Source: Thioalkalivibrio thiocyanodenitrificans ARhD 1 (GTDB lineage Bacteria > Pseudomonadota > Gammaproteobacteria > Ectothiorhodospirales > Ectothiorhodospiraceae). Taken from it: DNA of 64,000 nt. The notes under the pieces are model-generated. The model did not search any database. It worked only from the letters and a program-made list of their open reading frames with translations, and was not told the DNA's origin. The first letter of the stretch is position 1. The number at the start of each line of letters is the position of its first letter. The stretch is from assembly GCF_000378965.1 (NCBI RefSeq), contig NZ_KB900536.1, positions 507,583-571,582 on the forward strand, given 5' to 3'. A program made the position numbers and the translations under genes. Positions 1-64,000 of this stretch are shown piece by piece.

Positions 1-933
1 GAACAGGGCGCGCAGATCTTCCGGATCGACATCCCACTGGCTGGCAAGGTCGGACACGTAGAGGATGGCCGCGGGTGCCGAAGTCGGGGTGTCCCGCCCT
101 CTTACGACCGGCAGTATCTGCACCCCGTAGCCGGGCAACCCGCTGGGCCGGGCAAGCATGACGGCTCCACTCGTGGCATCGATGGACAGCCGGGCGGATC
201 TGACAGAGTTGGCCAGGAGGGTCTGGAGTTTCCGATCGTCGGCAACGTTGCTCGCATGCAGACGGCCGTCGTCAAGACGCAAGCCGTCTCGTTCCGTCAA
301 TATCCGTTGCGCCTCCGGATTGGTCTCCAGGATACGTCCGGTGCCATCCAGGGCAATAATTCCCCATGGCGCGGTGTCCGATACCAGGAGAGCCACGTCG
401 AGACCGGACCGGGCACGTTGCGTACGGCTGTGCAGGCCCCATGCGGTGGCCAGATGCCTTGCGACAAGACGGTAGCGCTGTATCTCGTGTTCGGAAACCG
501 GGCCGTGTGCAGGGGTGAACTCGATGGAGGTGAAGGTCGAAAGTTCACCCGCGTCCAACAGCCGGGAGCCGACGAAATAGCGCACACCCGCAATCCTGCG
601 GGCCCAGTCGTAGAATTCGTGCCGCCGCATGTCCCGTTCGCTGATGAAGCACGCATCCCATGCGACGTGGCCCGGAGCGTGCGCCAGTGAAAATCTCATG
701 CGCGGGTTGATCCGGTTTATTCGTGCGGCATATTCGTCCCTTCCCGGATCGAGGCCATGGTCGATCCAGTCAGTGATCTCCCCGGTACGGCGGTTCAGGT
801 TGAACAGGGCCGCGCCGGCGCCGCCAAAGCACCCAGCGACATCCCTCAACGCGACGTTCCAGGATCTGTCTCCGAGCGCCGCCCCATAGAATCCGCTAAT
901 CACGTCGATCAGATTGGGTTGTGGTTCATGCAT
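1..933 (-). CDS. LuxR-family transcriptional regulator with PAS-like domain, 3' end beyond window
   Basis: The minus strand is open from an ATG at 933 to the window edge (311 codons without a stop), so the gene is cut. Residues about 1-170 form an N-terminal sensory region. Residues about 180-265 look PAS-like, with the pattern PWGIIALDGTGRILETNPEA near 189-208. The visible end, a DPEDLRALF segment, is where this family normally enters its LuxR-type helix-turn-helix (the usual continuation is GLTPAEARVA), which would lie left of base 1. The DNA-binding domain is therefore inferred, not seen. The following gene runs divergently. No ligand or target can be named. Confidence 0.72.
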   Translation of the reverse strand, partial: MHEPQPNLIDVISGFYGAALGDRSWNVALRDVAGCFGGAGAALFNLNRRTGEITDWIDHGLDPGRDEYAARINRINPRMRFSLAHAPGHVAWDACFISERDMRRHEFYDWARRIAGVRYFVGSRLLDAGELSTFTSIEFTPAHGPVSEHEIQRYRLVARHLATAWGLHSRTQRARSGLDVALLVSDTAPWGIIALDGTGRILETNPEAQRILTERDGLRLDDGRLHASNVADDRKLQTLLANSVRSARLSIDATSGAVMLARPSGLPGYGVQILPVVRGRDTPTSAPAAILYVSDLASQWDVDPEDLRALF

Positions 934-1294
934 GAATCCACCGCCTCTGTTCGCCGGCGCCACGAAACGTAGTATAGCCCGTGAGGGCTTACTACGGGCT
1001 GCACAGGGATTGATGGTCGGATCCGAATGTTCCTGCCCCGTCGGTGAGCCCTTGCGACCAGCACGGTCCTCGAGTGGCCTACCGGGCGGGCGAACCGGAA
1101 AGTGATGCTATGCTTCGTGATGACACGGGAGACAGGCGCGAATGCCGCTGGAATCCCGGGGTTTCAGTGCTGCGGACTGCGTCGGGTGAACGCATCCGCT
1201 CGCGGGGCGGAACCGGCGATCCGGATCACCGGATCGCAACGGGTCGGAATTCAACAGATCTAAGGCGTACCCGCCAGTGCAGAGGAGAATGACA
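934..1294. other. divergent intergenic region, no gene seen
   Basis: About 360 bases between two divergent genes. The only structure seen is a short inverted repeat near 974-998 with arms AGCCCGT and ACGGGCT. Reading frames across the region have no family resemblance and no ribosome binding site. It presumably holds the promoters of both flanking genes, but no confident -35/-10 pair was recognised. Confidence 0.4.
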
Positions 1295-1651
1295 ATGACG
1301 CTGTATACCGGCAGCTGCCACTGCGGTGCTGTGCGTTTCTCGTTTGAGGCGGATCCCATCCAGAAGGGCATTCGCTGCAATTGTTCCATGTGTGCGCGCA
1401 AGGGGGCGCTGATGTCGGCGGAGCCCATGCCTCTGGAGAAACTGAATATAGAGGCCCCGGAAGGTGCCCTCGGGCTCTACCAGTTCGGCGCGAAGACCGC
1501 GAAGCACTTCTTCTGCAACACCTGCGGCATCTATCCCTTCCATGAGACGGCCCGATTTGCCGGACATTACCGGGTCAATCTCGGTTGCGTGGACGGTCTG
1601 GATCCGCTCTCCCTGGAAGTGGAGATCTTTGACGGCAAGCACCTGCTTTAG
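1295..1651 (+). CDS. GFA-family (glutathione-dependent formaldehyde-activating enzyme/CENP-V) protein
   Basis: A 118-residue protein covering the single GFA domain. The zinc-ligand cysteines are in family order: CHC in the first ten residues (GSCHCGAVRF), then CNCSMC, then CNTC before GIYPFHE. Family members bind structural and catalytic zinc; some convert the glutathione-formaldehyde adduct, but many have no known substrate, so the enzymatic role is only inferred. AGAGGAG at 1281-1287 lies seven bases before the ATG at 1295, which favours that start over the GTG at 1277 and the ATG at 1289. The OsmC gene follows 36 bases downstream on the same strand, suggesting a small stress or detoxification pair. 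Confidence 0.85.
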   Translation: MTLYTGSCHCGAVRFSFEADPIQKGIRCNCSMCARKGALMSAEPMPLEKLNIEAPEGALGLYQFGAKTAKHFFCNTCGIYPFHETARFAGHYRVNLGCVDGLDPLSLEVEIFDGKHLL

Positions 1652-1687
1652 GTTTGCGGGGGCAGGTGGCTGTGCATGGAGGTGTCC

Positions 1688-2197
1688 ATGAGCGATGCGG
1701 ATGCGCTGCGTGCCGTACAGGCACCGATCAAGAAACGTTACCGGGAGCGCCCCCGGGAGGCGCGGGTGACGCTTCGCGCGGAAGGGCGGCTGGGCGAAGG
1801 GCTCAGTTGCCGGGTGGAGACAGGCAAGGCCCTGGTGACGGCCGGGCTGCACCCGGCGACCGGCGGCACCGGAGAGGCGGCATGTTCCGGCGACATGCTT
1901 CTGGAGGCGCTCGTGGCTTGCGCGGGGGTCACCCTGAGCGCCGTGGCCACGGCGCTGGAGATTCCGTTGCGTGGCGCGGTGGTTCGGGCGGAAGGAGATC
2001 TGGATTTCCGCGGAACGCTCGGGGTGTCAAAGGAGGCGCCGGTGGGTTTTGACGGAATTCGGCTGCATTTCGATCTTGACACCGAGGCGCCGGAGGAGCG
2101 GATTGAACAGTTGCTCAAACTGACTGAACGGTATTGTGTCGTCTACCAGACGCTCTGTCGGCCCACCGACGTGAGGGTGACCCGCAAGAACTACTGA
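1688..2197 (+). CDS. OsmC-family peroxiredoxin-like protein
   Basis: A 169-residue OsmC/Ohr-superfamily protein. The two conserved cysteines that form the thiol-peroxidase centre are present, in LVACAGVTL near the middle and in YQTLCRP near the C-terminus, in a domain with the typical VTAG...GG.G...GDMLLEALVAC pattern. Members reduce organic hydroperoxides in the cytoplasm; whether this one is Ohr- or OsmC-like cannot be settled by eye. GGAGG at 1679-1683 is correctly spaced for the ATG at 1688, while the alternative ATG at 1676 overlaps that ribosome binding site. It is co-oriented with the GFA-family gene just upstream. Confidence 0.85.
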   Translation: MSDADALRAVQAPIKKRYRERPREARVTLRAEGRLGEGLSCRVETGKALVTAGLHPATGGTGEAACSGDMLLEALVACAGVTLSAVATALEIPLRGAVVRAEGDLDFRGTLGVSKEAPVGFDGIRLHFDLDTEAPEERIEQLLKLTERYCVVYQTLCRPTDVRVTRKNY

Positions 2198-2504
2198 AAC
2201 GCCCCGACTGAGCGCGACCGGGTGCTGCGCGGACCCGCGTGCTTCCTCGGTTTCAGAGTGTCCGGACTTGCTTCAGATCAATATTCTGCCGAATTGACGG
2301 CCCGGATCGGCCCGATCGGACCTAGAATCCTCCGTGGCGGATATTGGAGCCGGGGAGTCCCGCGCCAGCGCCGGGTTGCGCGAACCCCGGGGACGTGCGC
2401 GAGGCCCGGGCGAATACGATCCCCTCCGCCGGCATGCTGGCACCCATTCACGTATCAACGATGCCTGCGAGATCGCAGGGGATATCGCATTGCAGAGACA
2501 TGAC
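2198..2504 (+). other. intergenic region, no gene seen
   Basis: About 307 bases between the OsmC gene and the dioxygenase. The dioxygenase frame stays open upstream to 2334 but that extension is arginine/glycine-rich and unlike the family, so it is read as non-coding leader. A CTAG tetranucleotide sits at 2318-2321. No terminator or convincing promoter was recognised. Confidence 0.35.
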
Positions 2505-3434
2505 ATGACCATCGATGCCCCCGCCGGATCGCCCTTCAATCTGGACAGTGAAGAGGCCTATCTGCGCTGGCGCGAGGCGAAACTGGCCGGTTACCCGGAG
2601 CGGGTGGAGGAATTGCTCGTCGAGGTGAGCGATCCGCGCGCGCTGACAGACAGCGAAGCGGGTGCATTGCTGCAACGGCTGCGCAAGTGCAACATGGCGA
2701 TCCTCGCCGGGACCACCGATGATAATCCGGACAAGGCCATCCCCAGGGAACTGGGGCGCCGCTTCGGCCTCGTCCGGATGGACAACAATTTCCTGGCCGA
2801 CGATGATGGCATCACCTCCCTCACCGTCAATCCGGAAGGCGAGCATCCCAACTACATCCCCTATACCAACAGGCCCATCAGGTGGCATACGGACGGTTAC
2901 TACAACGCGCCGGAGAAACAGATTCGCGGCCTGATCCTGCACTGCGTGCATCCGGCGGGCGAGGGCGGAGAGAATGCCCTGGTCGATCCGGAGATCGCCT
3001 ATATTCTCCTGCGCGACGAGGACCCCGATCTCATTCGCGTACTGATGCGCCCCGATGTGATGACCATCCCCCCGGGTACCGACAGCCTGGGCGGGACGCG
3101 CGGCGCGGCGACGGGGCCCGTGTTCTCCTATCACGCGGCCACCGACAGCCTGCACATGCGCTACACCGCACGGAAGCGCAACATCCGTTGGAGCCCGGAT
3201 TTCACGACTCTGGACACCGTGATGTTTCTGGAGAGGCTTCTGGACAGCGACTTGCCCTATTGCTTTCGAGCCCGCCTCGAACCGGGCATGGGGCTGATCT
3301 GCAACAACGTGCTGCATGACCGCAGCGGCTTTACGGACACGGCCGGCAGCGCCCCGCGCCTGCTCTACCGGGCGCGTTTTTTCGACCGCATTGCCGGAAC
3401 CGGCATCGGTCAGGTGTACCCGCACCTGCGGTAG
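2505..3434 (+). CDS. TauD/TfdA-family Fe(II)/2-oxoglutarate-dependent dioxygenase
   Basis: A 309-residue protein with the facial triad of this superfamily: HxD at His128-Asp130 (WHTDGYYN) and a distal histidine at His271 (NNVLHDRSGF), followed by an arginine near 289 (LLYRARFF) placed to bind 2-oxoglutarate. Such enzymes hydroxylate small substrates using iron, oxygen and 2-oxoglutarate; the substrate here is unknown. The start at ATG 2505 is chosen because the upstream extension has no family character, although its ribosome binding site is weak. The gene stands alone, followed after 266 bases by a periplasmic rhodanese. A link to organosulfur chemistry would be speculation. Confidence 0.8.
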   Translation: MTIDAPAGSPFNLDSEEAYLRWREAKLAGYPERVEELLVEVSDPRALTDSEAGALLQRLRKCNMAILAGTTDDNPDKAIPRELGRRFGLVRMDNNFLADDDGITSLTVNPEGEHPNYIPYTNRPIRWHTDGYYNAPEKQIRGLILHCVHPAGEGGENALVDPEIAYILLRDEDPDLIRVLMRPDVMTIPPGTDSLGGTRGAATGPVFSYHAATDSLHMRYTARKRNIRWSPDFTTLDTVMFLERLLDSDLPYCFRARLEPGMGLICNNVLHDRSGFTDTAGSAPRLLYRARFFDRIAGTGIGQVYPHLR

Positions 3435-3700
3435 CCGGCTGCCCGTGACGGGGTGCTTGGTGGCCGTTGTGTTCGGGCTGCCCGCAGGGCGGATGCGGGG
3501 TCCGTTCTCTGCCCGCCACATCCGGTGCCCATGCAGCGAAGCGGGCCGTCATCAATGCCCCGAAACGGAAGGGCCGTGTGATACCATTGCCCGCCGTGAA
3601 GCGGCATGCTTTCCCACCAGTAAACTGTCCGGTGGCCCGGGATGGTCAGGGCACATCACTACGGACAACCCTGCGGAGTTGCAAGAGAGGTTGACTGAAC

Positions 3701-4627
3701 ATGCGATTCATCGTTTCGGCCCTGCTGGCCGCACTGCTTGGGTTTTCCTCCCTGTCCGCCACGGCGGACCCCTGGTTCCTGGTCGAGGCCGAGTGGCTCG
3801 AGGAGCGCATCGACGATCCGAAGACCGTGGTCCTCGAGGTGCGCTATTACCCTCATCGTTACTACACTGTCGGCCACATCGCAGGCGCTCACCAGGTACA
3901 GCGTTTCAAGGATCTCGGCGACAACTTCGGCTCGCCGATCATGCGCCTGCCGGCGCGCGAGGTGTTTCAGGAACGCCTTCGTGGCTGGGGTGTCGACAAC
4001 GACTCCATGGTGGTGATCTATGACGACTCGCGCACCGCGCTCGCATCCCGCCTCTACTTCATGTTCGCCCTGTATGGGTTTGACATGGATCGCGTGCGTG
4101 TCCTCAACGGCGGCACCATCGACTGGAGCGCTTTCAACCCGATGTCGACCGAGCCTCCCGAAGCGCCCCGCCGCGGCAACGTCACCCTGAGCGAACCTGA
4201 CACGTCCCTTCTGGTGGAGTGGACCGATGTCTTCGATGATGTCGTCTCGCGGCGAGACCCGTCGGTCGTTCTGCTCGATTCGCGTCCGGTCGAACAGTAC
4301 ACAGGCGAGGTGGTCAACGGGGCCGTGCGCGGCGGCCATATTCCCGGCGCCATCAACATCGTCAGCCTGGATGCGACAGACCCGATCACACAGAAGTGGC
4401 GCTCGCGGGAAGCCCTGGAAGAGATGTACGCGGAACTGCCGAGGGACAAGACCATTTACGTCTACTGCCACGACGGCTTTCGAAAGACACTGACCTGGAT
4501 GCAACTGATCTACCTGGGCTACGAGGATGTGCGCCTGCTCAACGGCGGGTGGTCGTTCTGGGGCAATGAGTTCTCGCTCCCGGTGGTGATCGGGGACGCC
4601 CCCTACGACGCGAACTATGACCTTTAA
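3701..4627 (+). CDS. periplasmic two-domain rhodanese (sulfurtransferase)
   Basis: A 308-residue tandem rhodanese exported by an N-terminal signal peptide (hydrophobic residues 4-20, cleavage likely after ATA near 22). Domain 1 spans about 25-150 and domain 2 about 170-300. Only domain 2 has the catalytic cysteine (Cys256 in YVYCHDGFRKT); the matching loop of domain 1 reads VIYDDSRT, with aspartate in its place, which is normal for tandem sulfurtransferases. CRxGxR-like thiosulfate or CGSGVT-like mercaptopyruvate signatures are not met, so the donor is open. Export suggests a role in periplasmic sulfur handling, which would fit a sulfur oxidiser. Confidence 0.88.
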   Translation: MRFIVSALLAALLGFSSLSATADPWFLVEAEWLEERIDDPKTVVLEVRYYPHRYYTVGHIAGAHQVQRFKDLGDNFGSPIMRLPAREVFQERLRGWGVDNDSMVVIYDDSRTALASRLYFMFALYGFDMDRVRVLNGGTIDWSAFNPMSTEPPEAPRRGNVTLSEPDTSLLVEWTDVFDDVVSRRDPSVVLLDSRPVEQYTGEVVNGAVRGGHIPGAINIVSLDATDPITQKWRSREALEEMYAELPRDKTIYVYCHDGFRKTLTWMQLIYLGYEDVRLLNGGWSFWGNEFSLPVVIGDAPYDANYDL

Positions 4628-4760
4628 CCCGGGGTCCGACTGATCCGGCGGACGCGGCGCGGAACTGCCCCGCCGGTTGAGCCGGACGGCTTCGCCAGGA
4701 TTCCCGGGGGCGCGCACACGGACCGTGGCTCGGGACACGACACGAGTGCGCGTGATGAGG

Positions 4761-5192
4761 CTACCTGACAACCGTCACGGGCCGTTTCACCAGGTGAAGG
4801 ACCTTCAGCGTGGTGGACCCCATCAGAATGTGCGAGAGTACACCCCCGCCGTGTGTGCCCATCACGATGGCGTCACATCCGGTCTCTTCCGCGCGCTGTG
4901 CAATCATGGGGGCCACGTCGTCGGCCACACGCAGTTCACGTTCATAGCCGATGCCTGCCTCTTGCAGCAGCTTCTCCGCCTCGGCCAGAGCGGGGTCTGT
5001 GTACTCCCGTTCGATCTCCTGCAGTCGTTCATGCGGCACATGGGCGCTGATGGCGCCGTACGGGACCTGTTCCGCGTACACATTCAGGAGGGTCACCGAC
5101 AGGGAGATGTCCGCCTTCGCGAGATTGATTGCATGTTGCACCGCACGAAGGGCGCTCTGGGAGCCGTCCATTGGAATGAGTAACTTCAGCAT
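4761..5192 (-). CDS. universal stress protein (UspA family)
   Basis: A single-domain Usp protein of 143 residues. The N-terminal beta strand LLIPMDGSQSA and the C-terminal nucleotide-binding signature MGTHGGGVLSHILMGSTT (G-x2-G-x9-G-S/T) are both intact, so ATP binding is expected. It is cytoplasmic and probably dimeric. It runs convergently with the rhodanese gene (133-base gap) and divergently from the DUF21 gene. Such proteins respond to starvation and stress; no partner is apparent here. Confidence 0.93.
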   Translation of the reverse strand: MLKLLIPMDGSQSALRAVQHAINLAKADISLSVTLLNVYAEQVPYGAISAHVPHERLQEIEREYTDPALAEAEKLLQEAGIGYERELRVADDVAPMIAQRAEETGCDAIVMGTHGGGVLSHILMGSTTLKVLHLVKRPVTVVR

Positions 5193-5557
5193 GGCTGGTC
5201 CTCCCGGATGAGGGATGAACCGGCAGGTGGAAGCGGATATGTCCGCAAATCCGCACCGAAGTAGGCCTTGGAAAGATCATCTTCCGAGTGGCCTTGCCTG
5301 GCCGGCATACCTCACCGCTGTTGCGTCGGTCGGTTCGGGAAGAATGGTTTCTTGCCACGGAGGCCAATCATTCTCCCTGAATCCGCCCGACAGATTGATC
5401 GGAACCACTTTCCCAGCATAGTTGAAATGCGGGATTCCGGTGGACAGGGCACAATATCCTCCGACGGCATCCAGGTCCTGATTCCGGGGCGGGCAGGTTT
5501 CCGGTCTCGTGGATTGCCGGGCAATCATCCTGATACAAGTCATAGGGAGTGACGGGC
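5193..5557. other. divergent intergenic region, no gene seen
   Basis: About 365 bases between the UspA gene (minus) and the DUF21 gene (plus). Only short frames without family features or ribosome binding sites are present. It should contain both promoters, but none could be assigned with confidence and no long repeat was found. Confidence 0.35.
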
Positions 5558-6598
5558 ATGACCTTGTTCACCTGGATCGGGATTCTTCTGTGCCTGTCGC
5601 AGTCCGCGATGTTGTCGGGTCTGAATCTCGGCCTGTTCTCCCTCAACAAGCTGGAGCTGGAGGTGCAGGCCAGGAAGGGGGATCCGGGCGCCAGAAAGGT
5701 CCTCGGCCTTCGGAAGGATGCAAACTTCGCCCTGGTGACCATCCTCTGGGGCAACGTGGGCGTGAACGTCCTCCTGGCCCTGCTCTCGGGATCGGTGCTC
5801 GGTGGCGTGGCGGCGTTCATTTTCTCGACCGTGGTTATCACGGTGTTCGCGGAAATCATTCCCCAGGCCTACTTCACCCGTCATGCCCTGCGCATGTCCT
5901 CGGTGCTCGCGCCGGTGTTGAGGATGTACCAGATCTGCCTGTATCCCGTCGCGCGTCCGACGGCCTGGGCCCTGGACATCTGGCTGGGGGGTGAGGGGAT
6001 CCGTTACTTCCGGGAGCGGGATCTGCGCCGGCTGATCCAGTTGCATATGGATGCCAGCGAAACCGAGATCGCGCGCGTGGAGGGGCAGGGGGCGCTGAAC
6101 TTTCTGGAGCTGGACGATGTGGCCTTGTCCGATGAGGGCGAGGTGATCGATCCTCGCAGCGTCGTGCCCCTGGCGTTTGACGGCAACCGACCCGTTTTTC
6201 CGGGCATCGAGCCCAGCGCGGAGGATGCGTTTCTGCACAGCATCAACCGTTCGGGAAAGAGCTGGGTGGTCATTGTCGATGAGGATCATGAACCCCGGCT
6301 GCTGCTCAGGTCCGATGATTTCCTTCGCGAGGCCTTGTTCGCGTCGGAGCGCTTCAATCCCATGCGTCATTGCCACCGCCCGATCGTGGTGCGTAATCCC
6401 GCCGAGAAGCTGGGAGACCTGATTCAGCGATTCCGGGTGGGTCACGGGGGTGAAGGACTGGACATCCTGGAAGACGACGTCATCCTCCTCTGGGGGGACA
6501 CCCCGCGGGTCATCACCGGCACGGACATCCTGGGGCGGCTGCTCCGTGGCATCGCCCGCCCGCCCGCGGGGCCTGTGGTCGCCAGTGCCGCGCTCTGA
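5558..6598 (+). CDS. DUF21 (CNNM-type transmembrane) domain protein with degenerate CBS-like region
   Basis: A 346-residue inner-membrane protein. Residues 1-150 form the DUF21 domain, with hydrophobic segments near 5-25, 60-100 and 115-135 and the typical early pattern GLNLGLFSLNKLELEV and later VITVFAEIIPQ. Residues about 190-345 are soluble and occupy the place of the CBS pair in CorC/CNNM relatives, though the match is poor. Relatives are implicated in magnesium or cobalt transport; that role is inferred. AGGGAG at 5544-5549 is eight bases from the ATG at 5558, favouring it over the GTG at 5549. Monocistronic. Confidence 0.8.
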   Translation: MTLFTWIGILLCLSQSAMLSGLNLGLFSLNKLELEVQARKGDPGARKVLGLRKDANFALVTILWGNVGVNVLLALLSGSVLGGVAAFIFSTVVITVFAEIIPQAYFTRHALRMSSVLAPVLRMYQICLYPVARPTAWALDIWLGGEGIRYFRERDLRRLIQLHMDASETEIARVEGQGALNFLELDDVALSDEGEVIDPRSVVPLAFDGNRPVFPGIEPSAEDAFLHSINRSGKSWVVIVDEDHEPRLLLRSDDFLREALFASERFNPMRHCHRPIVVRNPAEKLGDLIQRFRVGHGGEGLDILEDDVILLWGDTPRVITGTDILGRLLRGIARPPAGPVVASAAL

Positions 6599-6695
6599 GT
6601 CCGGGAAACGAGGAGAAATATCCCGTACAGGATCAACAGGATTCACAGGATGCTGCGGTGCCTTGAGCCCTGACCCACCATCCCGCCCCTCGGAT

Positions 6696-7904
6696 TCACT
6701 GCCGATCCGGCCCGCTGTCCGGGACCTGCCGCAGGCCGGCGGTGCGGTGCAGGCGCAGCAGCCAGGGCAGGCAAACCAGAACGCAGAGCGCCTCCAGTGA
6801 TCCCACCACCAGAAACACCCCCGGATAGGGAGACAGACCCAGGGACTGCAGGCCGGTGAGCACCCCCACGCCCACCAGGGGGCCGAGCATGAAACCCAGG
6901 GAGCCGGCCAGGTGGAAGCCGCCCATGGCCGTGGCCCGCTGCGCGGGGTCGGCAAGCCGTGCCACGAGCACCAGGGAGGGCGCGAACATGAGTGCCGCCA
7001 CGACGCCGCCAAGCGCCATCCACGCGAGTACGAGCTGCTCGGTGACCAGGCCGAGGCCGGCCAGCACAACGCCGTACAGCAGACTGCCGCTGGCCATCAT
7101 CGCCGCCGGATCCCAACGCTGGGACAGCAGGCCGGCGGGCCAGGTAAGCACGGCGAAGGGCAGCAGGAAGGCGGCCATCACCAGGCCGATGCGCGCGGCT
7201 TCGAAACCCAGCACGGTGGCGAAATAGAGTGACACGGTGGAGATGATGAATCCCACGGTGAGGCGGTCGACGAAGGTGAATGCGTACGGCACCAGCAGCG
7301 TGCGCCGTTCCAGCGTGAGGGCCACCAGGGCCCGCAAGCGCAAGGGGGGCCGCGTGGCGGGCGCGTCGCGGATCAGCAGCGCACTGCCCAGCGCCAGTGC
7401 AAGCATCAGCGCACCGCCCCAGAGAAACACCCGCTCGGGCACCTCCGCCCCCAGTTGACCGCCCAGTACGGCACCGCTGGCCACGCCCAGGCTCATGGCG
7501 GCGCCTACCAGCCCCATGGCGCCGCCTTCGCGGCCCCGGCGCGCGCCGTCCGCCGCCAGCGTCATGGCCAGGCTCAGGGCGGTCATGTGGGCGCAGCCTT
7601 CGACGAAACGCAGTCCGAGGTAGACGGGATAGGGCCAGTGCCAGGTCATCAGCAGCAGGACCAGGCCGTTGACCATCAGTGCCGGGACAATCAGGCCCTT
7701 GCGCCGGCCCAGCCGGTCGGAGAGCAGCCCGGCCATCAGGGCGAACAGCAGGGCGCCCGCCATGTTTGCCGACATGAACAGGTGACGTTCCAGATCCGAG
7801 AGTCCCGGGTAGCGGCCTTCGGTCAACTGGTAGAGCAGCGGCACCATGGCCGTCACGGGCAGCATCAGCAGATAGATGCCCAGGGCGAGGGGCCAGACCT
7901 TCAC
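6696..7904 (-). CDS. MFS transporter
   Basis: A 402-residue integral membrane protein with about twelve hydrophobic helices in two halves. The MFS loop 2-3 signature is present near residue 60 (GLLSDRLGRRKG). The length and the absence of extra domains resemble drug/proton antiporters, but the substrate cannot be read from sequence. It lies 64 bases downstream of the O-methyltransferase gene on the same strand and may be cotranscribed with it, divergent from the TetR regulator at 8839. That arrangement suggests a regulated export or modification unit. Confidence 0.85.
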   Translation of the reverse strand: MKVWPLALGIYLLMLPVTAMVPLLYQLTEGRYPGLSDLERHLFMSANMAGALLFALMAGLLSDRLGRRKGLIVPALMVNGLVLLLMTWHWPYPVYLGLRFVEGCAHMTALSLAMTLAADGARRGREGGAMGLVGAAMSLGVASGAVLGGQLGAEVPERVFLWGGALMLALALGSALLIRDAPATRPPLRLRALVALTLERRTLLVPYAFTFVDRLTVGFIISTVSLYFATVLGFEAARIGLVMAAFLLPFAVLTWPAGLLSQRWDPAAMMASGSLLYGVVLAGLGLVTEQLVLAWMALGGVVAALMFAPSLVLVARLADPAQRATAMGGFHLAGSLGFMLGPLVGVGVLTGLQSLGLSPYPGVFLVVGSLEALCVLVCLPWLLRLHRTAGLRQVPDSGPDRQ

Positions 7905-7968
7905 GGATACGGGTGTCCGTGCCGCGGGCCCCGGGTCCGGGCCAGGCCGGCCGCCTGACGGGGCGATG

Positions 7969-8634
7969 TCATGTCCGCTTCCGCGCCAGGGTCAGCCCGT
8001 CACCTACGGGCACGAGACTGATGTCGACACGCGGATCGTCCCGCAGCATGCGGTTGAATTCGCGGATCGCGAGGGTGTCTTCATCGACCACGGTCGGATC
8101 GGCGACACGGCCGTCCCACAGCGTGTTGTCCACCGCGATCAATCCCCCCGTCCTCAGCAGGCGCAGGCAGAGCTCGTAATAGGTCGCGTAGCCGGCCTTG
8201 TCCGCGTCGATGAAGGCGAAGTCGAAGCGGCCGGTCTCTCCCGCCTCGATCAGGGTCCGGAGTGTGTCGGCGGCGGGCCCGAGTTTCAATTGAATGCGCG
8301 CCTCGACGCCGGCTTCCCGCCAGTAGCGCCGGGCCACGGCGGTGTACGTCTCGCTCAGGTCGCAGGTGACGATTTCGCCGTCGGCGGGCAGCACAAGCGC
8401 CAGGGCAAGACTGCTGTATCCGGTGAATGTGCCGATCTCCAGGCAGCGGCGGGCACCAGCGAGCCTGATCAGCAGTTGCATGAACTGCCCCTGTTCCGGG
8501 GCGATCTGCATGTTGGACTCGGGCAGCGACGCGGTTTCCTTGCGAAGCCGCTTCAGCAGGGGATGTTCCCGCAGGGAATGCTCCAGCAGGTATGCATGGA
8601 GGGCATCGGTGAGGGGTGTCGTTCGCGTGGACAT
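7969..8634 (-). CDS. class I SAM-dependent O-methyltransferase (CCoAOMT-like)
   Basis: A 221-residue cytoplasmic methyltransferase of the caffeoyl-CoA/catechol O-methyltransferase family. Motif I for SAM binding is LEIGTFTGYSSLALAL. The metal and acceptor motif follows as FIDADKAGYATYYELCLRLL and then AVDNTLWDGRV. The start at 8634 is preferred over 8685 because CCGGAG lies about nine bases before it and because the extra N-terminus lacks family similarity. It is divergent from the TetR gene across about 200 bases and upstream of the MFS gene. The substrate is unknown. Confidence 0.88.
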   Translation of the reverse strand: MSTRTTPLTDALHAYLLEHSLREHPLLKRLRKETASLPESNMQIAPEQGQFMQLLIRLAGARRCLEIGTFTGYSSLALALVLPADGEIVTCDLSETYTAVARRYWREAGVEARIQLKLGPAADTLRTLIEAGETGRFDFAFIDADKAGYATYYELCLRLLRTGGLIAVDNTLWDGRVADPTVVDEDTLAIREFNRMLRDDPRVDISLVPVGDGLTLARKRT

Positions 8635-8838
8635 GTGAACGGCTCCGGAAAGTTCGGTTTGCGCTCCGTGAGGGTGCAGGGGCAAGCTATGATCATGGCA
8701 AGCGGGGCGAATTTCCAGCCCCCTTTCTGCGCTCAGCGAATGAGCATGTCAACCCGATGGCGGACGGGTACGGCACCTGACGCGGCGTGTCCGCACGAGG
8801 AATGCCGGACGTCCGGGCAGCAGCTTGGAGGATCGAGC

Positions 8839-9510
8839 ATGCCGAGGAAACCCGACCTGCGGGAGAAGATCGTCGATGCTGCCGTGGCACTGGCCGAGGA
8901 ACGTTCATGGGAGGAGGTTCGCCTGTTCGACGTGGCGCAATCCCTGGACGTGGGCCTCGACGACGTGCGGCGGCATTTCAGGGAGAAGGAGGACGTCATC
9001 GAGGCCTGGTTCGACCGGGCCGATGCGGCCGTGCTCAAGGCCAGCGCGGAACCCGGGTTCACCGGGCTGCCGGCGCGGGTACGCCTGCACCGTCTGATCA
9101 TGATCTGGCTGGAAGCCCTCGCGCCGCATCGGCGGATGACCCGGGAGATGATCTACGGCCGTTTCGAACCCGGACACGTGCACATGCAGGTGCGGGGCCT
9201 GCTGCGGGTGAGCCGCACGGTGCAGTGGATCCGCGAGGGCGCCCGGCGCGATGCGGCGTTTCTCACCCGCGCGCTGGAGGAAACGGTGCTCACCAGCATC
9301 TATCTGGCCACCTTCTTTCACTGGATGCAAGACGATACCACCGACTCGGCCGCCACCCGCCGGCTGCTGGACCGGCTGCTGCGTGGTGCGGAATGGCTGC
9401 CGGCCATCATGTTCACACCGGAGCGTTCCGTGCGGCACGTCGGGCCGGTGGTGTCCGAGGATGAGGACGAGCCGGCGGGCGAAGCCGGGCCTTCCATACC
9501 GGCATCCTGA
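8839..9510 (+). CDS. TetR-family transcriptional regulator
   Basis: A 223-residue protein. The N-terminal TetR helix-turn-helix covers about residues 5-50 (IVDAAVALAEERSWEEVRLFDVAQ..., ending RRHFREKEDVIEAWF). The rest is the variable ligand-binding region, ending in an acidic tail. GGAGG at 8827-8831 is well spaced for the ATG at 8839. It is divergent from the O-methyltransferase/MFS pair, the classical arrangement for local repression, so it probably controls that pair and itself. No clear operator palindrome was identified in the intergenic region. Confidence 0.85.
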   Translation: MPRKPDLREKIVDAAVALAEERSWEEVRLFDVAQSLDVGLDDVRRHFREKEDVIEAWFDRADAAVLKASAEPGFTGLPARVRLHRLIMIWLEALAPHRRMTREMIYGRFEPGHVHMQVRGLLRVSRTVQWIREGARRDAAFLTRALEETVLTSIYLATFFHWMQDDTTDSAATRRLLDRLLRGAEWLPAIMFTPERSVRHVGPVVSEDEDEPAGEAGPSIPAS

Positions 9511-9528
9511 CGGACGTCCCGCGGCCCG

Positions 9529-10575
9529 GTGGACACCCTCACCCATGCCCTGAGCGGCGCCCTGCTGGCGCGGGCGGCCACGCCGGCCCGCACCGCCCCG
9601 GGCACCCCGGGCACAGGCGGTCGCATGCTGGCCGGATTCGCCGGTGGCGCCTTCCCGGACATCGACTTCGCCATGCGCGCGGTGGATACCCTCTGGTACC
9701 TGAGCGAGGTGCATCAGGGGGCGACCCATTCGTTGGTGCTGCTGCCCCTGTGGGCAATGGCCTTGGCCTGGATGTTCGGGCGGTTCTCGGGGCTTGGCTG
9801 GCGCGGGTATTTCGCGCCGGTCTCACTGGGCATCGGCATCCATATCGCCGGGGATCTGATCACCGCCTACGGCACCATGCTGTTCTATCCCTTTTCGGAC
9901 TGGCGGCCGGCGCTGTCGTGGGTCTATGTGGTGGATCCGTACTTCACCCTGATTATCGCGGCCGGGCTGCTGGTGGCGTGGCGCCGCCCGGACCGCGGGC
10001 GTGCGGCATCGGTGGCGGCGCTGCTCGTGCTGTTCGCCTACGTGGGTGTACAGGGGGCCATCCAGATGCGGGCGGTCGGGGTTGCCGAGGCCTACGCACG
10101 GCACGCGGGTCTGTCCGAGGCCCGCGGGGAGGCCCTGCCGCAGCCCTTCTCCCCGGGCCACCGGGTGCTGATCGTGAGTGATGACGCGGCGGTCCATACG
10201 GCGTGGGTGCGGTTGCTGCCCGGGCGCAGCCTGGCGGAACGGATGCCCCTGCCACACCCGTTTCGGGACATGGCGACCCATTACATGCAGGTACCGCAAT
10301 GGCAGCGTCGGCCCCGGTTCGGCCGGGGATCCGGGGAATCGGATCTGGCCCGGCTCGCGTGGGGACAGGACGGGTTCCGGTACTTCCGACGCTTTGCCCG
10401 GATTCCCGTCCTGCACGAGGTGGCAGAGGAGGGGGGACGCGAATGCGCCTGGTTCAAGGATCTGCGCTTCGAGCTGCCGGCGCTGCCGCCGTCGTTCGTC
10501 TTCGGCATGTGCCGGGATCCGGTGGACGGATCGTGGTACCGGGAGCGGCGCCGGGGCGCCATGTGGCTGGACTGA
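9529..10575 (+). CDS. YdjM-like inner-membrane metal-dependent hydrolase family protein
   Basis: A 348-residue membrane protein beginning with the family signature MDTLTHALSGALLAR and containing FPDID near 43 and HQGATHS near 65, the histidine/aspartate set expected to bind metal in the LexA-regulated YdjM/DUF457 family. Four or so hydrophobic segments lie within residues 60-175, followed by a soluble C-terminal half rich in aromatic residues. The GTG at 9529 is 18 bases after the TetR stop. The enzymatic activity of the family is unproven, so function is open. Confidence 0.75.
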   Translation: MDTLTHALSGALLARAATPARTAPGTPGTGGRMLAGFAGGAFPDIDFAMRAVDTLWYLSEVHQGATHSLVLLPLWAMALAWMFGRFSGLGWRGYFAPVSLGIGIHIAGDLITAYGTMLFYPFSDWRPALSWVYVVDPYFTLIIAAGLLVAWRRPDRGRAASVAALLVLFAYVGVQGAIQMRAVGVAEAYARHAGLSEARGEALPQPFSPGHRVLIVSDDAAVHTAWVRLLPGRSLAERMPLPHPFRDMATHYMQVPQWQRRPRFGRGSGESDLARLAWGQDGFRYFRRFARIPVLHEVAEEGGRECAWFKDLRFELPALPPSFVFGMCRDPVDGSWYRERRRGAMWLD

Positions 10576-10621
10576 TGTCCACGCAGCGCCGCGAATGTCG
10601 CGGGCTCCGAGCGGGCCCGTC

Positions 10622-10999
10622 TCAGATCGCGGCCCCGTGCTCGATCGCCTTCCTCCATTCCTCCACAAACTCCCGGATGGTCTCCACGAAATCCGGATCC
10701 TGCTCTGCCCGGTTGATGGTGGCATGAATCACCACCGCATCCGGGGCGGGCGGATACCCGGTGGTCAGGGTCCAGGTGAGGGCATTGGCGCAGTCGGGCA
10801 GCATGAAACGCACACCCCCGTTGATTCGATGGCGGAGAATGTCGAACTCGCCCCACACGGTCCACGCGCGGGCGCGGTCGTCGTCATGCACGGCCAGCAG
10901 GCGTTCAATGGACGGACAAAGGTCCGCGAGCCGGCCTGCTGTAATCCGCTGAAGGCTCTCGGCGGAGGCGGGGACCCGGGCAATGGCGAAGAACTCCAT
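10622..10999 (-). CDS. conserved hypothetical protein, 125 residues
   Basis: No family was recognised. The protein has no signal peptide and no membrane segment and looks like a small soluble alpha/beta protein: MEFFAIARVPASAESL at the start, an aromatic centre (WTVWGEFDILRHR), and an amphipathic C-terminal helix ending EEWRKAIEHGAAI. The start pattern and short length resemble small ferredoxin-fold proteins, but this is a weak impression. It is convergent with the YdjM-like gene and lies downstream of the 260-bp inverted-repeat element. Confidence 0.55.
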   Translation of the reverse strand: MEFFAIARVPASAESLQRITAGRLADLCPSIERLLAVHDDDRARAWTVWGEFDILRHRINGGVRFMLPDCANALTWTLTTGYPPAPDAVVIHATINRAEQDPDFVETIREFVEEWRKAIEHGAAI

Positions 11000-11060
11000 G
11001 GGCTGTACTCACTGGTTGGTGTGCGAACGCGGCGGACGTCGGGTGGGGGCGCGACACTAG

Positions 11061-11320
11061 TGTCGCGTCCCACAAATAACTTGCCATTCAGAGCCCCGCA
11101 AAAGCGCCAAGGCAAGGCGCACACCGCAGGCAATGGCAGGCCCTTGGCAAGGTGTGCAACGCCGCATTGGCGCTTTTGCGGGGCTCCCTTCGGGCGCGGC
11201 TGTGCGGGCGTGTGGCGGTGTTACGCTTGCTTGAAAGGGGGTGGCCCTTCCTGCGCAAGCGTGCCTTGCCACACGCCCGCACAGTCGCGCTGAATGGCAA
11301 GTTATTTGTGGGACACGACA
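11061..11320. mobile_element. 260-bp miniature inverted-repeat element (MITE-like) bracketed by CTAG
   Basis: Terminal inverted repeats of 31 bases (11061-11091 and 11290-11320) match with one mismatch and begin TGTCGCGTCCCACAAAT on the left. CTAG occurs immediately outside both ends (11057-11060 and 11321-11324), consistent with a TA or CTAG target duplication. Inside are two further long hairpins: 11092-11110 pairs perfectly with 11167-11185, and 11194-11216 pairs with 11268-11290 with one mismatch, so the single strand could fold as a three-way junction. No coding frame is convincing. An IS630-type transposase acting in trans is a plausible mover but no such gene is in the window. Confidence 0.8.
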
Positions 11321-12142
11321 CTAGCCCGAATTCACCTGATAGAGATGCACGTCACGCTGAGGATAGGGGATATTGATGCCGTTTCGGTCGAAGGCGGCCT
11401 TGATACCCTCGAGCAGGTCCGCGCGTACTGCCCAGAAGTCACCGCTGCTGACCCACGGGCGCACTGCGATGTTGACGCTGCTGTCGGCCAGGTCGGCCAG
11501 CACCACGGCGGGCGCAGGGTCTTTCAGGATGCGTTCGTCCGCCTCCACGATCTCCAGGATCAGATCCCGGGCGCGGGCCAGATCGTCGCCGTAACCGATG
11601 CCGAACACCAGGTCCACCCGCCGGGTGTCGCGGGCGGTGACGTTGACGATGATGCCGTCGCTGATCTTCCCGTTGGGCACGGTGATCTCACGATTGTCCG
11701 GCGTGCGCAGCACCGTCTGGAAGATACGGATCTGCTCCACCACGCCGGCGGTGCCGGCCGCCTCGATGAAGTCTCCCACCTTGAAGGGCTTGAACAGGAT
11801 GATCATGACCCCGGAGGCCAGATTTCCCAAGGAGCCCTGCAGGGCAAGGCCGATGGCCAGGCCGGCGGCACCGAGCACGGCGATCAGGGACGTGGTATGC
11901 ACCCCCAGTTGATCGAGGGCCGCGATCACCACCACCAGACTCAGCAGGGCGCGCAGGATCGAGGCGAGAAAGCGGGTGAGCATGGGATCCATGCCGGTGC
12001 GCTGCATCAACCTGTCGGAGATGCGTACGACGAGTTTGACCACCCACAAGCCGATGAGCAGGATCCCGATGGCCAGGCCGATGTTGATGGCCCAGGGGAT
12101 GAGATAGTCGTTGAGGATGACGGCCGAACTCACGGGTTCCAT
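11321..12142 (-). CDS. mscS: small-conductance mechanosensitive channel, MscS family
   Basis: A 273-residue inner-membrane channel of the basic MscS length. Three hydrophobic segments span about residues 15-40, 55-85 and 88-115. The pore-lining TM3 with its glycine/alanine pattern reads LGAAGLAIGLALQGSLGNLASG, immediately followed by FKPFKVGDFIEAAG, the hallmark of the beta domain. It opens under hypo-osmotic tension. The start at 12142 has GGAG six bases upstream and is preferred over 12172. The TAG stop lies in the CTAG that borders the 260-bp miniature element. Divergent from mtnA. Confidence 0.92.
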   Translation of the reverse strand: MEPVSSAVILNDYLIPWAINIGLAIGILLIGLWVVKLVVRISDRLMQRTGMDPMLTRFLASILRALLSLVVVIAALDQLGVHTTSLIAVLGAAGLAIGLALQGSLGNLASGVMIILFKPFKVGDFIEAAGTAGVVEQIRIFQTVLRTPDNREITVPNGKISDGIIVNVTARDTRRVDLVFGIGYGDDLARARDLILEIVEADERILKDPAPAVVLADLADSSVNIAVRPWVSSGDFWAVRADLLEGIKAAFDRNGINIPYPQRDVHLYQVNSG

Positions 12143-12245
12143 GGCATGCTCCGGGTGAAGATGGATGTACACCCCACTTATATAACATCGAATTTCCGGG
12201 CGTTACGGTTTCTAGGGGTGGGGCCGAAGCGTACAATCGCCGCCC

Positions 12246-13286
12246 ATGAACCGAGAGACCCACGATACCGTGCGCGCCGTGCAATGGACCGGCGATCACC
12301 TGCGTCTGCTGGATCAGCGGCGGCTGCCCGGCGAGAGCGTGTACCTGGACATCCCGGACGCGGCAGGGGCGGCCGCCGCCATCCGGGACATGGTGGTGCG
12401 CGGAGCCCCGGCCATCGGCATCACGGCGGCCTACGGCGTGGCCATGGCGGCCCGCGCCGCCCCCGCGGACACCAGCGACTGGCTGAAGGCCCTCGAACCG
12501 GATATGGAGTGCCTGGCTGCGGCCCGCCCTACGGCGGTCAACCTGTTCTGGGCCCTGAACCGGATGAGACGGGTCATCGAGGCAAACGGCACGGATCTGC
12601 CGTCCGCCCTTGAGGCGGAAGCACGCCGGATCCATGAGGAGGATCTGGCCGCCAACCGGCGTATGGGTGCACTGGGGGCGGCGTTGATGGGGCCGGCCGG
12701 GGCCGTGCTCACCCATTGCAATACGGGCTCCCTGGCGACCGGCGGTTACGGCACCGCCCTTGGCGTCATACGCAGCGCGTTCGCTGCCGGGGACATCGAC
12801 AAGGTGTACGCCGACGAAACGCGCCCGTGGCTGCAGGGCGCCCGGCTCACCGCCTGGGAACTGGTGCAGGACGGCATACCGGTGGATCTGGTCTGCGAGG
12901 GTGCCGCCGCCAGCCTCATGCGCCTTGGGCGCGTGGGCTGGGTGGTGGTGGGCGCCGACCGGATCGCCGCCAATGGTGACACCGCCAACAAGATCGGCAC
13001 GTATGCACTGGCCGTACTGGCCCGTCACCACGGCGTGCGTTTCATGGTGGTGGCCCCCACTTCCACCATCGACATGGAGACACCCGACGGCGCCGGCATC
13101 CCCATCGAGGAGCGCGATGCGTCGGAAGTCCTGAGCCTGGGCGGACAGCCCGTGGCGGCGGAAGGGGCCGGCGCCTGGAATCCGGCCTTTGACGTCACCC
13201 CGGCGGAGTTGATCGATGCCATCGTCACGGAGAAGGGGGTGGTGGAGAAGCCGGATCGGGCCAAAATGACGGCCCTCATGAAGTGA
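12246..13286 (+). CDS. mtnA: S-methyl-5-thioribose-1-phosphate isomerase
   Basis: A 346-residue enzyme of the methionine salvage pathway that converts methylthioribose-1-phosphate to methylthioribulose-1-phosphate. The family motifs [13 protein letters not shown] near 47, the catalytic cysteine region [18 protein letters not shown] near 158, and [19 protein letters not shown] with the catalytic aspartate are all present. Length is normal. Its place directly upstream of gyrA is shared with several gammaproteobacteria such as Pseudomonas. The last codons and the TGA stop lie inside the left arm of a palindromic repeat. Confidence 0.96.
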
Positions 13287-13384
13287 GAAGTGAGAATTGG
13301 GAAGTGCGAAACCGCGAGACAGACGGTCTGGTGGGGTTTTGAAGTTTCTTCCCACTTCCCGATTCTCACTTCTCACTTCATGAG
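13275..13384. repeat. intergenic palindrome between mtnA and gyrA
   Basis: The 32-base arm 13275-13306 is the reverse complement of 13353-13384 with one mismatch; the arm contains GAAGTGAGAAGTGAG. The left arm includes the final codons and the TGA stop of mtnA (13284-13286). RNA from this region would form a long hairpin with a 46-base loop. No U-run follows, so it is not a standard intrinsic terminator. Confidence 0.8.
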
Positions 13385-13490
13385 AGCGCCTGAGAGCCCG
13401 CCTGCGCCCTGATCTCGATCGACCCCGACCCCGGGGTCGTGGTATCATTTTCCTTTTGCCAATCCCCCATAGATGAGGGTGTTCCCCGGC

Positions 13491-16085
13491 ATGGCCGAGT
13501 TCGCCAAAGAAGTCCTGCACGTCAATCTGGAAGATGAAATGCGCCAGTCCTACCTGGATTACGCCATGAGCGTGATCATAGGCCGGGCGCTGCCGGACGT
13601 CCGGGACGGGCTCAAGCCCGTGCACCGCCGGGTGCTCTACGCCATGCAGGAGTTGGGCAACGACTGGAACAAGCCCTACAAGAAGTCTGCCCGCGTGGTG
13701 GGTGATGTGATCGGCAAGTACCATCCCCACGGCGACACCGCCGTCTACGACACCATCGTGCGCATGGCGCAGCCCTTCTCCATGCGCTACATGCTGGTGG
13801 ACGGCCAGGGCAACTTCGGCTCCGTGGACGGTGACTCGCCGGCGGCCATGCGGTACACGGAGGTGCGCATGGCCAGGCTGGCGCACCAGCTGCTGGCGGA
13901 CATCGACAAGGAGACGGTGGACTTTGTCGAAAACTACGACGGCTCGGAGAGCGAGCCCTCGGTATTCCCCACGCGCCTGCCCAACCTGCTGATCAACGGT
14001 TCCGCCGGGATCGCCGTGGGCATGGCCACCAATATCCCGCCCCACAACCTGCGCGAGGTCGTGGACGCCTGCGTGGCCCTGATCGAAGACCCGGATATCG
14101 GCATCAGGGGTCTGATGGAGCACCTGCCCGGCCCGGATTTCCCCACCGCGGCGATGATCAACGGGGCCACCGGCATCCATGAGGCCTACCACACGGGTCG
14201 GGGACGCATCTATCTGCGTGCCCGCTCCCACGTGGAGACGGACGAAGGTTCGGGCCGGCAGAGCATCGTGGTGACCGAGTTGCCCTATCAGGTGAACAAG
14301 GCGCGGCTGCTGGAGAAGATCGCCGAGCTGGTCAAGGAGAAGAAGCTCGAGGGCATCAGTGAGCTGCGCGACGAGTCCGACAAGGACGGCATGCGCATGG
14401 TCATCGAGCTCAGGCGCGGCGAGGTTCCGGAGGTCATCCTCAATAATCTCTACCAGCACACCCAGATGCAGAACGTATTCGGCATCAACATGGTGGCGCT
14501 GGTGGACGGCCAGCCCCGCCTGCTGGATCTCAAGCAGGTGCTGGAGGCCTTCCTGCGCCACCGCCGCGAGGTGGTCACCCGGCGCACCATCTACGATCTG
14601 CGCAAGGCCCGCGAACGCGCTCACGTGCTGGAAGGCCTGGCCGTCGCGCTGGCCAACATCGACGAGGTGATCGCCCTGATCAAGGGCTCGGCGAACCCGG
14701 CAGAGGCCAAGGCCGGCCTGATGGGCCGGGCCTGGAGATCCGGCGTGGTGGACGAGATGCTAACCCGCGCCGGCGCCGCCACCTCCCGACCCGAGGATCT
14801 GGATGCCGTCTTCGGCATCCACGAGGACGGCTACCATCTTTCGGACGCCCAGGCCCAGGCCATCCTCGACCTGCGCCTGCACCGCCTCACAGGCCTCGAG
14901 CAGGAGAAGGTGGTCACCGAGTACAAGGATCTGCTTGAGAAGATCGACGACCTGCTGGACATCCTGGGCAGCCCGGATCGCCTGATGCAGGTGATCCGGG
15001 ACGAACTGATGGAGATGCGCGAGCAGTTCGGCGACGAACGGCGCACCGAGATCGTCGAGAACCGCATGGATCTGACCCTCGAGGACCTGATCACCGAGGA
15101 AGACGTGGTGGTCACGCTTTCTCACGCCGGCTATGCCAAGTATCAGCCGGTCAGTGCCTACCGGGCTCAGAAGCGTGGCGGGCGGGGCAAGTCCGCCACG
15201 AGCTTCAAGGACGAGGATTTCATCGACCGTCTGGTGGTATGCAGTACCCACGATACCATCCTGTGCTTCTCCAGCCGCGGGAAGGCGTACTGGCTCAAGG
15301 TATACGAACTGCCCCAGGGCAGCCGTGCCGCGCGGGGCAAACCCATCGTCAACCTGCTGCCACTGGAGGAGGGCGAGCGCATCAACGCCATCCTGCCGGT
15401 GCGGGAGTACCAGCAAGACCTGTATGTCTTCATGGCCACCAGCTCCGGTACGGTGAAAAAGACCCCGCTGGTGGATTTTTCGCGCCCGCGCAGCAACGGC
15501 ATCATCGCCGTGGATCTGCGCGAAGGCGATCAGTTGGTCGACGTGGCAGTGACCGACGGTACCCGCGACGTGATGCTGCTCACCTCCGCCGGAAAGGCCA
15601 TCCGCTTCAACGAGGAGGACGTGCGTGCAATGGGACGTACGGCCTGCGGTGTGCGCGGTGTGCGCATGACGGAAGGCCAGCGGGTGATCTCGCTCATCAT
15701 CGTGGACGAGGGCACGGTGCTGGTGGCCACCGAGAACGGTTACGGCAAGCGCACGCCACCGGGAGATTTCCCGGGGCACAAACGCGGCGGGCAGGGTGTG
15801 ATCGCCATCCAGACCGGGGGGCGCAACGGTGCTGTTGTGGGTGCCACGCTGGTAGCCGACGGCGACGAGGTGATGCTCATTACCGATGGCGGGACGCTCG
15901 TTCGCACCCCCGTGGATGACATCTCGGTGCTGGGCCGCAACACCCAGGGCGTACGGCTGATTCGTCTCTCCGATGAGGAGCACCTCGTGGAACTGGCCCG
16001 GGTGGCCGGCCTCAACGGTGAGGGTGACGAAGAAGACGAGGAAGGCGGAGATGATGTCGAGGACACCGGCGGCGAAGAGGCCTGA
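13491..16085 (+). CDS. gyrA: DNA gyrase subunit A
   Basis: An 864-residue protein, normal length for GyrA. From the ATG at 13491 the numbering matches E. coli: the quinolone-resistance region is [10 protein letters not shown] at 81-90, with threonine at 83 and aspartate at 87, and the catalytic tyrosine is Tyr122 in AAMRYTE. The C-terminal beta-pinwheel carries the GyrA-box pattern QRGGRGK (here [10 protein letters not shown]) and ends in a strongly acidic tail rich in Glu and Asp. The start at 13491 gives the standard MAEFAKEV N-terminus; the ATG at 13473 would add six residues. Introduces negative supercoils with GyrB, which is not in the window. Confidence 0.98.
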
Positions 16086-16097
16086 TACCCGTAGCCC

Positions 16098-16132
16098 GCA
16101 GGTTGAGGTTCGCTGCATTCACCCCAACCTGC
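16098..16132. repeat. short inverted repeat between gyrA and serC
   Basis: GCAGGTTG at 16098-16105 pairs with CAACCTGC at 16125-16132 around a 19-base loop, 12 bases after the gyrA stop. There is no U-run downstream, so termination activity is doubtful. Confidence 0.4.
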
Positions 16133-16202
16133 ATTGGGTCAGCAACCCTGCAAATCTGACGCATTTCCAGAAAACCACAGTGAACAACAAATCGAGGTCC
16201 CC

Positions 16203-17285
16203 ATGACACGCGTGTTCAATTTCAGTGCAGGTCCCGCCATGTTGCCCGAGCCGGTGCTCGAGCAGGCCAGGGACGAGATGTTGGACTGGAACGGCACCGG
16301 CATGTCAGTCATGGAGATGAGTCACCGGGGCAAGGCCTTCATGTCCATCGCAGAGGCCGCCGAGCGCGACCTGCGCGTGCTGATGGGTATCCCCGATGAC
16401 TACAAGGTCCTGTTCCTGCAGGGCGGCGCGTCGGCCCAGTTCGCCATGGTGCCCATGAACCTGCTGCGCGGGAGAACGCGCGTCGATTACGTGAACACGG
16501 GAGCCTGGTCCGGGAAGGCCATTGCCGAGGCCCGCAGGTTCGCGGACGTGAATGTGGTGGCGACGGGTGAGGACAGTGGTTTCAATGCCATCCCCGCCTT
16601 CGAGTCGTGGCAGCGTACGGACGATGCCGCCTACCTGCACTACACCCCCAACGAAACCATCGGCGGAGTGGAGTTTCACTGGATCCCGGACACGGGTGAC
16701 GTGCCCCTGGTGGCGGACATGTCCTCAACCATCCTGTCGCGTCCCGTGGATGTGTCCCGTTACGGCGTCATCTATGCAGGCGCTCAGAAGAATATCGGGC
16801 CGGCGGGGCTGACTATCGCCATCGTGCGCGAGGACCTGATCGGGGAAGTCGTGCCGTCCACGCCCACCATGTTCGACTACAAGACCCACGCGGAAAGCGG
16901 CTCCATGTACAACACGCCGCCAACCTACGGCTGGTACCTGGCGGGGCTGGTGTTCAAGTGGCTGCTGGGCATGGGCGGCCTCGAGGCCATGGCGGGGATC
17001 AACCGGCGCAAGGCGGAGAAGCTCTACGCCGCCATCGACGGCTCCGATTTCTACACCAATCCCGTGAATCCGGCCTGCCGTTCGTGGATGAACGTGCCCT
17101 TCACCCTCGCCAATCCCGATCTGGATGGCGAGTTTCTGAAGGAAGCCGCGGCGCTGGGCCTCACCACACTCAAGGGCCATCGCTCCGTGGGCGGCATGCG
17201 CGCCAGCATCTACAACGCCATGCCCGAGGCGGGCGTGAGCGCGCTGGTGGACTTCATGGCGGATTTCGAACAACGTAAAGGTTAA
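16203..17285 (+). CDS. serC: phosphoserine aminotransferase
   Basis: A 360-residue class V PLP enzyme for serine and pyridoxal phosphate synthesis. It begins VFNFSAGPAMLPEPVL, typical of SerC, and has the PLP lysine in YAGAQKNIGPAGLTI near 197. The ATG at 16203 is preceded by GAGGT, and starts further upstream add residues unlike the family. It converts 3-phosphohydroxypyruvate, the product of the dehydrogenase encoded next, to phosphoserine. Located in the conserved gyrA-serC-pheA block. The intergenic space to the next gene is filled by a nested palindrome. Confidence 0.97.
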   Translation: MTRVFNFSAGPAMLPEPVLEQARDEMLDWNGTGMSVMEMSHRGKAFMSIAEAAERDLRVLMGIPDDYKVLFLQGGASAQFAMVPMNLLRGRTRVDYVNTGAWSGKAIAEARRFADVNVVATGEDSGFNAIPAFESWQRTDDAAYLHYTPNETIGGVEFHWIPDTGDVPLVADMSSTILSRPVDVSRYGVIYAGAQKNIGPAGLTIAIVREDLIGEVVPSTPTMFDYKTHAESGSMYNTPPTYGWYLAGLVFKWLLGMGGLEAMAGINRRKAEKLYAAIDGSDFYTNPVNPACRSWMNVPFTLANPDLDGEFLKEAAALGLTTLKGHRSVGGMRASIYNAMPEAGVSALVDFMADFEQRKG

Positions 17286-17294
17286 GGAATTTCT

Positions 17295-17448
17295 GCCACA
17301 GAGGTCACAGAGAACGAAGCATTGACGGTCTTCTTCTTTGCGCCTTGGCGGCAGCCCTGTTCCCAGGCTGGAGGGAGCATTTCTCTCACAGGGCCGCAAA
17401 GGCGCAATGTAAATCGGTTAATGTTCCTTTCTCTGTGACCTCTGTGGC
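17295..17448. repeat. nested intergenic palindrome between serC and serA
   Basis: The outer arms GCCACAGAGGTCACAGAGAA (17295-17314) and its exact reverse complement at 17429-17448 are 20 of 20 identical. An inner pair, TTGCGCCTTGGCGGC at 17338-17352 and 17393-17407, matches with one mismatch. The whole 190-base gap between the serC stop and serA start is thus occupied by one two-level hairpin. Related CACAGAGG palindromes occur at 36452-36556 and 63251-63361. Confidence 0.8.
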
Positions 17449-17475
17449 CAACAAGAATTTCAAGGCGCACTGACC

Positions 17476-18639
17476 ATGTACAAGATTCTGACCCTGAACA
17501 ACATCTCCGTGAAGGGGCTCGACTGTTTCCCCCGGGACCATTACGAGATCGCATCAGAGCTGACCCACCCGGACGCAATCCTGGTGCGTTCCCACAATAT
17601 GCATTCGATGAAACTGCCCGATGAACTCAAGGCCGTGGGACGGGCCGGTGCCGGTGTGAACAACATCCCGGTGGAGGACCTGAGTGAGCGGGGTGTGGCG
17701 GTATTCAATGCGCCGGGGGCGAATGCCAACGCGGTCAAGGAACTGGTGGTGGCGGGTATGCTGATCGCTGCGCGCAATCTGTGCGGCGCCTGGGACTACA
17801 CCCGTGGTCTGGATGCGTCGGCCGCGGATCTCGAGCAGCAGGTGGAGGCCGGCAAGAAGAAGTTCGTCGGTTTCGAGTTGCCTGGGCGCACCCTGGGCGT
17901 GATCGGGCTTGGTGCCATCGGCGTACAGATCGCCAATGCCGCCCGGGCACTGGGCATGCAGGTGATCGGCTATGATCCGAAGATTACGGTGCGGCGCGCC
18001 TGGCAGCTCTCATCCGAAGTGCAGCACGCCTCCAATGTGGACGATCTGCTGTCCCGGGCCGATTTCGTGACGTTCCACGTGCCCCTGGTTGATGCCACCC
18101 GCAACATGATCAACGCGGATCGCCTGGAGCGCATGAAGCCGGGGGCGGTACTGCTCAACTTTGCCCGGCCGGGCATCGTCGACGACGAGGCCGCCTGCCG
18201 CGCACTGGATACAGGCCGGCTCCATGCCTACGTGTGCGACTTCCCCACGCCCGGGCTGATGACCCATCCCGGGGTGGTGGCGCTGCCGCACCTGGGTGCC
18301 TCCACCCGGGAAGCGGAGGAGAACTGCGCCGTGATCGTGGCCGAGCAGTTGCGCGAGTATCTGGAGAACGGCAACGTGCGCAATTCCGTCAACCTGCCGG
18401 AAGTCTATCTGCCCCGTGCGGGGGATCTGCGCGTGACGGTGGTCAATCGCAACATGCCGGACATGGTGGGGCAGATGTCCCATATTCTGGGCAAGGCCGG
18501 ACTGAACATCGTGCATATGGTGAACGAGTCACGGGGCAGCATCGCATACAGCATCATGGACGTGGAGGGCGAGATCACCGAAGATGCGGCAAGGGAGCTG
18601 AATGCCGTCGACGGCGTATTGCGCGTGCGGGTGTTGTAG
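17476..18639 (+). CDS. serA: D-3-phosphoglycerate dehydrogenase with C-terminal ACT domain
   Basis: A 387-residue D-isomer 2-hydroxyacid dehydrogenase. The Rossmann NAD motif is GVIGLGAIGVQIANAA near 141-156. The catalytic arginine is in NFARPGIVDDEA, the glutamate about 29 residues later is replaced within FPTPG/THPGV surroundings that need alignment, and the histidine is in LPHLGAST. Residues about 315-387 form an ACT domain for serine feedback. It makes 3-phosphohydroxypyruvate, the SerC substrate, which fits its position directly after serC and six bases before pheA. Confidence 0.9.
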   Translation: MYKILTLNNISVKGLDCFPRDHYEIASELTHPDAILVRSHNMHSMKLPDELKAVGRAGAGVNNIPVEDLSERGVAVFNAPGANANAVKELVVAGMLIAARNLCGAWDYTRGLDASAADLEQQVEAGKKKFVGFELPGRTLGVIGLGAIGVQIANAARALGMQVIGYDPKITVRRAWQLSSEVQHASNVDDLLSRADFVTFHVPLVDATRNMINADRLERMKPGAVLLNFARPGIVDDEAACRALDTGRLHAYVCDFPTPGLMTHPGVVALPHLGASTREAEENCAVIVAEQLREYLENGNVRNSVNLPEVYLPRAGDLRVTVVNRNMPDMVGQMSHILGKAGLNIVHMVNESRGSIAYSIMDVEGEITEDAARELNAVDGVLRVRVL

Positions 18640-18645
18640 AGACTC

Positions 18646-19734
18646 ATGAGCGAGCAGGATTCACTGGAAACCATCCGGGCGCGTATCGATGCCCTGGATG
18701 AGCGGTTGGTGAAGCTCATCAGCGAGCGGGCCCGTTGTGCCCAGGCGGTGGCCCGGGTCAAGCGCGCCGGGGATCCCCGGGCCGAGTTCTATCGACCGGA
18801 TCGGGAGGCTCGGATCCTGCGCCGTATTCAGGAGATGAATCCAGGCCCGCTGGATGATGAGGAGATGGGCAGGCTTTTCCGGGAGATCATGTCCGCCTGC
18901 CTGGCCCTCGAAGAGCCCCTCAAGGTGGCCTTTCTCGGGCCGGAAGGCACATTCACCCAGGCCGCGGCACTCAAGCACTTCGGCCATTCGGTGACCACCG
19001 TGCCACTCGGAGCCATCGACGAGGTCTTTCGCGAGGTGGAGTCCGGCGCCGCACACTACGGGGTGGTGCCTGTGGAGAATTCCGCGGAAGGTGTTGTGAC
19101 CCACACGCTGGACCGGTTCATGCAGTCGCCGCTGAGCATCTGCGGGGAGGTGGCCCTTCGCATCCATCATCAGCTGCTGGCTGCCGAACCCATGGAGCGC
19201 GGCCGGATCGAGCGGGTGTATTCGCACCAGCAGTCCCTGGCCCAGTGCCGCGAGTGGCTGGACGCGAACCTCCCCCAGGCCGAGCGGATTCCGGTGAGCA
19301 GCAACGCGGCCGCAGCCAGGCGTGCGGCGGAGGAGAAGGGCGTCGCGGCCATCGCCAGCGAGGCGGCCGCGGAGCGCTATGGTCTGCACACGATCAATGC
19401 CAATATCGAGGATTCCCCGGACAACACCACCCGGTTTCTGGTGATCGGCCGGAGTGCCAGCGGCCCGTCCGGCCACGACAAGACCTCCCTGCTGCTTTCC
19501 ACGAGCAACCGCCCGGGGTCGCTGTTCCGTCTGCTGGAACCCTTTGCCCGCGCTGACGTCAGCCTGACGCGCATCGAATCCCGTCCGTCCCATTGCGTGA
19601 ACTGGGACTACGTGTTCTTCATTGACGTGGAAGGCCACGAGGACGACGACAAAGTGAGCAAGGCCATCGAGGCAGTCCGCAAGGAGGCGGACCTGGTCAA
19701 GGTCCTGGGTTCCTATCCGCGCGCGGTACTTTAA
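18646..19734 (+). CDS. pheA: bifunctional chorismate mutase/prephenate dehydratase (P-protein)
   Basis: A 362-residue fusion. Residues about 5-90 are an AroQ-type chorismate mutase (IRARIDALDERLVKLISERA). Residues about 95-270 form the prephenate dehydratase, with VAFLGPEGTFTQAA at its start and the catalytic threonine in the DNTTRFLVIG motif. Residues about 283-360 are an ACT regulatory domain containing GSLFRLLEPFA and the ESRPS phenylalanine-binding motif. It leads from chorismate to phenylpyruvate. It starts six bases after serA and is followed by hisC, which can transaminate aromatic keto acids. Confidence 0.97.
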   Translation: MSEQDSLETIRARIDALDERLVKLISERARCAQAVARVKRAGDPRAEFYRPDREARILRRIQEMNPGPLDDEEMGRLFREIMSACLALEEPLKVAFLGPEGTFTQAAALKHFGHSVTTVPLGAIDEVFREVESGAAHYGVVPVENSAEGVVTHTLDRFMQSPLSICGEVALRIHHQLLAAEPMERGRIERVYSHQQSLAQCREWLDANLPQAERIPVSSNAAAARRAAEEKGVAAIASEAAAERYGLHTINANIEDSPDNTTRFLVIGRSASGPSGHDKTSLLLSTSNRPGSLFRLLEPFARADVSLTRIESRPSHCVNWDYVFFIDVEGHEDDDKVSKAIEAVRKEADLVKVLGSYPRAVL

Positions 19735-19740
19735 GAGCCG

Positions 19741-19806
19741 TCCGTTGTCAGTGGTTGGTCGTCAGTTGTAAAGACCGGATCACCGCGACGGACCACTGAC
19801 AACGGA
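19741..19806. repeat. intergenic palindrome between pheA and hisC
   Basis: TCCGTTGTCAGTGGT at 19741-19755 is the exact reverse complement of 19792-19806, with a 36-base loop. It begins six bases after the pheA stop and ends eight bases before the hisC ATG, so it fills nearly the whole gap. Confidence 0.75.
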
Positions 19807-19814
19807 CAAGTTCC

Positions 19815-20936
19815 ATGATTTGTGATTATCGGGCCCTGGCGCTGGCCGGGGTGCAGAATCTGACACCGTACCAGCCCGGCAAGCCCATCGACGAGCTGGA
19901 GCGGGAGCTGGGGATTCGCGAGAGCGTCAAGCTTGCCTCCAACGAGAACCCACTGGGCCCCGGGGTCCGTGCGCTGGACGCGGCACGGGCGCAGTTGTCC
20001 GGCGTCGCTCTCTACCCGGACGGTAACGGTTTCGCCCTCAAGCGGCGCCTGGCCGAATACCTGAACGTGGACGCCACGCGTATCACGCTGGGCAACGGCT
20101 CCAATGAGATCCTTGAACTGATTGCGCGCGCCTTCCTGGCTCCGGGGCGCAACGCGGTGTTCAGCGCACACGCCTTTGCGGTGTACCCGATCGTGGTTCA
20201 GGCAGTGGGCGCCGAGGCGCGGGTGGCGGTGGCCAACGGGCCGGATCACGTCTTGCCCTGGGGCCATGATCTGGACGCCATGGCAGCGCTCATCGACGGG
20301 GATACCCGAGTGGTTTTCGTGGCCAATCCCAATAATCCCACCGGCACGTGGCTGGACGAGGCCTCGGTGCACGCATTCCTGAAACGCGTGCCGGAGGATA
20401 CCCTGGCGGTCATGGACGAGGCGTATTTCGAGTATGCGGAGGTCGACGGTTACCCGGATGCCACCCGCTGGCTCGATGCGTTCCCCAACCTGATCGTCAC
20501 CCGCACGTTCTCGAAGATCCACGGGCTTGCCGGACTGCGCATCGGGTACGGGGTATCCGGCGAGGCCGTGGCCGATATCCTCAACCGAGTGCGTCAGCCC
20601 TTCAACACCAACAGCCTCGCCCAGGCGGCCGCGCTCGCGGCTCTGGACGACGCGGATCACGTGCGCCGGAGCGTACAGGTCAACCGTGAAGGCCTGCGCC
20701 AACTGACCGCCGCCTGCGGGCAACGGGGACTCGGTTTCATACCGTCAGTGGGTAATTTCCTGTCCATCGACGTGGGGCGCGAGGCGGCACCGGTCTATGA
20801 GGCCCTGTTGCGGCAAGGGGTGATCGTGCGGCCCATTGCCGGGTACGGTCTTCCCAACCATCTGCGCGTCACGGTGGGCCGGGAGCATGAGAACCGGCGT
20901 TTCATCGACGCTCTGGACAAGGTGCTGGCCTCTTGA
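19815..20936 (+). CDS. hisC: histidinol-phosphate aminotransferase (HisC2-like)
   Basis: A 373-residue class I/II PLP aminotransferase. Family marks are LASNENPLGP near 37, NPNNPTGTW near 175, and the PLP lysine in TRTFSKIHGLAGLRIGYG near 235. Its position between pheA and tyrA, as in Pseudomonas, indicates that it serves as the aromatic aminotransferase for phenylalanine and tyrosine as well as, or instead of, histidine synthesis. Its stop overlaps the TTG start of tyrA by four bases, indicating translational coupling. Confidence 0.94.
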   Translation: MICDYRALALAGVQNLTPYQPGKPIDELERELGIRESVKLASNENPLGPGVRALDAARAQLSGVALYPDGNGFALKRRLAEYLNVDATRITLGNGSNEILELIARAFLAPGRNAVFSAHAFAVYPIVVQAVGAEARVAVANGPDHVLPWGHDLDAMAALIDGDTRVVFVANPNNPTGTWLDEASVHAFLKRVPEDTLAVMDEAYFEYAEVDGYPDATRWLDAFPNLIVTRTFSKIHGLAGLRIGYGVSGEAVADILNRVRQPFNTNSLAQAAALAALDDADHVRRSVQVNREGLRQLTAACGQRGLGFIPSVGNFLSIDVGREAAPVYEALLRQGVIVRPIAGYGLPNHLRVTVGREHENRRFIDALDKVLAS

Positions 20937-21790
20937 TTCGCAAACTCTGCATCTTTGGCGTGGGCCTGATCGGCGGCTCCCTGGCCCTGGCATTGCGCCG
21001 GGGCGGTCATTGCCGCCAGGTGGTGGGTTGTTCCCGTTCCGAACAGCATCTGGCGCGGGCAGTGGAGCGGGGCGTGATCGACAGTTACAGCCTGGATGCC
21101 GTGGAGGCGATCAGGGATGCCGACATGGTCCTGCTGGCGGTGCCGCTGGGAGCCATGGGACCGGTATGCACCAGCATCCGCGATGCGTTGCCGGCCGATG
21201 CGGTGCTCACCGACGTGGGCAGCGCCAAGGCGAGTGTGGTGCATGCGGTGAGTGCCGCTTTCGGAGTTGCGCCGTCCGGCTTCGTCCCGGGTCATCCCAT
21301 CGCCGGCACCGAGCAGAGCGGGGTGGATGCCGCGTTCCCGGAACTCTTTCAGGACCGGCGGGTGATACTTACGCCGCTCGAGACAACCCGCAAGGATGCC
21401 CTCGAAAAGGTGCGTGCCATGTGGCAGGCGGCCGGTGCGGTGGTGGAGGAGATGTCGGTGACCCATCACGACGAGGTACTGGCGGCCACCAGCCACCTGC
21501 CCCATCTGCTGGCGTTCGGCCTCGTGGACAGTCTTGCGCGCATGGGCGAACGCGAGGAGATCTTCCGTTACGCCGCAGGTGGTTTCCGTGATTTCACCCG
21601 CATCGCGTCCAGTGATCCGGTCATGTGGCGTGACATCTGTCTTGCCAACAGCGAGGCCATCCTCGAGGTCATGAAACACTACCGCGAGGACCTGGACGGC
21701 ATCACCGAGGCCGTGAAGCACGGCGACGGCGATCAACTCCTGGAGATCTTCCGCCGCGCCAAGGCGGCCCGTGACCGATTCTGCCATTGA
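20933..21790 (+). CDS. tyrA: prephenate/arogenate dehydrogenase
   Basis: A 285-residue monofunctional TyrA. The N-terminal dinucleotide fold is CIFGVGLIGGSLALAL. The catalytic histidine lies in the PGHPIAGTEQSG motif near 120, and a second conserved block is VTHHDEVLAATSHLPHL. It oxidatively decarboxylates prephenate toward tyrosine. The start is TTG at 20933, overlapping the hisC stop in the string TTGA; a rare start codon with coupling may lower its expression. A 176-base gap separates it from aroA, whereas in many relatives the two are adjacent or fused. Confidence 0.95.
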   Translation: MIRKLCIFGVGLIGGSLALALRRGGHCRQVVGCSRSEQHLARAVERGVIDSYSLDAVEAIRDADMVLLAVPLGAMGPVCTSIRDALPADAVLTDVGSAKASVVHAVSAAFGVAPSGFVPGHPIAGTEQSGVDAAFPELFQDRRVILTPLETTRKDALEKVRAMWQAAGAVVEEMSVTHHDEVLAATSHLPHLLAFGLVDSLARMGEREEIFRYAAGGFRDFTRIASSDPVMWRDICLANSEAILEVMKHYREDLDGITEAVKHGDGDQLLEIFRRAKAARDRFCH

Positions 21791-21915
21791 CCACGCACTT
21801 GAGGACGACGCAGCGACGTTCAGGCTCGAAGATGGCTCAAAAAGGGAAGTGTCGATGCGAGGATGGCACGTTGCCGCGCCTCCACTTCAGGATCATGAAT
21901 TTCTGTTTCGCTGCG

Positions 21916-21935
21916 TCTCCGCGTGTCGGCGGAGA
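21916..21935. repeat. hairpin in the tyrA-aroA gap
   Basis: TCTCCGC at 21916-21922 pairs with GCGGAGA at 21929-21935 around a six-base loop. It lies within the 176-base spacer, whose sequence resembles one half of the palindromic intergenic repeats seen elsewhere in the window, but the other arm was not found. Confidence 0.4.
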
Positions 21936-21966
21936 TTCAGTTTCAGTTCTCGGAAATCGATAGCCA

Positions 21967-23295
21967 ATGTTACAAGCACAGAAAATCTCTTTCGACGTAC
22001 AGTCCGGCGGGAAACTGACCGGGCGAATCCGGGTGCCGGGGGACAAGTCGATCTCCCATCGATCAATCATGCTGGGGGCCCTGGCGGAGGGGACGACGGA
22101 GGTGACCGGGTTTCTCAACGGCGAGGACTGCATGGCCACGCTCGCGGCATTCCGGGCCATGGGGGTGGAGATCGACGGTCCGGAGGCGGGTCGGGTGGCC
22201 ATCCGGGGTGTCGGTCTGCACGGACTCAAGGCGCCGGCCGGGCCTCTGGATGTGGGCAACTCGGGAACCTCCATGCGTCTGATGGCGGGGCTGTTGTCCG
22301 GCCAGGCCTTCGACACCACCCTGGTGGGCGATGCCTCCCTGACCCGCCGGCCCATGCGGCGGGTCACGGAACCGCTGGCAGCCATGGGTGCGCACATCGA
22401 GACCAGCGGGAACGGCACCCCGCCGCTGCACATCCGCGGCGGACGGACACTTCAGGGTATTGGCTTCACCATGCCCGTCGCCAGCGCGCAGGTGAAGTCT
22501 AGCCTCCTGCTGGCGGGGCTGTACGCCCGTGGGACCACCTGTGTGACGGAACCGGCGCCGACGCGCGATCACACGGAGCGCATGCTCACGGGGTTCGGCT
22601 ATCCGGTGAACCGGGAAGGCAGCACGGTGTGTATCCAGGGGGGCGGAACGCTCACCGCCACCGGCATCGATGTCCCGGCGGACATTTCCTCGGCGGCGTT
22701 CTTCCTGGTGGGCGCCTGCATCTCCCCGGGATCGGCGATCACCCTGGAGCACGTGGGCATGAATCCCACCCGGGTGGGGGTGGTCGACATCCTGCGGCTC
22801 ATGGGGGCGGAGATCCATGTGGAGAATCCGCGAGAGGCGGGGGGTGAACCGGTGGCCGATCTGCGGGTGATCGGCGGCGCGCCGCTTCGGGGGGTGCGCA
22901 TCCCCGTGGAGCTGGTGCCCCTGGCCATCGACGAGTTTCCCGCGCTGTTCATTGCCGCCGCCTGCGCGGAAGGCGAAACGGTGCTCACCGGTGCCGAAGA
23001 ACTGCGGGTGAAGGAGAGCGATCGCATCCAGGTGATGGCGGACGGTCTCGACGCCTGCGGCATCGAGGCGGAACCCACCCCAGACGGTATTCGCATCCGG
23101 GGCGGGCGGTTGCGGGGCGCCACCGTGGACAGCCATGGGGATCACCGCATTGCCATGAGTTTTGCCATGGCCGCCCTGCGTGCCGAGGGTCCCATGCATA
23201 TTCGTGACTGCGCCAACGTGAACACGTCGTTTCCTGGATTCGTCGAACTGGCGGCGGCGGCAGGGCTCGGGATCACACAGGGGGATCCGGCATGA
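21967..23295 (+). CDS. aroA: 3-phosphoshikimate 1-carboxyvinyltransferase (EPSP synthase)
   Basis: A 442-residue enzyme of the shikimate pathway. It shows GDKSISHRSIMLGALAEGTT near 24, the PEP-site motif LDVGNSGTSMRLMAGLL near 98, and the catalytic block LAIDEFPALFIAAACAEG near 320. The region around SGQ/GNSGT resembles class II (glyphosate-tolerant type) EPSP synthases, which contain no GNAGTAMRPL motif; this needs alignment. It condenses PEP with shikimate-3-phosphate. Its stop overlaps the cmk start in ATGA. Confidence 0.97.
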   Translation: MLQAQKISFDVQSGGKLTGRIRVPGDKSISHRSIMLGALAEGTTEVTGFLNGEDCMATLAAFRAMGVEIDGPEAGRVAIRGVGLHGLKAPAGPLDVGNSGTSMRLMAGLLSGQAFDTTLVGDASLTRRPMRRVTEPLAAMGAHIETSGNGTPPLHIRGGRTLQGIGFTMPVASAQVKSSLLLAGLYARGTTCVTEPAPTRDHTERMLTGFGYPVNREGSTVCIQGGGTLTATGIDVPADISSAAFFLVGACISPGSAITLEHVGMNPTRVGVVDILRLMGAEIHVENPREAGGEPVADLRVIGGAPLRGVRIPVELVPLAIDEFPALFIAAACAEGETVLTGAEELRVKESDRIQVMADGLDACGIEAEPTPDGIRIRGGRLRGATVDSHGDHRIAMSFAMAALRAEGPMHIRDCANVNTSFPGFVELAAAAGLGITQGDPA

Positions 23296-23972
23296 ACGCC
23301 CCGGTGATCACGGTGGATGGCCCCAGCGGCTCCGGCAAGGGGACCGTGAGCCGGCTGGTGGCGGAACGCCTGGGCTGGCACTGGCTGGACAGCGGCGCCA
23401 TGTACCGGCTGGTGGCACTGGCAGCCCTGCGCCGGGACATGGACCTGGATGATGTGGATGCCCTGAGGGGTCTCGCTGCCGGCCTGGATGCCCGCTTTCA
23501 GGCGGATGATGCGGGGGATCCCGTGATCCTGCTGGACGGGGCACCGGTGGGTGCCGAACTTCGCACCGAGCAGGCGGGCAATGCCGCCTCCCGGGTGGCG
23601 GCTCACCAGTCCGTGCGCGATGCCCTGCTGGAGCGCCAGCGGGGCTTTCGGCAGCCCCCCGGGCTCGTGGCGGACGGTCGGGATATGGGTACGGTGGTGT
23701 TCACGGAGGCGCCGCTCAAGGTCTTTCTGACGGCATCCTGCGAGGAACGCGCCAGGCGTCGATATAAGCAGTTGAAAGAACAAGGACTTAGTGCTAATCT
23801 TCTCGCCCTTTCGGAAGAGCTTGCTGAACGCGACCGCCGGGATGCCGAGCGGAGCGTTGCACCGTTGAAGCCGGCCGATGACGCCGTGGTGCTGGATTCC
23901 ACCCACATGGGCATCGAATCGGTACTTGAAGAGGTGTTGCGGCTGGCCCGGGAACGGGGTTTAACCGACTAA
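23292..23972 (+). CDS. cmk: cytidylate kinase
   Basis: A 226-residue CMP/dCMP kinase. The P-loop is GPSGSGKGT near residue 10, followed by the substrate-binding RLGWHWLDSGAMYR and the DGRDMGTVVF motif near 132. It overlaps aroA by four bases. The aroA-cmk-rpsA order is a classical gammaproteobacterial arrangement. Confidence 0.97.
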   Translation: MNAPVITVDGPSGSGKGTVSRLVAERLGWHWLDSGAMYRLVALAALRRDMDLDDVDALRGLAAGLDARFQADDAGDPVILLDGAPVGAELRTEQAGNAASRVAAHQSVRDALLERQRGFRQPPGLVADGRDMGTVVFTEAPLKVFLTASCEERARRRYKQLKEQGLSANLLALSEELAERDRRDAERSVAPLKPADDAVVLDSTHMGIESVLEEVLRLARERGLTD

Positions 23973-24065
23973 GGTCCGGGCAGGATTGCCCGCGGCCATG
24001 ACATTCATCAATCAACCGGCTTGTGAACGGAACCCGTCAAGCCCAATTTCAGGTCCAGACAACTC

Positions 24066-25742
24066 ATGAGTGAAAGTTTCGCGCAACTGTTCGAAGAGAG
24101 CATGGCCTTCACGCAGATGAAGCCAGGCAGCATCATCAACGGCACCGTGATCAACGTGACGCCCGACGTCGTGGTGATCAACGCCGGACTCAAGTCCGAG
24201 GGTGTCGTCCCCGCCGACCAGTTCCTCAACGAGAAGGGGGAAATGGAAGTCAAGGTGGGCGACGTGGTGGAGGTGGCACTGGAGAGTCCGGAGGACGGCT
24301 TCGGTGAGACACGTCTGTCGCGGGAGAAGGCCAAGCGCGCCAAGGCATGGGAACGTCTGGAATCCGCCATGGAGAACGACGAGACCATCTCCGGCATGAT
24401 CTCCGGAAAGGTCAAGGGCGGTTTCACCGTGGAACTGGGCGATATCCGGGCCTTCCTGCCCGGCTCGCTGGTGGATGTGCGCCCCGTGCGCGACACCGCG
24501 TACCTGGAAGGCAAGGAACTGGAATTCAAACTCATCAAGCTGGACCAGCGCCGCAACAACGTGGTGGTGTCCCGCCGTGCGGTGGTGGAGAAGGAGTACA
24601 GCGCCGAACGCGAGGCCCTGCTGGAGAACCTGCAGGAAGGTCTGGTGCTCAAGGGCATCGTCAAGAACCTCACCGATTACGGTGCGTTCCTGGACCTGGG
24701 TGGCATCGACGGCCTGCTGCATATCACCGACATGGCCTGGAAGCGCGTCAAGCACCCCTCCGAAGTGGTGGATATCGGTCAGGAGATCGAGGTCAAGGTG
24801 CTCAAGTTCGATCGCGAGCGCAACCGCGTCTCCCTGGGCCTGAAGCAACTGGGCGACGATCCCTGGGAGAACATCACCCGCCGTTACCCGGTGGGTGCCC
24901 GTCTGTTCGGCAAGGTCACCAACATCACCGATTACGGCTGCTTCGTGGAGATCGAGGACGGTGTGGAAGGTCTGGTGCACGTCTCTGAGATGGACTGGAC
25001 CAACAAGAACGTGGCGCCCAACAAGATGGTCGCCGTGGGCGACGAGGTGGAGGTGATGATCCTCGATATCGACGAGGAACGCCGCCGCATCTCCCTGGGC
25101 ATGAAGCAGTGCCAGGCCAACCCCTGGGACGAGTTCGCCGCCACCCACAATCGCGGCGAGAAGGTCTCCGGTGTCATCAAGTCCATCACCGACTTCGGCA
25201 TCTTCGTGGGCCTGGACGGCGGCATCGATGGTCTGGTGCACCTGTCCGACCTTTCCTGGAACATGGAAGGCGAGGAGGCCGTGCGCAACTACAAGAAGGG
25301 CGATGAGATCGAGGCCGTGGTGCTGTCCGTGGATCCGGAGCGCGAACGCATCTCGCTGGGCATCAAACAGCTGGACAAGGATCCCTTCTCCAACTTCGTG
25401 GCCGAACACGCCAAGGGCACCATCGTCACGGGCGTGGTCAAGGAAGTGGACGCCAAGGCCGCGATCGTGGAGCTCGCCGACAGCGTCGATGGCGTGCTGC
25501 GCGCTTCCGAGCTGTCCCGTGACCGCGTCGAGGACGCCCGTAGCGTTCTGAACGTGGGTGACAAGGTCGAGGCCAAGTTCATGGGCGTGGATCGCAAGAA
25601 CCGCACGGTGACTCTGTCCATCAAGGCCAAGGACTATGAGGAAGAGGCCGAGGCATTGCAGGATTACAGTGGTGCCGGCACTGCCACGACTTCGCTCGGG
25701 GATCTGCTCAAGGAGCAGATGGGCGGCAAGCAGGACAAGTAA
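24066..25742 (+). CDS. rpsA: 30S ribosomal protein S1
   Basis: A 558-residue protein with six S1 (OB-fold) repeats. Repeats 3 to 6 are easily seen as G-V-K-x-L/I-T-D-Y/F-G-x-F motifs ([60 protein letters not shown]). It binds mRNA and recruits it to the 30S subunit. The length is normal for the proteobacterial six-domain type. A strong hairpin follows the stop. Confidence 0.98.
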
Positions 25743-25755
25743 GACCGGTACGATC

Positions 25756-25784
25756 GGCCGCGCCGTGTGCGCGGCCGGTTTCTG
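25756..25784 (+). terminator. putative intrinsic terminator after rpsA
   Basis: CGGCCGCGC at 25756-25764 pairs perfectly with 25770-25778 around a five-base loop, and the stem is followed by GTTTCT. It begins 13 bases after the rpsA stop. The trailing T-run is short, so termination may be partial. Confidence 0.65.
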
Positions 25785-25886
25785 TCAGTCAGGCTGCGAT
25801 GTGATGCTGATCGGGTCGCCGCACCGGATCTGCCTGGCCTCGTGAAGGCACGCGGTTTTGCATCGGAGCCATTTGGAGCTGCTGTC

Positions 25887-26186
25887 ATGACCAAGTCGGA
25901 ACTGATCGATGTACTTGCCAGAAAGCAGAGCCATCTGGCCTACAAGGATGTGGAGCTTTCCGTCAAGACCATGCTTGAGCATATGAGCCAGGCGCTGGCC
26001 ACCGGGGATCGTATCGAGATACGGGGCTTCGGCAGTTTTTCCCTCCATTTCCGGCCGCCTCGGGTGGGGCGCAATCCCAAGACCGGCGAGACCGTTTCCC
26101 TGCCGGGCAAGTACGTGCCTCACTTCAAGCCCGGCAAGGAGCTCCGCGAGCGGGTCAACACCCGTGAACCGGCCGCTCAGGCCTGA
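25887..26186 (+). CDS. ihfB: integration host factor subunit beta
   Basis: A 99-residue HU/IHF-family DNA-bending protein. It starts [11 protein letters not shown], has the dimer core [25 protein letters not shown] with the conserved proline of the DNA-intercalating arm (near 65), and ends with [12 protein letters not shown]. The ATG at 25887 is preceded by TTGGAG; earlier starts add an unrelated extension. The rpsA-ihfB-lapA-lapB order is conserved and supports the beta assignment. Confidence 0.97.
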
Positions 26187-26218
26187 CTGGTTCCCCGCGG
26201 CAGGATGAGGTCACCGCA

Positions 26219-26512
26219 TTGCGTAAGCTGATCATGTTGATCGTTGTGATTCTGGCAGTCCTGACCGGGGCCAGTTTCACGTTGCTAAATTCGGGCTCCG
26301 TATCCCTCAATCTGTATGCGGTACACCTGGACATACCGCTGTCCGTGGTGATCTTCTCCAGTCTTCTGATCGGCGCGATCATGGGGGCGTTCGCCTGTGT
26401 GGGGTTGATGCTGCGCCACATACGCGACAACCGGCAGCTCCACAAGCGCGTTCGACTCGCTGAAGACGAGCTTTCCAAACTCCGCAGAATTCCCATCAAG
26501 GATCATTATTGA
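26219..26512 (+). CDS. lapA: LapA domain (DUF1049) inner-membrane protein
   Basis: A 97-residue protein with two transmembrane segments at about 3-24 and 40-65 and a charged C-terminal coiled coil (RDNRQLHKRVRLAEDELSKL). It uses a TTG start at 26219 preceded by GATGAGG. In E. coli LapA acts with LapB in control of lipopolysaccharide assembly and LpxC turnover. It lies immediately before lapB, as expected. Confidence 0.9.
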   Translation: MRKLIMLIVVILAVLTGASFTLLNSGSVSLNLYAVHLDIPLSVVIFSSLLIGAIMGAFACVGLMLRHIRDNRQLHKRVRLAEDELSKLRRIPIKDHY

Positions 26513-26514
26513 CC

Positions 26515-27708
26515 ATGACCGAGTTGCTCTGGCTGCTTCTTCCCATAGCAGCCGCCTCGGGCTGGATCGCCGCCCGCCGAAGCGGCAGGAAGCCTCGGCG
26601 CACATCCCGTGGCACGCTGTCGGAAGACTACATCAAGGGTCTGAACTTTCTGCTCAACGAGCAGTCGGACCGTGCCCTGGAAGTGTTCATCGAGATGGTG
26701 GACGTGGATGCGGACACGGTGGAGACCCATCTCATCCTGGGCAGCCTGTTCCGCCGGCGCGGAGAAGTGGATCGCGCCATTCGTATTCATCAGAATCTCA
26801 TCGCACGACCTAATCTGGAACCCCGTCAACGTGCCAATGCGCTCATGGAACTGGGCCGCGACTACATGCGGGCGGGCGTGCTCGACCGGGCGGAGGGTCT
26901 GTTCCGGGAGCTCATCAATACCGGTTTTCAGAGTGCCGAGGGTTATGCGCGCCTGCGGGATCTCTACGAGCAGGAGAAGGAATGGGAGCGGGCCATCTGG
27001 GCCGCTGAACGCCTGAGAGGCCACACCCGTGAACCTCAAAGCACCCGAATCGCCCATTACTACTGTGAGCTTGGCGAGCAGGCGGCTCGTTCCGGGGATC
27101 CCGTGAAAGCTGCCCAGAACGCACGCCGCGCGCTGGCCAACGAAAGGGATTCCGTGCGGGCCAGTATCCTTCTGGGTGATCTCGCGGTGAAGGAAGGCGA
27201 CGATAAGGGCGCCCTCAAGCATTACGGCCACGTGGCGAACCAGCATCCGGACTTTGCTTCCCTGGTTCTGGATCGTGTACGGGGCGTGTACATGCGCCTC
27301 AACGATGTGCCCGGGTACGAACGCTTCCTGGCGCAGCTCCGTGAGCAGGACGGTTCGCTGGCTACCCTGCTGGCCCGGCTGGATACCCTTCGCGACCAGG
27401 GCCGGCAGGCGGAAATGGATGACCTGCTGAATCAGGCGCTGACACGCGACAATGTCGCGTTGCCGGTCCTGGAGGTTTTTCTGCGGTCATGGTCCGGTCG
27501 GGTGACGGATGCGCAAGCGGCGGAGGTTCTCAATCGCGCGTCCCAGGTAATCGACAATCACCTGCAGCAACGGCCCATCCATCAGTGCGTGAATTGCGGG
27601 TTCAGCCTGCGCGCACACCTTTGGCATTGCCCGGGGTGCCACCAATGGAGCACCATCAAGCCCCGTGAACTGCATACGGAACGACCGCAGACCACCTTGA
27701 GCCGCTGA
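26515..27708 (+). CDS. lapB: lipopolysaccharide assembly protein B
   Basis: A 397-residue protein with an N-terminal membrane anchor ([19 protein letters not shown]), TPR helices across about 45-340, and a C-terminal rubredoxin-type metal centre with two CxxC pairs (CVNCGF and CPGCHQ, near 360-380). LapB promotes FtsH-mediated degradation of LpxC and coordinates LPS synthesis at the inner membrane. ATG 26515 follows the lapA stop by two bases; the TTG at 26509 would overlap lapA but gives a less typical N-terminus. Confidence 0.95.
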
Positions 27709-27721
27709 ACAGGAACTACCC

Positions 27722-28447
27722 ATGTCTGATGCCGTGCCGGAACCGAAGATCATCGTTGCCCTGGATTTCCCGGATGGGAATGGCGCGCTGTCGTTCGTGA
27801 GGGACCTGGATCCGGGTGCCTGCCGGCTCAAGGTGGGCTTCGAGCTGTTTGTCAGTTCCGGACCGGCCCTGGTGGAGCGGCTTCAACAGCTCGGCTTCGA
27901 GGTATTCCTCGATCTCAAGTTCCATGACATCCCCAACACGGTGGCTTCCGCCTGCCGTGCGGCCGCGCGCCTGGGGGTGTGGATGGTCAACGTGCATGCC
28001 GCGGGCGGCGGGCGGATGCTCGACGCGGCCCGCGAGGCGATCAACGGGGAGCGTCATCAACCCCGCCTCATCGCGGTGACCGTGCTGACCTCCATGGATG
28101 ACCGGGACCTGGATGAACTGGGCTGTTCCAAGGACGTGGGCCGGCTGGCGGAGGCGCTGGCGGGACTGGCTCATGCCAGCGGGCTCGACGGCGTCGTGTG
28201 TTCCGCCAACGAGGCCCAGATGCTCAGGCGTCGTTACGGCGAGGAGTTCCTGTTGGTGACCCCCGGTATCCGGCCTCGAAGTGCCGTCCAGGACGACCAG
28301 CGGCGGGTCATGACCCCGGGCGAAGCCGTGAGGAACGGCGCGAGCTACCTGGTGGTGGGTCGTCCCATCACCAAAGCCGAGGATCCCATGGCCGTGCTGG
28401 CAGCCATGAACGAGGAGATCGGCGGGGCGGGTTTGCATTCCATTTGA
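27722..28447 (+). CDS. pyrF: orotidine 5'-phosphate decarboxylase
   Basis: A 241-residue TIM-barrel enzyme making UMP. It starts with the substrate-binding IIVALDFPD, and has the catalytic D-x-K-x-x-D array in [13 protein letters not shown] near 61-73 and the phosphate-binding VTPGIRP and VVGRPIT near the C-terminus. It begins 13 bases after lapB, and the lapAB-pyrF order is common in gammaproteobacteria. Confidence 0.97.
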
Positions 28448-28551
28448 CTTTTGGTAGTCTTTCTGCGTCCCCGGCCCGTCACGGATGTGAGGATCAGGCC
28501 GGTGCGACGACCATGGAACGCCAAGGAAACCCCATAAGGGAGGCATAGGTC

Positions 28552-28818
28552 ATGAAATATCTGTCCGCAGTACTCATCGTTTTGTCCCTCTTGTTCTCCG
28601 TGCCGGCCATGGCCGGTTCCGCGGACCCCGTGAACGTGAATACGGCTGACGTGGAGGCACTGACGTCGTTGAAAGGCATCGGCCCAAGCCGGGCCGAGGC
28701 GATCATCGCCCATCGGGAATCCAACGGGCCGTTCCGCTCCCTGCATGAACTGATGCAGGTGCGTGGAATCGGGGAAAAGACCATCGAAGAGAACGTCGAC
28801 CGCATCGCCCTGGAGTGA
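28552..28818 (+). CDS. small exported helix-hairpin-helix (ComEA-type) protein
   Basis: An 88-residue protein with a signal peptide (residues 1-20, cleavage likely after AMA) followed by the ComEA repeat: VNVNTADVEALTSLKGIGPSRAEAIIAHR then FRSLHELMQVRGIGEKTIE. This is a tandem helix-hairpin-helix DNA-binding unit acting in the periplasm, linked to DNA uptake in competent bacteria. GGGAGG lies before the start. It follows pyrF by 104 bases, a position also seen in Pseudomonas. No other competence genes are in the window. Confidence 0.9.
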   Translation: MKYLSAVLIVLSLLFSVPAMAGSADPVNVNTADVEALTSLKGIGPSRAEAIIAHRESNGPFRSLHELMQVRGIGEKTIEENVDRIALE

Positions 28819-28854
28819 TGCAAACCCGGACGGGATTCCCCCGGTTCCGGGAGA

Positions 28855-28883
28855 CAACGGCCCCGCTCACTGCGGGGCCGTTG
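28855..28883 (+). terminator. strong hairpin, probable terminator after the ComEA-like gene
   Basis: A perfect 12-base-pair stem (CAACGGCCCCGC at 28855-28866 with 28872-28883) around a five-base loop lies 36 bases after the stop. The following bases are not T-rich, so it may terminate weakly or protect the transcript end. Confidence 0.6.
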
Positions 28884-28928
28884 TGCTATGGTTAGGGTGT
28901 TCTCAACGGGCGATGCTGCACATTCATC

Positions 28929-29825
28929 ATGCACAAGAAGATTCGCAAAGCCGTATTCCCGGTCGCCGGTATGGGGACCCGTTTCCTGCCCGCCACCAAG
29001 GCCAGCCCCAAGGAGATGCTCCCGGTAGTGGACAAGCCCTTGATACAGTATGCGGCGGAAGAAGCAGTGGCCGCGGGGATCGACGTGCTGGTGTTCATCA
29101 CCGGCCGGACCAAGCGTTCCATCACGGACCATTTCGACAAGGCCTACGAGCTGGAAACCGAAATGGAGCAGCGGGGCAAGGAGAAGGTGCTCGATCTGGT
29201 GCGAGGGATCCTTCCGGCGCATGTTTCCTGCGTATACATCCGCCAGGCGGAGGCGCTGGGGCTGGGTCACGCGGTGGGCTGTGCCCGCCCGGTTGTGGGG
29301 GATGACCCGTTCGCGGTGATCCTGGCGGATGATCTGGTGGATGGCCAGGGCAGTGGCGGTGCCCTGAAACAGATGGTGGATATCTACGACCGGTTCGGGT
29401 GCAGCGTACTGGGCGTGGAAGAGGTGCCTCCCGACGAGACTCACAAGTACGGCGTGGTGACCCCGGAAGACATCGAACCGGATCTCTGGGCCGTCAAGGC
29501 CATTGTCGAGAAGCCCGATCCCAGGGATGCCCCGTCCAACATGGCGGTGGTGGGCCGTTACATCCTCACCCCCCGGATCTTCGATCTGCTTGAGACGACG
29601 AGCAAGGGTGCCGGCGGCGAGATCCAGCTCACCGATGCCATCGCCGCGCTGCTGAAGGAGGAGCAGGTCCTCGCCCATCGTTTCAAGGGCAAGCGCTACG
29701 ACTGCGGCAGCAAGCTGGGCTATCTGCAGGCAACGGTGGAATATGCCCTGAAGCACCCGGAGCTCCGGGATGATTTCGGTGCGTATATCAACACGCTCTG
29801 CGCGGACCGCCTGACCGGTTCCTAG
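28929..29825 (+). CDS. galU: UTP-glucose-1-phosphate uridylyltransferase
   Basis: A 298-residue enzyme that makes UDP-glucose for envelope polysaccharides. The nucleotide-binding motif [26 protein letters not shown] (here starting near residue 8) and VEKPDP near 197 are diagnostic, and [10 protein letters not shown] follows near 232. It has its own upstream region after the hairpin at 28855. Its TAG stop lies in a CTAG tetranucleotide (29822-29825). Confidence 0.97.
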
Positions 29826-29900
29826 TGTCCTGGCGTCCGCATACCGTCGTGTCCACCGCGCTTCGCCTGGCCGCCCGCACCGGGCATGGTCCGGCTGGAT

Positions 29901-30878
29901 CTACGGGGTACGCGGCCTGTCCGGCAGCAGCCAACCTGGGACCCAGCGCAGGTAGGCGGACATGCCCAGCAGTTCCACCAGGGTCTGGAGCACGATCACC
30001 ACCACGGCGGCCTCCCAGCCGACGGGCAGGGCGAGGGCCAGCGGAAGCACCACGAAGGAGTTGCGCGTGCCCAGACTGAACACCAGTGTGCGTCCGGCAC
30101 TGGTGGGCAAGTTCGCCATGCGGGTCAGCAGGCGACCTGCCAGCGCCGCAACCACCAGATACGCGATGAATACCGCCGTCACATGACCCATGGCCGGCAG
30201 CCAGTGGATCACCACCTGGACCTGGGTGACTGCCACGAGGAACACCACCACGCTCAGCAGCGGTACGGGAAGCCATGCAAGCCCTTCCAGCACCTCGCTG
30301 CGCCGCGGGTGGCGGCCTGTCCAGTACTGCAGCAGGCCCGCCATGATCAGCGGGATGACCACCAGGCCCACAAACGCGCCGAGGATCCGCCGTATCTCCA
30401 GGCCCGCCTCGATCATCCGACCCCCTTCGAAAAACATCACCAGGTAGACCGGCAAGAGCAGCAACTGGGCCAGCAAGAGGAGGGGCGAGGCGGCAATGGC
30501 ACGGGCGCCATCGCCGCCGCCCAGGTGCGTGAAGGTGATGAACCAGTCCGTGCAGGGCACCAGGAGCACCGCCGCCACGGCCACCCGGATCACGGGGTCG
30601 TCGGGCAGTGTCTGCACCAGCACCCAGACCATGGCGGGAACCAGGACAAAGTTGCCGCCCAGCAGGGTGGCATTGAAACGGAGGTCCCCGGCGGCCTTGC
30701 CCAGGGCCCGCATTGGAATCCGGGTGAACGTGGTGAATAGCAGCAAACCCAGCACGGGCCACAGCAGCCGGTCGGCGTCCTCCATGACACCGGGGGTCAT
30801 CGCGCCGGCGCCAAGCCCCCCTGCGATGGCACCCAGGTAGATCCAGATCTGGTGGCGTTCCAGAGATTCACGGGTCAC
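29901..30878 (-). CDS. ACR3/bile acid:sodium symporter superfamily transporter
   Basis: A 325-residue membrane protein with about ten hydrophobic segments. The central VPCTDWFITFTHLGGGD (near 127-143) matches the position of the ACR3 PCT motif, whose cysteine is needed for arsenite transport, and the second half has SLGTRNSFVVLPLALALP, resembling the sodium-site region of the BASS superfamily. No arsR or arsC is adjacent, so arsenite specificity is uncertain. Convergent with galU. Confidence 0.78.
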   Translation of the reverse strand: MTRESLERHQIWIYLGAIAGGLGAGAMTPGVMEDADRLLWPVLGLLLFTTFTRIPMRALGKAAGDLRFNATLLGGNFVLVPAMVWVLVQTLPDDPVIRVAVAAVLLVPCTDWFITFTHLGGGDGARAIAASPLLLLAQLLLLPVYLVMFFEGGRMIEAGLEIRRILGAFVGLVVIPLIMAGLLQYWTGRHPRRSEVLEGLAWLPVPLLSVVVFLVAVTQVQVVIHWLPAMGHVTAVFIAYLVVAALAGRLLTRMANLPTSAGRTLVFSLGTRNSFVVLPLALALPVGWEAAVVVIVLQTLVELLGMSAYLRWVPGWLLPDRPRTP

Positions 30879-30942
30879 GGGCTGTCCCGATGGGGCAACA
30901 TCGCATGTTCGCTTCCCGACCCGGGAGAGCAGGATGCGGCCA

Positions 30943-31009
30943 CGAAGCCGCGAAGCGCGCGAAGAGGCCGACAGGGCCTATGGTACTCTTCGCGCGTTTC
31001 GCGGCTTCG
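30943..31009. repeat. intergenic hairpin of GCGAAG type
   Basis: The 24-base arm 30943-30966 is the reverse complement of 30986-31009 with one mismatch, with a 19-base loop. It lies between the start of the ACR3-like gene and the stop of the aminotransferase gene, both on the minus strand. The arm is built from GCGAAG/CGCGAAG units. No T-run adjoins it. Confidence 0.75.
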
Positions 31010-31086
31010 GGAGAGATCCATGGATGTCCCTTCAAAGCCGGTCACCAGCGGGGCCCGTCACCACCGCTGAGGGTGTCGAGGACCGC

Positions 31087-32268
31087 TTATGCCCCGTAGA
31101 CGGCCATGGCGGCCGCCACGGCACCCCCGGCGCGAACATCGGTTCCCTGACCGGCCAGTGTGTTCTCCAATGCGCCCAGGCACAGGAGGACGTTCTTGCG
31201 GTTCGCACCGAAACCCATGAGCCCGATGCGCCACACCTTGCCGGCCAGCGGTCCGAGGCCCGCGCCGATCTCCAGGCCGTAGTCGTCCAGCAGGGCCTTG
31301 CGCACGGCCGCTTCGTCCACACCCGCGGGCACGCTGACGGCGTTGAGCTGGGGCAGGCGGGAATCACGGGGGACGATGAGATTCAGTCCCATGGACTCGA
31401 GTCCGGCCTTGAGCGCCTCGTGGTGGGCCCGGTGCCGGGCCCAGGCGTTCTCCAGGCCTTCCTCCTGCAGGATCACCAGGGATTCGTGCAGGGCGTAGAG
31501 GGCGTTGATGGGCGCGGTGTGGTGATAGGCGCGCTTGGTGCCGCTCCCCCAGTAACCCATCACCAGGTTGAGGTCCAGAAACCAGCTCTGAACCTTGTGG
31601 CTGCGTCCCTTGATGCGTGCCACGGCCCGTTCGCTGAAGCTCACGGGCGACAGCCCGGGGGTGCAGGACAGGCATTTCTGGCTGCCGGAGTAGATGGCGT
31701 CGATGCCCCAGTCGTCCACGCGCAGCTCCACGCCGCCCAGACCGGTGACGCTGTCCACGATCACCAGGCAGTCGTGGCGGTGAGCGATCTCGGTGAGCGC
31801 CTTCGCGTCGGAGCAGGCGCCCGTGGAGGTCTCCGCATGTACAAAGGCAACGACACCGGCCTCGGGATGCGCCTTGAGCGCTTCCTCGAGTTTCCCGGGA
31901 TCCACCGGCTTGCCCCATTCGTCCTCCACCACCACCGCGGTGGCGCCGCAGCGTTCCACGTTCTCCTTCATGCGCCCGCCGAACACGCCGTTGATGCATA
32001 CCACCACGGTGTCGCCCGGCTCCACCAGATTGACGAAGCACATCTCCATGCCGGCCGATCCGGGGGCGGAGACCGGCAGGGTCAGTTGGTTCTCTGTCTG
32101 AAAGGCGTACTGGAGCAGACCCTTCATCTCATCCATCATGTCCACGAATACGGGGTCCAGATGCCCGATGGTGGGACGGGCCATGGCAGCGAGCACGCGG
32201 GGATTCACGTCGGAGGGGCCGGGGCCCATCAGTGTTCGGACTGGGGGATGGAAGGACTTGGCGGTCAT
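31087..32268 (-). CDS. class V aminotransferase, serine/alanine-glyoxylate type
   Basis: A 393-residue PLP enzyme with the N-terminal pattern LMGPGPSDVNPRVLAAMARPTIGHLDP typical of alanine/serine-glyoxylate aminotransferases (first 30 residues), the PLP aspartate in VIVDSVTGLGG, and the lysine in YSGSQKCLSCTPG near 197. It converts glyoxylate to glycine with serine or alanine as donor. It lies downstream of glcE and glcF on the same strand, 142 bases from glcF, which makes disposal of glycolate-derived glyoxylate the likely role. Confidence 0.9.
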   Translation of the reverse strand: MTAKSFHPPVRTLMGPGPSDVNPRVLAAMARPTIGHLDPVFVDMMDEMKGLLQYAFQTENQLTLPVSAPGSAGMEMCFVNLVEPGDTVVVCINGVFGGRMKENVERCGATAVVVEDEWGKPVDPGKLEEALKAHPEAGVVAFVHAETSTGACSDAKALTEIAHRHDCLVIVDSVTGLGGVELRVDDWGIDAIYSGSQKCLSCTPGLSPVSFSERAVARIKGRSHKVQSWFLDLNLVMGYWGSGTKRAYHHTAPINALYALHESLVILQEEGLENAWARHRAHHEALKAGLESMGLNLIVPRDSRLPQLNAVSVPAGVDEAAVRKALLDDYGLEIGAGLGPLAGKVWRIGLMGFGANRKNVLLCLGALENTLAGQGTDVRAGGAVAAAMAVYGA

Positions 32269-32410
32269 GGGTTCACCTGAGCTTGGGTTGAAAAATACCT
32301 GATTGAATTCGTCGGGGGTGGAAGTATAGAGAGTGCGTCGACCCCCCTACAAGTCCGCCATGTGCGCGGCGCCCGCTTCGCATTCCGCCTCTGGCGAAGG
32401 CCGAACCGCT

Positions 32411-33631
32411 TCAACGCGCGCTCAGTTGATCCAGCAATTCCACCCAGTGCACCACAGGTACCCTGGCCTCGGGGGCCAGGTGAGTCTGGCAGCCCACATT
32501 GGCCGTGGCGATCACTTCCGGTTTGTCCTCTTCCAGGGCACGCAGCTTGCGGTACTTGAGTTCAGTGGACAGTGCCGGTTGCAGCAGCGCATAGGTGCCC
32601 GCCGATCCACAGCACAGATGTGAGTCCTTCACGGGCAGCAGGCGGAATCCGGCGGCGCGCAATGCCGCCTCGGTCCGCTCGCGCAGGCGCATGCCGTGTT
32701 GCAGGGTGCACGGGGGATGGAAGGCGACAGCCCGCTCTCCCGCGTTGAGCCCCAGGCGCTCGACGGCCGCAGCATCGATGACCTCACAGGGGTCGCGAAT
32801 CTTGTCCATCAGGGCGGCTGCCTTGTCGCCATAGTCCGGGTCATCACGCAACAGGTGCCCGTAGTCCCGCACATGCACCCCGCAACCGCTGGCGGTGATG
32901 AGGATGCCCTCGGCGCCGGACTGTATCCTGGGCCACCAGACGTCGATATTGCGCCGGGCCCGCTCGCGTGCGGTCTCCTCGGCGCCCAGGTGATGATCCA
33001 GGGCCCCGCAGCAGCCGTCCGGGACCCGCTCGAGCGTGATGCCGAGCCCGTCCAGGAGCCGGGCAGCGGCCGCATCCACGTTGGGCGTCAACACGCCCTG
33101 CACACAGCCGGTCGGCAGGAGCATGCGCCGGTCGTGCCGTGCCGGGGGCCAGGTACCCGGCTGCGACAGTACGGCAGGAATCTTGTCCGCCAGGCGTCCC
33201 GGCAGCAGGGGCCTGAACCATCGTCCCAGCCCCAGGGCCACGGCGAAACGGCGCCGGTAGGGCAGTACCGTTCGCAGGAGCAGGCGTTCAATGCGCTCCA
33301 GGGGGCCGCGGCCGACGCGTTTCTCCACCTCGGATCGGCCGATATCCACCAGGTGCCGATAGTCCACACCGGAGGGGCAGGTGGTCATGCAGTTGAGGCA
33401 GGTGAGGCAGCGGTCCAGATGGCGCTGGGTGGCGCGGCTGGGTTCGGCCCCTTCCAGCACCTGCTTGATGAGGTAGATCCGGCCCCGCGGTCCGTCCAGC
33501 TCATCGCCCCGCACCTGGTAAGTAGGGCAGGTGGCATTGCAGAAACCGCAATGGACACAGGCCCGCAGAATGCGTTCGGCCTCCCGGCCCCGGTCCGTGT
33601 CCCGGATAGAGTCCGCCAGATGCGTTTCCAT
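32411..33631 (-). CDS. glcF: glycolate oxidase iron-sulfur subunit
   Basis: A 406-residue protein. Two [4Fe-4S] ferredoxin motifs sit near residues 25-36 (CVHCGFCNATCPTYQ) and 75-86 (CLTCLNCMTTCPSGV). The C-terminal half has the two CCG-type domains of the heterodisulfide reductase-like family (DGCCGALDHHLG and SHLCCGSAGTY), plus HPPCTLQHG. It carries electrons from the GlcD/GlcE flavoproteins to the membrane. The start at 33631 leaves two bases after the glcE stop; a longer frame extends into glcE but without family character. Confidence 0.95.
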   Translation of the reverse strand: METHLADSIRDTDRGREAERILRACVHCGFCNATCPTYQVRGDELDGPRGRIYLIKQVLEGAEPSRATQRHLDRCLTCLNCMTTCPSGVDYRHLVDIGRSEVEKRVGRGPLERIERLLLRTVLPYRRRFAVALGLGRWFRPLLPGRLADKIPAVLSQPGTWPPARHDRRMLLPTGCVQGVLTPNVDAAAARLLDGLGITLERVPDGCCGALDHHLGAEETARERARRNIDVWWPRIQSGAEGILITASGCGVHVRDYGHLLRDDPDYGDKAAALMDKIRDPCEVIDAAAVERLGLNAGERAVAFHPPCTLQHGMRLRERTEAALRAAGFRLLPVKDSHLCCGSAGTYALLQPALSTELKYRKLRALEEDKPEVIATANVGCQTHLAPEARVPVVHWVELLDQLSAR

Positions 33632-33633
33632 GG

Positions 33634-34707
33634 TCAGCAGACTCCGATGGGGTGACCGGGATTGAACAGCCCGTCCGGGTCCAGGGCCGCACGTACGCGG
33701 CCCTGGAGCGCGGAAAGCGCGGGGGGCAGGGGATGAAACCGGGGAACACCTGGCGTCGCATGACGGAACAGGGTGGCGTGACCGCCGGCGGTTTCGGCCA
33801 TGGCGCGGACCACCTGCGCCGGCGTATCGCTGACCACCCAGCGCTGTGCTCCGCCCCAGTCCAGCAGACAGTCGCCGGGCAGATCGAGAGGGGGGGTGGC
33901 GGGGGGCACGCTCAGCCGCCACAGGGGTGTGTTCCCGGCGAAAAAGGGATGTGCATGTTCCCGAATCGCTTCCCAGAAGCCGTCGCCCCCGGCCAACTCC
34001 CGGCCACCCACGATGCGTGCTGCCTCGTCGATGGCAGCGGGTCCCCCGCTCAGCCGTACGTAGAGGGAGTCGCCCAGGTGACAGGCGGCGGTGACAGGCA
34101 GCGGTTGGCGGGCCCAGGCGCTGAAGAGCGTCAGGGCCCGTTCGGCGCTCACATTCTGCTCGAGGGTCAGCGAACGGATCGGTATCGGCATCACCCGCAG
34201 GGAGATATCCAGCAGAACGCCGAGTGTGCCCCAGGCGCCGGCCACCAGGCGGGAGACGTCATAGCCGGCAACATTCTTCATCACCTGCCCGCCGAACTGC
34301 AGGCATTCTCCCCGGCCCGTGAGCAGGCGAACACCCAGAACCGCGTCACGCACGGATCCCGAGTAGGGACGACGGGGCCCGGACAAACCCGCGCTGACCA
34401 CGCCGCCCAGGGTGGCGTGCGGGCCGAAGGCCGGCGGCTCGAAGGGAAGCATCTGACCCTGGGCGGCGAGGGTGTCGTGAATCTCGGCAATGGGCGTGCC
34501 GCAACGGGCGGTGATCACCAGTTCGCTGGGTTCGTAGGTGACCACGCCGCGATGGCTCCGGACCTCCAGCGACTCCAGGTCGCCCGTGGCGGCGTCGCTC
34601 AGGAAATCCTTGCTCCCGCTTGCGCGGATGTGCAGCCTGCTGTTTCGGGTCCTGGCCTCACGCACCTGTTCGCAAAGGGTTTCGGAGGCGTCCTGGGGTG
34701 CGCTCAT
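33634..34707 (-). CDS. glcE: glycolate oxidase FAD-binding subunit
   Basis: A 357-residue FAD-binding (PCMH/VAO-type) protein. Typical blocks are GGVVSAGLSGPRRPYSGSVRD near 103-123, where FAD diphosphate binds, and GGQVMKNVAGYDVSRLVAGAWGTLG near 140. GlcE works with GlcD and GlcF to oxidise glycolate to glyoxylate. No glcD is present on either side: the upstream neighbour is an unrelated phosphatase. The gene is two bases from glcF and surely cotranscribed. Confidence 0.94.
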   Translation of the reverse strand: MSAPQDASETLCEQVREARTRNSRLHIRASGSKDFLSDAATGDLESLEVRSHRGVVTYEPSELVITARCGTPIAEIHDTLAAQGQMLPFEPPAFGPHATLGGVVSAGLSGPRRPYSGSVRDAVLGVRLLTGRGECLQFGGQVMKNVAGYDVSRLVAGAWGTLGVLLDISLRVMPIPIRSLTLEQNVSAERALTLFSAWARQPLPVTAACHLGDSLYVRLSGGPAAIDEAARIVGGRELAGGDGFWEAIREHAHPFFAGNTPLWRLSVPPATPPLDLPGDCLLDWGGAQRWVVSDTPAQVVRAMAETAGGHATLFRHATPGVPRFHPLPPALSALQGRVRAALDPDGLFNPGHPIGVC

Positions 34708-34809
34708 CGGGGATCGGTTTGCCGGTTCATTGGGCCGTCAGTCAAGCACAAAACGAGCCGTAAGACAAAGTCGGCCGCCGGGCGGCGGGACGGATGGCCT
34801 GTACCGCCG

Positions 34810-35553
34810 TCAGTCGCTTGTCGCGCCCGCGCCGGTGAAGAATGCGCTCAGCATGCGCACGGGCTGAATCTGGAGGATGCTCAACTTGGCATCGGCCAGC
34901 ACGTCGGTATAGGCGGCGCCTGTATCCAGATAGTAGATGTTGGCGGCGTGTACGGCCTCCTGCAGCGGCGTGTGCCCCATGATGACCAGATCAATCCCTT
35001 CCACCGGCGGGATCTTGCTGCCGTTTCCGGAGCGGTTGATCCGTTTTCGGGACCACACGGCGTAATCGCGCAGGCGCTTGTCGGTTCCCAGTTTCTCGGT
35101 GAAATCCTGCCAGTTCAGTTCCAGGGGGATGTCCGCATGCACGATGCCCACCCTGCCCATGTCGGTGTCGACCTCCAGCAGGTACGGCAACTGACCGATA
35201 CGGCGCCGAAACTGTTCCTGCTCTTCCCGGGCCACATCACGCCACCATTCTCCCCCGTTCAGGGCCACCCAGGTGGAGGCCATGTCGGGATCGTCCGCCG
35301 AATCCATCAACAGGCGTTCGTGATTGCCCTGGACGGAGAAGAACCACGGCCTGTCCAGGAATTCGAGGGCACGGTGGGATTCTGGGCCCCGGTCGATCAG
35401 GTCTCCCACCGACAGCAGGCGGTCCCGTTCCGGATCGAAATCCAGCGCTTCCAGGGCGCGTTCAAGGTGACTGAACATGCCGTGAAGATCCCCGACAGCG
35501 AAATCCCGGCCCAGGGCATTCTTCTCCAGACGCTGGATAATCCGTCCACTCAT
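34810..35553 (-). CDS. metallophosphatase of the PrpA/ApaH-like calcineurin superfamily
   Basis: A 247-residue phosphoesterase with all core motifs in order: FAVGDLHGMFSHL near 17, SVGDLIDRGPES near 45, VQGNHERLL near 75, a histidine in GIVHADIPLE, and VIMGHTPLQ near 190. These bind two metals and cleave phosphate esters; relatives include serine/threonine protein phosphatases PrpA/PrpB. The start at 35553 gives a normal N-terminus, but no strong ribosome binding site precedes it. It is upstream of glcE in the same direction with a 102-base gap. Confidence 0.85.
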   Translation of the reverse strand: MSGRIIQRLEKNALGRDFAVGDLHGMFSHLERALEALDFDPERDRLLSVGDLIDRGPESHRALEFLDRPWFFSVQGNHERLLMDSADDPDMASTWVALNGGEWWRDVAREEQEQFRRRIGQLPYLLEVDTDMGRVGIVHADIPLELNWQDFTEKLGTDKRLRDYAVWSRKRINRSGNGSKIPPVEGIDLVIMGHTPLQEAVHAANIYYLDTGAAYTDVLADAKLSILQIQPVRMLSAFFTGAGATSD

Positions 35554-35667
35554 CACTATATGATACGACGAGCCGCCGCTCCGGGGCGACACGCCCCGAT
35601 GCACGGCACCGGTACGGTCCATATACGGCCCTTGTCGCCGCTGCGCTCCGCACACGACCCCCACGGC

Positions 35668-36339
35668 TCAGAACTGGCGTGCGAACCAGATGCCCGCGCC
35701 ACGGCGGCCGCCCGCCTCCACCTGGAAGGTGATGCGTCCTGTTGCGTCCACCAGGAGGTCAAGGGCGGCCCGGGCGCTGATCGCTTCGTCCTCGGAAATG
35801 CTTCGGGTGTCCCGGATGAGGCCGCGGGTCCGTTCGTCGCCGTCCACGGCCGTGTAGTCGACGCCCAGGCGTAACCGCACCCTGTCGAGGCGCACGGCAG
35901 TCTCCAGCCCGGCCCCGTACTCGTGCCAGTCATAGGCGGTGCTTTGCCCGTCGGCCGCGTCATCGGCCTCGTTGTACGTGTACTGGCCGAGCAGGCTCAC
36001 AGACATGCTTTCCGCATGCAGAAAGCGCCAGCGTACCGAGGTGCCCAGGTGCCATCCGGTCAGATTCATTCCCCGGGTCGCGGGATTGCCGCTCTGGGTG
36101 AGGCCCAGGTACCCGCCATGAAGACCTATCCAGAGGCCCTCGGCCACGTGATCCCGGACAAGCACGCCCACCCGGTTGATCCGGGTCTCCACTTTGCCCG
36201 CACCCTCGGGGCGCCAGTCGCTGATCTCGCGCTTGAAATAGACCTCCAGTTCCGGTCCGACGGTGCGGGTCTGGGCGGCGGCGGTCTGGGCGAGCGCGAG
36301 GATCAGCAGTGGAACGGCAATCGGGATGCGTGGATGCAT
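35668..36339 (-). CDS. predicted outer-membrane beta-barrel protein, function unknown
   Basis: A 223-residue exported protein. The signal peptide spans about residues 1-22 (IPIAVPLLILALAQTAAA, then QTRTVG). The mature part has alternating hydrophobic and polar strands (GLWIGLHGGYLGLTQSG, SVRWRFLHAESMSVSLLGQYTY, VRLRLGVDYTAVDG) and ends in phenylalanine (IWFARQF), the usual signal for outer-membrane insertion by BAM. No named family was recognised. It may be cotranscribed with the downstream phosphatase. Confidence 0.65.
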   Translation of the reverse strand: MHPRIPIAVPLLILALAQTAAAQTRTVGPELEVYFKREISDWRPEGAGKVETRINRVGVLVRDHVAEGLWIGLHGGYLGLTQSGNPATRGMNLTGWHLGTSVRWRFLHAESMSVSLLGQYTYNEADDAADGQSTAYDWHEYGAGLETAVRLDRVRLRLGVDYTAVDGDERTRGLIRDTRSISEDEAISARAALDLLVDATGRITFQVEAGGRRGAGIWFARQF

Positions 36340-36451
36340 TCGTTCGGGGCCGGGCGATTGGGTTAGGAGAAACTGTAGCAGAGACCGCGACAAAGAAAAA
36401 AAGCATGTGCCGCATGGGACTGGCGAGAAGCGGATACAAGGATCACATTGT

Positions 36452-36556
36452 CACAGAGGGCACAGAGGATACGGCAGTGCGGAAAGCCCCCGGATGCAAT
36501 GAATCCGACAGAGGCGTGCAAGAGGATGCTCGCTTCGAAACATCTGGCCCTCTGTG
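36452..36556. repeat. degenerate CACAGAGG-type intergenic palindrome
   Basis: CACAGAGGGC at 36452-36461 is exactly complementary to 36547-36556; the sequences just inside the arms no longer pair well. It lies between the 3' end of the TRAP permease gene and the beta-barrel gene. It belongs by sequence to the same family as the repeats at 17295-17448 and 63251-63361. Confidence 0.55.
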
Positions 36557-36578
36557 GCATGCCCTTCGTACGATACGC

Positions 36579-39329
36579 CTAGACATTGCTCAGTCGTCGT
36601 CGCTGCAGGCCGACAATGATCGACAGCACGGCAAGGGCCGGCAGATAGAACCACTCCGGCGCGGGGCGGTCGGCGGGGATCATGACGCCGGTGATCTGCC
36701 AGCCGCTCTCGATACGCAGCCGTTCCGCCGGGCTGCCGAACGTCACGAAACTCACACTCACCTGATCGCCCAGGACCATGGTGCCGAGTCCCGCCCGGGT
36801 CAGGCGTTCACCCCCCGGGCCGGCATCCCCCATGGGCAGCATGACGGCCCTGGAGACGTCCCTGCCGTCGGCGTCCATGCCTTCCACGAGCAGGCGCAGG
36901 TGACCGCCCGCGGGCGTGGCTTCGGCCAGCGACTCCAGGCGCTGTGGATCAACCGTCTCCAGTTCGGGGTGGAACCGGTCCATCCAGAATCCGGGCACGA
37001 ACAGGGTGAACGCGACCAGCAGAAGCAGCGCCGTTTCCGCCATGCGATTGCGGGTCAGCATGTAACCCTGGGTGGCAGCCGCGAACACCAGCATGCCGGC
37101 GAGGGCCCCGAAAACGGTGAGTGTCAGTTGCCAGGCGCCGGTAATGCCGATGAGCAGCAACTGGGTGTTGAACACGAAGAAGAACGGCAGGGCCACGGTA
37201 CGCAGGCTGTACCAGAAGGCCTGCACGCCGGTGCGGATGGGGTCGGCACGGGCCACGGCGGCCGCCGCGAAGGATGCCAGGCCCACCGGCGGTGTGACGT
37301 CGGCCATGATGCCGAAATAAAACACGAACAGGTGGGCGGCAATGAGCGGGATCAGGAGGTTGTTCTGCGCGGCCAGGTCGACGATCACCGGGGCCATAAG
37401 GGTGGCCACGATGATGTAGTTGGCCGTGGTGGGCAGGCCCAGTCCCAGCACCAGGCAGATCAGCGCGGTGAGCAGCAGCATGAGCAGCAGGTTGCCGCCG
37501 GAGAGCAGTTCCACCAGGTCCGTCATCACCAGCCCGATGCCCGTCATGGCCACGGTGCCGACGATGATGCCCGCCGCCGCGGTCGCCACGCCGATGCCCA
37601 CCATGTTGCGGGCGCCCTGGGTGAGGCCATCGCCCAGATCCTTCAGACCGCGCAACAGCGCGTCCGTGTAGTCGTGGGTGCCTCGGAACAGGGCCGTGAG
37701 CGGTCGCTGGGTGAGCAGGATGAAGAACATGAACATCACCGCCCAGAAGGCGGACAGGCCCGGGGAGAGGCGCTCCACCACCAGGCACCAGATCAGCACC
37801 ACGACTGGCAGGAGAAAATGCAGCCCGCTGCGGATGGTGGGCCCGGGTTCGGGCAATACCAGGTGCGCCTCATCCACCATGTGCGTGTCGGCGACCCGGC
37901 TGGCGATCCAGAGCAGCAGCAGGTAGGTGGCCAGCACCAGCACGGCGATGATCCAGACGGAATACGGTCCGGCGACGGCCTGAATCCATCCCAGGCCGTA
38001 ATAGACCAGACCTGCCAGCACCAGCAGGCCCGATACGGTCAGGCCGAAACCGAGCATCCGGTGCCAGATAGAGACCTGCCGCGCGCGGGGCAGGCCCTCG
38101 AGCCCCATCTTGAGGGCCTCCAGATGAACGATATAAAGCAGGGCGACATAGGCGATCACCGCGGGCAGGAAGGCGTGCTTGATGACCTCCACGTAGGGGA
38201 TGCCCACGTACTCCACCATGAGAAACGCCGCCGCCCCCATCACCGGGGGCATCAACTGGCCGTTGACGGAGCTGGCGACTTCGATGGCGCCTGCCTTCTC
38301 CCCAGACAGGCCCACCCGTTTCATCAGGGGCACGGTGAACGTGCCGGTCGTGACGGTGTTGGCGATGGAGGATCCCGATACCACGCCGGTCAGCCCGGAG
38401 GCCACCACGGCCGCCTTGGCCGGCCCGCCGCGGAAATGACCCAGCAGGGCGAAGGCCACGCGAATGAAATAGCCCCCGGCGCCCCCCTTCTCCAGCAGTG
38501 AGCCGAACAGGACGAACAGAAACACGAAGCCGGTGGATACGCCCAGGGCGATGCCGAACACACCCTCGTTGGACAGCCACTGCTGGGACATGGCCCGGCC
38601 GAAGGACGCGCCCCGATGGGCCAGCATGTCGGGCATCCAGGGCCCGGCGAAGGTGTAGAAGAGAAACACGCCGGCGATGATCATGAGGGCCGGCCCCAGT
38701 ACCCGCCGGGTGGCCTCCAGCAGCAGGGCCATGCCGCACCCGGCGACGATCAGGTCCTGGGGCGTGGGCCGGCCGGGGCGGTGGGCCAACTCCTGGTGGT
38801 AGATGAACAGATAGGCGGCGCAGAAGGCGGCAAGTGCCGCGAGCAGCCAATCCATGGGCGGCACCCGGGTGTCGGGCACAGGGCGCAGATTCGGCCAGGC
38901 CATGGCCAGGATGACGGCGCCGATCCATCCGAATACGCCGGCGCGCGGGAGTTCCGAGAGGTGGTTGTAGGCTGCGAGCGCGAGCACCCCGAGGCCAAAC
39001 ACGACAAAGAACACCCCGGCGACAGGTCGGTGATGCCGCGACAGCGGAGAGTAGGCGGGGAAGGCCAGAAAGGCCAGGAATACCGCAAAGGCCAGGTGAA
39101 TGGCCCGGGCCTGGGTCTCCGGGATGACGAGAAAGCCCAGCCAGTAGCCGAAGGGCGACGCGATCCAGACCTGAAACAGGGACCAGGCCATCGCGGTGGC
39201 ATAGATCAGGCCGCGGGTCAGGGCGCCCGGGCTCCGGGCGCCCATCTCCATGGATGCGGCCATTTGTGCCGGCTCAGCGCTGCCCGGCTCCCCGGCCGCG
39301 GAAGCCGGGGTGTCGTTCCGATCCGTCAT
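36579..39329 (-). CDS. TRAP transporter fused permease (DctQ-DctM, TAXI-associated)
   Basis: A 916-residue membrane protein in which the small (4-helix) and large (12-helix) TRAP subunits are fused. A hydrophobic N-terminal part occupies about 40-200. The large-subunit core includes GVVSGSSIANTVTTGTFTVPLMKRVG near 305 and a second, similar repeat around LCLVLGLGLPTTANYIIVATL near 625 with DVTPPVGLASFAAAAVA near 690. A C-terminal extension of about 130 residues ends in one more membrane helix (LPALAVLSIIVGLQRRR). It imports a carboxylate or amino acid with sodium. Cotranscribed with the receptor gene 28 bases upstream. Confidence 0.95.
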   Translation of the reverse strand: MTDRNDTPASAAGEPGSAEPAQMAASMEMGARSPGALTRGLIYATAMAWSLFQVWIASPFGYWLGFLVIPETQARAIHLAFAVFLAFLAFPAYSPLSRHHRPVAGVFFVVFGLGVLALAAYNHLSELPRAGVFGWIGAVILAMAWPNLRPVPDTRVPPMDWLLAALAAFCAAYLFIYHQELAHRPGRPTPQDLIVAGCGMALLLEATRRVLGPALMIIAGVFLFYTFAGPWMPDMLAHRGASFGRAMSQQWLSNEGVFGIALGVSTGFVFLFVLFGSLLEKGGAGGYFIRVAFALLGHFRGGPAKAAVVASGLTGVVSGSSIANTVTTGTFTVPLMKRVGLSGEKAGAIEVASSVNGQLMPPVMGAAAFLMVEYVGIPYVEVIKHAFLPAVIAYVALLYIVHLEALKMGLEGLPRARQVSIWHRMLGFGLTVSGLLVLAGLVYYGLGWIQAVAGPYSVWIIAVLVLATYLLLLWIASRVADTHMVDEAHLVLPEPGPTIRSGLHFLLPVVVLIWCLVVERLSPGLSAFWAVMFMFFILLTQRPLTALFRGTHDYTDALLRGLKDLGDGLTQGARNMVGIGVATAAAGIIVGTVAMTGIGLVMTDLVELLSGGNLLLMLLLTALICLVLGLGLPTTANYIIVATLMAPVIVDLAAQNNLLIPLIAAHLFVFYFGIMADVTPPVGLASFAAAAVARADPIRTGVQAFWYSLRTVALPFFFVFNTQLLLIGITGAWQLTLTVFGALAGMLVFAAATQGYMLTRNRMAETALLLLVAFTLFVPGFWMDRFHPELETVDPQRLESLAEATPAGGHLRLLVEGMDADGRDVSRAVMLPMGDAGPGGERLTRAGLGTMVLGDQVSVSFVTFGSPAERLRIESGWQITGVMIPADRPAPEWFYLPALAVLSIIVGLQRRRLSNV

Positions 39330-39357
39330 GGAGACTGGGCCTGTCGACCGGGTGGGG

Positions 39358-40344
39358 TCAGTCCTTCAGCAGGCCCGCCTCGCGATAGTAGCGCTTGGCG
39401 CCTTGATGCAGGGGGGCAGAGAGCCCCTGCCGCACCATAGACTCCTTCTCAAGCACTTCAAAGGCAGGATGCATACCTTTGAAAGTAGAGAAGTTTTCAA
39501 ACACAGTCCTGACCAGATGGTAGGCGGCATCCTCGGAGGTGTCCGTGGAGGTCACCAGCGTGGCGCCCACCCCGAAGGTTCGGATGGGGCTGTCATGGCC
39601 CGGGTACATGCCGGCAGGGATGGTGGCGCTGAAGTAGTAGGGGGTGTCGCCCGCCAGGCGGTCGATCACCTCGCCCTCCACGGAGATGATGCGGGCCCCG
39701 CAGGTGGCGATCGGCTCCTGAATGGCGGCTGAGGGGTGACCCACGGTAAACAGCACCACGTCGATGCGGTTGTCGCACAGCGCCTGCCCCTGCTCACGGG
39801 ACGGCAGTTCCGAGGCGAGCGAAAAATCCGACATGCGCCAGCCGTACTCCTCCATCAGGCGTTCCACGGTGCCGCGTTGCCCGGAACCCGGGTTGCCCAC
39901 GTTCACGCGCTTGCCGAGGATCTCCTCGAATCGTTCGATACCGCTGTCCGGGCGCACCAGCACGGTGAAGGGCTCGGGATGCAGGGAGAACAGGGCGCGC
40001 AGGGATTCGTGAGGTCCTGCATCGGCGAATCGGTCGCTGCCGTGGTAGGCATGATGCTGCCAGTCCGACTGGACCACGCCCAGGTTCATCTCGCCCTGGC
40101 GAATGGCGTTGAGGTTGAATACGGAGCCTCCGGTGGACTCCGCGTTGCACCGGATCCCATGGGCATCCTGCTCCCGGTTCATGAGCCGGCAGATGTTCTG
40201 CCCCGTGGGATAGTACACGCCGGTGACGCCACCGGTGCCGATGGTCAGAAAACGCTCCTGGGCCATGACGAAGCCTGTCATGGAGACCAACAAAGCAGTC
40301 ACCAGCAGATGAACGACAAGGCCTTTTGGACGCAGTGAGTTCAT
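39358..40344 (-). CDS. TAXI-family TRAP transporter solute-binding protein
   Basis: A 328-residue periplasmic receptor with a signal peptide (cleavage likely after FVMA near 27). The TAXI hallmark follows directly: LTIGTGGVTGVYYPTGQNICRLMN, then AESTGGSVFNLNAI near 73 and RVNVGNPGSGQRGTVERLM. AAGGAG lies nine bases before the ATG at 40344, whereas the ATG at 40353 abuts it, so 40344 is chosen. It delivers ligand to the fused permease encoded next. The ligand is unknown; glutamate/glutamine-like compounds are known for some TAXI proteins. Confidence 0.93.
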   Translation of the reverse strand: MNSLRPKGLVVHLLVTALLVSMTGFVMAQERFLTIGTGGVTGVYYPTGQNICRLMNREQDAHGIRCNAESTGGSVFNLNAIRQGEMNLGVVQSDWQHHAYHGSDRFADAGPHESLRALFSLHPEPFTVLVRPDSGIERFEEILGKRVNVGNPGSGQRGTVERLMEEYGWRMSDFSLASELPSREQGQALCDNRIDVVLFTVGHPSAAIQEPIATCGARIISVEGEVIDRLAGDTPYYFSATIPAGMYPGHDSPIRTFGVGATLVTSTDTSEDAAYHLVRTVFENFSTFKGMHPAFEVLEKESMVRQGLSAPLHQGAKRYYREAGLLKD

Positions 40345-40444
40345 GATGCTCATCTCCTTGTTGGAATGCGCGGTCCGGGAGGCGGGCCGCACCGCAACGA
40401 CACAGAATGTAGGGGCGAATCCTGTCGGTTGGCTAAAAATACAG

Positions 40445-40450
40445 TATAAT
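40445..40450 (+). promoter_or_regulatory. candidate -10 element for glyA
   Basis: A perfect TATAAT hexamer lies 51 bases before the glyA ATG, in the divergent region shared with the TRAP operon. The -35 position 17 bases upstream reads CTGTCG, a weak match, and TTGGCT at 40429-40434 is too close. The start point is therefore only suggested. Confidence 0.5.
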
Positions 40451-40501
40451 TCGCCTCTTTTTCTGGACACCTTACCAGACGTATTCCCGGGAGTGTAAGA
40501 C

Positions 40502-41755
40502 ATGTTTTCCATACAGATGGGTATCGCAGGATACGACGACGAACTCTGGCAGGCGATCGAATCCGAGGCCCGCCGGCAGGAAGAACACATCGAACTGATC
40601 GCCTCGGAAAACTACGCCAGCCCCCGGGTCATGGAGGCTCAGGGGTCGGTGCTCACCAATAAATATGCCGAGGGTTACCCGGGCAAGCGTTACTATGGCG
40701 GCTGCGAAAATGTGGACATCGCAGAGCAGCTGGCCATCGACCGCGTCAAGCAGCTGTTCGGTGCGGACTACGCCAATGTGCAGCCTCATTCCGGTTCCCA
40801 GGCCAATGCCGCCGTGTACATGGCACTGCTGCAGCCCGGCGACACGGTGCTCGGTATGAGCCTGGCCCATGGCGGACACCTGACTCACGGCGCCAAGGTG
40901 AATTTTTCCGGCAAGCTGTACAACGCCGTTCAGTATGGAATCGACGACCAGGGTTACATCGATTTCGAAGAGGTGGAACGCCTGGCCCTGGAGCACAAGC
41001 CCAGGATGATCGTGGGCGGTTTCTCCGCCTACTCGCGGGAAATCGACTGGCAGAAGTTCCGGGACATCGCCGACAAGGTGGGGGCGTGGCTGCTGGTGGA
41101 CATGGCTCATGTGGCGGGCCTGGTGGCTGCGGGCGTCTACCCGAGCCCCGTGAACATCGCCGATGTGACCACCTCCACGACCCACAAGACCCTGCGCGGT
41201 CCCCGCGGTGGCATCATCCTGGCGAAGAGCAATCCCGAGGTGGAGAAGAAGCTCAATTCACTGGTATTCCCAGGCACCCAGGGCGGACCCCTGATGCACG
41301 TGATCGCGGCCAAGGCGGTGGCCTTCAAGGAGGCACTGGAGCCTGAGTTCAAGACCTACCAGCAGCAGGTGGTGGCCAATGCCCGGACCATGGCGGCCAC
41401 CATGATGGATCGCGGCTACAAGATCGTCTCCGGAGGTACCGATAATCACCTGTTCCTGGTGGACCTGATCGACAAGGGGCTTACCGGCAAGGCCGCCGAC
41501 GCGGCACTCGGCGCGGCCAATATCACGGTCAACAAGAATGCCGTGCCCAACGATCCCCAGTCGCCCTTTGTCACCAGCGGCATCCGCATCGGTACCCCCG
41601 CGATCACCACGCGCGGTTTCGGCGAGCAGGAATCCCGCGATCTGGCCGGCTGGATCTGCGACGTGCTGGATGATCACGAGAACACCGGGATCATCGAACA
41701 GGTCAAAGCGAAGGTCCTCGACGTGTGCGCACGTTTTCCCGTCTACGGCAATTGA
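40502..41755 (+). CDS. glyA: serine hydroxymethyltransferase
   Basis: A 417-residue PLP enzyme that interconverts serine and glycine with tetrahydrofolate. It shows [19 protein letters not shown] near 30, [10 protein letters not shown] near 64, and the PLP lysine in [14 protein letters not shown] near 230. GGGAG precedes the ATG at 40502. It heads the glyA-nrdR-ribD cluster and provides one-carbon units that complement the serC/serA genes at 16-18 kb and could use glycine from the glyoxylate aminotransferase. Confidence 0.98.
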
Positions 41756-41757
41756 GG

Positions 41758-41822
41758 CATGAGGTGGCAAGCAGTGCCTTTCCCTTGCCACTTGAGACTT
41801 GCCACTTGAGACTGCACTCATG
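41758..41822. repeat. intergenic repeat between glyA and nrdR
   Basis: A 14-base unit CTTGCCACTTGAGA is repeated exactly in tandem at 41784-41797 and 41798-41811. CATGAGGTGGCAAG at 41758-41771 is nearly complementary to the unit, and CATGAG at the left end mirrors CTCATG at 41817-41822 at the right end. The right end contains the nrdR start codon (41820-41822). Confidence 0.65.
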
Positions 41823-42338
41823 AGGTGCCCCTTCTGCGGAGCCCCCGACACCCGGGTGATCGATTCCCGCCTCGCCGGTGAAGGCGACCAGGTGCGCCGG
41901 CGCCGGGAATGTCTGTCCTGCTCGGAACGTTTCACCACCTACGAGAACGCGGAGCTCAACATGCCGCGTGTGGTCAAGCGCGACGGTTCCCGGGAGCCTT
42001 TCACCGAGGAGAAGCTCAAATCCGGAATGCTGCAGGCACTGGAAAAGCGCGCCGTGTCCACGGACCGGGTGGAGGAGGCCGTGGCCCGCATCAAGCGCAA
42101 ACTCCTGGGTCAGGGGGAGCGGGAGGTGTCCTCCCGGCACATCGGTGAATGGGTCATGGAGGAACTGCGCGGGCTCGACCAGGTCGCCTACATCCGTTTC
42201 GCTTCCGTATACCTGAGCTTCGCCGACGTGCAGGCCTTCCGGGAGGTGATCGAGCGCCTGGAGAAGGACCTGACCCCCGAGATGCGCAAGCACCAGATGC
42301 CGTTACTGGGGGATGAGGAAGAGAATGGACAGGATTAA
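41820..42338 (+). CDS. nrdR: transcriptional repressor NrdR
   Basis: A 172-residue regulator of ribonucleotide reductase genes. The N-terminal zinc ribbon is MRCPFCG...CLSC..RFTTYE with four cysteines, and the ATP-cone domain covers about 49-139 ([18 protein letters not shown]...). It binds NrdR boxes upstream of nrd operons when loaded with dATP/ATP. The start is the ATG at 41820. The C-terminal residues NGQD and the TAA stop are encoded by the arm of a palindromic repeat, so the tail is unlikely to be conserved. The glyA-nrdR-ribD order is conserved. Confidence 0.96.
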
Positions 42339-42424
42339 CAGGAGTTTTCATGATTTACAGGGTATTAAGAAATATTTTTAATGCATTTTATAAATCCTGA
42401 AAAGTCCTGTTAATCCTGTCCATT
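42324..42424. repeat. GGACAGGATT-type palindrome, nrdR-ribD gap (copy 1)
   Basis: AATGGACAGGATTAACAGGA at 42324-42343 is the exact reverse complement of 42405-42424. The 61 bases between are very AT-rich compared with the surrounding genome. The left arm contains the last four codons and the TAA stop of nrdR. Similar copies lie at 43552-43648 and 44344-44449. Confidence 0.85.
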
Positions 42425-42437
42425 GCCTTAGAGACCG

Positions 42438-43553
42438 GTGAACAACGAAACCGACATCCGCCACATGGCCCGGGCGCTGCAGTTGGCGCACCGGGGTCTG
42501 TACACCACGGATCCGAATCCGCGGGTCGGCTGCGTCATCGTTCGCGACGGCCGGGTGGCGGGCGAGGGTTTTCACGTGCGTGCCGGTGAGCCCCATGCAG
42601 AGATCCTGGCGCTGCGCTCGGCCGGAGACGCGGTGCGGGGGGCGACGGTCTACGTGACCCTGGAACCCTGCGCCCATCATGGCCGTACGCCCCCTTGCGC
42701 CGACGCCCTGATCGCGGCCGGGGTGGGCCGCGTGGTCGCCGCCATGACCGACCCCAACCCCCGTGTGGCGGGGCAGGGCCTCGCGCGGGTGGCCGGGGCG
42801 GGTATTGAGACGTCGGCCGGTTTGCTGGAACGGGAGGCGCGAGCCCTCAACCCGGGATTCGTGAGCCGCATGGAACGGGGCCGGCCCTTCGTGCGGATCA
42901 AGCTTGCCATGAGCCTGGACGGGCGCACCGCCATGGCCTCGGGCGAAAGCCGATGGATTACCGGCGAGGCGGCCCGTCACGATGTGCAGCGATGGCGGGC
43001 CCGGGCAGGTGCGGTACTCACCGGCATTGGTACGGTGCGTGCCGACGACCCGGGTCTGGACGTGCGCGTCCCGGCGCAGGCCCTGGGGATCGGCGGCGAG
43101 GTTCGCCAACCACTGCGGGTGGTCCTGGACTCGCGCCTGGAGTGCCCGCCGGATGCACGACTGTTCAGCGCCGGGGGCCCGGTGCTGGTGCTGACCGGCG
43201 AGACGGATGCGGCACGATATCTCCCGCTGCAGGCCCGGGGTGCGGAGGTGTTGCCGGTGACCCTGGCCGGTCGGGGCGTGGACCTTTCTGGGGTCATGAC
43301 CCTGCTGGCGAGGCGCGAGGTCAACGAGTTGCATGTGGAGGCAGGTCCCCGGCTATGCGGCGCATTGATGGAAGCGGGGCTGGTGGACGAACTGGTGATC
43401 TACATGGCCCCGCACCTGATGGGCAGTACCGCCCGGAGCCTCGTGGAACTCGGGGTGGAGACCATGGACGAGCGCATCGCACTGGAGATCGGGGACATCC
43501 GCGCCGTGGGCGAGGACTGGCGCATCACCGCGCGGCCGATGAGGACATCTTAA
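42438..43553 (+). CDS. ribD: bifunctional riboflavin deaminase/reductase
   Basis: A 371-residue two-domain enzyme of riboflavin synthesis. The N-terminal zinc deaminase has HAEILAL near 54 and PCAHHGRTPPCADAL near 79, supplying the zinc ligands and catalytic glutamate. The C-terminal reductase (about 150-365) has RIKLAMSLDGRTAM, WITGEAAR and the GIGTVRADDP motif. It uses a GTG start at 42438. It lies in a ribD-ribC-ribBA-ribH-nusB order typical of gammaproteobacteria. Confidence 0.97.
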   Translation: MNNETDIRHMARALQLAHRGLYTTDPNPRVGCVIVRDGRVAGEGFHVRAGEPHAEILALRSAGDAVRGATVYVTLEPCAHHGRTPPCADALIAAGVGRVVAAMTDPNPRVAGQGLARVAGAGIETSAGLLEREARALNPGFVSRMERGRPFVRIKLAMSLDGRTAMASGESRWITGEAARHDVQRWRARAGAVLTGIGTVRADDPGLDVRVPAQALGIGGEVRQPLRVVLDSRLECPPDARLFSAGGPVLVLTGETDAARYLPLQARGAEVLPVTLAGRGVDLSGVMTLLARREVNELHVEAGPRLCGALMEAGLVDELVIYMAPHLMGSTARSLVELGVETMDERIALEIGDIRAVGEDWRITARPMRTS

Positions 43554-43648
43554 TGGACAGGATTGGCATGAGTTTTCAGTATTAACAGGACATTAAGAGA
43601 TTTTCTTAATTCATTTAATCCTGAAGACTCATGTCAATCCTGTCCATT
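43552..43648. repeat. GGACAGGATT-type palindrome, ribD-ribC gap (copy 2)
   Basis: The 28-base arm 43552-43579 is the reverse complement of 43621-43648 with two mismatches. It begins inside the ribD stop codon (TAA at 43551-43553) and ends 28 bases before the ribC start. The central 41 bases are AT-rich. Confidence 0.85.
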
Positions 43649-43676
43649 CTCGCTCTTAACAGAGAGAACCAGAGCC

Positions 43677-44342
43677 ATGTTCACAGGCATCATCCAGGCG
43701 GTCGGCGAGATCGCCGCCATCGAGCCCAGGGGAGGAGACTCCCGCCTGCAGGTGCGTACGGGCAAGCTGGATCTGTCCGACGTGCGTCCCGGAGACAGCA
43801 TCGCCGTCAACGGCGTGTGCCTCACGGCGGTGGAGCTGCCCGGTGACGGATTTGCGGCGGACGTGTCGGGTGAGACGCTCTCGCTCACCACGCTCGGTGC
43901 CTTGAATACTGGTGACCCGGTGAACCTGGAAGAGGCCCTGACGCCCACCACGCGCCTGGGCGGACACCTGGTCAGTGGCCATGTGGACGGGGTGGGAGAG
44001 GTGCTGGCAATGCGCGACGACGGACGCTCGGTGCGCTACGATATGCGCGCCCCGGAGGGGCTTGCGCGCTACATTGCATCCAAGGGTTCCATTTGCGTGG
44101 ACGGCGTGAGCCTCACGGTGAACAGCGTCGACGGCGCAGTGTTCTCGGTGAACATCGTGCCCCACACCCGGCAGGAGACCACCTTCAGCACCTACCGGGC
44201 GGGCACCGGGATCAATCTCGAGGTGGACCTGATCGCCCGCTACCTGGAACGGCTCCTGCTCGGCGAAGAAGCGGCCCAACCCGGCTCGCGCCTGACGGAG
44301 GCCTTCCTGGCGGAACACGGGTTCCTCGGCAGGCACAAGTGA
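43677..44342 (+). CDS. ribC: riboflavin synthase alpha subunit
   Basis: A 221-residue protein with the tandem lumazine-binding folds: MFTGIIQAVGEI at the start, NGVCLTAVEL near 43, and the second-repeat counterpart VDGVSLTVNSVDG near 141. It dismutates two lumazine molecules to riboflavin, using the product of the ribH-encoded enzyme. Start at ATG 43677. Named ribC or ribE in different species. Confidence 0.96.
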   Translation: MFTGIIQAVGEIAAIEPRGGDSRLQVRTGKLDLSDVRPGDSIAVNGVCLTAVELPGDGFAADVSGETLSLTTLGALNTGDPVNLEEALTPTTRLGGHLVSGHVDGVGEVLAMRDDGRSVRYDMRAPEGLARYIASKGSICVDGVSLTVNSVDGAVFSVNIVPHTRQETTFSTYRAGTGINLEVDLIARYLERLLLGEEAAQPGSRLTEAFLAEHGFLGRHK

Positions 44343-44343
44343 T

Positions 44344-44449
44344 AATGGACAGGGTTGACAGGATAGTTCAGGAAAAACAGGATTATCTGGTTTAAAAAAA
44401 AGTTCTAATATACTGTTAATATTGAAAATTCCTGTTCATCCTTTCCATT
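44344..44449. repeat. GGACAGGATT-type palindrome, ribC-ribBA gap (copy 3)
   Basis: AATGGACAGGGTTGACAGGA at 44344-44363 pairs with 44430-44449 with about four mismatches, around an AT-rich centre that contains an eight-base A-run. It begins one base after the ribC TGA stop. It is the most diverged of the three copies. Confidence 0.7.
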
Positions 44450-44489
44450 CGGTCTTTTCATGAATGAAGTCTACAGCACCGGGATGACC

Positions 44490-45599
44490 ATGCCCTTCAA
44501 CAGCACCGAAGAGATCATCGAGGACCTGCGCCAGGGGCGCATGGTGGTCATCGTGGACGACGAAGACCGCGAAAATGAAGGCGATCTGCTCATGGTCGCC
44601 TCCATGGTGCGCCCGGAGGACATCAATTTCATGGCCCGTTACGGGCGCGGGCTGATCTGCCTGACACTGACCCGTGAGCGCTGCCGGCAACTGAATCTCC
44701 CCCTGATGGTCACCGACACCAACGATCAGCACGGCACCAACTTCACCGTTTCCGTCGAGGCGGCCGACGGGGTGACGACGGGCATCTCTGCCTACGATCG
44801 TGCCCACACCATCCGCACGGCAGTCGCCCCCAATGCGCGGTCCTCTGACCTGGTGCAACCGGGACACGTGTTCCCGCTCATGGCTCAGCCCGGCGGCGTG
44901 CTGGTGCGCGCGGGCCACACCGAAGCGGGCTGCGACTTTGCGCGTCTGGCGGGCTTCGAGCCGGCGGCGGCCATTGTCGAGATTCTCAACGAGGACGGTA
45001 CGATGGCGCGGCGTCCGGATCTGGAGAGATTTGCGCAGGAGCATGGTCTCAAGATCGGCACCATCGAGAATCTGATCCGCTACCGCATCGAGAATGAGAA
45101 GAGCGTGGAGGTCGTGGCGGAGACGCCCTTCCCGACGGAAATGGGTGAGTTCAGGCTGGTGGCCTTCGAGGACATGATCGCCCGGGAGGTGCATCTTGCC
45201 CTGGTCATGGGCGACATTCGGGGTGAGACACCCACACTGGTGCGTGTTCACGTGGAGCACACGTTGTGCGATTCGCTGGCCTACAACGGACCCCAGTGCG
45301 GGTGGCCCTTGCGCGATGCGCTGTCGCGCATCGCCGAGGCGGGCACCGGCGTGGCCGTGATCATCCGCAAGCCGGAGTCACCGCGGGAACTGGTGCGCCG
45401 CATCCGGGAGATGGCCCTGGCCGACCGGGGAGAGGTCACGGAACACGAAACCGAGCCAGCGGAACTGCGCACGCATGGTGTCGGCGCACAGATTCTCGCC
45501 GAACTGGGTGTGCAGAAGATGCGGCTGCTCTCCGCACCGAAGCGCTTCCACGGGCTGGGTGGCTTCGGACTGGAGGTCGTGGAGTATGTGAATGACTGA
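44490..45599 (+). CDS. ribBA: 3,4-dihydroxy-2-butanone 4-phosphate synthase with degenerate GTP cyclohydrolase II-like domain
   Basis: About 369 residues. Residues 1-200 are an intact DHBP synthase: DDEDRENEGDL near 24, GLICLTLT, DQHGTNFTVSVEA and RAGHTEAGCDFARLAG. Residues about 205-365 resemble GTP cyclohydrolase II, but the zinc site is altered: where RibA has a VHSEC...RCDCG pattern this protein reads VHVEH...GPQCG. The second domain is therefore probably not a cyclohydrolase, and a separate RibA is expected elsewhere. The ATG at 44490 aligns best with RibB proteins; ATGs at 44460 and 44484 are alternatives. Confidence 0.9.
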   Translation: MPFNSTEEIIEDLRQGRMVVIVDDEDRENEGDLLMVASMVRPEDINFMARYGRGLICLTLTRERCRQLNLPLMVTDTNDQHGTNFTVSVEAADGVTTGISAYDRAHTIRTAVAPNARSSDLVQPGHVFPLMAQPGGVLVRAGHTEAGCDFARLAGFEPAAAIVEILNEDGTMARRPDLERFAQEHGLKIGTIENLIRYRIENEKSVEVVAETPFPTEMGEFRLVAFEDMIAREVHLALVMGDIRGETPTLVRVHVEHTLCDSLAYNGPQCGWPLRDALSRIAEAGTGVAVIIRKPESPRELVRRIREMALADRGEVTEHETEPAELRTHGVGAQILAELGVQKMRLLSAPKRFHGLGGFGLEVVEYVND

Positions 45600-45699
45600 T
45601 CAGAGACATGATGCAGGATGCAGGATTCAAGACAGGGAGGTCGCCTCTGTGGTGGATCTGCCGTATCGTTGCCGATAATCCTCTGGACAGACTGGACTG

Positions 45700-46182
45700 A
45701 TGATGAACTCGATCAAGACAATTGAAGGTGACTTCACTGGCGCGGCCGGGGGGCGTTACGGCATCGTGCTGGCACGTTTCAACAGCTTCATCGTGGAACG
45801 CCTGCTGGAAGGGGCGGTGGACACATTGCGGCGTCACGGGGTGAAGGACAAGGACCTCACGATCGTGCGCACGCCCGGTGCCTATGAACTTCCCCTGGCG
45901 GCCCGGGCCATGGCCATGTCGGGCAGGTACGACGGCATCATCGCGCTGGGTTGCGTAATCCGCGGGGCCACCCCGCACTTCGATTACGTGGCCGGCGAAT
46001 GCGCCAAGGGTCTGGCATCGGTATCCATGGAGCAGGGCCTGCCGGTGTCCTTTGGCGTGCTCACCACCGACACCATCGAACAGGCCGTGGAGCGCGCGGG
46101 CACCAAGGCGGGCAACAAGGGCGTGGACGCCGCCATGGGGGCCCTGGAGATGGTGAGCCTGATGAAACGCCTGAAGGCCTGA
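45700..46182 (+). CDS. ribH: 6,7-dimethyl-8-ribityllumazine synthase
   Basis: A 160-residue lumazine synthase. Typical motifs are [19 protein letters not shown] near 25, [11 protein letters not shown] near 58, [17 protein letters not shown] near 82 and [14 protein letters not shown] near 113, including the catalytic histidine in the HFDYV segment. It condenses the RibA/D pathway product with the RibB product. The ATG at 45703 is an equally possible start. Its stop is two bases before the TTG start of nusB. Confidence 0.97.
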
Positions 46183-46184
46183 CC

Positions 46185-46619
46185 TTGAGCTCAGCGGAGG
46201 CACGTCGACTCAGTCATGCACGTCGGCAGGCCCGGCGTGTGGCCATGCAGGCACTGTACCAATGGCAGATGACCGGCTACGAGCCCAAGGACATCCTCCT
46301 GCAGTATCGGGATGATCCGGAGCTGGAGAAGGCGGACAGGGAATACTTCCGGGATCTGCTCCTCGGCGTTACGGACGAGGTGACGGATCTGGATGAACTG
46401 CTCACGCCCCATATGGACCGGGCGGTGGAGCAGCTTGACCCGGTGGAGCGGGCGATCCTTCGGCTGGCCACCTTCGAACTCAAGGAGCGCATGGACATTC
46501 CCTATCGGGTGGTGATCAACGAGGCCGTCGAGTTGACCAGGAAGTTCGGCGCCACCGATGCGTACAAGTATGTCAACGGTGTGCTCGACAAGCTCAGGCG
46601 GGAACTGCGCGAGATATAG
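46185..46619 (+). CDS. nusB: transcription antitermination protein NusB
   Basis: A 144-residue all-helical protein (ARRVAMQALYQWQM near 16, YFRDLLLGVTDEV near 50, VERAILRLATFELKERMDIPYRVVINEAVELTRKFGA near 86-122 in two helices, YKYVNGVLDKL near the end). It binds boxA RNA with NusE (S10) for rRNA antitermination. The TTG at 46185 has GAAGG seven bases upstream and gives the expected N-terminal length; the next ATG would remove the first helix. Follows ribH directly, as in E. coli. Confidence 0.95.
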   Translation: MSSAEARRLSHARRQARRVAMQALYQWQMTGYEPKDILLQYRDDPELEKADREYFRDLLLGVTDEVTDLDELLTPHMDRAVEQLDPVERAILRLATFELKERMDIPYRVVINEAVELTRKFGATDAYKYVNGVLDKLRRELREI

Positions 46620-46673
46620 GGGATCCGGGTCGGCCGGGGGTGTCGCACGCGGGGCAGGGTGAGGTCAGGCGTC

Positions 46674-47582
46674 TCAGGTCGCCGGATCGGGCGCTCGCAG
46701 ACGGTTGCGGCCCGTGCTCTTGGCCTCGTAGAGATGATGGTCGGCGGTGCGCATGAGGTCGCCGAGTTCGGCCATGCCGTCCTGCCAGTCGGCCAGGCCG
46801 ATACTGATGGTCACCTCCAGCGGTTGCCCGTTCTCGAGTCGGAACCCGTGTCTCTCGACGGCGATGCGCAAACGCTCACAGGCTTCGTGCGCGCCGGCCA
46901 GCGTCGTGTTCGGCATGATGACCGCAAACTCCTCTCCACCGATGCGGGCAAGCGTATCGCCCGAGCGCACGCGCTTGTTCAGCACCTGGGTGATCTGCTT
47001 GAGCACGGCATCCCCGGCCAGGTGCCCGATCCTGTCATTGATCTCCTTGAAGCGGTCAACATCAATGATCGCCAGCGCCAGTGTTGCTTTTTCCTCGTGC
47101 CTGCAACGCGAGATCTCGTCGGACAGAAGACCCATCGCGTAACGGCGGTTGTACAGACCGGTCAGTTCGTCGCGAAGGGCGTTCTGATGCATCTCTGACA
47201 GGTAACTGGATTCAATGTTGCCCGCGGCGAGAAACTTGAGTACTGAATTGCCGATGCGCACCCTGTCACCGTCGCGCAGTTGATACTTGTCGATGGGCTT
47301 CTCGTTGACAAAGGTGTGGTTGGTGGATTGCAGATCCTCGATCCAGTATCGGCCGTCGTGGGGGACAATGCGGCAGTGCCTGCGCGAGATACTGAGAGAG
47401 GCAATCTGAAAATCGGCGTCCGTGCCGCGCCCGATCACCATCGCGCTCTGATCCGGTTCCAGTTCCAGGCGCGCGCCCAGCCGGTCGCCGAGGATCACGA
47501 CCAGGCAGGCGCCATGGCGCTCCGCCTGCTCCACGTCGGATGACGGCAGGACCAATGTTGGGGAATCAGTTTGTTTGTCCAC
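46674..47582 (-). CDS. FHA-GGDEF diguanylate cyclase
   Basis: A 302-residue soluble protein. Residues about 25-115 form an FHA phosphothreonine-binding domain (MVIGRGTDADFQIASLSISRRHCRI, then QSTNHTFVN). Residues about 130-295 form a GGDEF domain with RDELTGLYNRRY, DVDRFKEIND and an intact GGEEF active site. An RxxD inhibitory site (RSGD) lies five residues before GGEEF, so product feedback is expected. It should make cyclic di-GMP in response to a phosphoprotein partner, probably a serine/threonine kinase target; no kinase is nearby. Convergent with nusB. Confidence 0.93.
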   Translation of the reverse strand: MDKQTDSPTLVLPSSDVEQAERHGACLVVILGDRLGARLELEPDQSAMVIGRGTDADFQIASLSISRRHCRIVPHDGRYWIEDLQSTNHTFVNEKPIDKYQLRDGDRVRIGNSVLKFLAAGNIESSYLSEMHQNALRDELTGLYNRRYAMGLLSDEISRCRHEEKATLALAIIDVDRFKEINDRIGHLAGDAVLKQITQVLNKRVRSGDTLARIGGEEFAVIMPNTTLAGAHEACERLRIAVERHGFRLENGQPLEVTISIGLADWQDGMAELGDLMRTADHHLYEAKSTGRNRLRAPDPAT

Positions 47583-47948
47583 TGGGTTGCGAACCGGGAC
47601 TCATGGGTTCATCCGGACCGGCCACGCGGTATGACCTGCGCCGGGTGCCTCTTATTGGTAGTCAGCCCGATTCTAATCTATTCACGGAGAATCACCAACT
47701 TAGCGCGGTGCTCCTTTGGGATACAGCCCGGCGTAAACTCCTCCCCGGCGTCGACAGGATGCCCTGACGACAATTGGCCCGGCCATCTCCGGTCGGATGG
47801 GTAAACACCGCCGGGGGAATGTACACTTTGTCGCCAATCCTGCCCCGGGCATGGGTGCCAGGTACTCACGTGCCGGGCCGTGAGAGGTCGCCCGTTGCGT
47901 GTGCCGGGGCCTGCCGATGTTCCGCGCAGTATTTTCCAGGAGAATCAG
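47583..47948. other. divergent intergenic region, no gene seen
   Basis: About 366 bases between the cyclase gene (minus) and the outer-membrane protein gene (plus). No family-like frame, riboswitch consensus or long repeat was recognised. The length suggests promoters for both directions and possibly regulator sites. Confidence 0.35.
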
Positions 47949-48743
47949 ATGACTCGATTCCGGTACCCCCTGTTCAGTACTCTGGCTCTGGCCATGGCGG
48001 CAGGCCCGGCCATGGCCGGGCCCGAATACTACTGGCGCCTTTCCCTGAGTCAGGAGTACTCGCGGGGCGCCACCTTCAGCGACCGGAGCTGTGAGCCGCC
48101 GGGCGGCGTGGCGGCCTACTTCGGATGCGTACGGGGACAGGACGGTCGACCGATCGGTGCGCGCGGCGATTTCGGCACCAGCCTCGGTGGCGAACTGGCC
48201 ATCGGGATGGGGCCTGTCGAGGGGTGGCGGGTGGAACTCGTGGTCGGCCATCAACCGCGTTTCGGATTCAGCGGGAATGCGAACTTTCTCGATAGCGGGG
48301 ATCACCAGCCGGTGCGTGGAAACGTGAGCCACACGCGGGCGGGGTTGAAAGCCTATCTCGATATCGCCGCGATGGGCGGACGCGATTTCGGTGTCTTCGA
48401 ACCCTATCTCGGGGCCGGCCTGGGTGTGGCCCGCAATCGTATCGGTACCATGGTGTACGAGTTTCCGGCGCTGCCCGCTCAGCCGGCCCTGACCGTCGTG
48501 CCCGGCGACCGCAGTATCGGTCCGGCATGGATGGCCACCCTCGGTACCGGTGTTCGCCTGTCTTCAGACAGTCTGGTGGATGTGGGCCTGACATACAGTG
48601 ACCATGGGCGGGTGACCACGGCTCATGACGAGATCGACGTCGTGCGCGGAGGAGATCCGGTCGCCCGGGTTGGCGTCGGGGAAACGCGGGCCAGGCTGCG
48701 GGCCTGGGGTCTGATGATCGGCTTGAGGCACCACTTCAGGTAA
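47949..48743 (+). CDS. predicted outer-membrane beta-barrel protein, function unknown
   Basis: A 264-residue exported protein with a signal peptide (residues 1-23, cleavage after AMA, then GPEYYW). The mature part has repeated amphipathic strands (WRVELVVGHQPRFGFSG, AGLKAYLDIAAMG, FEPYLGAGLGVARNRIG, LVDVGLTYSDHGRV, WGLMIGLRHHF) as in eight-stranded OmpA/OmpW-like barrels, ending HHFR rather than a bare phenylalanine. Ribosome binding site CAGGAGAA precedes the ATG at 47949. It lies 110 bases upstream of a sodium symporter gene on the same strand. No named family was recognised. Confidence 0.68.
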   Translation: MTRFRYPLFSTLALAMAAGPAMAGPEYYWRLSLSQEYSRGATFSDRSCEPPGGVAAYFGCVRGQDGRPIGARGDFGTSLGGELAIGMGPVEGWRVELVVGHQPRFGFSGNANFLDSGDHQPVRGNVSHTRAGLKAYLDIAAMGGRDFGVFEPYLGAGLGVARNRIGTMVYEFPALPAQPALTVVPGDRSIGPAWMATLGTGVRLSSDSLVDVGLTYSDHGRVTTAHDEIDVVRGGDPVARVGVGETRARLRAWGLMIGLRHHFR

Positions 48744-48853
48744 GGTGACCCGCAAGGGCCGGCAGACCTGTTTGATTCTCTTGAACAGATGCGGCCGCCC
48801 GAACCAGCCCATCGGGTTCAACCCGGTTCCCGGCAGCGTCACCGGAGAACAAC

Positions 48854-50239
48854 GTGCAGAACATCATCATCTCGGGCTATCTGTCTGTCATTCTCATGGT
48901 CGGCGTGTGGGCGGGCCGCAACATCAGCGGCCTGAAGGAGTATGCGACGGCGGGCAAGGCGTACGGCCCGCTGGCCATCTTTGCCACCCTGTCCGCCTCC
49001 TTCATCGGTGGCGGCTTCTCCATGGGCAATGCCGAGAAGGTCTTCCTGGCGGGGATCGCCAACATCGTGGCCCTGTGGGGATTCAGTCTCAAGGAGATTC
49101 TGGTGGCGCGTTACATCGCGCCCAGGATCGGCCGCTTCCCTGAGGCGATTTCCGTCGGTGACATCATGGAACCGAGCTACGGACGCGGGGCCCGGGTATT
49201 CAGCGGTGTGTTCGGCGTCATTCTGTGCGCGGGTATCCTGGGAGCGCAGGTCGGTGCCATCGGCTACATATTCAACCTGTTTCTCGGCATTGATCGCGTC
49301 TGGGGCGTTCTGCTCGGTTGTGGCATCGTCATCGCCTACGCCACCATCGGCGGCATGCGGGCCGTGGTCTGGACCGATATCATCCAGTTCGTTGTACTGG
49401 CCATCGGCATTCCGCTGGCCATGTATTCAGGTATTCAGCATGCCGGCGGATGGGAAGTGTTGAGCACGCATGTGCCCGCCGAGCATTTCTCACTGCCCAC
49501 CGAACCGCGGGCGATGATTGCCCTTGCGTCGCTGTTTCTGACATTTGTCCTCGGCGAGACGCTGGTGCCGCCCTACCTGCAGAGACTGTTGATCGGCAGA
49601 AACCCAGGCGCCGTAATCCATGGAACCCTGCTCAGCGGCCTCTTTTCGATCCCCTTTTTTGCCGTGACCGGCCTGATCGGGCTGGTTGCACTGGCGCTCA
49701 ATCCCGCCCTCGACGCCAACCTGGCCATGCCGTATGTCATCAGGGAATCACTGCCGCCCGTTCTGCAGGGCATCGTCGCCGCAGCGATCATCTCCATCAT
49801 CATGTCGTCGGCGGATTCGTTCCTCAATTCCGCCGCGATCGCCTTCAGTAACGACATCGTCAAGCCCCTGCGGCCCCGCCCGCTGACCGCCGCCGGTGAG
49901 CTGCGTCTGGCTCGCGTGACGACCTTGCTCACCGGTGCCATGGCCGTCATCTTCGCCCTTTCCATAGACAGCGTCATCGATATTCTGATCTACGCGTACA
50001 ATTTCTGGGCGCCGACGGTGCTGGTGCCGCTTGTCGCGGCGCTGCTTGGCTTGCGTGTCGGGCGCAGGCGTTTCGTCGCCGGCGCCGCGGCGGGGATCGC
50101 CGGTACCCTGTTGTGGAACTATGGCCTGGGCACGCCGTACGGTATTGATGGACTCGTGGTGGGCTTCTTCGCCAATCTGGGTGCCTTCATGCTCACTGAT
50201 CGACGTGCCAGGTCCATCAGGCCTCCAGTCCGTGAATGA
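48854..50239 (+). CDS. sodium:solute symporter family (SSS) transporter
   Basis: A 461-residue membrane protein with about thirteen hydrophobic helices. SSS marks include the early YATAGKAYGPLAIFATLSASFIGGG region, AYATIGGMRAVVWTDIIQFVVL near 160, and ISIIMSSADSFLNSAAIAFSNDIVKPL near 315, where serines of the core sodium site lie. It imports an organic solute with sodium; the substrate is unknown. The GTG at 48854 is the start. A small exported cupin gene begins 14 bases after its stop. Confidence 0.92.
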   Translation: MQNIIISGYLSVILMVGVWAGRNISGLKEYATAGKAYGPLAIFATLSASFIGGGFSMGNAEKVFLAGIANIVALWGFSLKEILVARYIAPRIGRFPEAISVGDIMEPSYGRGARVFSGVFGVILCAGILGAQVGAIGYIFNLFLGIDRVWGVLLGCGIVIAYATIGGMRAVVWTDIIQFVVLAIGIPLAMYSGIQHAGGWEVLSTHVPAEHFSLPTEPRAMIALASLFLTFVLGETLVPPYLQRLLIGRNPGAVIHGTLLSGLFSIPFFAVTGLIGLVALALNPALDANLAMPYVIRESLPPVLQGIVAAAIISIIMSSADSFLNSAAIAFSNDIVKPLRPRPLTAAGELRLARVTTLLTGAMAVIFALSIDSVIDILIYAYNFWAPTVLVPLVAALLGLRVGRRRFVAGAAAGIAGTLLWNYGLGTPYGIDGLVVGFFANLGAFMLTDRRARSIRPPVRE

Positions 50240-50253
50240 TCCGAGGTATCCAA

Positions 50254-50679
50254 ATGCGCATATTGTCCGCCTTTCTCCTGCTTCTGATTGCCCTGCCACC
50301 GGCTGCCATTGCCGACGGTGAGGACGGGCCCGCTGCAGAGGTAGAGACCCTGGCACGCTCGACGAGCAGCTGGGACGGCGCCCGGCTCCCCGACTATCCC
50401 CGGGGACAGCCTGAGGTCACCATCCTCCGGATACGCGTTCCGGCCGGCACCCGGCTGCCCTTGCACCATCACCCGGTGATCAATGCCGGCGTGCTTCTGG
50501 AAGGGGAGTTGACTGTAGTAGGCTCAGGGGGATCCACCCTGCACCTGCAGGCCGGTGATGCCATCATCGAGATGGTGGATACGCCGCATTACGGCATGAA
50601 CCAGGGCAGTGCCGATGCGGTCATCATCGTCTTCTATGCGGGCGTCGAAGAGAAACCGATCACCGTGACGGAGCCATGA
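50254..50679 (+). CDS. exported cupin-domain protein
   Basis: A 141-residue protein with a signal peptide (ILSAFLLLLIALPPAAIA, then DGEDG) and one small-barrel cupin domain. Motif 1 is visible as PLHHHPVINAGVLLEGELTVV near 73-93, with three histidines suitable for metal binding, and motif 2 region reads DAIIEMVDTPHYGMNQG. GAGG lies seven bases before the ATG at 50254, favouring it over 50236. It follows the symporter gene closely, so a joint role in periplasmic handling of the transported solute is plausible but unproven. Confidence 0.85.
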   Translation: MRILSAFLLLLIALPPAAIADGEDGPAAEVETLARSTSSWDGARLPDYPRGQPEVTILRIRVPAGTRLPLHHHPVINAGVLLEGELTVVGSGGSTLHLQAGDAIIEMVDTPHYGMNQGSADAVIIVFYAGVEEKPITVTEP

Positions 50680-50859
50680 CAGGCATCGCCGGGAAGTTGC
50701 CGGCTTTTGTGCTTCGGAGATGATAAAGGGCTGGCCGTGGTCCAATGCAATGCAATGATTGTCCAATGTTTGGAAAAGCAGGATAAGAAAGCAGGCCGTC
50801 CTTTCGATCGAGACATGGCCGCCTACACACCGCAATCGGAAGTTCACGCACCCTGATCC

Positions 50860-51807
50860 GTGTCTGAATTCGACCTCATCCGCCGCCACTTCACCTGGCC
50901 CGCCGCACGGCGGGATGTCACCCTCGGCGTGGGTGACGACGCCGCGCTGCTGCAGGTGCCTGCCGGACATGAGCTGGCGGTCAGCGTGGATACCCTGGTG
51001 GCAGGCGTGCATTTCCCGAAGGAGACGCCGGCGGGGGCCCTCGGCCACAAGGCGCTGGCGGTCAATCTGAGCGATCTGGCCGCCATGGGTGCCGATCCCG
51101 CCTGGGCCACCCTGGCCCTCACCCTGCCGGAGGCGGATGACACGTGGGTGGCGGAATTCAGTGCTGGCTTCCAGGCCCTGGCCCGGGAATACCCCGTGGA
51201 TCTGGTGGGTGGAGACACCACCCGCGGGCCATTGAGCGTCACCGTCCAGGTGATGGGGTTGGTCCCGCAGGGCAAGGCACTCCGGCGCAGCGGGGCAAGG
51301 GCAGGGGATGGGATCTACGTGACCGGCACCCTGGGCGATGGGGCCCTTGGGCTGCGTCTCCTGGCGCAGCAATCGGAGATCGATCCTGCAGGACAACGGC
51401 TCGTTGAGCGGCTGATGCGTCCCCGGCCGCGTATACAGGCGGGGATCGCCCTGCGTCATTCGGCCCACGCGGCGATCGACATCTCCGACGGACTCCTGGC
51501 GGATCTGGGTCACGTGCTCGACGCATCCGGCGTTGGAGCCCGTATCCATCTGGCGCAACTGCCCCTGTCGGATGAATTCCTCGCCGTCAGCGGAGAGGTC
51601 ATTGACTGGTCACTGCCCTTATCGGGCGGGGACGATTACGAGTTGCTGTTCACCATGCCGCCGGACATGGAGTTCCTGATCGGGACGCAACCGGGGGTCA
51701 GGTGGACGCGGATCGGCACCGTGGAGCGGTCGGCGGGATTGCATGTGGAGGACATGGACGGACAACCCATGTCATTGTCCCGGTTCGGTTATCAGCATTT
51801 CGCCTGA
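50860..51807 (+). CDS. thiL: thiamine-monophosphate kinase
   Basis: A 315-residue AIR-synthase-fold kinase making thiamine pyrophosphate. It begins SEFDLIRRHF, has the metal-binding GVGDDAALLQVPAG near 25, DTLVAGVHFP near 47, and NLSDLAAMGADPAW near 70, then DISDGLLADLGH near 206 and SGGDDYELLF near 250. It uses a GTG start at 50860. In E. coli nusB-thiL-pgpA are adjacent; here the cyclase and symporter groups separate nusB from thiL. Confidence 0.96.
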   Translation: MSEFDLIRRHFTWPAARRDVTLGVGDDAALLQVPAGHELAVSVDTLVAGVHFPKETPAGALGHKALAVNLSDLAAMGADPAWATLALTLPEADDTWVAEFSAGFQALAREYPVDLVGGDTTRGPLSVTVQVMGLVPQGKALRRSGARAGDGIYVTGTLGDGALGLRLLAQQSEIDPAGQRLVERLMRPRPRIQAGIALRHSAHAAIDISDGLLADLGHVLDASGVGARIHLAQLPLSDEFLAVSGEVIDWSLPLSGGDDYELLFTMPPDMEFLIGTQPGVRWTRIGTVERSAGLHVEDMDGQPMSLSRFGYQHFA

Positions 51808-51842
51808 ACCGGCCGGCCTCATTCCCAAGCGGATCTTCTTTC

Positions 51843-52337
51843 ATGCCCAGAACTTCACCGCCCCCGGCGCGCACCGTGTTCACCGATCCGGTGCATTTTC
51901 TGGCCTTCGGGTTCGGTTCCGGCCTGTCGCCCGTCGCGCCGGGTACCGCCGGCACGATCGCCGCCATTCCGCTCTTTCTGCTTCTCCAGCCATTGCCGCT
52001 GTGGGCCTATGTGGCGGTCACGCTGCTGGTGACACTGGCGGGTTTCCGGATCTGCGGTGAGAGTGCCCGTCGGCTCGGGGTTCATGACCATCCGGGGATC
52101 GTCTGGGATGAGTTCGCCGGATTTCTGGTGACCATGATCGCGGCGCCATCGGGCTGGTTCTGGGTGCTGGCGGGGTTCGCGCTGTTCCGCCTGTTCGATG
52201 TCGTCAAACCCTGGCCGGCTCGCTGGTTCGACCGGCACGTGCACACCGGCGCCGGGATCGTGCTGGATGACATCGTCGCAGGCGTCTATGCACTCATCGT
52301 GCTTCAGCTTCTGGCCTGGTGGCTGGTGCAGCCCTAG
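51843..52337 (+). CDS. pgpA: phosphatidylglycerophosphatase A
   Basis: A 164-residue inner-membrane phosphatase that makes phosphatidylglycerol. It has GFGSGLSPVAPGTAGTIAAIPLF near 24, DHPGIVWDEFAGFLV near 82 with the catalytic acidic residues, and FRLFDVVKPWPARWFD near 117, plus three to four hydrophobic segments. The ATG at 51843 overlaps no other gene; longer starts run into thiL. Its TAG stop is part of the CTAG that borders the 140-bp element that follows. Confidence 0.95.
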   Translation: MPRTSPPPARTVFTDPVHFLAFGFGSGLSPVAPGTAGTIAAIPLFLLLQPLPLWAYVAVTLLVTLAGFRICGESARRLGVHDHPGIVWDEFAGFLVTMIAAPSGWFWVLAGFALFRLFDVVKPWPARWFDRHVHTGAGIVLDDIVAGVYALIVLQLLAWWLVQP

Positions 52338-52477
52338 CAGGCTGTTGAAAAAGTCTCCGGCGGATGCCAGGCAAGGCGGAAAGTGGCGTAAAAGCGCAGT
52401 GTACACGGGAGTACATGAGCATTTTGAGCCGCTTTCCAACGCAGCATGGCGCCGCCCGAGGGTTTTTCAACAGCCTG
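52338..52477. mobile_element. 140-bp miniature inverted-repeat element bracketed by CTAG
   Basis: The termini CAGGCTGTTGAAAAA (52338-52352) and its exact reverse complement (52463-52477) form 15-base perfect inverted repeats. CTAG lies directly outside both ends (52334-52337 and 52478-52481), consistent with a TA or CTAG target duplication. The interior has partly pairing segments (GCGGAAAG with CTTTCC) but no coding frame. Elements with these ends are common in gammaproteobacterial genomes (recalled, not searched). Confidence 0.8.
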
Positions 52478-52569
52478 CTAGTGTCGAGTCCCGCCGGAGG
52501 GGAATACGCATGGGGCGCTTCTCTCTCGTATCCTTTATCCTGAACCTTGTCTCTGACTCGGGTGACCCC

Positions 52570-53211
52570 ATGAAGACACGCCTCCTCCTGCTGCTCCTGG
52601 CGCTCCTCGCACATCCCCTCCAGGCCCGGGACGTGCTGGTGCTGGGCATCTTTCCGGACCGGGCGATGGTTCAGGTAAACGGCGAGCGAATCGTGCTGCG
52701 TGTCGGAGAGGCCCCGGAGCAGGGTATCCGCCTGTTGTCCACGGACAGCCGCGCGGGTCACGTGTTGCTGGAGATTGCCGGGCAGCCAAGGCAGGTGATG
52801 CTGGGCAGCCGCGCAGGCGGCAGTTTTCAGCCACGTGACATGGCACGTGCGCAGATCCTCGCCGATTCCTCGGGGGCATACACCACCATCGGCAGCATCA
52901 ACGGCCGGACCGTCACGTTTCTCGTGGATACGGGCGCCACGGCCGTGGCCATGAACAGCATCGAGGCGCGCCGCCTGGGCATCGACTATGCGCGCGGCGA
53001 GCCGACCGCAGTCCAGACCGCCTCGGGCACCGCCCCGGCCTATCGGGTCACCCTGGAACGGGTGCGGGTGGGCGATATCGAGCAGCGCAGGGTGGAGGCC
53101 CTGGTGATCGCGGGCGATGCGCCGCCCATGACCCTGCTTGGCATGAGTTTTCTCAGAATGGTGGAGATGCGCAACGAGGGGCGGGCGCTGATTCTTGAGC
53201 AGCGCTTCTGA
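52570..53211 (+). CDS. exported clan AA (retropepsin-like) aspartic protease
   Basis: A 213-residue protein with a signal peptide (KTRLLLLLLALLAHPLQA) and a single pepsin-like half. The active-site motif is FLVDTGATAVAMN near 117-129 and the second conserved block is MTLLGMSFLRMVE near 188. Such TIGR02281-type proteins are thought to act as dimers in the periplasm; substrates are unknown. The ATG at 52570 puts the signal peptide at the N-terminus. However, GGAGGGG at 52496-52502 is well placed for an ATG at 52510, which would add 20 residues. Confidence 0.87.
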   Translation: MKTRLLLLLLALLAHPLQARDVLVLGIFPDRAMVQVNGERIVLRVGEAPEQGIRLLSTDSRAGHVLLEIAGQPRQVMLGSRAGGSFQPRDMARAQILADSSGAYTTIGSINGRTVTFLVDTGATAVAMNSIEARRLGIDYARGEPTAVQTASGTAPAYRVTLERVRVGDIEQRRVEALVIAGDAPPMTLLGMSFLRMVEMRNEGRALILEQRF

Positions 53212-53392
53212 GGGGGCCGGGATCACCGTCAGGTCAGCCGCCGCGGTCTTTTCGCATCCTGCGGTTCCGGCCGGGTCCCGCAGTTTTCTGAATGGTCGCC
53301 GTTCGCCCTCGCCACGGAATCCGGTACGCCAACCGACCCGCCATCTGCTATACCCAATGACAAGGGAGATCGCTGAACAAGGAGGACCCCTC

Positions 53393-53908
53393 ATGAGACG
53401 ACTATATTTCCTTGCTCCCGATGTGGATAGTACGCGGCGTATCGTGGACGACCTGCTGCTGCACCACGTGGAGGAACGCCATATTCACGTCGTTGCGTCG
53501 GACGAAAAGGCGGTGACCGACGCCGATCTGCCCGAAGCGGGCCTGCTCCAGGAGTCGGATTTCATCCCCGCGGTTGAACGCGGTCTGGCACTCGGCGGTG
53601 CCACGGGCGCCCTGGCCGGACTGGCGGCCATGGTGCTGCCCGGGGTGGGGCTCGCCTTCGGTGGCGGCGCGATCCTGGGGACGACGCTCGCGGGCGCCGG
53701 TGTCGGGGCCTGGGCATCGAGCATGATCGGCCTGTCCGCACCCAGTTCACGGCTCAGGGCCTTTGAAGAGGCCATCCGGGACGGACAGGTCCTGGTGATC
53801 GTGGACGTGCCCAAGCGGTCGGAACAACCGGTGATCGACCTCATCATCAGCCACCATCCGGAGGCCCGGGTCGAGGGCACGGAAGCCACGGTACCCGCCT
53901 TTCCCTGA
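53393..53908 (+). CDS. DUF1269-like protein with glycine-rich hydrophobic hairpin
   Basis: A 171-residue protein. An N-terminal alpha/beta part (MRRLYFLAPDVDSTRRIVDD...) is followed by a glycine/alanine-rich hydrophobic stretch at about 65-115 that could form a membrane hairpin, and then a second alpha/beta half with SSRLRAFEEAIRDGQVLVIVDV. AAGGAGG at 53380-53386 supports the ATG at 53393. The general plan is that of DUF1269 proteins, whose function is unknown. It follows the protease gene by 181 bases. Confidence 0.7.
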   Translation: MRRLYFLAPDVDSTRRIVDDLLLHHVEERHIHVVASDEKAVTDADLPEAGLLQESDFIPAVERGLALGGATGALAGLAAMVLPGVGLAFGGGAILGTTLAGAGVGAWASSMIGLSAPSSRLRAFEEAIRDGQVLVIVDVPKRSEQPVIDLIISHHPEARVEGTEATVPAFP

Positions 53909-54012
53909 GCATCCGGGGTTCATGGTGCCGCAAGGCGGTGACCGGGACGCCCGAGTATCGTGCGGCCATCGCGCCCGTCGCCGGGTGCCGCCCGGAGGAC
54001 GCGCGACAACCT

Positions 54013-55032
54013 TCAGCCTGGATTCACGGTCGCCTGTGGCATTTCCTGAACCCGCTGATGGTCCGGAAGAATTCCCATCGCCAGGGCCAGTTCCCGTGCC
54101 AGCCGCACGAACTCCCCGGGGCCGGAGATGAAGCAATGACGGCGCGCCGGGTCGTCGATGCCCGCGAGTGCGGTTCGCAATCGGGCACTCAGGGCGTCCA
54201 TGTCCATACCGGGCGTCCAGTCCACCGACTGAAAATGGACATTGTCGAAGGCGTCCTGCCAGGAGCGGCACAGGTTGTCCTGGTAGTGGCCCGTGGCCTC
54301 GTCCGCCACCCAGATCAGGTCGATCTCCTCGGTGATCTCCTGGGCGAGCACATTCTCCACCAGGCTGCGCACCGGCGCGAAGCCCGTGTTGCAGGCCAGA
54401 AACAGCAGGGGCCGCGGCGTCTCATCAGGCAGCACGAAGTGTCCCAGGGGACCTTCCACCTCCACCTGCTCCCCGTTTTCCACCTGATCGAAACAGCGGG
54501 TGATAAAGGGATCTCGGGAATCCGCTGACAGGTGCAGGACCAGGTTGCGGTCGTCACAGGGGCAGTTGGCCAATGGCTGCGTGCTGCTCGGGGAGCCGTC
54601 GTCCATGCTCAGCCGCACCTGCTGCCCGGCGAGAAAACGCAGACGCCGCGTGCGCGGCGTCTGCAGTCGCATGATCAGCACCTGCGGATTGGGGCGCTCC
54701 ATGCCGCGGACCGTGGTGGTGATCTGCTGGAGGGGGATCTGGTCCGGGCTCGCGGCCACATCCATCTCAATGACCAGATCGGAGGCCGGGGTGACCGAGC
54801 ACATGAGCGCGTAGCCCGCCAGCTTTTCCGCCTCGTTGAAGACATAGTCATGCGGCCGGATTTTTCTCACCTCACCGGAGAGAACACGGGCGCGACAGTC
54901 TCCGCAGTTGCCGCTCCTGCAGCCGTAGCCCACCGACACGCCGGCCCGCAGTGCCGATTCCAGCACGCTCTCTTCGCCTTCCACCCGAAACTCGTGATCA
55001 CCGGGGGTCAACCGGACCTTCCACGACGCCAT
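54013..55032 (-). CDS. 2Fe-2S/FAD/NAD(P)H oxidoreductase (ferredoxin-reductase type)
   Basis: A 339-residue electron-transfer protein. Residues about 1-90 form a plant-type ferredoxin domain with the cluster motif CRSGNCGDC near 38-46 and a fourth cysteine in ALMCSVTP near 77. Residues about 95-195 form the FAD domain, and the rest is an NAD(P)-binding domain (PLLFLACNTGFAPVRSLVENVL). The plan matches reductases of ring-hydroxylating dioxygenases, phenol/methane monooxygenases or CDP-6-deoxyglucoseen reductase; no partner oxygenase is nearby. GGAGACC precedes the ATG at 55032. Confidence 0.88.
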   Translation of the reverse strand: MASWKVRLTPGDHEFRVEGEESVLESALRAGVSVGYGCRSGNCGDCRARVLSGEVRKIRPHDYVFNEAEKLAGYALMCSVTPASDLVIEMDVAASPDQIPLQQITTTVRGMERPNPQVLIMRLQTPRTRRLRFLAGQQVRLSMDDGSPSSTQPLANCPCDDRNLVLHLSADSRDPFITRCFDQVENGEQVEVEGPLGHFVLPDETPRPLLFLACNTGFAPVRSLVENVLAQEITEEIDLIWVADEATGHYQDNLCRSWQDAFDNVHFQSVDWTPGMDMDALSARLRTALAGIDDPARRHCFISGPGEFVRLARELALAMGILPDHQRVQEMPQATVNPG

Positions 55033-55098
55033 ACGGTCTCCATGCCTGTTTTTGAATCGCCACCAGCTTATCACCCGACAGGGGTGAACCGGGCAGGA

Positions 55099-58000
55099 TC
55101 AGCGCGGCACGTGCGTAAGGCCGCCCTCCGGCCCGTCGGCCCGGTGCTTCAGCCGGTCTGCGATGCGTTCGTGCACCGCCAGCAGGGCCGGGATCACCAC
55201 GAGTACGAGCACGGTGGACACCCCGAGCCCGAAGACGATGGATACCGCCATGGGTATCAGGAACTGGGCCTGCACCGAGCGCTCGAACAACAGGGGCGTC
55301 AGGCCGGCAATGGTGGTGAACGAGGTCAGCAGCACGGCGCGCAGGCGCTGGCAGGAGGCCTCGACGATGGCCGCCTCGCGTCGCAGCCCTTCCTCTCGCA
55401 GGGACTGGTAGAAGCTCACCAGGATGATGGAATTATTGACGACGATACCGGTGAGACCGAACAGGCCGAACAGGGACAGGATGGTCAGTTCCAGCCCCAT
55501 GAGCCAGTGGCCCACCAGCGCGCCGAGCACACCGAAGGGGATGATCGCCATCACCACCAGGGGCCAGCCGTAGGATCCGAACACCCAGGCCAGCACCAGG
55601 TAGATCATGGCGAGTGCGAACAACAGACCCATGCGCATGTCGCCAAGGGTCTCCGCCTGATCAGCTGCCCGACCTTCGAACGAGTATTCCACCCCGTAGT
55701 GCCGGGCCAGATCCGGCAGCACGTCCCGGGCGAGCTGGTCGCGGATGCGGGCCGCGTTGTTCCGGGTGCGGTCCACCTCGGACGAAACCGACACCGCGAG
55801 GCGGCCGTCCGCGTGACGCAGGGTCTCGAAGCCCTGCCTCGGCAGCAGTTCCGCAACGGTATCCAGCGGCGCGATGCCGCCGTCGGGCAGGACCACGGCA
55901 AACCGTTCCAGCGTGGCCGTGCGGTGGCGTTCGGCGTCCGGCAAAACCACCCGCACCTCGACCTCTTCAAGGCCGTCCTGATAGATCTGCGCGAGACGCC
56001 CATCGAAGGCGGCACGAAGCTGGCGGCCCAGTGAGTCGGTGGTGAGCCCGAGGCTCAGCCCCTCGGGACGCAAGCGGTAGATCAGTTGCTCGCGGCCGAA
56101 GGGCATGTCGTCCTCCACCGCGAAGACACCCGGATAGTCATTCATGGCCTCGGCCAGATCCAGGGCCGCTGCCTTCAACGTGTCGGGATCCGTACCGGTC
56201 AGCCGCACGTCCACATCGCGCCCGGGCGGGCCGGCCTGGCGCTCGGTGATACTGAAGACCTCGATGCCGGCGGGTTCACGGACGCGCTCATGCCAGGCAT
56301 GGATGAGCTGTGTGTTGCGCACGTCGCGCCGGTCCGGCGAGACCAGTTCCACCAGGATGGCACCGAACTGGTCGCCGGTGGGGGCCTGCGTGGCGCCGCC
56401 CTGTTCCACGCCGGTGCCCAGACGCACCACCACGTTGCGGATCAACCCGCCACCCAGCGCCGCTTCAGCATCGAACAGGGACTCTTCCACATGCTCCAGA
56501 AAGGCCTCCACCCGCTGCGGCGGCGTGCCGGCCACGAAGTTGGCCGCCGCGTTGACCACCGTGCCTTCGGGACTCGGAAAGAACGTGAAGCCGATGCGCC
56601 CGCCGGCCATGAGGCCAAAGGCCAGGATGAGCACTGCCACGGCGCCCGCCAGGGTGATGCCGGACTGGCCCACCGCCCCCTGCACGATGCGCCGGAAGCT
56701 GTGTTCGCGAAAATGCTCGAAGCGCGCGTCGAAACGGGCGCGGAACGAACCCTCCCGGGGCGGGCGCACCTTTTCCATGCTGTTCTTCAGATGGGCCGGC
56801 AGGATCAGGAAACTGATCAGGAGCGTTGCCAGGATCACGCACACCACCACCAGCGGTATGTCGAACAGGATGTTGCCGATCACCCCGCCGATGAGCATGA
56901 GCGGCAGGAAAGCGGCCACCGTGGTGAGTGACGCGGAGATCACCGGGGCCAGCATGCGCCGTGCCCCGCGTTCGGCCGCCTGGGTGGGAGTCATGCCTCG
57001 CTGGTACTGGGTGTAGGCGTGCTCGCTCACCACGATGGCGTTGTCCACGATGATGCCCAGCGACATGATGAAACCGAACAGGGAGATCATGTTGATGCTG
57101 CCGCCCAGCAGCCACAGCACCAGGAAGGCGGCGGTGAAGGCCACGGGGATGCCGAGCGCCACCCGCAGCGCAAGCCGGCCGTTCAGGAACAGGAACAGGA
57201 TGGCCAGCACCAGCACCAGACCACCGATGCCGTTCTTGAGCAACAGCATGATGCGCTCGTGGATCAGTTCCCAGAACTGGTCGTACACATGCAGTTCGAC
57301 CCCCGGGGGCAGGGTGGGAGTCACTTCCGCAAGCCAGTCGTGGAGGATGGCGGAGGAGCCCAGCGCGTCCGCGGTCTCGCTGCGTTGCAGCTGCATCTCA
57401 ACTGCCGGTTGCCCGTGATAGCGCACGGTCACCTGATTGTCACGGGCGCGTCGTTCGATTTCGGCCACGTCGCCCAGCCGGATCAGGCCGCCTTCAGCGT
57501 CGGATCGAAGGGGAAGACGCGCGAACGCCATCTCCTCGCGGCGCTGTTCCAGGCTTCGCAGCTGCCGCGCCGTATCGTCCCGGCCCACCATGCCGGCGGG
57601 CAGGTCCCGGGACAGGCCCGCCACGCGGTCTCCGATCTGGTCCAGGCTCATGCCCAGTTCCAGGCTGCGTGCCATGGGGACCTGGATGGCCATCTCCTCC
57701 TCGGGCAGTCCCTTGAAGTCGATGCGGGCGATGCCCCGGTCCAGAAGCTGCTGCTCGAAGTCCCTGGCCAGGGGCCGCAACTGGCGCATGTCTTCGGGCC
57801 CGGTGACCAGCAGGCGTGCGATGGGTTCGTAGCGGATCACACGGGTGACCACCGGCTCCTCGGCGGCCTCCGGCAGATTGCGTTGCTGGTCGACCAGGTC
57901 CTTGACCTGATCCGTGGCGAGTGACATGTCGGTGCCCGATTCGAACTCCATGGTGATGGAACCCACTCCCAGGGCCGACGTGGAGGTCATGTTGCGCAGC

Positions 58001-58239
58001 CCGTCCACGGTGCGCAGTTCCTGCTCCAGCGGCGTGACGATGCCGGTCTCCACATCCTCCGCGCTGGCGCCGGTCCACATCACACGCACCGTGACGAAAT
58101 CCAGAGCGAAATTGGGGAAGAACTGGGTATTGAGTTCCTTCAACGCCCAGGCCCCGGACAGCAGCATCAGGGCCACCAGCAGGTTGGCGGCCACGCGATG
58201 GCACAGGAACAGGTAGATGATGCCGCGGCGCCGGGCCAT
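55099..58239 (-). CDS. RND-family efflux transporter permease
   Basis: A 1046-residue inner-membrane pump of the AcrB/hydrophobe-amphiphile type. The proton-relay aspartate is in GIIVDNAIVVSEHAYTQYQRG near 395, and the twelve-helix plan with two large periplasmic loops is present (second helix set begins near VYLVLAWVFGSYGWPLVVMAI around 895). It extrudes substrates in exchange for protons. It starts two bases after the adaptor gene, so the two are cotranscribed. No outer-membrane factor is encoded alongside. Confidence 0.95.
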   Translation of the reverse strand: MARRRGIIYLFLCHRVAANLLVALMLLSGAWALKELNTQFFPNFALDFVTVRVMWTGASAEDVETGIVTPLEQELRTVDGLRNMTSTSALGVGSITMEFESGTDMSLATDQVKDLVDQQRNLPEAAEEPVVTRVIRYEPIARLLVTGPEDMRQLRPLARDFEQQLLDRGIARIDFKGLPEEEMAIQVPMARSLELGMSLDQIGDRVAGLSRDLPAGMVGRDDTARQLRSLEQRREEMAFARLPLRSDAEGGLIRLGDVAEIERRARDNQVTVRYHGQPAVEMQLQRSETADALGSSAILHDWLAEVTPTLPPGVELHVYDQFWELIHERIMLLLKNGIGGLVLVLAILFLFLNGRLALRVALGIPVAFTAAFLVLWLLGGSINMISLFGFIMSLGIIVDNAIVVSEHAYTQYQRGMTPTQAAERGARRMLAPVISASLTTVAAFLPLMLIGGVIGNILFDIPLVVVCVILATLLISFLILPAHLKNSMEKVRPPREGSFRARFDARFEHFREHSFRRIVQGAVGQSGITLAGAVAVLILAFGLMAGGRIGFTFFPSPEGTVVNAAANFVAGTPPQRVEAFLEHVEESLFDAEAALGGGLIRNVVVRLGTGVEQGGATQAPTGDQFGAILVELVSPDRRDVRNTQLIHAWHERVREPAGIEVFSITERQAGPPGRDVDVRLTGTDPDTLKAAALDLAEAMNDYPGVFAVEDDMPFGREQLIYRLRPEGLSLGLTTDSLGRQLRAAFDGRLAQIYQDGLEEVEVRVVLPDAERHRTATLERFAVVLPDGGIAPLDTVAELLPRQGFETLRHADGRLAVSVSSEVDRTRNNAARIRDQLARDVLPDLARHYGVEYSFEGRAADQAETLGDMRMGLLFALAMIYLVLAWVFGSYGWPLVVMAIIPFGVLGALVGHWLMGLELTILSLFGLFGLTGIVVNNSIILVSFYQSLREEGLRREAAIVEASCQRLRAVLLTSFTTIAGLTPLLFERSVQAQFLIPMAVSIVFGLGVSTVLVLVVIPALLAVHERIADRLKHRADGPEGGLTHVPR

Positions 58240-58241
58240 GG

Positions 58242-59489
58242 TCAGTCCGCGTCCGTGCTGATCCGCAGGCCGTCCAGGGCGTTGGGCAGGCGCGTGGTCA
58301 CCAGCCGATCCCCGTCACGAATCTCCGGGTTGTGTACCAGCACCCGTTCGCGGCCGTCATCGTCGATCCACTCGCCCCGCCGCACCACGGAGATGGCACG
58401 CATGCGGCCGTCCTCTATCCGGTAGACCCGGTCGGTGCCGTAGAGCGCCTCGAAGGGCAGGGCCACCACGTCCTGCTCATCGGGCAGTTTCAGGTGGACC
58501 GTCATGAAACGCCCAAGTGCGGCGTGTTCGCCTCCCGCGGTCACCCGGAACAAGCCCTCCACGCCGGCGCCGGTGGCGGGCGCCTCGCCGGCAAGGCGGG
58601 TGAGTTCGAGGTGGACGGACTCGCCGTCGATCTCGCCACGGGCAGACAGGCGTTCGCCGGAATCCAGCGCTGCGCGAACGACGGGCAGATACCGCGCGGG
58701 AATGCGCGCGCGCACTTCCAATGCCTCGGCGTCGTAGAGCGTGATCAGCGGGTCACCCACACGCACGCGGTCACCGGGCGACACCGACAGGCGCGCGATC
58801 CGGCCGGGAAAGGGGGCGGTCACCGAGGTGCGCGCCAGGTCCAGGCGCGCATCCTCCAGTTGCGCCTCGGCACGTCGGGCCCGCGCCTCCAGCTGTCGGA
58901 TACGGGCGTCGAAGTCCTCCAGCGCCAGACGGCGCGCGTTCACCGCCAGGGCCTGCTGCTCGTAGGTCCGCCGGGCATCGTCCAGTGCGCTCTGGCTGCC
59001 CGCGTCTCGTTCGAACAGGTCCCGTGCCCGCGTCACGCTGCGCTCGGCCAGGTCCAGGAGCGCCTCGTCGTGCTTCAGCGCCTCGCGGTCCCGGACGTTG
59101 CGCAGCCGCTCGGCGCTGATCTGCGCGCGGATGTCGGCCACATCCGACTCCCGCTGAATCACCAGGAAATCGATCTCACGGTGGTCCAGGCGGACCAGCA
59201 CGTCGCCTGCTGCCACCCGCCGGCCTTCCTCCACCGGTGTCTCCAGCACGTCCGCTTCCACCGCGGCACGCAGGTTAGCCGTGCGCGGCGTGGTCACGTG
59301 GCCATAGAGGCTCAGGGATGGTGCCATGGTCGATGGCGACACGCTTTCCGTGTTCACCCGCCAGATCCGTTCGCCCACCTCCATGGGCGGGCTCTCGGGG
59401 GCCGTGGCCCTGAGAATCAGAAAACCGATGATCCCGAGCGCCAGTATGAGGATGGGCAACAGGACGCGGGCGACGGGGGACAGGGTCAT
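58242..59489 (-). CDS. RND efflux periplasmic adaptor (membrane fusion protein)
   Basis: A 415-residue adaptor. A single N-terminal membrane anchor covers about 7-27 (VLLPILILALGIIGFLILRA). A split lipoyl domain follows (EADVLETPVEEGRRVAAGDVLVRLD near 85 and its return TAPFPGRIARLSVSPGDRVRVGDP near 210), enclosing a coiled coil at about 125-205, then beta-barrel and membrane-proximal domains. It links the RND pump encoded directly downstream to an outer-membrane channel. Substrate unknown. Confidence 0.94.
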   Translation of the reverse strand: MTLSPVARVLLPILILALGIIGFLILRATAPESPPMEVGERIWRVNTESVSPSTMAPSLSLYGHVTTPRTANLRAAVEADVLETPVEEGRRVAAGDVLVRLDHREIDFLVIQRESDVADIRAQISAERLRNVRDREALKHDEALLDLAERSVTRARDLFERDAGSQSALDDARRTYEQQALAVNARRLALEDFDARIRQLEARARRAEAQLEDARLDLARTSVTAPFPGRIARLSVSPGDRVRVGDPLITLYDAEALEVRARIPARYLPVVRAALDSGERLSARGEIDGESVHLELTRLAGEAPATGAGVEGLFRVTAGGEHAALGRFMTVHLKLPDEQDVVALPFEALYGTDRVYRIEDGRMRAISVVRRGEWIDDDGRERVLVHNPEIRDGDRLVTTRLPNALDGLRISTDAD

Positions 59490-59679
59490 GATGATGGGCG
59501 CTTCCTTGATGGGTCGCTCATTGGCATCCCGGCAGACGGGCCGGTCGGGCGCTTCGCGTCAGTGATGCAATCACCGGAAGCAAGCGCAGAGCAAAGATAC
59601 AAGATACCAGCGGCAAGAGGGAAACCCGCCCGCTATTTTTCCTGAATCTTTTCGTTGGCCGGCCGCTTCCCGTGCCCTC

Positions 59680-60750
59680 CTACCCGACGAGGGCCACGCT
59701 CTTGACGAGCGCATAGACCGGCACACCGGGTGCCAGCCCCAGTTGAGCTGACGCCCGCATGGTGATCTCGGCGAGCAGCAACTGTCCGTCGGCGGTGCGG
59801 GTGGACACCAGGCAGCGGTGATCCCTGAAAGGGTCGATGCGCTCGATGGTGACGGGCAGGTGGTTCTGGATACTGATGCGCCGGGGATCGTCCAGCGCCA
59901 GGCTCACGTCCCGGGCCAGGATGCGCAGGCGGCAGGACCTTCCGGCCCGCATGTCATCGGCGGCGGCAACCCATAATTGTGTGGTGCCGGCGGCGAAGGG
60001 TCGCAACCCGCGTTCGCCGGTCTCGCCGAGGATGCCTTCCAGCACGGAGACCGCCCCCTCGTCGGCGAACAGGGGGGAATCCGGGCGGGCCAGGGCCTGC
60101 TTGAGGCATTCACTGCGCTCGATGCGTCCGTCACGCATGAACACCACGCGGTCGGCCAGGCGTTCCACCTCGTCCGGTGCGTGGGTGACCATGATGATGG
60201 GCACGCCCGCCTCCCCGGAAAGTCGCGACAGGAAGGGCATGATCTCGCGCTTGGTCTGGGTGTCCAGGGCGGACAGGGGTTCGTCCAGCAGCAGCAGTTG
60301 CGGGCTGGTGAGCAGGGCCCGGCCCAGGGACACCCGCTGTTGCTGGCCGCCGGAAAGCCGGTCGACGGGCCGTTCCAGCAGGGCGGAGATGTCCAGCATC
60401 TCCGCCACCTCCTCGAGCTGCAGGCGACGGTGCTGCTTCGGGGTACGCCTGTAGCCGTAGAGCAGATTGTCCAGCGCCGTCAGATGGGGCAGCAGGCTGT
60501 GTTCCTGGAACACCAGGCCGATGCGCCGGCGGTGCAGGGGCACGAACTGCCGGTCTCCCTGCCAGACCCGTCCGCCAAACCGGACGTCGGCGCCGCGCAC
60601 CCTCTCGAGACCCGCGATAATGCGCAGCAGGGTGGTCTTGCCGCAGCCGGAACGCCCGAACAGGGAGGTGACCCCCTCCAGGGGCAGGTCCATGTCCACG
60701 TCCAGGTCGAAGCCATCCCACTTCAGATGTGCGCGCACCGAGAGGCTCAT
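59680..60750 (-). CDS. modC: molybdate ABC transporter ATP-binding protein
   Basis: A 356-residue ABC ATPase. Walker A is GRSGCGKT at 32-39, the signature is LSGGQQQRVSLGRALL, Walker B is LLLLDEPLSALD, and the switch histidine is in MVTHAPDEVE. The C-terminal third carries a molybdate-binding TOBE domain (ending LGLAPGVPVYALVKSVALVG). It powers molybdate uptake through ModB. Its start overlaps the end of modB by four bases. Confidence 0.96.
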   Translation of the reverse strand: MSLSVRAHLKWDGFDLDVDMDLPLEGVTSLFGRSGCGKTTLLRIIAGLERVRGADVRFGGRVWQGDRQFVPLHRRRIGLVFQEHSLLPHLTALDNLLYGYRRTPKQHRRLQLEEVAEMLDISALLERPVDRLSGGQQQRVSLGRALLTSPQLLLLDEPLSALDTQTKREIMPFLSRLSGEAGVPIIMVTHAPDEVERLADRVVFMRDGRIERSECLKQALARPDSPLFADEGAVSVLEGILGETGERGLRPFAAGTTQLWVAAADDMRAGRSCRLRILARDVSLALDDPRRISIQNHLPVTIERIDPFRDHRCLVSTRTADGQLLLAEITMRASAQLGLAPGVPVYALVKSVALVG

Positions 60751-61433
60751 ACCCTGGCCACCCGGAAGCGACGGGTCATGCTGTAGACGATGAACAGGGT
60801 GATGAAGGAGAAGATCAGCAGCATGAGCGACAAGCGGTGTGCCGAATCGTAGTTCATGGCCTCGGTGTGGTCGTAGATAAGCACCGACAATACCTTGGTC
60901 TCACCCGGAATGCTGCCGCCCAGCATGAGGATCACGCCGAACTCACCCAGGGTGTGGGCGAAAGTGAGGGTGGCCGCCACCACGAAGCCGCCCCTGGTCA
61001 GCGGCAGGATCACGGTGAGGAACCGGTCCACGGCGTTGGCGCCCAGGCTGCTGGCCACTTCCACCGGACGGCGGCCCAGGTTGTTGAAGGCCTCGGTCAG
61101 GGGCTGCACGGCAAAGGGCATGGAGTAGATCACCGAGGCGATCAGGATGCCCTCGAAGGTAAAGGCCAGGTGATGCAGGCCCATGGACTCCAGGGTACCG
61201 CCCACGAGGCCCCGGGGACCGAGCACGATGAGCAGGTAGAAGCCGAGCACCGTGGGCGGCAGCACCAGCGGCAAGGCCACCACGGCCTGGACGGCAACCC
61301 GTCCCGCCGAGCGGCCGCTGGAGAGCCACCAGGCGACAGGCGTGGCGATCACCAGCAGGATGACGGTTGTGTAGAGGCACAGCCTGAAGGTGACTTCAAT
61401 GGCCTGCCAGTCTTCCGGGCCGAGACCGGTCAT
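60747..61433 (-). CDS. modB: molybdate ABC transporter permease
   Basis: A 228-residue inner-membrane permease with five to six helices. The binding-protein-dependent transport motif that docks ModC is present as EVASSLGANAVDRFLTVILPL near 145. The ATG at 61433 is chosen; a TTG at 61466 would add eleven residues without family support. It overlaps modC by four bases and follows modA by 72 bases in the transcription order modE-modA-modB-modC. Confidence 0.94.
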   Translation of the reverse strand: MTGLGPEDWQAIEVTFRLCLYTTVILLVIATPVAWWLSSGRSAGRVAVQAVVALPLVLPPTVLGFYLLIVLGPRGLVGGTLESMGLHHLAFTFEGILIASVIYSMPFAVQPLTEAFNNLGRRPVEVASSLGANAVDRFLTVILPLTRGGFVVAATLTFAHTLGEFGVILMLGGSIPGETKVLSVLIYDHTEAMNYDSAHRLSLMLLIFSFITLFIVYSMTRRFRVARV

Positions 61434-61505
61434 GGGATCCGTCCTGTTGTCATGGCTGGAGAACAAGCCGGGCCATCGCGAAGGCCGCAGGACCTGTTTG
61501 CGGGC

Positions 61506-62270
61506 CTATTTCGGTATCACGAATCCGTAGCGCTCCATGATTTCATGGGCCTCACCGGTCTCCATGAACCGGGCGAAGTTCATCACCGCCTCTTTCCCGG
61601 CGCCACGGCGGGTCACGATATAGCCCTGGGTCAGCGGGTGGTGCAGCGTGTCGTCGATCAGGTGATGCGGATGCTCGGCCATGGCCGGAAAGCTCGCCAG
61701 GGACAGGGCGATGATGCCCACGCTGGCCGCGCCGGATTCCACCATCTGCGCGGCGTGGGCGATGTTCTCACCGAACACCAGCTTGCGCTGCAATACCTCC
61801 CAGACGCCGGTGGCCTCCATCGCCTCCCGGGCACGCAGGCCGTAGGGGGCATGGGAGGGCTGGGCAATGGCGATACGGCGAATGCGGTTGTCGGTCGCCA
61901 GATCCCGAAGGGTGAGCTGCGAGGCATCGAGGGTGTTGCTCCAGAGGACGATGCGCCCGATGGCATAGACGGCGGGCTCCGTGGCGCTGAACCCTTCGGC
62001 CTTGAGGCGTTCGGGAAAGGCGATGTCGGCGGAGAAGAAGATGTCGTAGGGAGCGCCGTGGATGATCTGGGTGGTCATCTTGCCGGAAGAACCGTAGATC
62101 ACCTCCGGTTCATGTTCCGGGTGCTGCTGGCGATAGAGCCCGATGATGTCATCCAGGGCAAAACGCAGGTCCGAGGCCGCGGCGATGGTGAAGCGCTCCG
62201 CATGGGCGCCAGCGGAGAGGGGCAGCAGGATCGCCGTCAGGAGGATCAGGATCGGGCGTTTCACTTGCAC
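61506..62270 (-). CDS. modA: molybdate-binding periplasmic protein
   Basis: A 254-residue exported receptor. The signal peptide ends after AGAHA near 24, followed by the ModA start ERFTIAAASDLRFALDDI. Serine/threonine residues for oxyanion binding are seen in ASDL and GSSGKMTTQI (near 60). It captures molybdate or tungstate for the ModBC permease. It lies 58 bases downstream of modE. Confidence 0.94.
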   Translation of the reverse strand: MQVKRPILILLTAILLPLSAGAHAERFTIAAASDLRFALDDIIGLYRQQHPEHEPEVIYGSSGKMTTQIIHGAPYDIFFSADIAFPERLKAEGFSATEPAVYAIGRIVLWSNTLDASQLTLRDLATDNRIRRIAIAQPSHAPYGLRAREAMEATGVWEVLQRKLVFGENIAHAAQMVESGAASVGIIALSLASFPAMAEHPHHLIDDTLHHPLTQGYIVTRRGAGKEAVMNFARFMETGEAHEIMERYGFVIPK

Positions 62271-62328
62271 GCTTCCGGATTGGCAGGTCGATATGGGTGC
62301 ATGGTCAGAATCATCGGGAGGCCGGTTT

Positions 62329-63126
62329 TCACTCGCCCACGGCGAGCATCACATGGGGTGCCTTGATGAGAGCGCAGACCCGGCTGCCCGTCGCCAGCCA
62401 GGGGGCGGCCAGGGATTCGCTGGTGACGATGGCGGTGAGTACCCGGCCTTCCGCGAGGCTCAGCTTAACTTCCCCGTTGACCGCACCGTCCCGGGTCTCG
62501 ATCACGGTGCCGCAGAGGCGGTTGCGGGCGCTGCATCTGAGCGAGGGGTTGTCCTCGGCCAGGATCACGCTGGAGGCATCGAAAAGGACCTGCACGTCGG
62601 CGCCCTCGGCCAGCCCCAGGTCGTTCACCGCCTCCCGGGTGACGATGGCCACCACGGCGTGGCCACCACCGATGTCCACCGACACCTGATCGTTGACGGC
62701 GCCGGTACGGATGGCGCTGATCCGGCCCTGGAAGTGATTCGCTGCGGTGGTGCGCATGGACATCTTCCTCATGAATCCGACCACGTCCCCCAGGTCGGAG
62801 AGACGGTGTTCCAGTTGACCCATGAAGCCGCGATAGGCGGCGTCTGCGGCCCGGTAATGCCGGATGACCTGTTGACCGAACCCGGTAAGGCTGGTGCCGC
62901 CGCCCCGCTGCCCTCCGGCCCGCCTGATCACCAGGGGCTGTTCGGCCAGGTTGTTCATGGCCTCGACGGCGTCCCATGCGGCCTTGTAGCTCATACCCAT
63001 GGACCGGGCGGCGGCGGAGATGGACCCCGTCTCACCGATGCGCTCCAGCAGCTCGATACGCCCGGCGCCCAGGAAGCCCCGGTCGCTCACGTTCAGCCAG
63101 AAACGTCCGTCCACATGGGCCTTCAT
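62329..63126 (-). CDS. modE: molybdate-responsive transcriptional regulator ModE
   Basis: A 265-residue regulator. Residues about 20-110 are a winged helix-turn-helix (IELLERIGETGSISAAARSMGMSYKAAWDAVEAMNNL in two helices, with RAGGQRGGGTSLTGFG as the wing). Two tandem molybdate-binding (TOBE/Mop) domains follow at about 130-195 and 200-262 (MRTTAANHFQGRISAI and LRCSARNRLCGTVIET mark their starts). With molybdate bound it represses mod genes. Here it is the first gene of modEABC rather than divergent as in E. coli, with an operator 22 bases upstream of its start. Confidence 0.95.
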   Translation of the reverse strand: MKAHVDGRFWLNVSDRGFLGAGRIELLERIGETGSISAAARSMGMSYKAAWDAVEAMNNLAEQPLVIRRAGGQRGGGTSLTGFGQQVIRHYRAADAAYRGFMGQLEHRLSDLGDVVGFMRKMSMRTTAANHFQGRISAIRTGAVNDQVSVDIGGGHAVVAIVTREAVNDLGLAEGADVQVLFDASSVILAEDNPSLRCSARNRLCGTVIETRDGAVNGEVKLSLAEGRVLTAIVTSESLAAPWLATGSRVCALIKAPHVMLAVGE

Positions 63127-63147
63127 GCACGACCTCCAGGCAGTAAC

Positions 63148-63171
63148 CGTTATATATCGTTATATATAACG
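63148..63171. promoter_or_regulatory. ModE operator upstream of modEABC
   Basis: CGTTATATA at 63148-63156 and TATATAACG at 63163-63171 form a perfect nine-base inverted repeat with a six-base spacer, close to the known E. coli ModE box (CGTTATAT...TACATAACG). It lies 22 bases before the modE start, where bound ModE would block transcription of the operon. The half-site CGTTATATAT also occurs in tandem (63148-63157 and 63158-63167). Confidence 0.88.
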
Positions 63172-63250
63172 CATCTGTCAAGCCGCCCACGGATCACGGC
63201 TTTCCGGTAGATGCCTGGAGGATGCGGCTTATTCCTGATTCAGATGGGAT

Positions 63251-63361
63251 TGTTTAGCCACAGAGGTCACAGAGGTCACAGAGGGAAGAAGAACACAACA
63301 GATCTGCGAGCGACGTCCGATGGCTTTTCTCTGTGGCCTCTGTGACCTCTGTGGCTAAACA
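63251..63361. repeat. CACAGAGG-type intergenic palindrome upstream of the PBP4-like gene
   Basis: Arms 63251-63283 and 63329-63361 pair over about 33 bases with few mismatches. Each arm begins TGTTTAGCCACAGAGGTC and carries CACAGAGG units spaced nine bases apart. The loop is 45 bases. It lies between the ModE operator and the carboxypeptidase gene and is the best-preserved member of the family in this window. Confidence 0.82.
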
Positions 63362-63474
63362 AAAACCGTCCTGGTCCCGGCAATCTTCTGCGGTAATATG
63401 TGATGATAAATCCGCGCTTCGGACCCTTCAGTATCGGCCCGGGGTCGGGCCTCCCATATGACCACTTCGGCACC

Positions 63475-64000
63475 ATGCATCGGCCAATCTCCGGTTTGCT
63501 CCTTTTCGTCCTGATCGTCTGGCCGGCGGCCGTGATGGCGGGGCCCGACGTGCCCGGATCCGTTCAGCGCGTCATCGAAGCCCACGGCATGGATCGGGCA
63601 CGTATCGGCATCTGGGTGCAGCCGGTGGGCGGTGCCGACCCGTGGATCGTCCACAATGCCGATACCGCGCTCAATCCCGCCTCGGTGATCAAGTTGGCCA
63701 CGAGCCTCGCGGCCCTGGAGGTGCTCGGCCCCGCCTACACGTGGACGACCCGCGTGTACCTTGACGGTCCTGTGGAGGCGGGGATCCTCAAGGGCGACCT
63801 GTGGATCAGGGGCGGCGGCGATCCGTTCCTGGTGACCGAAGAGTTCTGGAAGCTGCTGGGAGCGCTGCGCCGCAGTGGCATCCGGCGGATCGAGGGGGAT
63901 CTGGTGTTCGATCTGGGTCAGTTCGAACCCTCGACCGAGGCGCCTTCCGCTTTCGACGGGCAACCGCATCGGGTCTATAACCAGCCGCCCCATCCGCTGC
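63475..64000 (+). CDS. dacB: D-alanyl-D-alanine carboxypeptidase/endopeptidase (PBP4 family), 3' end beyond window
   Basis: An open frame of 175 codons from the ATG at 63475 runs off the right edge. A signal peptide spans residues 1-22 (SGLLLFVLIVWPAAVMA). The penicillin-binding active site SxxK is Ser70-Lys73 in LNPASVIKLATS, followed by YTWTTRVYLDG and LWIRGGGDPFLVTEEFW, typical of S13-family DacB proteins. It would trim peptidoglycan cross-links in the periplasm. The SxN and KTG motifs would lie outside the window. Confidence 0.88.
   Translation, partial: MHRPISGLLLFVLIVWPAAVMAGPDVPGSVQRVIEAHGMDRARIGIWVQPVGGADPWIVHNADTALNPASVIKLATSLAALEVLGPAYTWTTRVYLDGPVEAGILKGDLWIRGGGDPFLVTEEFWKLLGALRRSGIRRIEGDLVFDLGQFEPSTEAPSAFDGQPHRVYNQPPHPL

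Follow-up and report, generated by a model that had tools for sequence, protein, structure and literature searches.

Going by what is known of the two families, gene-less elements bounded by IS630 or IS5 ends are expected to be mobilised in trans by the corresponding transposases, and the Correia elements are linked to IS630. Among the described systems closest to the one reported here are RUP and the Correia/NEMIS elements, listed for Streptococcus pneumoniae and Neisseria, which resemble it in being small, in having TA at their ends and in duplicating their target; RUP has been proposed, on indirect evidence, to be moved by IS630-Spn1 (PMC2229807). They differ from it in that their stem-loop is formed from the two ends and has no arms, and the passages on them in that source describe no inverted, loop-conserved pair of inner hairpins (PMC2229807). 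MITEPsy1, an IS5-type element of Pseudomonas syringae, shares with the IS5-ended elements discussed below a 4-nt CTAG or YTAA duplication and IS5-like ends, but it is 100 nt long and is set apart by its description, which in the portion of the source used here includes no conserved inner structure (PMC3189936). The CIR repeats of Caulobacter and Brucella have two hairpin arms and a linker, but carry GANTC at a loop, and no outer stem pairing their ends is described in the part of the source that covers them (PMC2229807). REP sequences and BIMEs, which are associated with RAYTs, are also small and non-coding and often form inverted hairpin pairs, but according to the sections drawn on here they are 20-40 bp long with a GTAG or CGTC tag (PMC3733652), whereas the present element has 266 bp, long terminal inverted repeats (TIRs) and a TA duplication. 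Membership in the REP/RAYT group was considered and rejected, since the size of 266 bp, the long TIRs and the 15 of 104 element-bearing genomes without Y1_Tnp speak against it. No description of the element was found in the open-access literature searched, including the relevant parts of PMC3733652, PMC2718517, PMC10969869, PMC2229807, PMC5896051, PMC3189936 and PMC4853749.

The locus studied here lies in a 64,000-nt stretch of DNA, referred to below as the window. Judged by its sequence, the folded stretch of 260 bases within it is one copy of a widespread non-coding mobile element of Proteobacteria, of the MITE type: it is short, has no transposase gene, has TIRs and occurs in several copies. 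MITEs are a known kind of element, and what is unusual here is the transferable, structure-selected pair of inverted hairpins.

Fold and boundaries of the element

The fold of positions 11058-11323 of the window comprises an outer stem, two lobes and a mini-hairpin (CCC/GGG), and is far more stable than expected by chance. The fold energy was -202.6 kcal/mol, compared with -119.9 +/- 5.0 kcal/mol for shuffled sequences (z = -16.7), and 0 of 200 shuffles matched it. An inverted-repeat search placed the arms of the outer stem at 11057-11094 and 11287-11324 (38 nt, 95% complementary); those of the lobes lie at 11091-11113 and 11164-11186 and at 11194-11216 and 11268-11290 (23 nt and 96% complementary in each case). 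The lobes reach beyond these arms, each being a hairpin of 102-103 nt with conserved internal loops. The original prediction was of a 260-bp element at 11057-11324 that folds as a three-way junction. Its inverted repeats are real and correctly placed, and the fold energy agrees with it, but the junction is nearer to a four-way one, because a three-pair mini-hairpin, CCC TTC GGG, also sits in it, and the element proper runs from TA to TA over 266 bp. We set this boundary, TA...TA inside CTAG...CTAG, because the element-free sites of related copies show such limits. The parts of the element are as follows.

11058-11323, no strand assigned: whole element, TA to TA, in the context CTAG (11057-11060) and CTAG (11321-11324)
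11058-11059, no strand assigned: left copy of the duplicated TA, by analogy with the empty-site pair L066/L117 and with the copies in genome G157
11060-11086, plus strand: left TIR, 5' arm of the outer stem, of a sequence that varies widely among element types
11087-11188, plus strand: lobe 1 hairpin, with conserved CAAGGCGC .. CGCAGGCAATGGC .. CCCTTGGCAAG .. GCAACGCCG
11186-11194, no strand assigned: dyad mini-hairpin CCC TTC GGG between the lobes, with CCCNNNGGG present in 22 of the 22 rows of alignment A1
11192-11294, minus strand: lobe 2, an inverted, diverged copy of lobe 1, matched by model R1 on the opposite strand
11295-11321, minus strand: right TIR, 3' arm of the outer stem, from the inverted-repeat search
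11322-11323, no strand assigned: right copy of the duplicated TA, which with the adjoining C makes up the TAG stop of the mscS-like gene on the minus strand

The neighbouring gene on the minus strand (11321-12142) encodes MscS domains (PF00924 and PF21082). Its TAG stop (11321-11323) is read from the right edge of the element, and the protein ends in ...HLYQVNSG; the orthologue in genome G001 ends in ...QVSAPG with a TGA stop, and there was no element in the 301 nt read there. Open stretches across insertion sites proved uninformative as a test of gene context in such G+C-rich genomes. Rfam returned four matches to the window element, all far under the gathering score, and no sigma-70-like site was found in 10900-11500. 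Directly to the left of the element, GGGGCGCGACACTAG (11046-11060) resembles the element's right end (87% over 15 nt) and is perhaps the remnant of the end of another copy, sharing CTAG.

Copies and distribution

The sequence had been supposed to be a repeat, and it is indeed not single-copy: the window's own genome contains a second full copy that is 98% identical (L048, G000:C1:999145-999416) together with several end fragments, and relatives occur in other bacterial families. Counting this genome, 13 of 58 related genomes match the element at least in part. The L048 copy sits inside a RAYT-like (Y1 transposase) gene, directly after ...VMPDHLHWLMR. The one-contig genome G157, which belongs to another family, has 22 copies with identical ends. 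Sixteen of the 20 copies that were read are 263 bp long, with 0-1 differences from the commonest sequence, and the other four are 262 bp long; the set is best read as a recent burst.

The lobe model R1, described below, matches 104 of 369 genomes sampled from the class and, in an overlapping sample of the phylum that includes other classes, 72 of 398. The exact core pattern was found in at least 119 stretches in named genomes, and among the 80 matches listed are Stutzerimonas, Gilvimarinus, Microbulbifer, Parahaliea, Sedimenticola, Thiodiazotropha, Salinisphaera and a Zetaproteobacteria MAG. A contig labelled as a Bifidobacterium breve MAG (L239) also carries the core and is probably mis-binned. 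At 104 of 369 class genomes the module is widespread enough to be relevant to annotation and to the question of how elements of this kind are maintained. Carriage by viruses or plasmids was considered and rejected, as there were no matches to the core pattern in viral contigs and none to the window element in plasmids or phages. Other TIR types do occur on plasmids, and three of the seven plasmid loci that were fetched by their ends carry lobes (P. aeruginosa PA83, Azotobacter chroococcum and Halomonas sp.).

Target site duplication

Nineteen pairs of filled and empty sites were compared, and one of them (L066/L117) gave an exact empty site. L117 consists of the joined flanks of L066 with TA present once, GAAGACTAGCTTC, against CTAG...CTAG in the filled site; there is one substitution further out. 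The empty sites L118 and L119 hold one CTAG, the right flank of L119 having diverged, and L122 and L125 have CGAG and CTGG, respectively, as their single set of four bases. The remaining 14 pairs were diverged, contained element remnants or did not align cleanly. In G157, TA is present on both sides of 17 of 20 copies. No clean empty site was found for the window copy, which is flanked by CTAG on both sides, so that a 2-bp duplication of TA and a 4-bp duplication of CTAG are indistinguishable there; the G157 type has TA only.

Several sites depart from this arrangement. L052, L059, L069, L073 and L074 have ACAG, CCAG or TCAG instead of CTAG at one end and CTAG at the other, and the L074 site without the element has CTAG. 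L123 (G003:C5:75583-75858), which is orthologous to the L057 site, has CTAG followed by an element-like end fragment, and is a decayed copy rather than an empty site. Among the G157 copies L329, L332 and L343, two have the same left flank and different right flanks, and the third has similar sequence beside its non-TA end; recombination between these copies is likely. In L327, L334 and L335 of the same genome, copies of one TIR type directly adjoin sequence resembling ends of a different type (TAACCCGGCAAC..), and elements in G157 seem to nest at each other's TA ends.

Terminal inverted repeats and transposase families

The sequences of the outer stems vary widely (CTAGTGTCCTG.., TACTAAGACAAACG.., CTATTAACCCGGCAAC.., TTAAGGAAGCACTGATC.., CTAGGGTCTGTTGACG..), and some intermediates have their inner halves in common. 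Elements from Janthinobacterium and from two Streptomyces plasmids, which belong to the IS630 family by annotation only, match the B-type end, CTAGTGTCCTGAGTCAGAGATTCG, at both of their ends (E = 1e-3 to 0.5, the query being short). For the GGAAACACTGAT end, the match is a 1.2-kb element of Marinobacter that encodes an IS5-family protein (NF033581, 333 bits). At one end of this element 22 of 24 nt agree with L263; at the other, which is imperfectly repeated, only the outer 13 nt or so match. The Marinobacter element is flanked by TTAG on both sides, and the lobe-bearing elements of the GGAAACACTGAT type have CTAA (L278) or TTAA (L260, L250) on both sides; their lobes score 99.8 bits in L278 and 95.2 bits in L250. 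The GGAAACACTGAT type has an IS5-family TIR together with a 4-bp YTAR duplication. One and the same inner module thus lies between ends belonging to two unrelated transposase families, whose target duplications differ.

The original prediction also raised the possibility that the lobes are needed for single-strand-type mobilisation. The lobe stems do carry a signature of the single-strand type (see below), but such mobilisation is unlikely for the ends, because the TA and YTAR duplications and the ends matching IS630 and IS5 point to double-strand DDE transposition in trans. We infer that the TIRs would be cut and joined in trans by a DDE transposase targeting TA or YTAR, which would be of the IS630 family for the CTAGTGTCCTGAGTC ends and of the IS5 family for the GGAAACACTGAT ends. 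The window's own, related CTAGTGTCGTG type would probably use an IS630-like transposase.

An autonomous partner in the same genome was sought and rejected, there being no CTAGTGTMSTG end pair about 1 kb apart in seven genomes. No longer element with G157 ends was found by 25-mer (four genomes) or by 14-mer of the G157 ends, and 24-nt TIR probes in those of the loci L207-L306 with a recognised TIR pair gave one weak extra end, in L263. In plasmids, neither the A-type TIR of the window nor the G157 TIR had a partner; a search with the GTACTCTTTCAAGG-type end gave just four short matches, and one with a region of the end of the L298 element gave 140 scattered records. The IS630 domain DDE_3 was absent from seven of seven element-bearing genomes and from 12 of 16 others (present in four of the 16). 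G157 has a five-copy IS630, besides two other IS630 matches, and the ends of this IS630 are unrelated to those of the element.

Covariation and inverted homology of the lobes

Alignment A1 consists of 22 full-length elements that were hand-picked for diversity, near-duplicates, copies with inserts and truncated copies being left out. RNAalifold predicted 102 pairs on it, of which 80 were changed on both sides; these double changes include 28 of 32 pairs in the main helix of the outer stem, 20 of 22 in that of lobe 1 and 18 of 21 in that of lobe 2. Paired cells amounted to 95.7%, versus 70.7% in shuffled alignments and 33-43% in slid versions. The covariation score was 0.630 versus 0.165 for shuffled alignments, and 0 of 500 shuffles were as good, so that the inner hairpins are conserved among copies, as the original prediction required. 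Template switching in long inverted repeats can maintain complementarity, which makes covariation alone weaker as evidence.

The covariance model R1 was built from lobe 1 only, using 24 elements. It matches lobe 1 of the window (L047:438-539) at 116.5 bits, this copy belonging to the training set, and lobe 2 of the window on the opposite strand at 79.7 bits (E 5.9e-17). In 22 of 22 element loci R1 finds lobe 2 on the opposite strand (E 8e-19 to 2e-7, 40-87 bits), and the two lobes are therefore one hairpin present in two inverted copies. R1 also matches the antisense strand of lobe 1, at 17-43 bits, since the lobe is in part a palindrome; most lobe-2 scores clearly exceed this range, though the weakest, L068 at 40.2 bits, does not. 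On this profile evidence the element is an inverted dimer of one hairpin around CCCNNNGGG. The homology claim rests on the R1 profile test and not on pairwise alignment of the two lobes, which is significant in some types only (z 7-9 in L078, L080, L081 and L086); in the window copy the pairwise score of 40 does not go past the shuffled maximum of 44 (z 2.3).

A larger set of lobes was aligned to R1, comprising the best 150 of the 169 matches found in 100 selected loci. These were 97.0% paired versus 64.3%, in an alignment that is fitted to the model. Mean identity was 0.78 for the lobe-1 core, 0.66 for the lobe-2 core and 0.41 for the TIR, and the loop residues CAAGGCG, AATGG, CAAG and AAC rank among the most conserved positions.

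Strand bias of mismatches in the lobe stems

Selection on a stem in its folded, single-stranded form should leave more G.T than A.C mismatches, and the reverse should hold on the complementary strand. In the model-aligned lobes (n = 150) there were 301 G.T and 42 A.C. Because the covariance model favours G.U, the stems were re-paired with an aligner that gives every mismatch the same score. The initial re-paired count, taken 25 nt deep, had no bias (214 to 207; 30 versus 36 by cluster), because at this depth it takes in the internal loop and, with it, an invariant A facing C that is part of that loop. A shorter stem depth was chosen after this result had been seen, and in the basal 18 bp of all lobes G.T outnumbered A.C by 191 to 31. 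The corresponding counts were 76 to 26 at a depth of 14, 121 to 30 at 16, 194 to 31 at 19 and 197 to 31 at 20. When the lobes were grouped into 87 clusters (82% identity), 56 had more G.T and five had more A.C (p = 6e-12).

In 53 two-lobed elements, counted over 18 bp, the ratio was 64 to 8 in the better-scoring lobe and 72 to 11 in its inverted partner. The bias is thus present in both lobes, each in its own sense, so that physically it falls on opposite strands. For 48 of these 53 elements the outer stems gave 22 to 26, which is no bias, in a test oriented by the better-scoring lobe, where mixed orientation could mask a bias. Positions 15-16, next to the internal loop, account for much of the G.T excess, and the count at positions 6-13 is just 29 to 11, so that the excess may reflect a recognised feature rather than a general tolerance. 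The lobes appear to be selected as folded single strands, either RNA or ssDNA; G.T is the most stable mismatch in DNA too, so the bias does not separate the two.

Possible roles of the hairpin module

A hairpin that is selected for its structure, and is found enclosed by the ends of two or more unrelated transposon types, probably has a function. Since the lobes occur together with ends for transposases that are unrelated, a site specific to one transposase is an unlikely role for them, and it is more likely that they serve the element or the host as a folded single strand. We consider it quite probable that the element is a MITE with TIRs moved in trans and a conserved inverted hairpin module that is kept as a folded single strand. 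The interior is a conserved module made of two inverted copies of one bulged hairpin, each of them, on this view, kept by selection in its own sense. Because the copies are inverted, any exposed or transcribed strand would carry one lobe in the working sense, and the module would work in either orientation. RNA, we infer, is the likelier form, because a read-through transcript from either flank would first meet the lobe that is in sense for it; ssDNA at the replication fork is the main alternative. A possible role, which we put forward tentatively, is that the sense lobe in read-through RNA binds a host factor and limits damage to the neighbouring mRNA. It is also quite possible, if short of probable, that the lobe represents a structured module, RNA or ssDNA, of a kind so far undescribed, which occurs through much of Gammaproteobacteria and beyond and has been captured by unrelated DDE transposons, duplicated in inverted orientation so as to function on reading of either strand, and carried as a transposase-independent passenger that makes miniature transposons tolerable or persistent.

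The ssDNA alternative holds that hairpins formed at the replication fork aid the moving or copying of the element, and that, because the pair is inverted, the lagging-strand template always has one lobe in sense. The strand-specific wobble bias in both lobes fits it. Y1 (RAYT) transposases read bulged ssDNA hairpins and are found more often in genomes that have the element (89 of 104, versus 152 of 265; odds ratio 4.4, p 1e-7), an association that may reflect just the load of mobile elements. However, 15 of the 104 element genomes have no Y1_Tnp match, including the one-contig genome G396, the TA and YTAR target duplications fit double-strand DDE insertion, and the module is common to elements with ends of two unrelated transposase families, and on balance this alternative seems rather unlikely. 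Mobilisation by RAYT/HUH enzymes as such, an idea that arose from the MPDHLHWL motif beside the second copy and from the resemblance of the lobe bulges to those of E. coli REPs, was dropped in view of the TA duplications and the same 15 genomes.

In our judgement it is quite unlikely that this is an ordinary MITE in which the lobes are no more than passive inverted repeats, the fold is unselected and covariation arises from palindrome correction (template switching between arms) and descent. In L065 (G003) lobe 1 has been inverted in place between its arms, and therefore the arms do recombine; moreover, strong folding is common in MITEs, according to the sections on them in PMC2229807 and PMC10969869. 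This explanation is already weakened by the loop residues, which are highly conserved across elements whose ends share little sequence, and by the excess of G.T over A.C in each lobe's own sense, where strand-symmetric correction predicts none. The proposal that the fold terminates the transcription of genes reading into it, mscS among them, or directs the processing of their 3' ends appears very improbable. A stable stem does adjoin the mscS-like stop codon, and a processing signal without a T-run is compatible with the sequence, but a terminator of the intrinsic type, as originally suggested, finds no support, terminator-like sites (stem plus T-run) being absent from 10900-11500, and the lobes end in CCC.

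The interiors of MITEs are usually seen as filler and their ends as the conserved part, and in the present case this is reversed. The ends change from IS630-type to IS5-type, while the inner hairpin keeps its loops, its pairing and its strand-specific wobble pattern. The element would thus provide a testable case of a functional, transferable nucleic-acid module inside miniature transposons.

Variant elements

Relatives with one lobe exist (L278, L263 and L215 at 5273), and therefore the lobe pair is not essential. A REP-like insert of about 70 nt with several small hairpins is present in L060, L063 and L097 (G002) and in L156 and L162 (G004). It occupies the same lobe-1 site (..GC / AACGCC..) in A-type and B-type elements.
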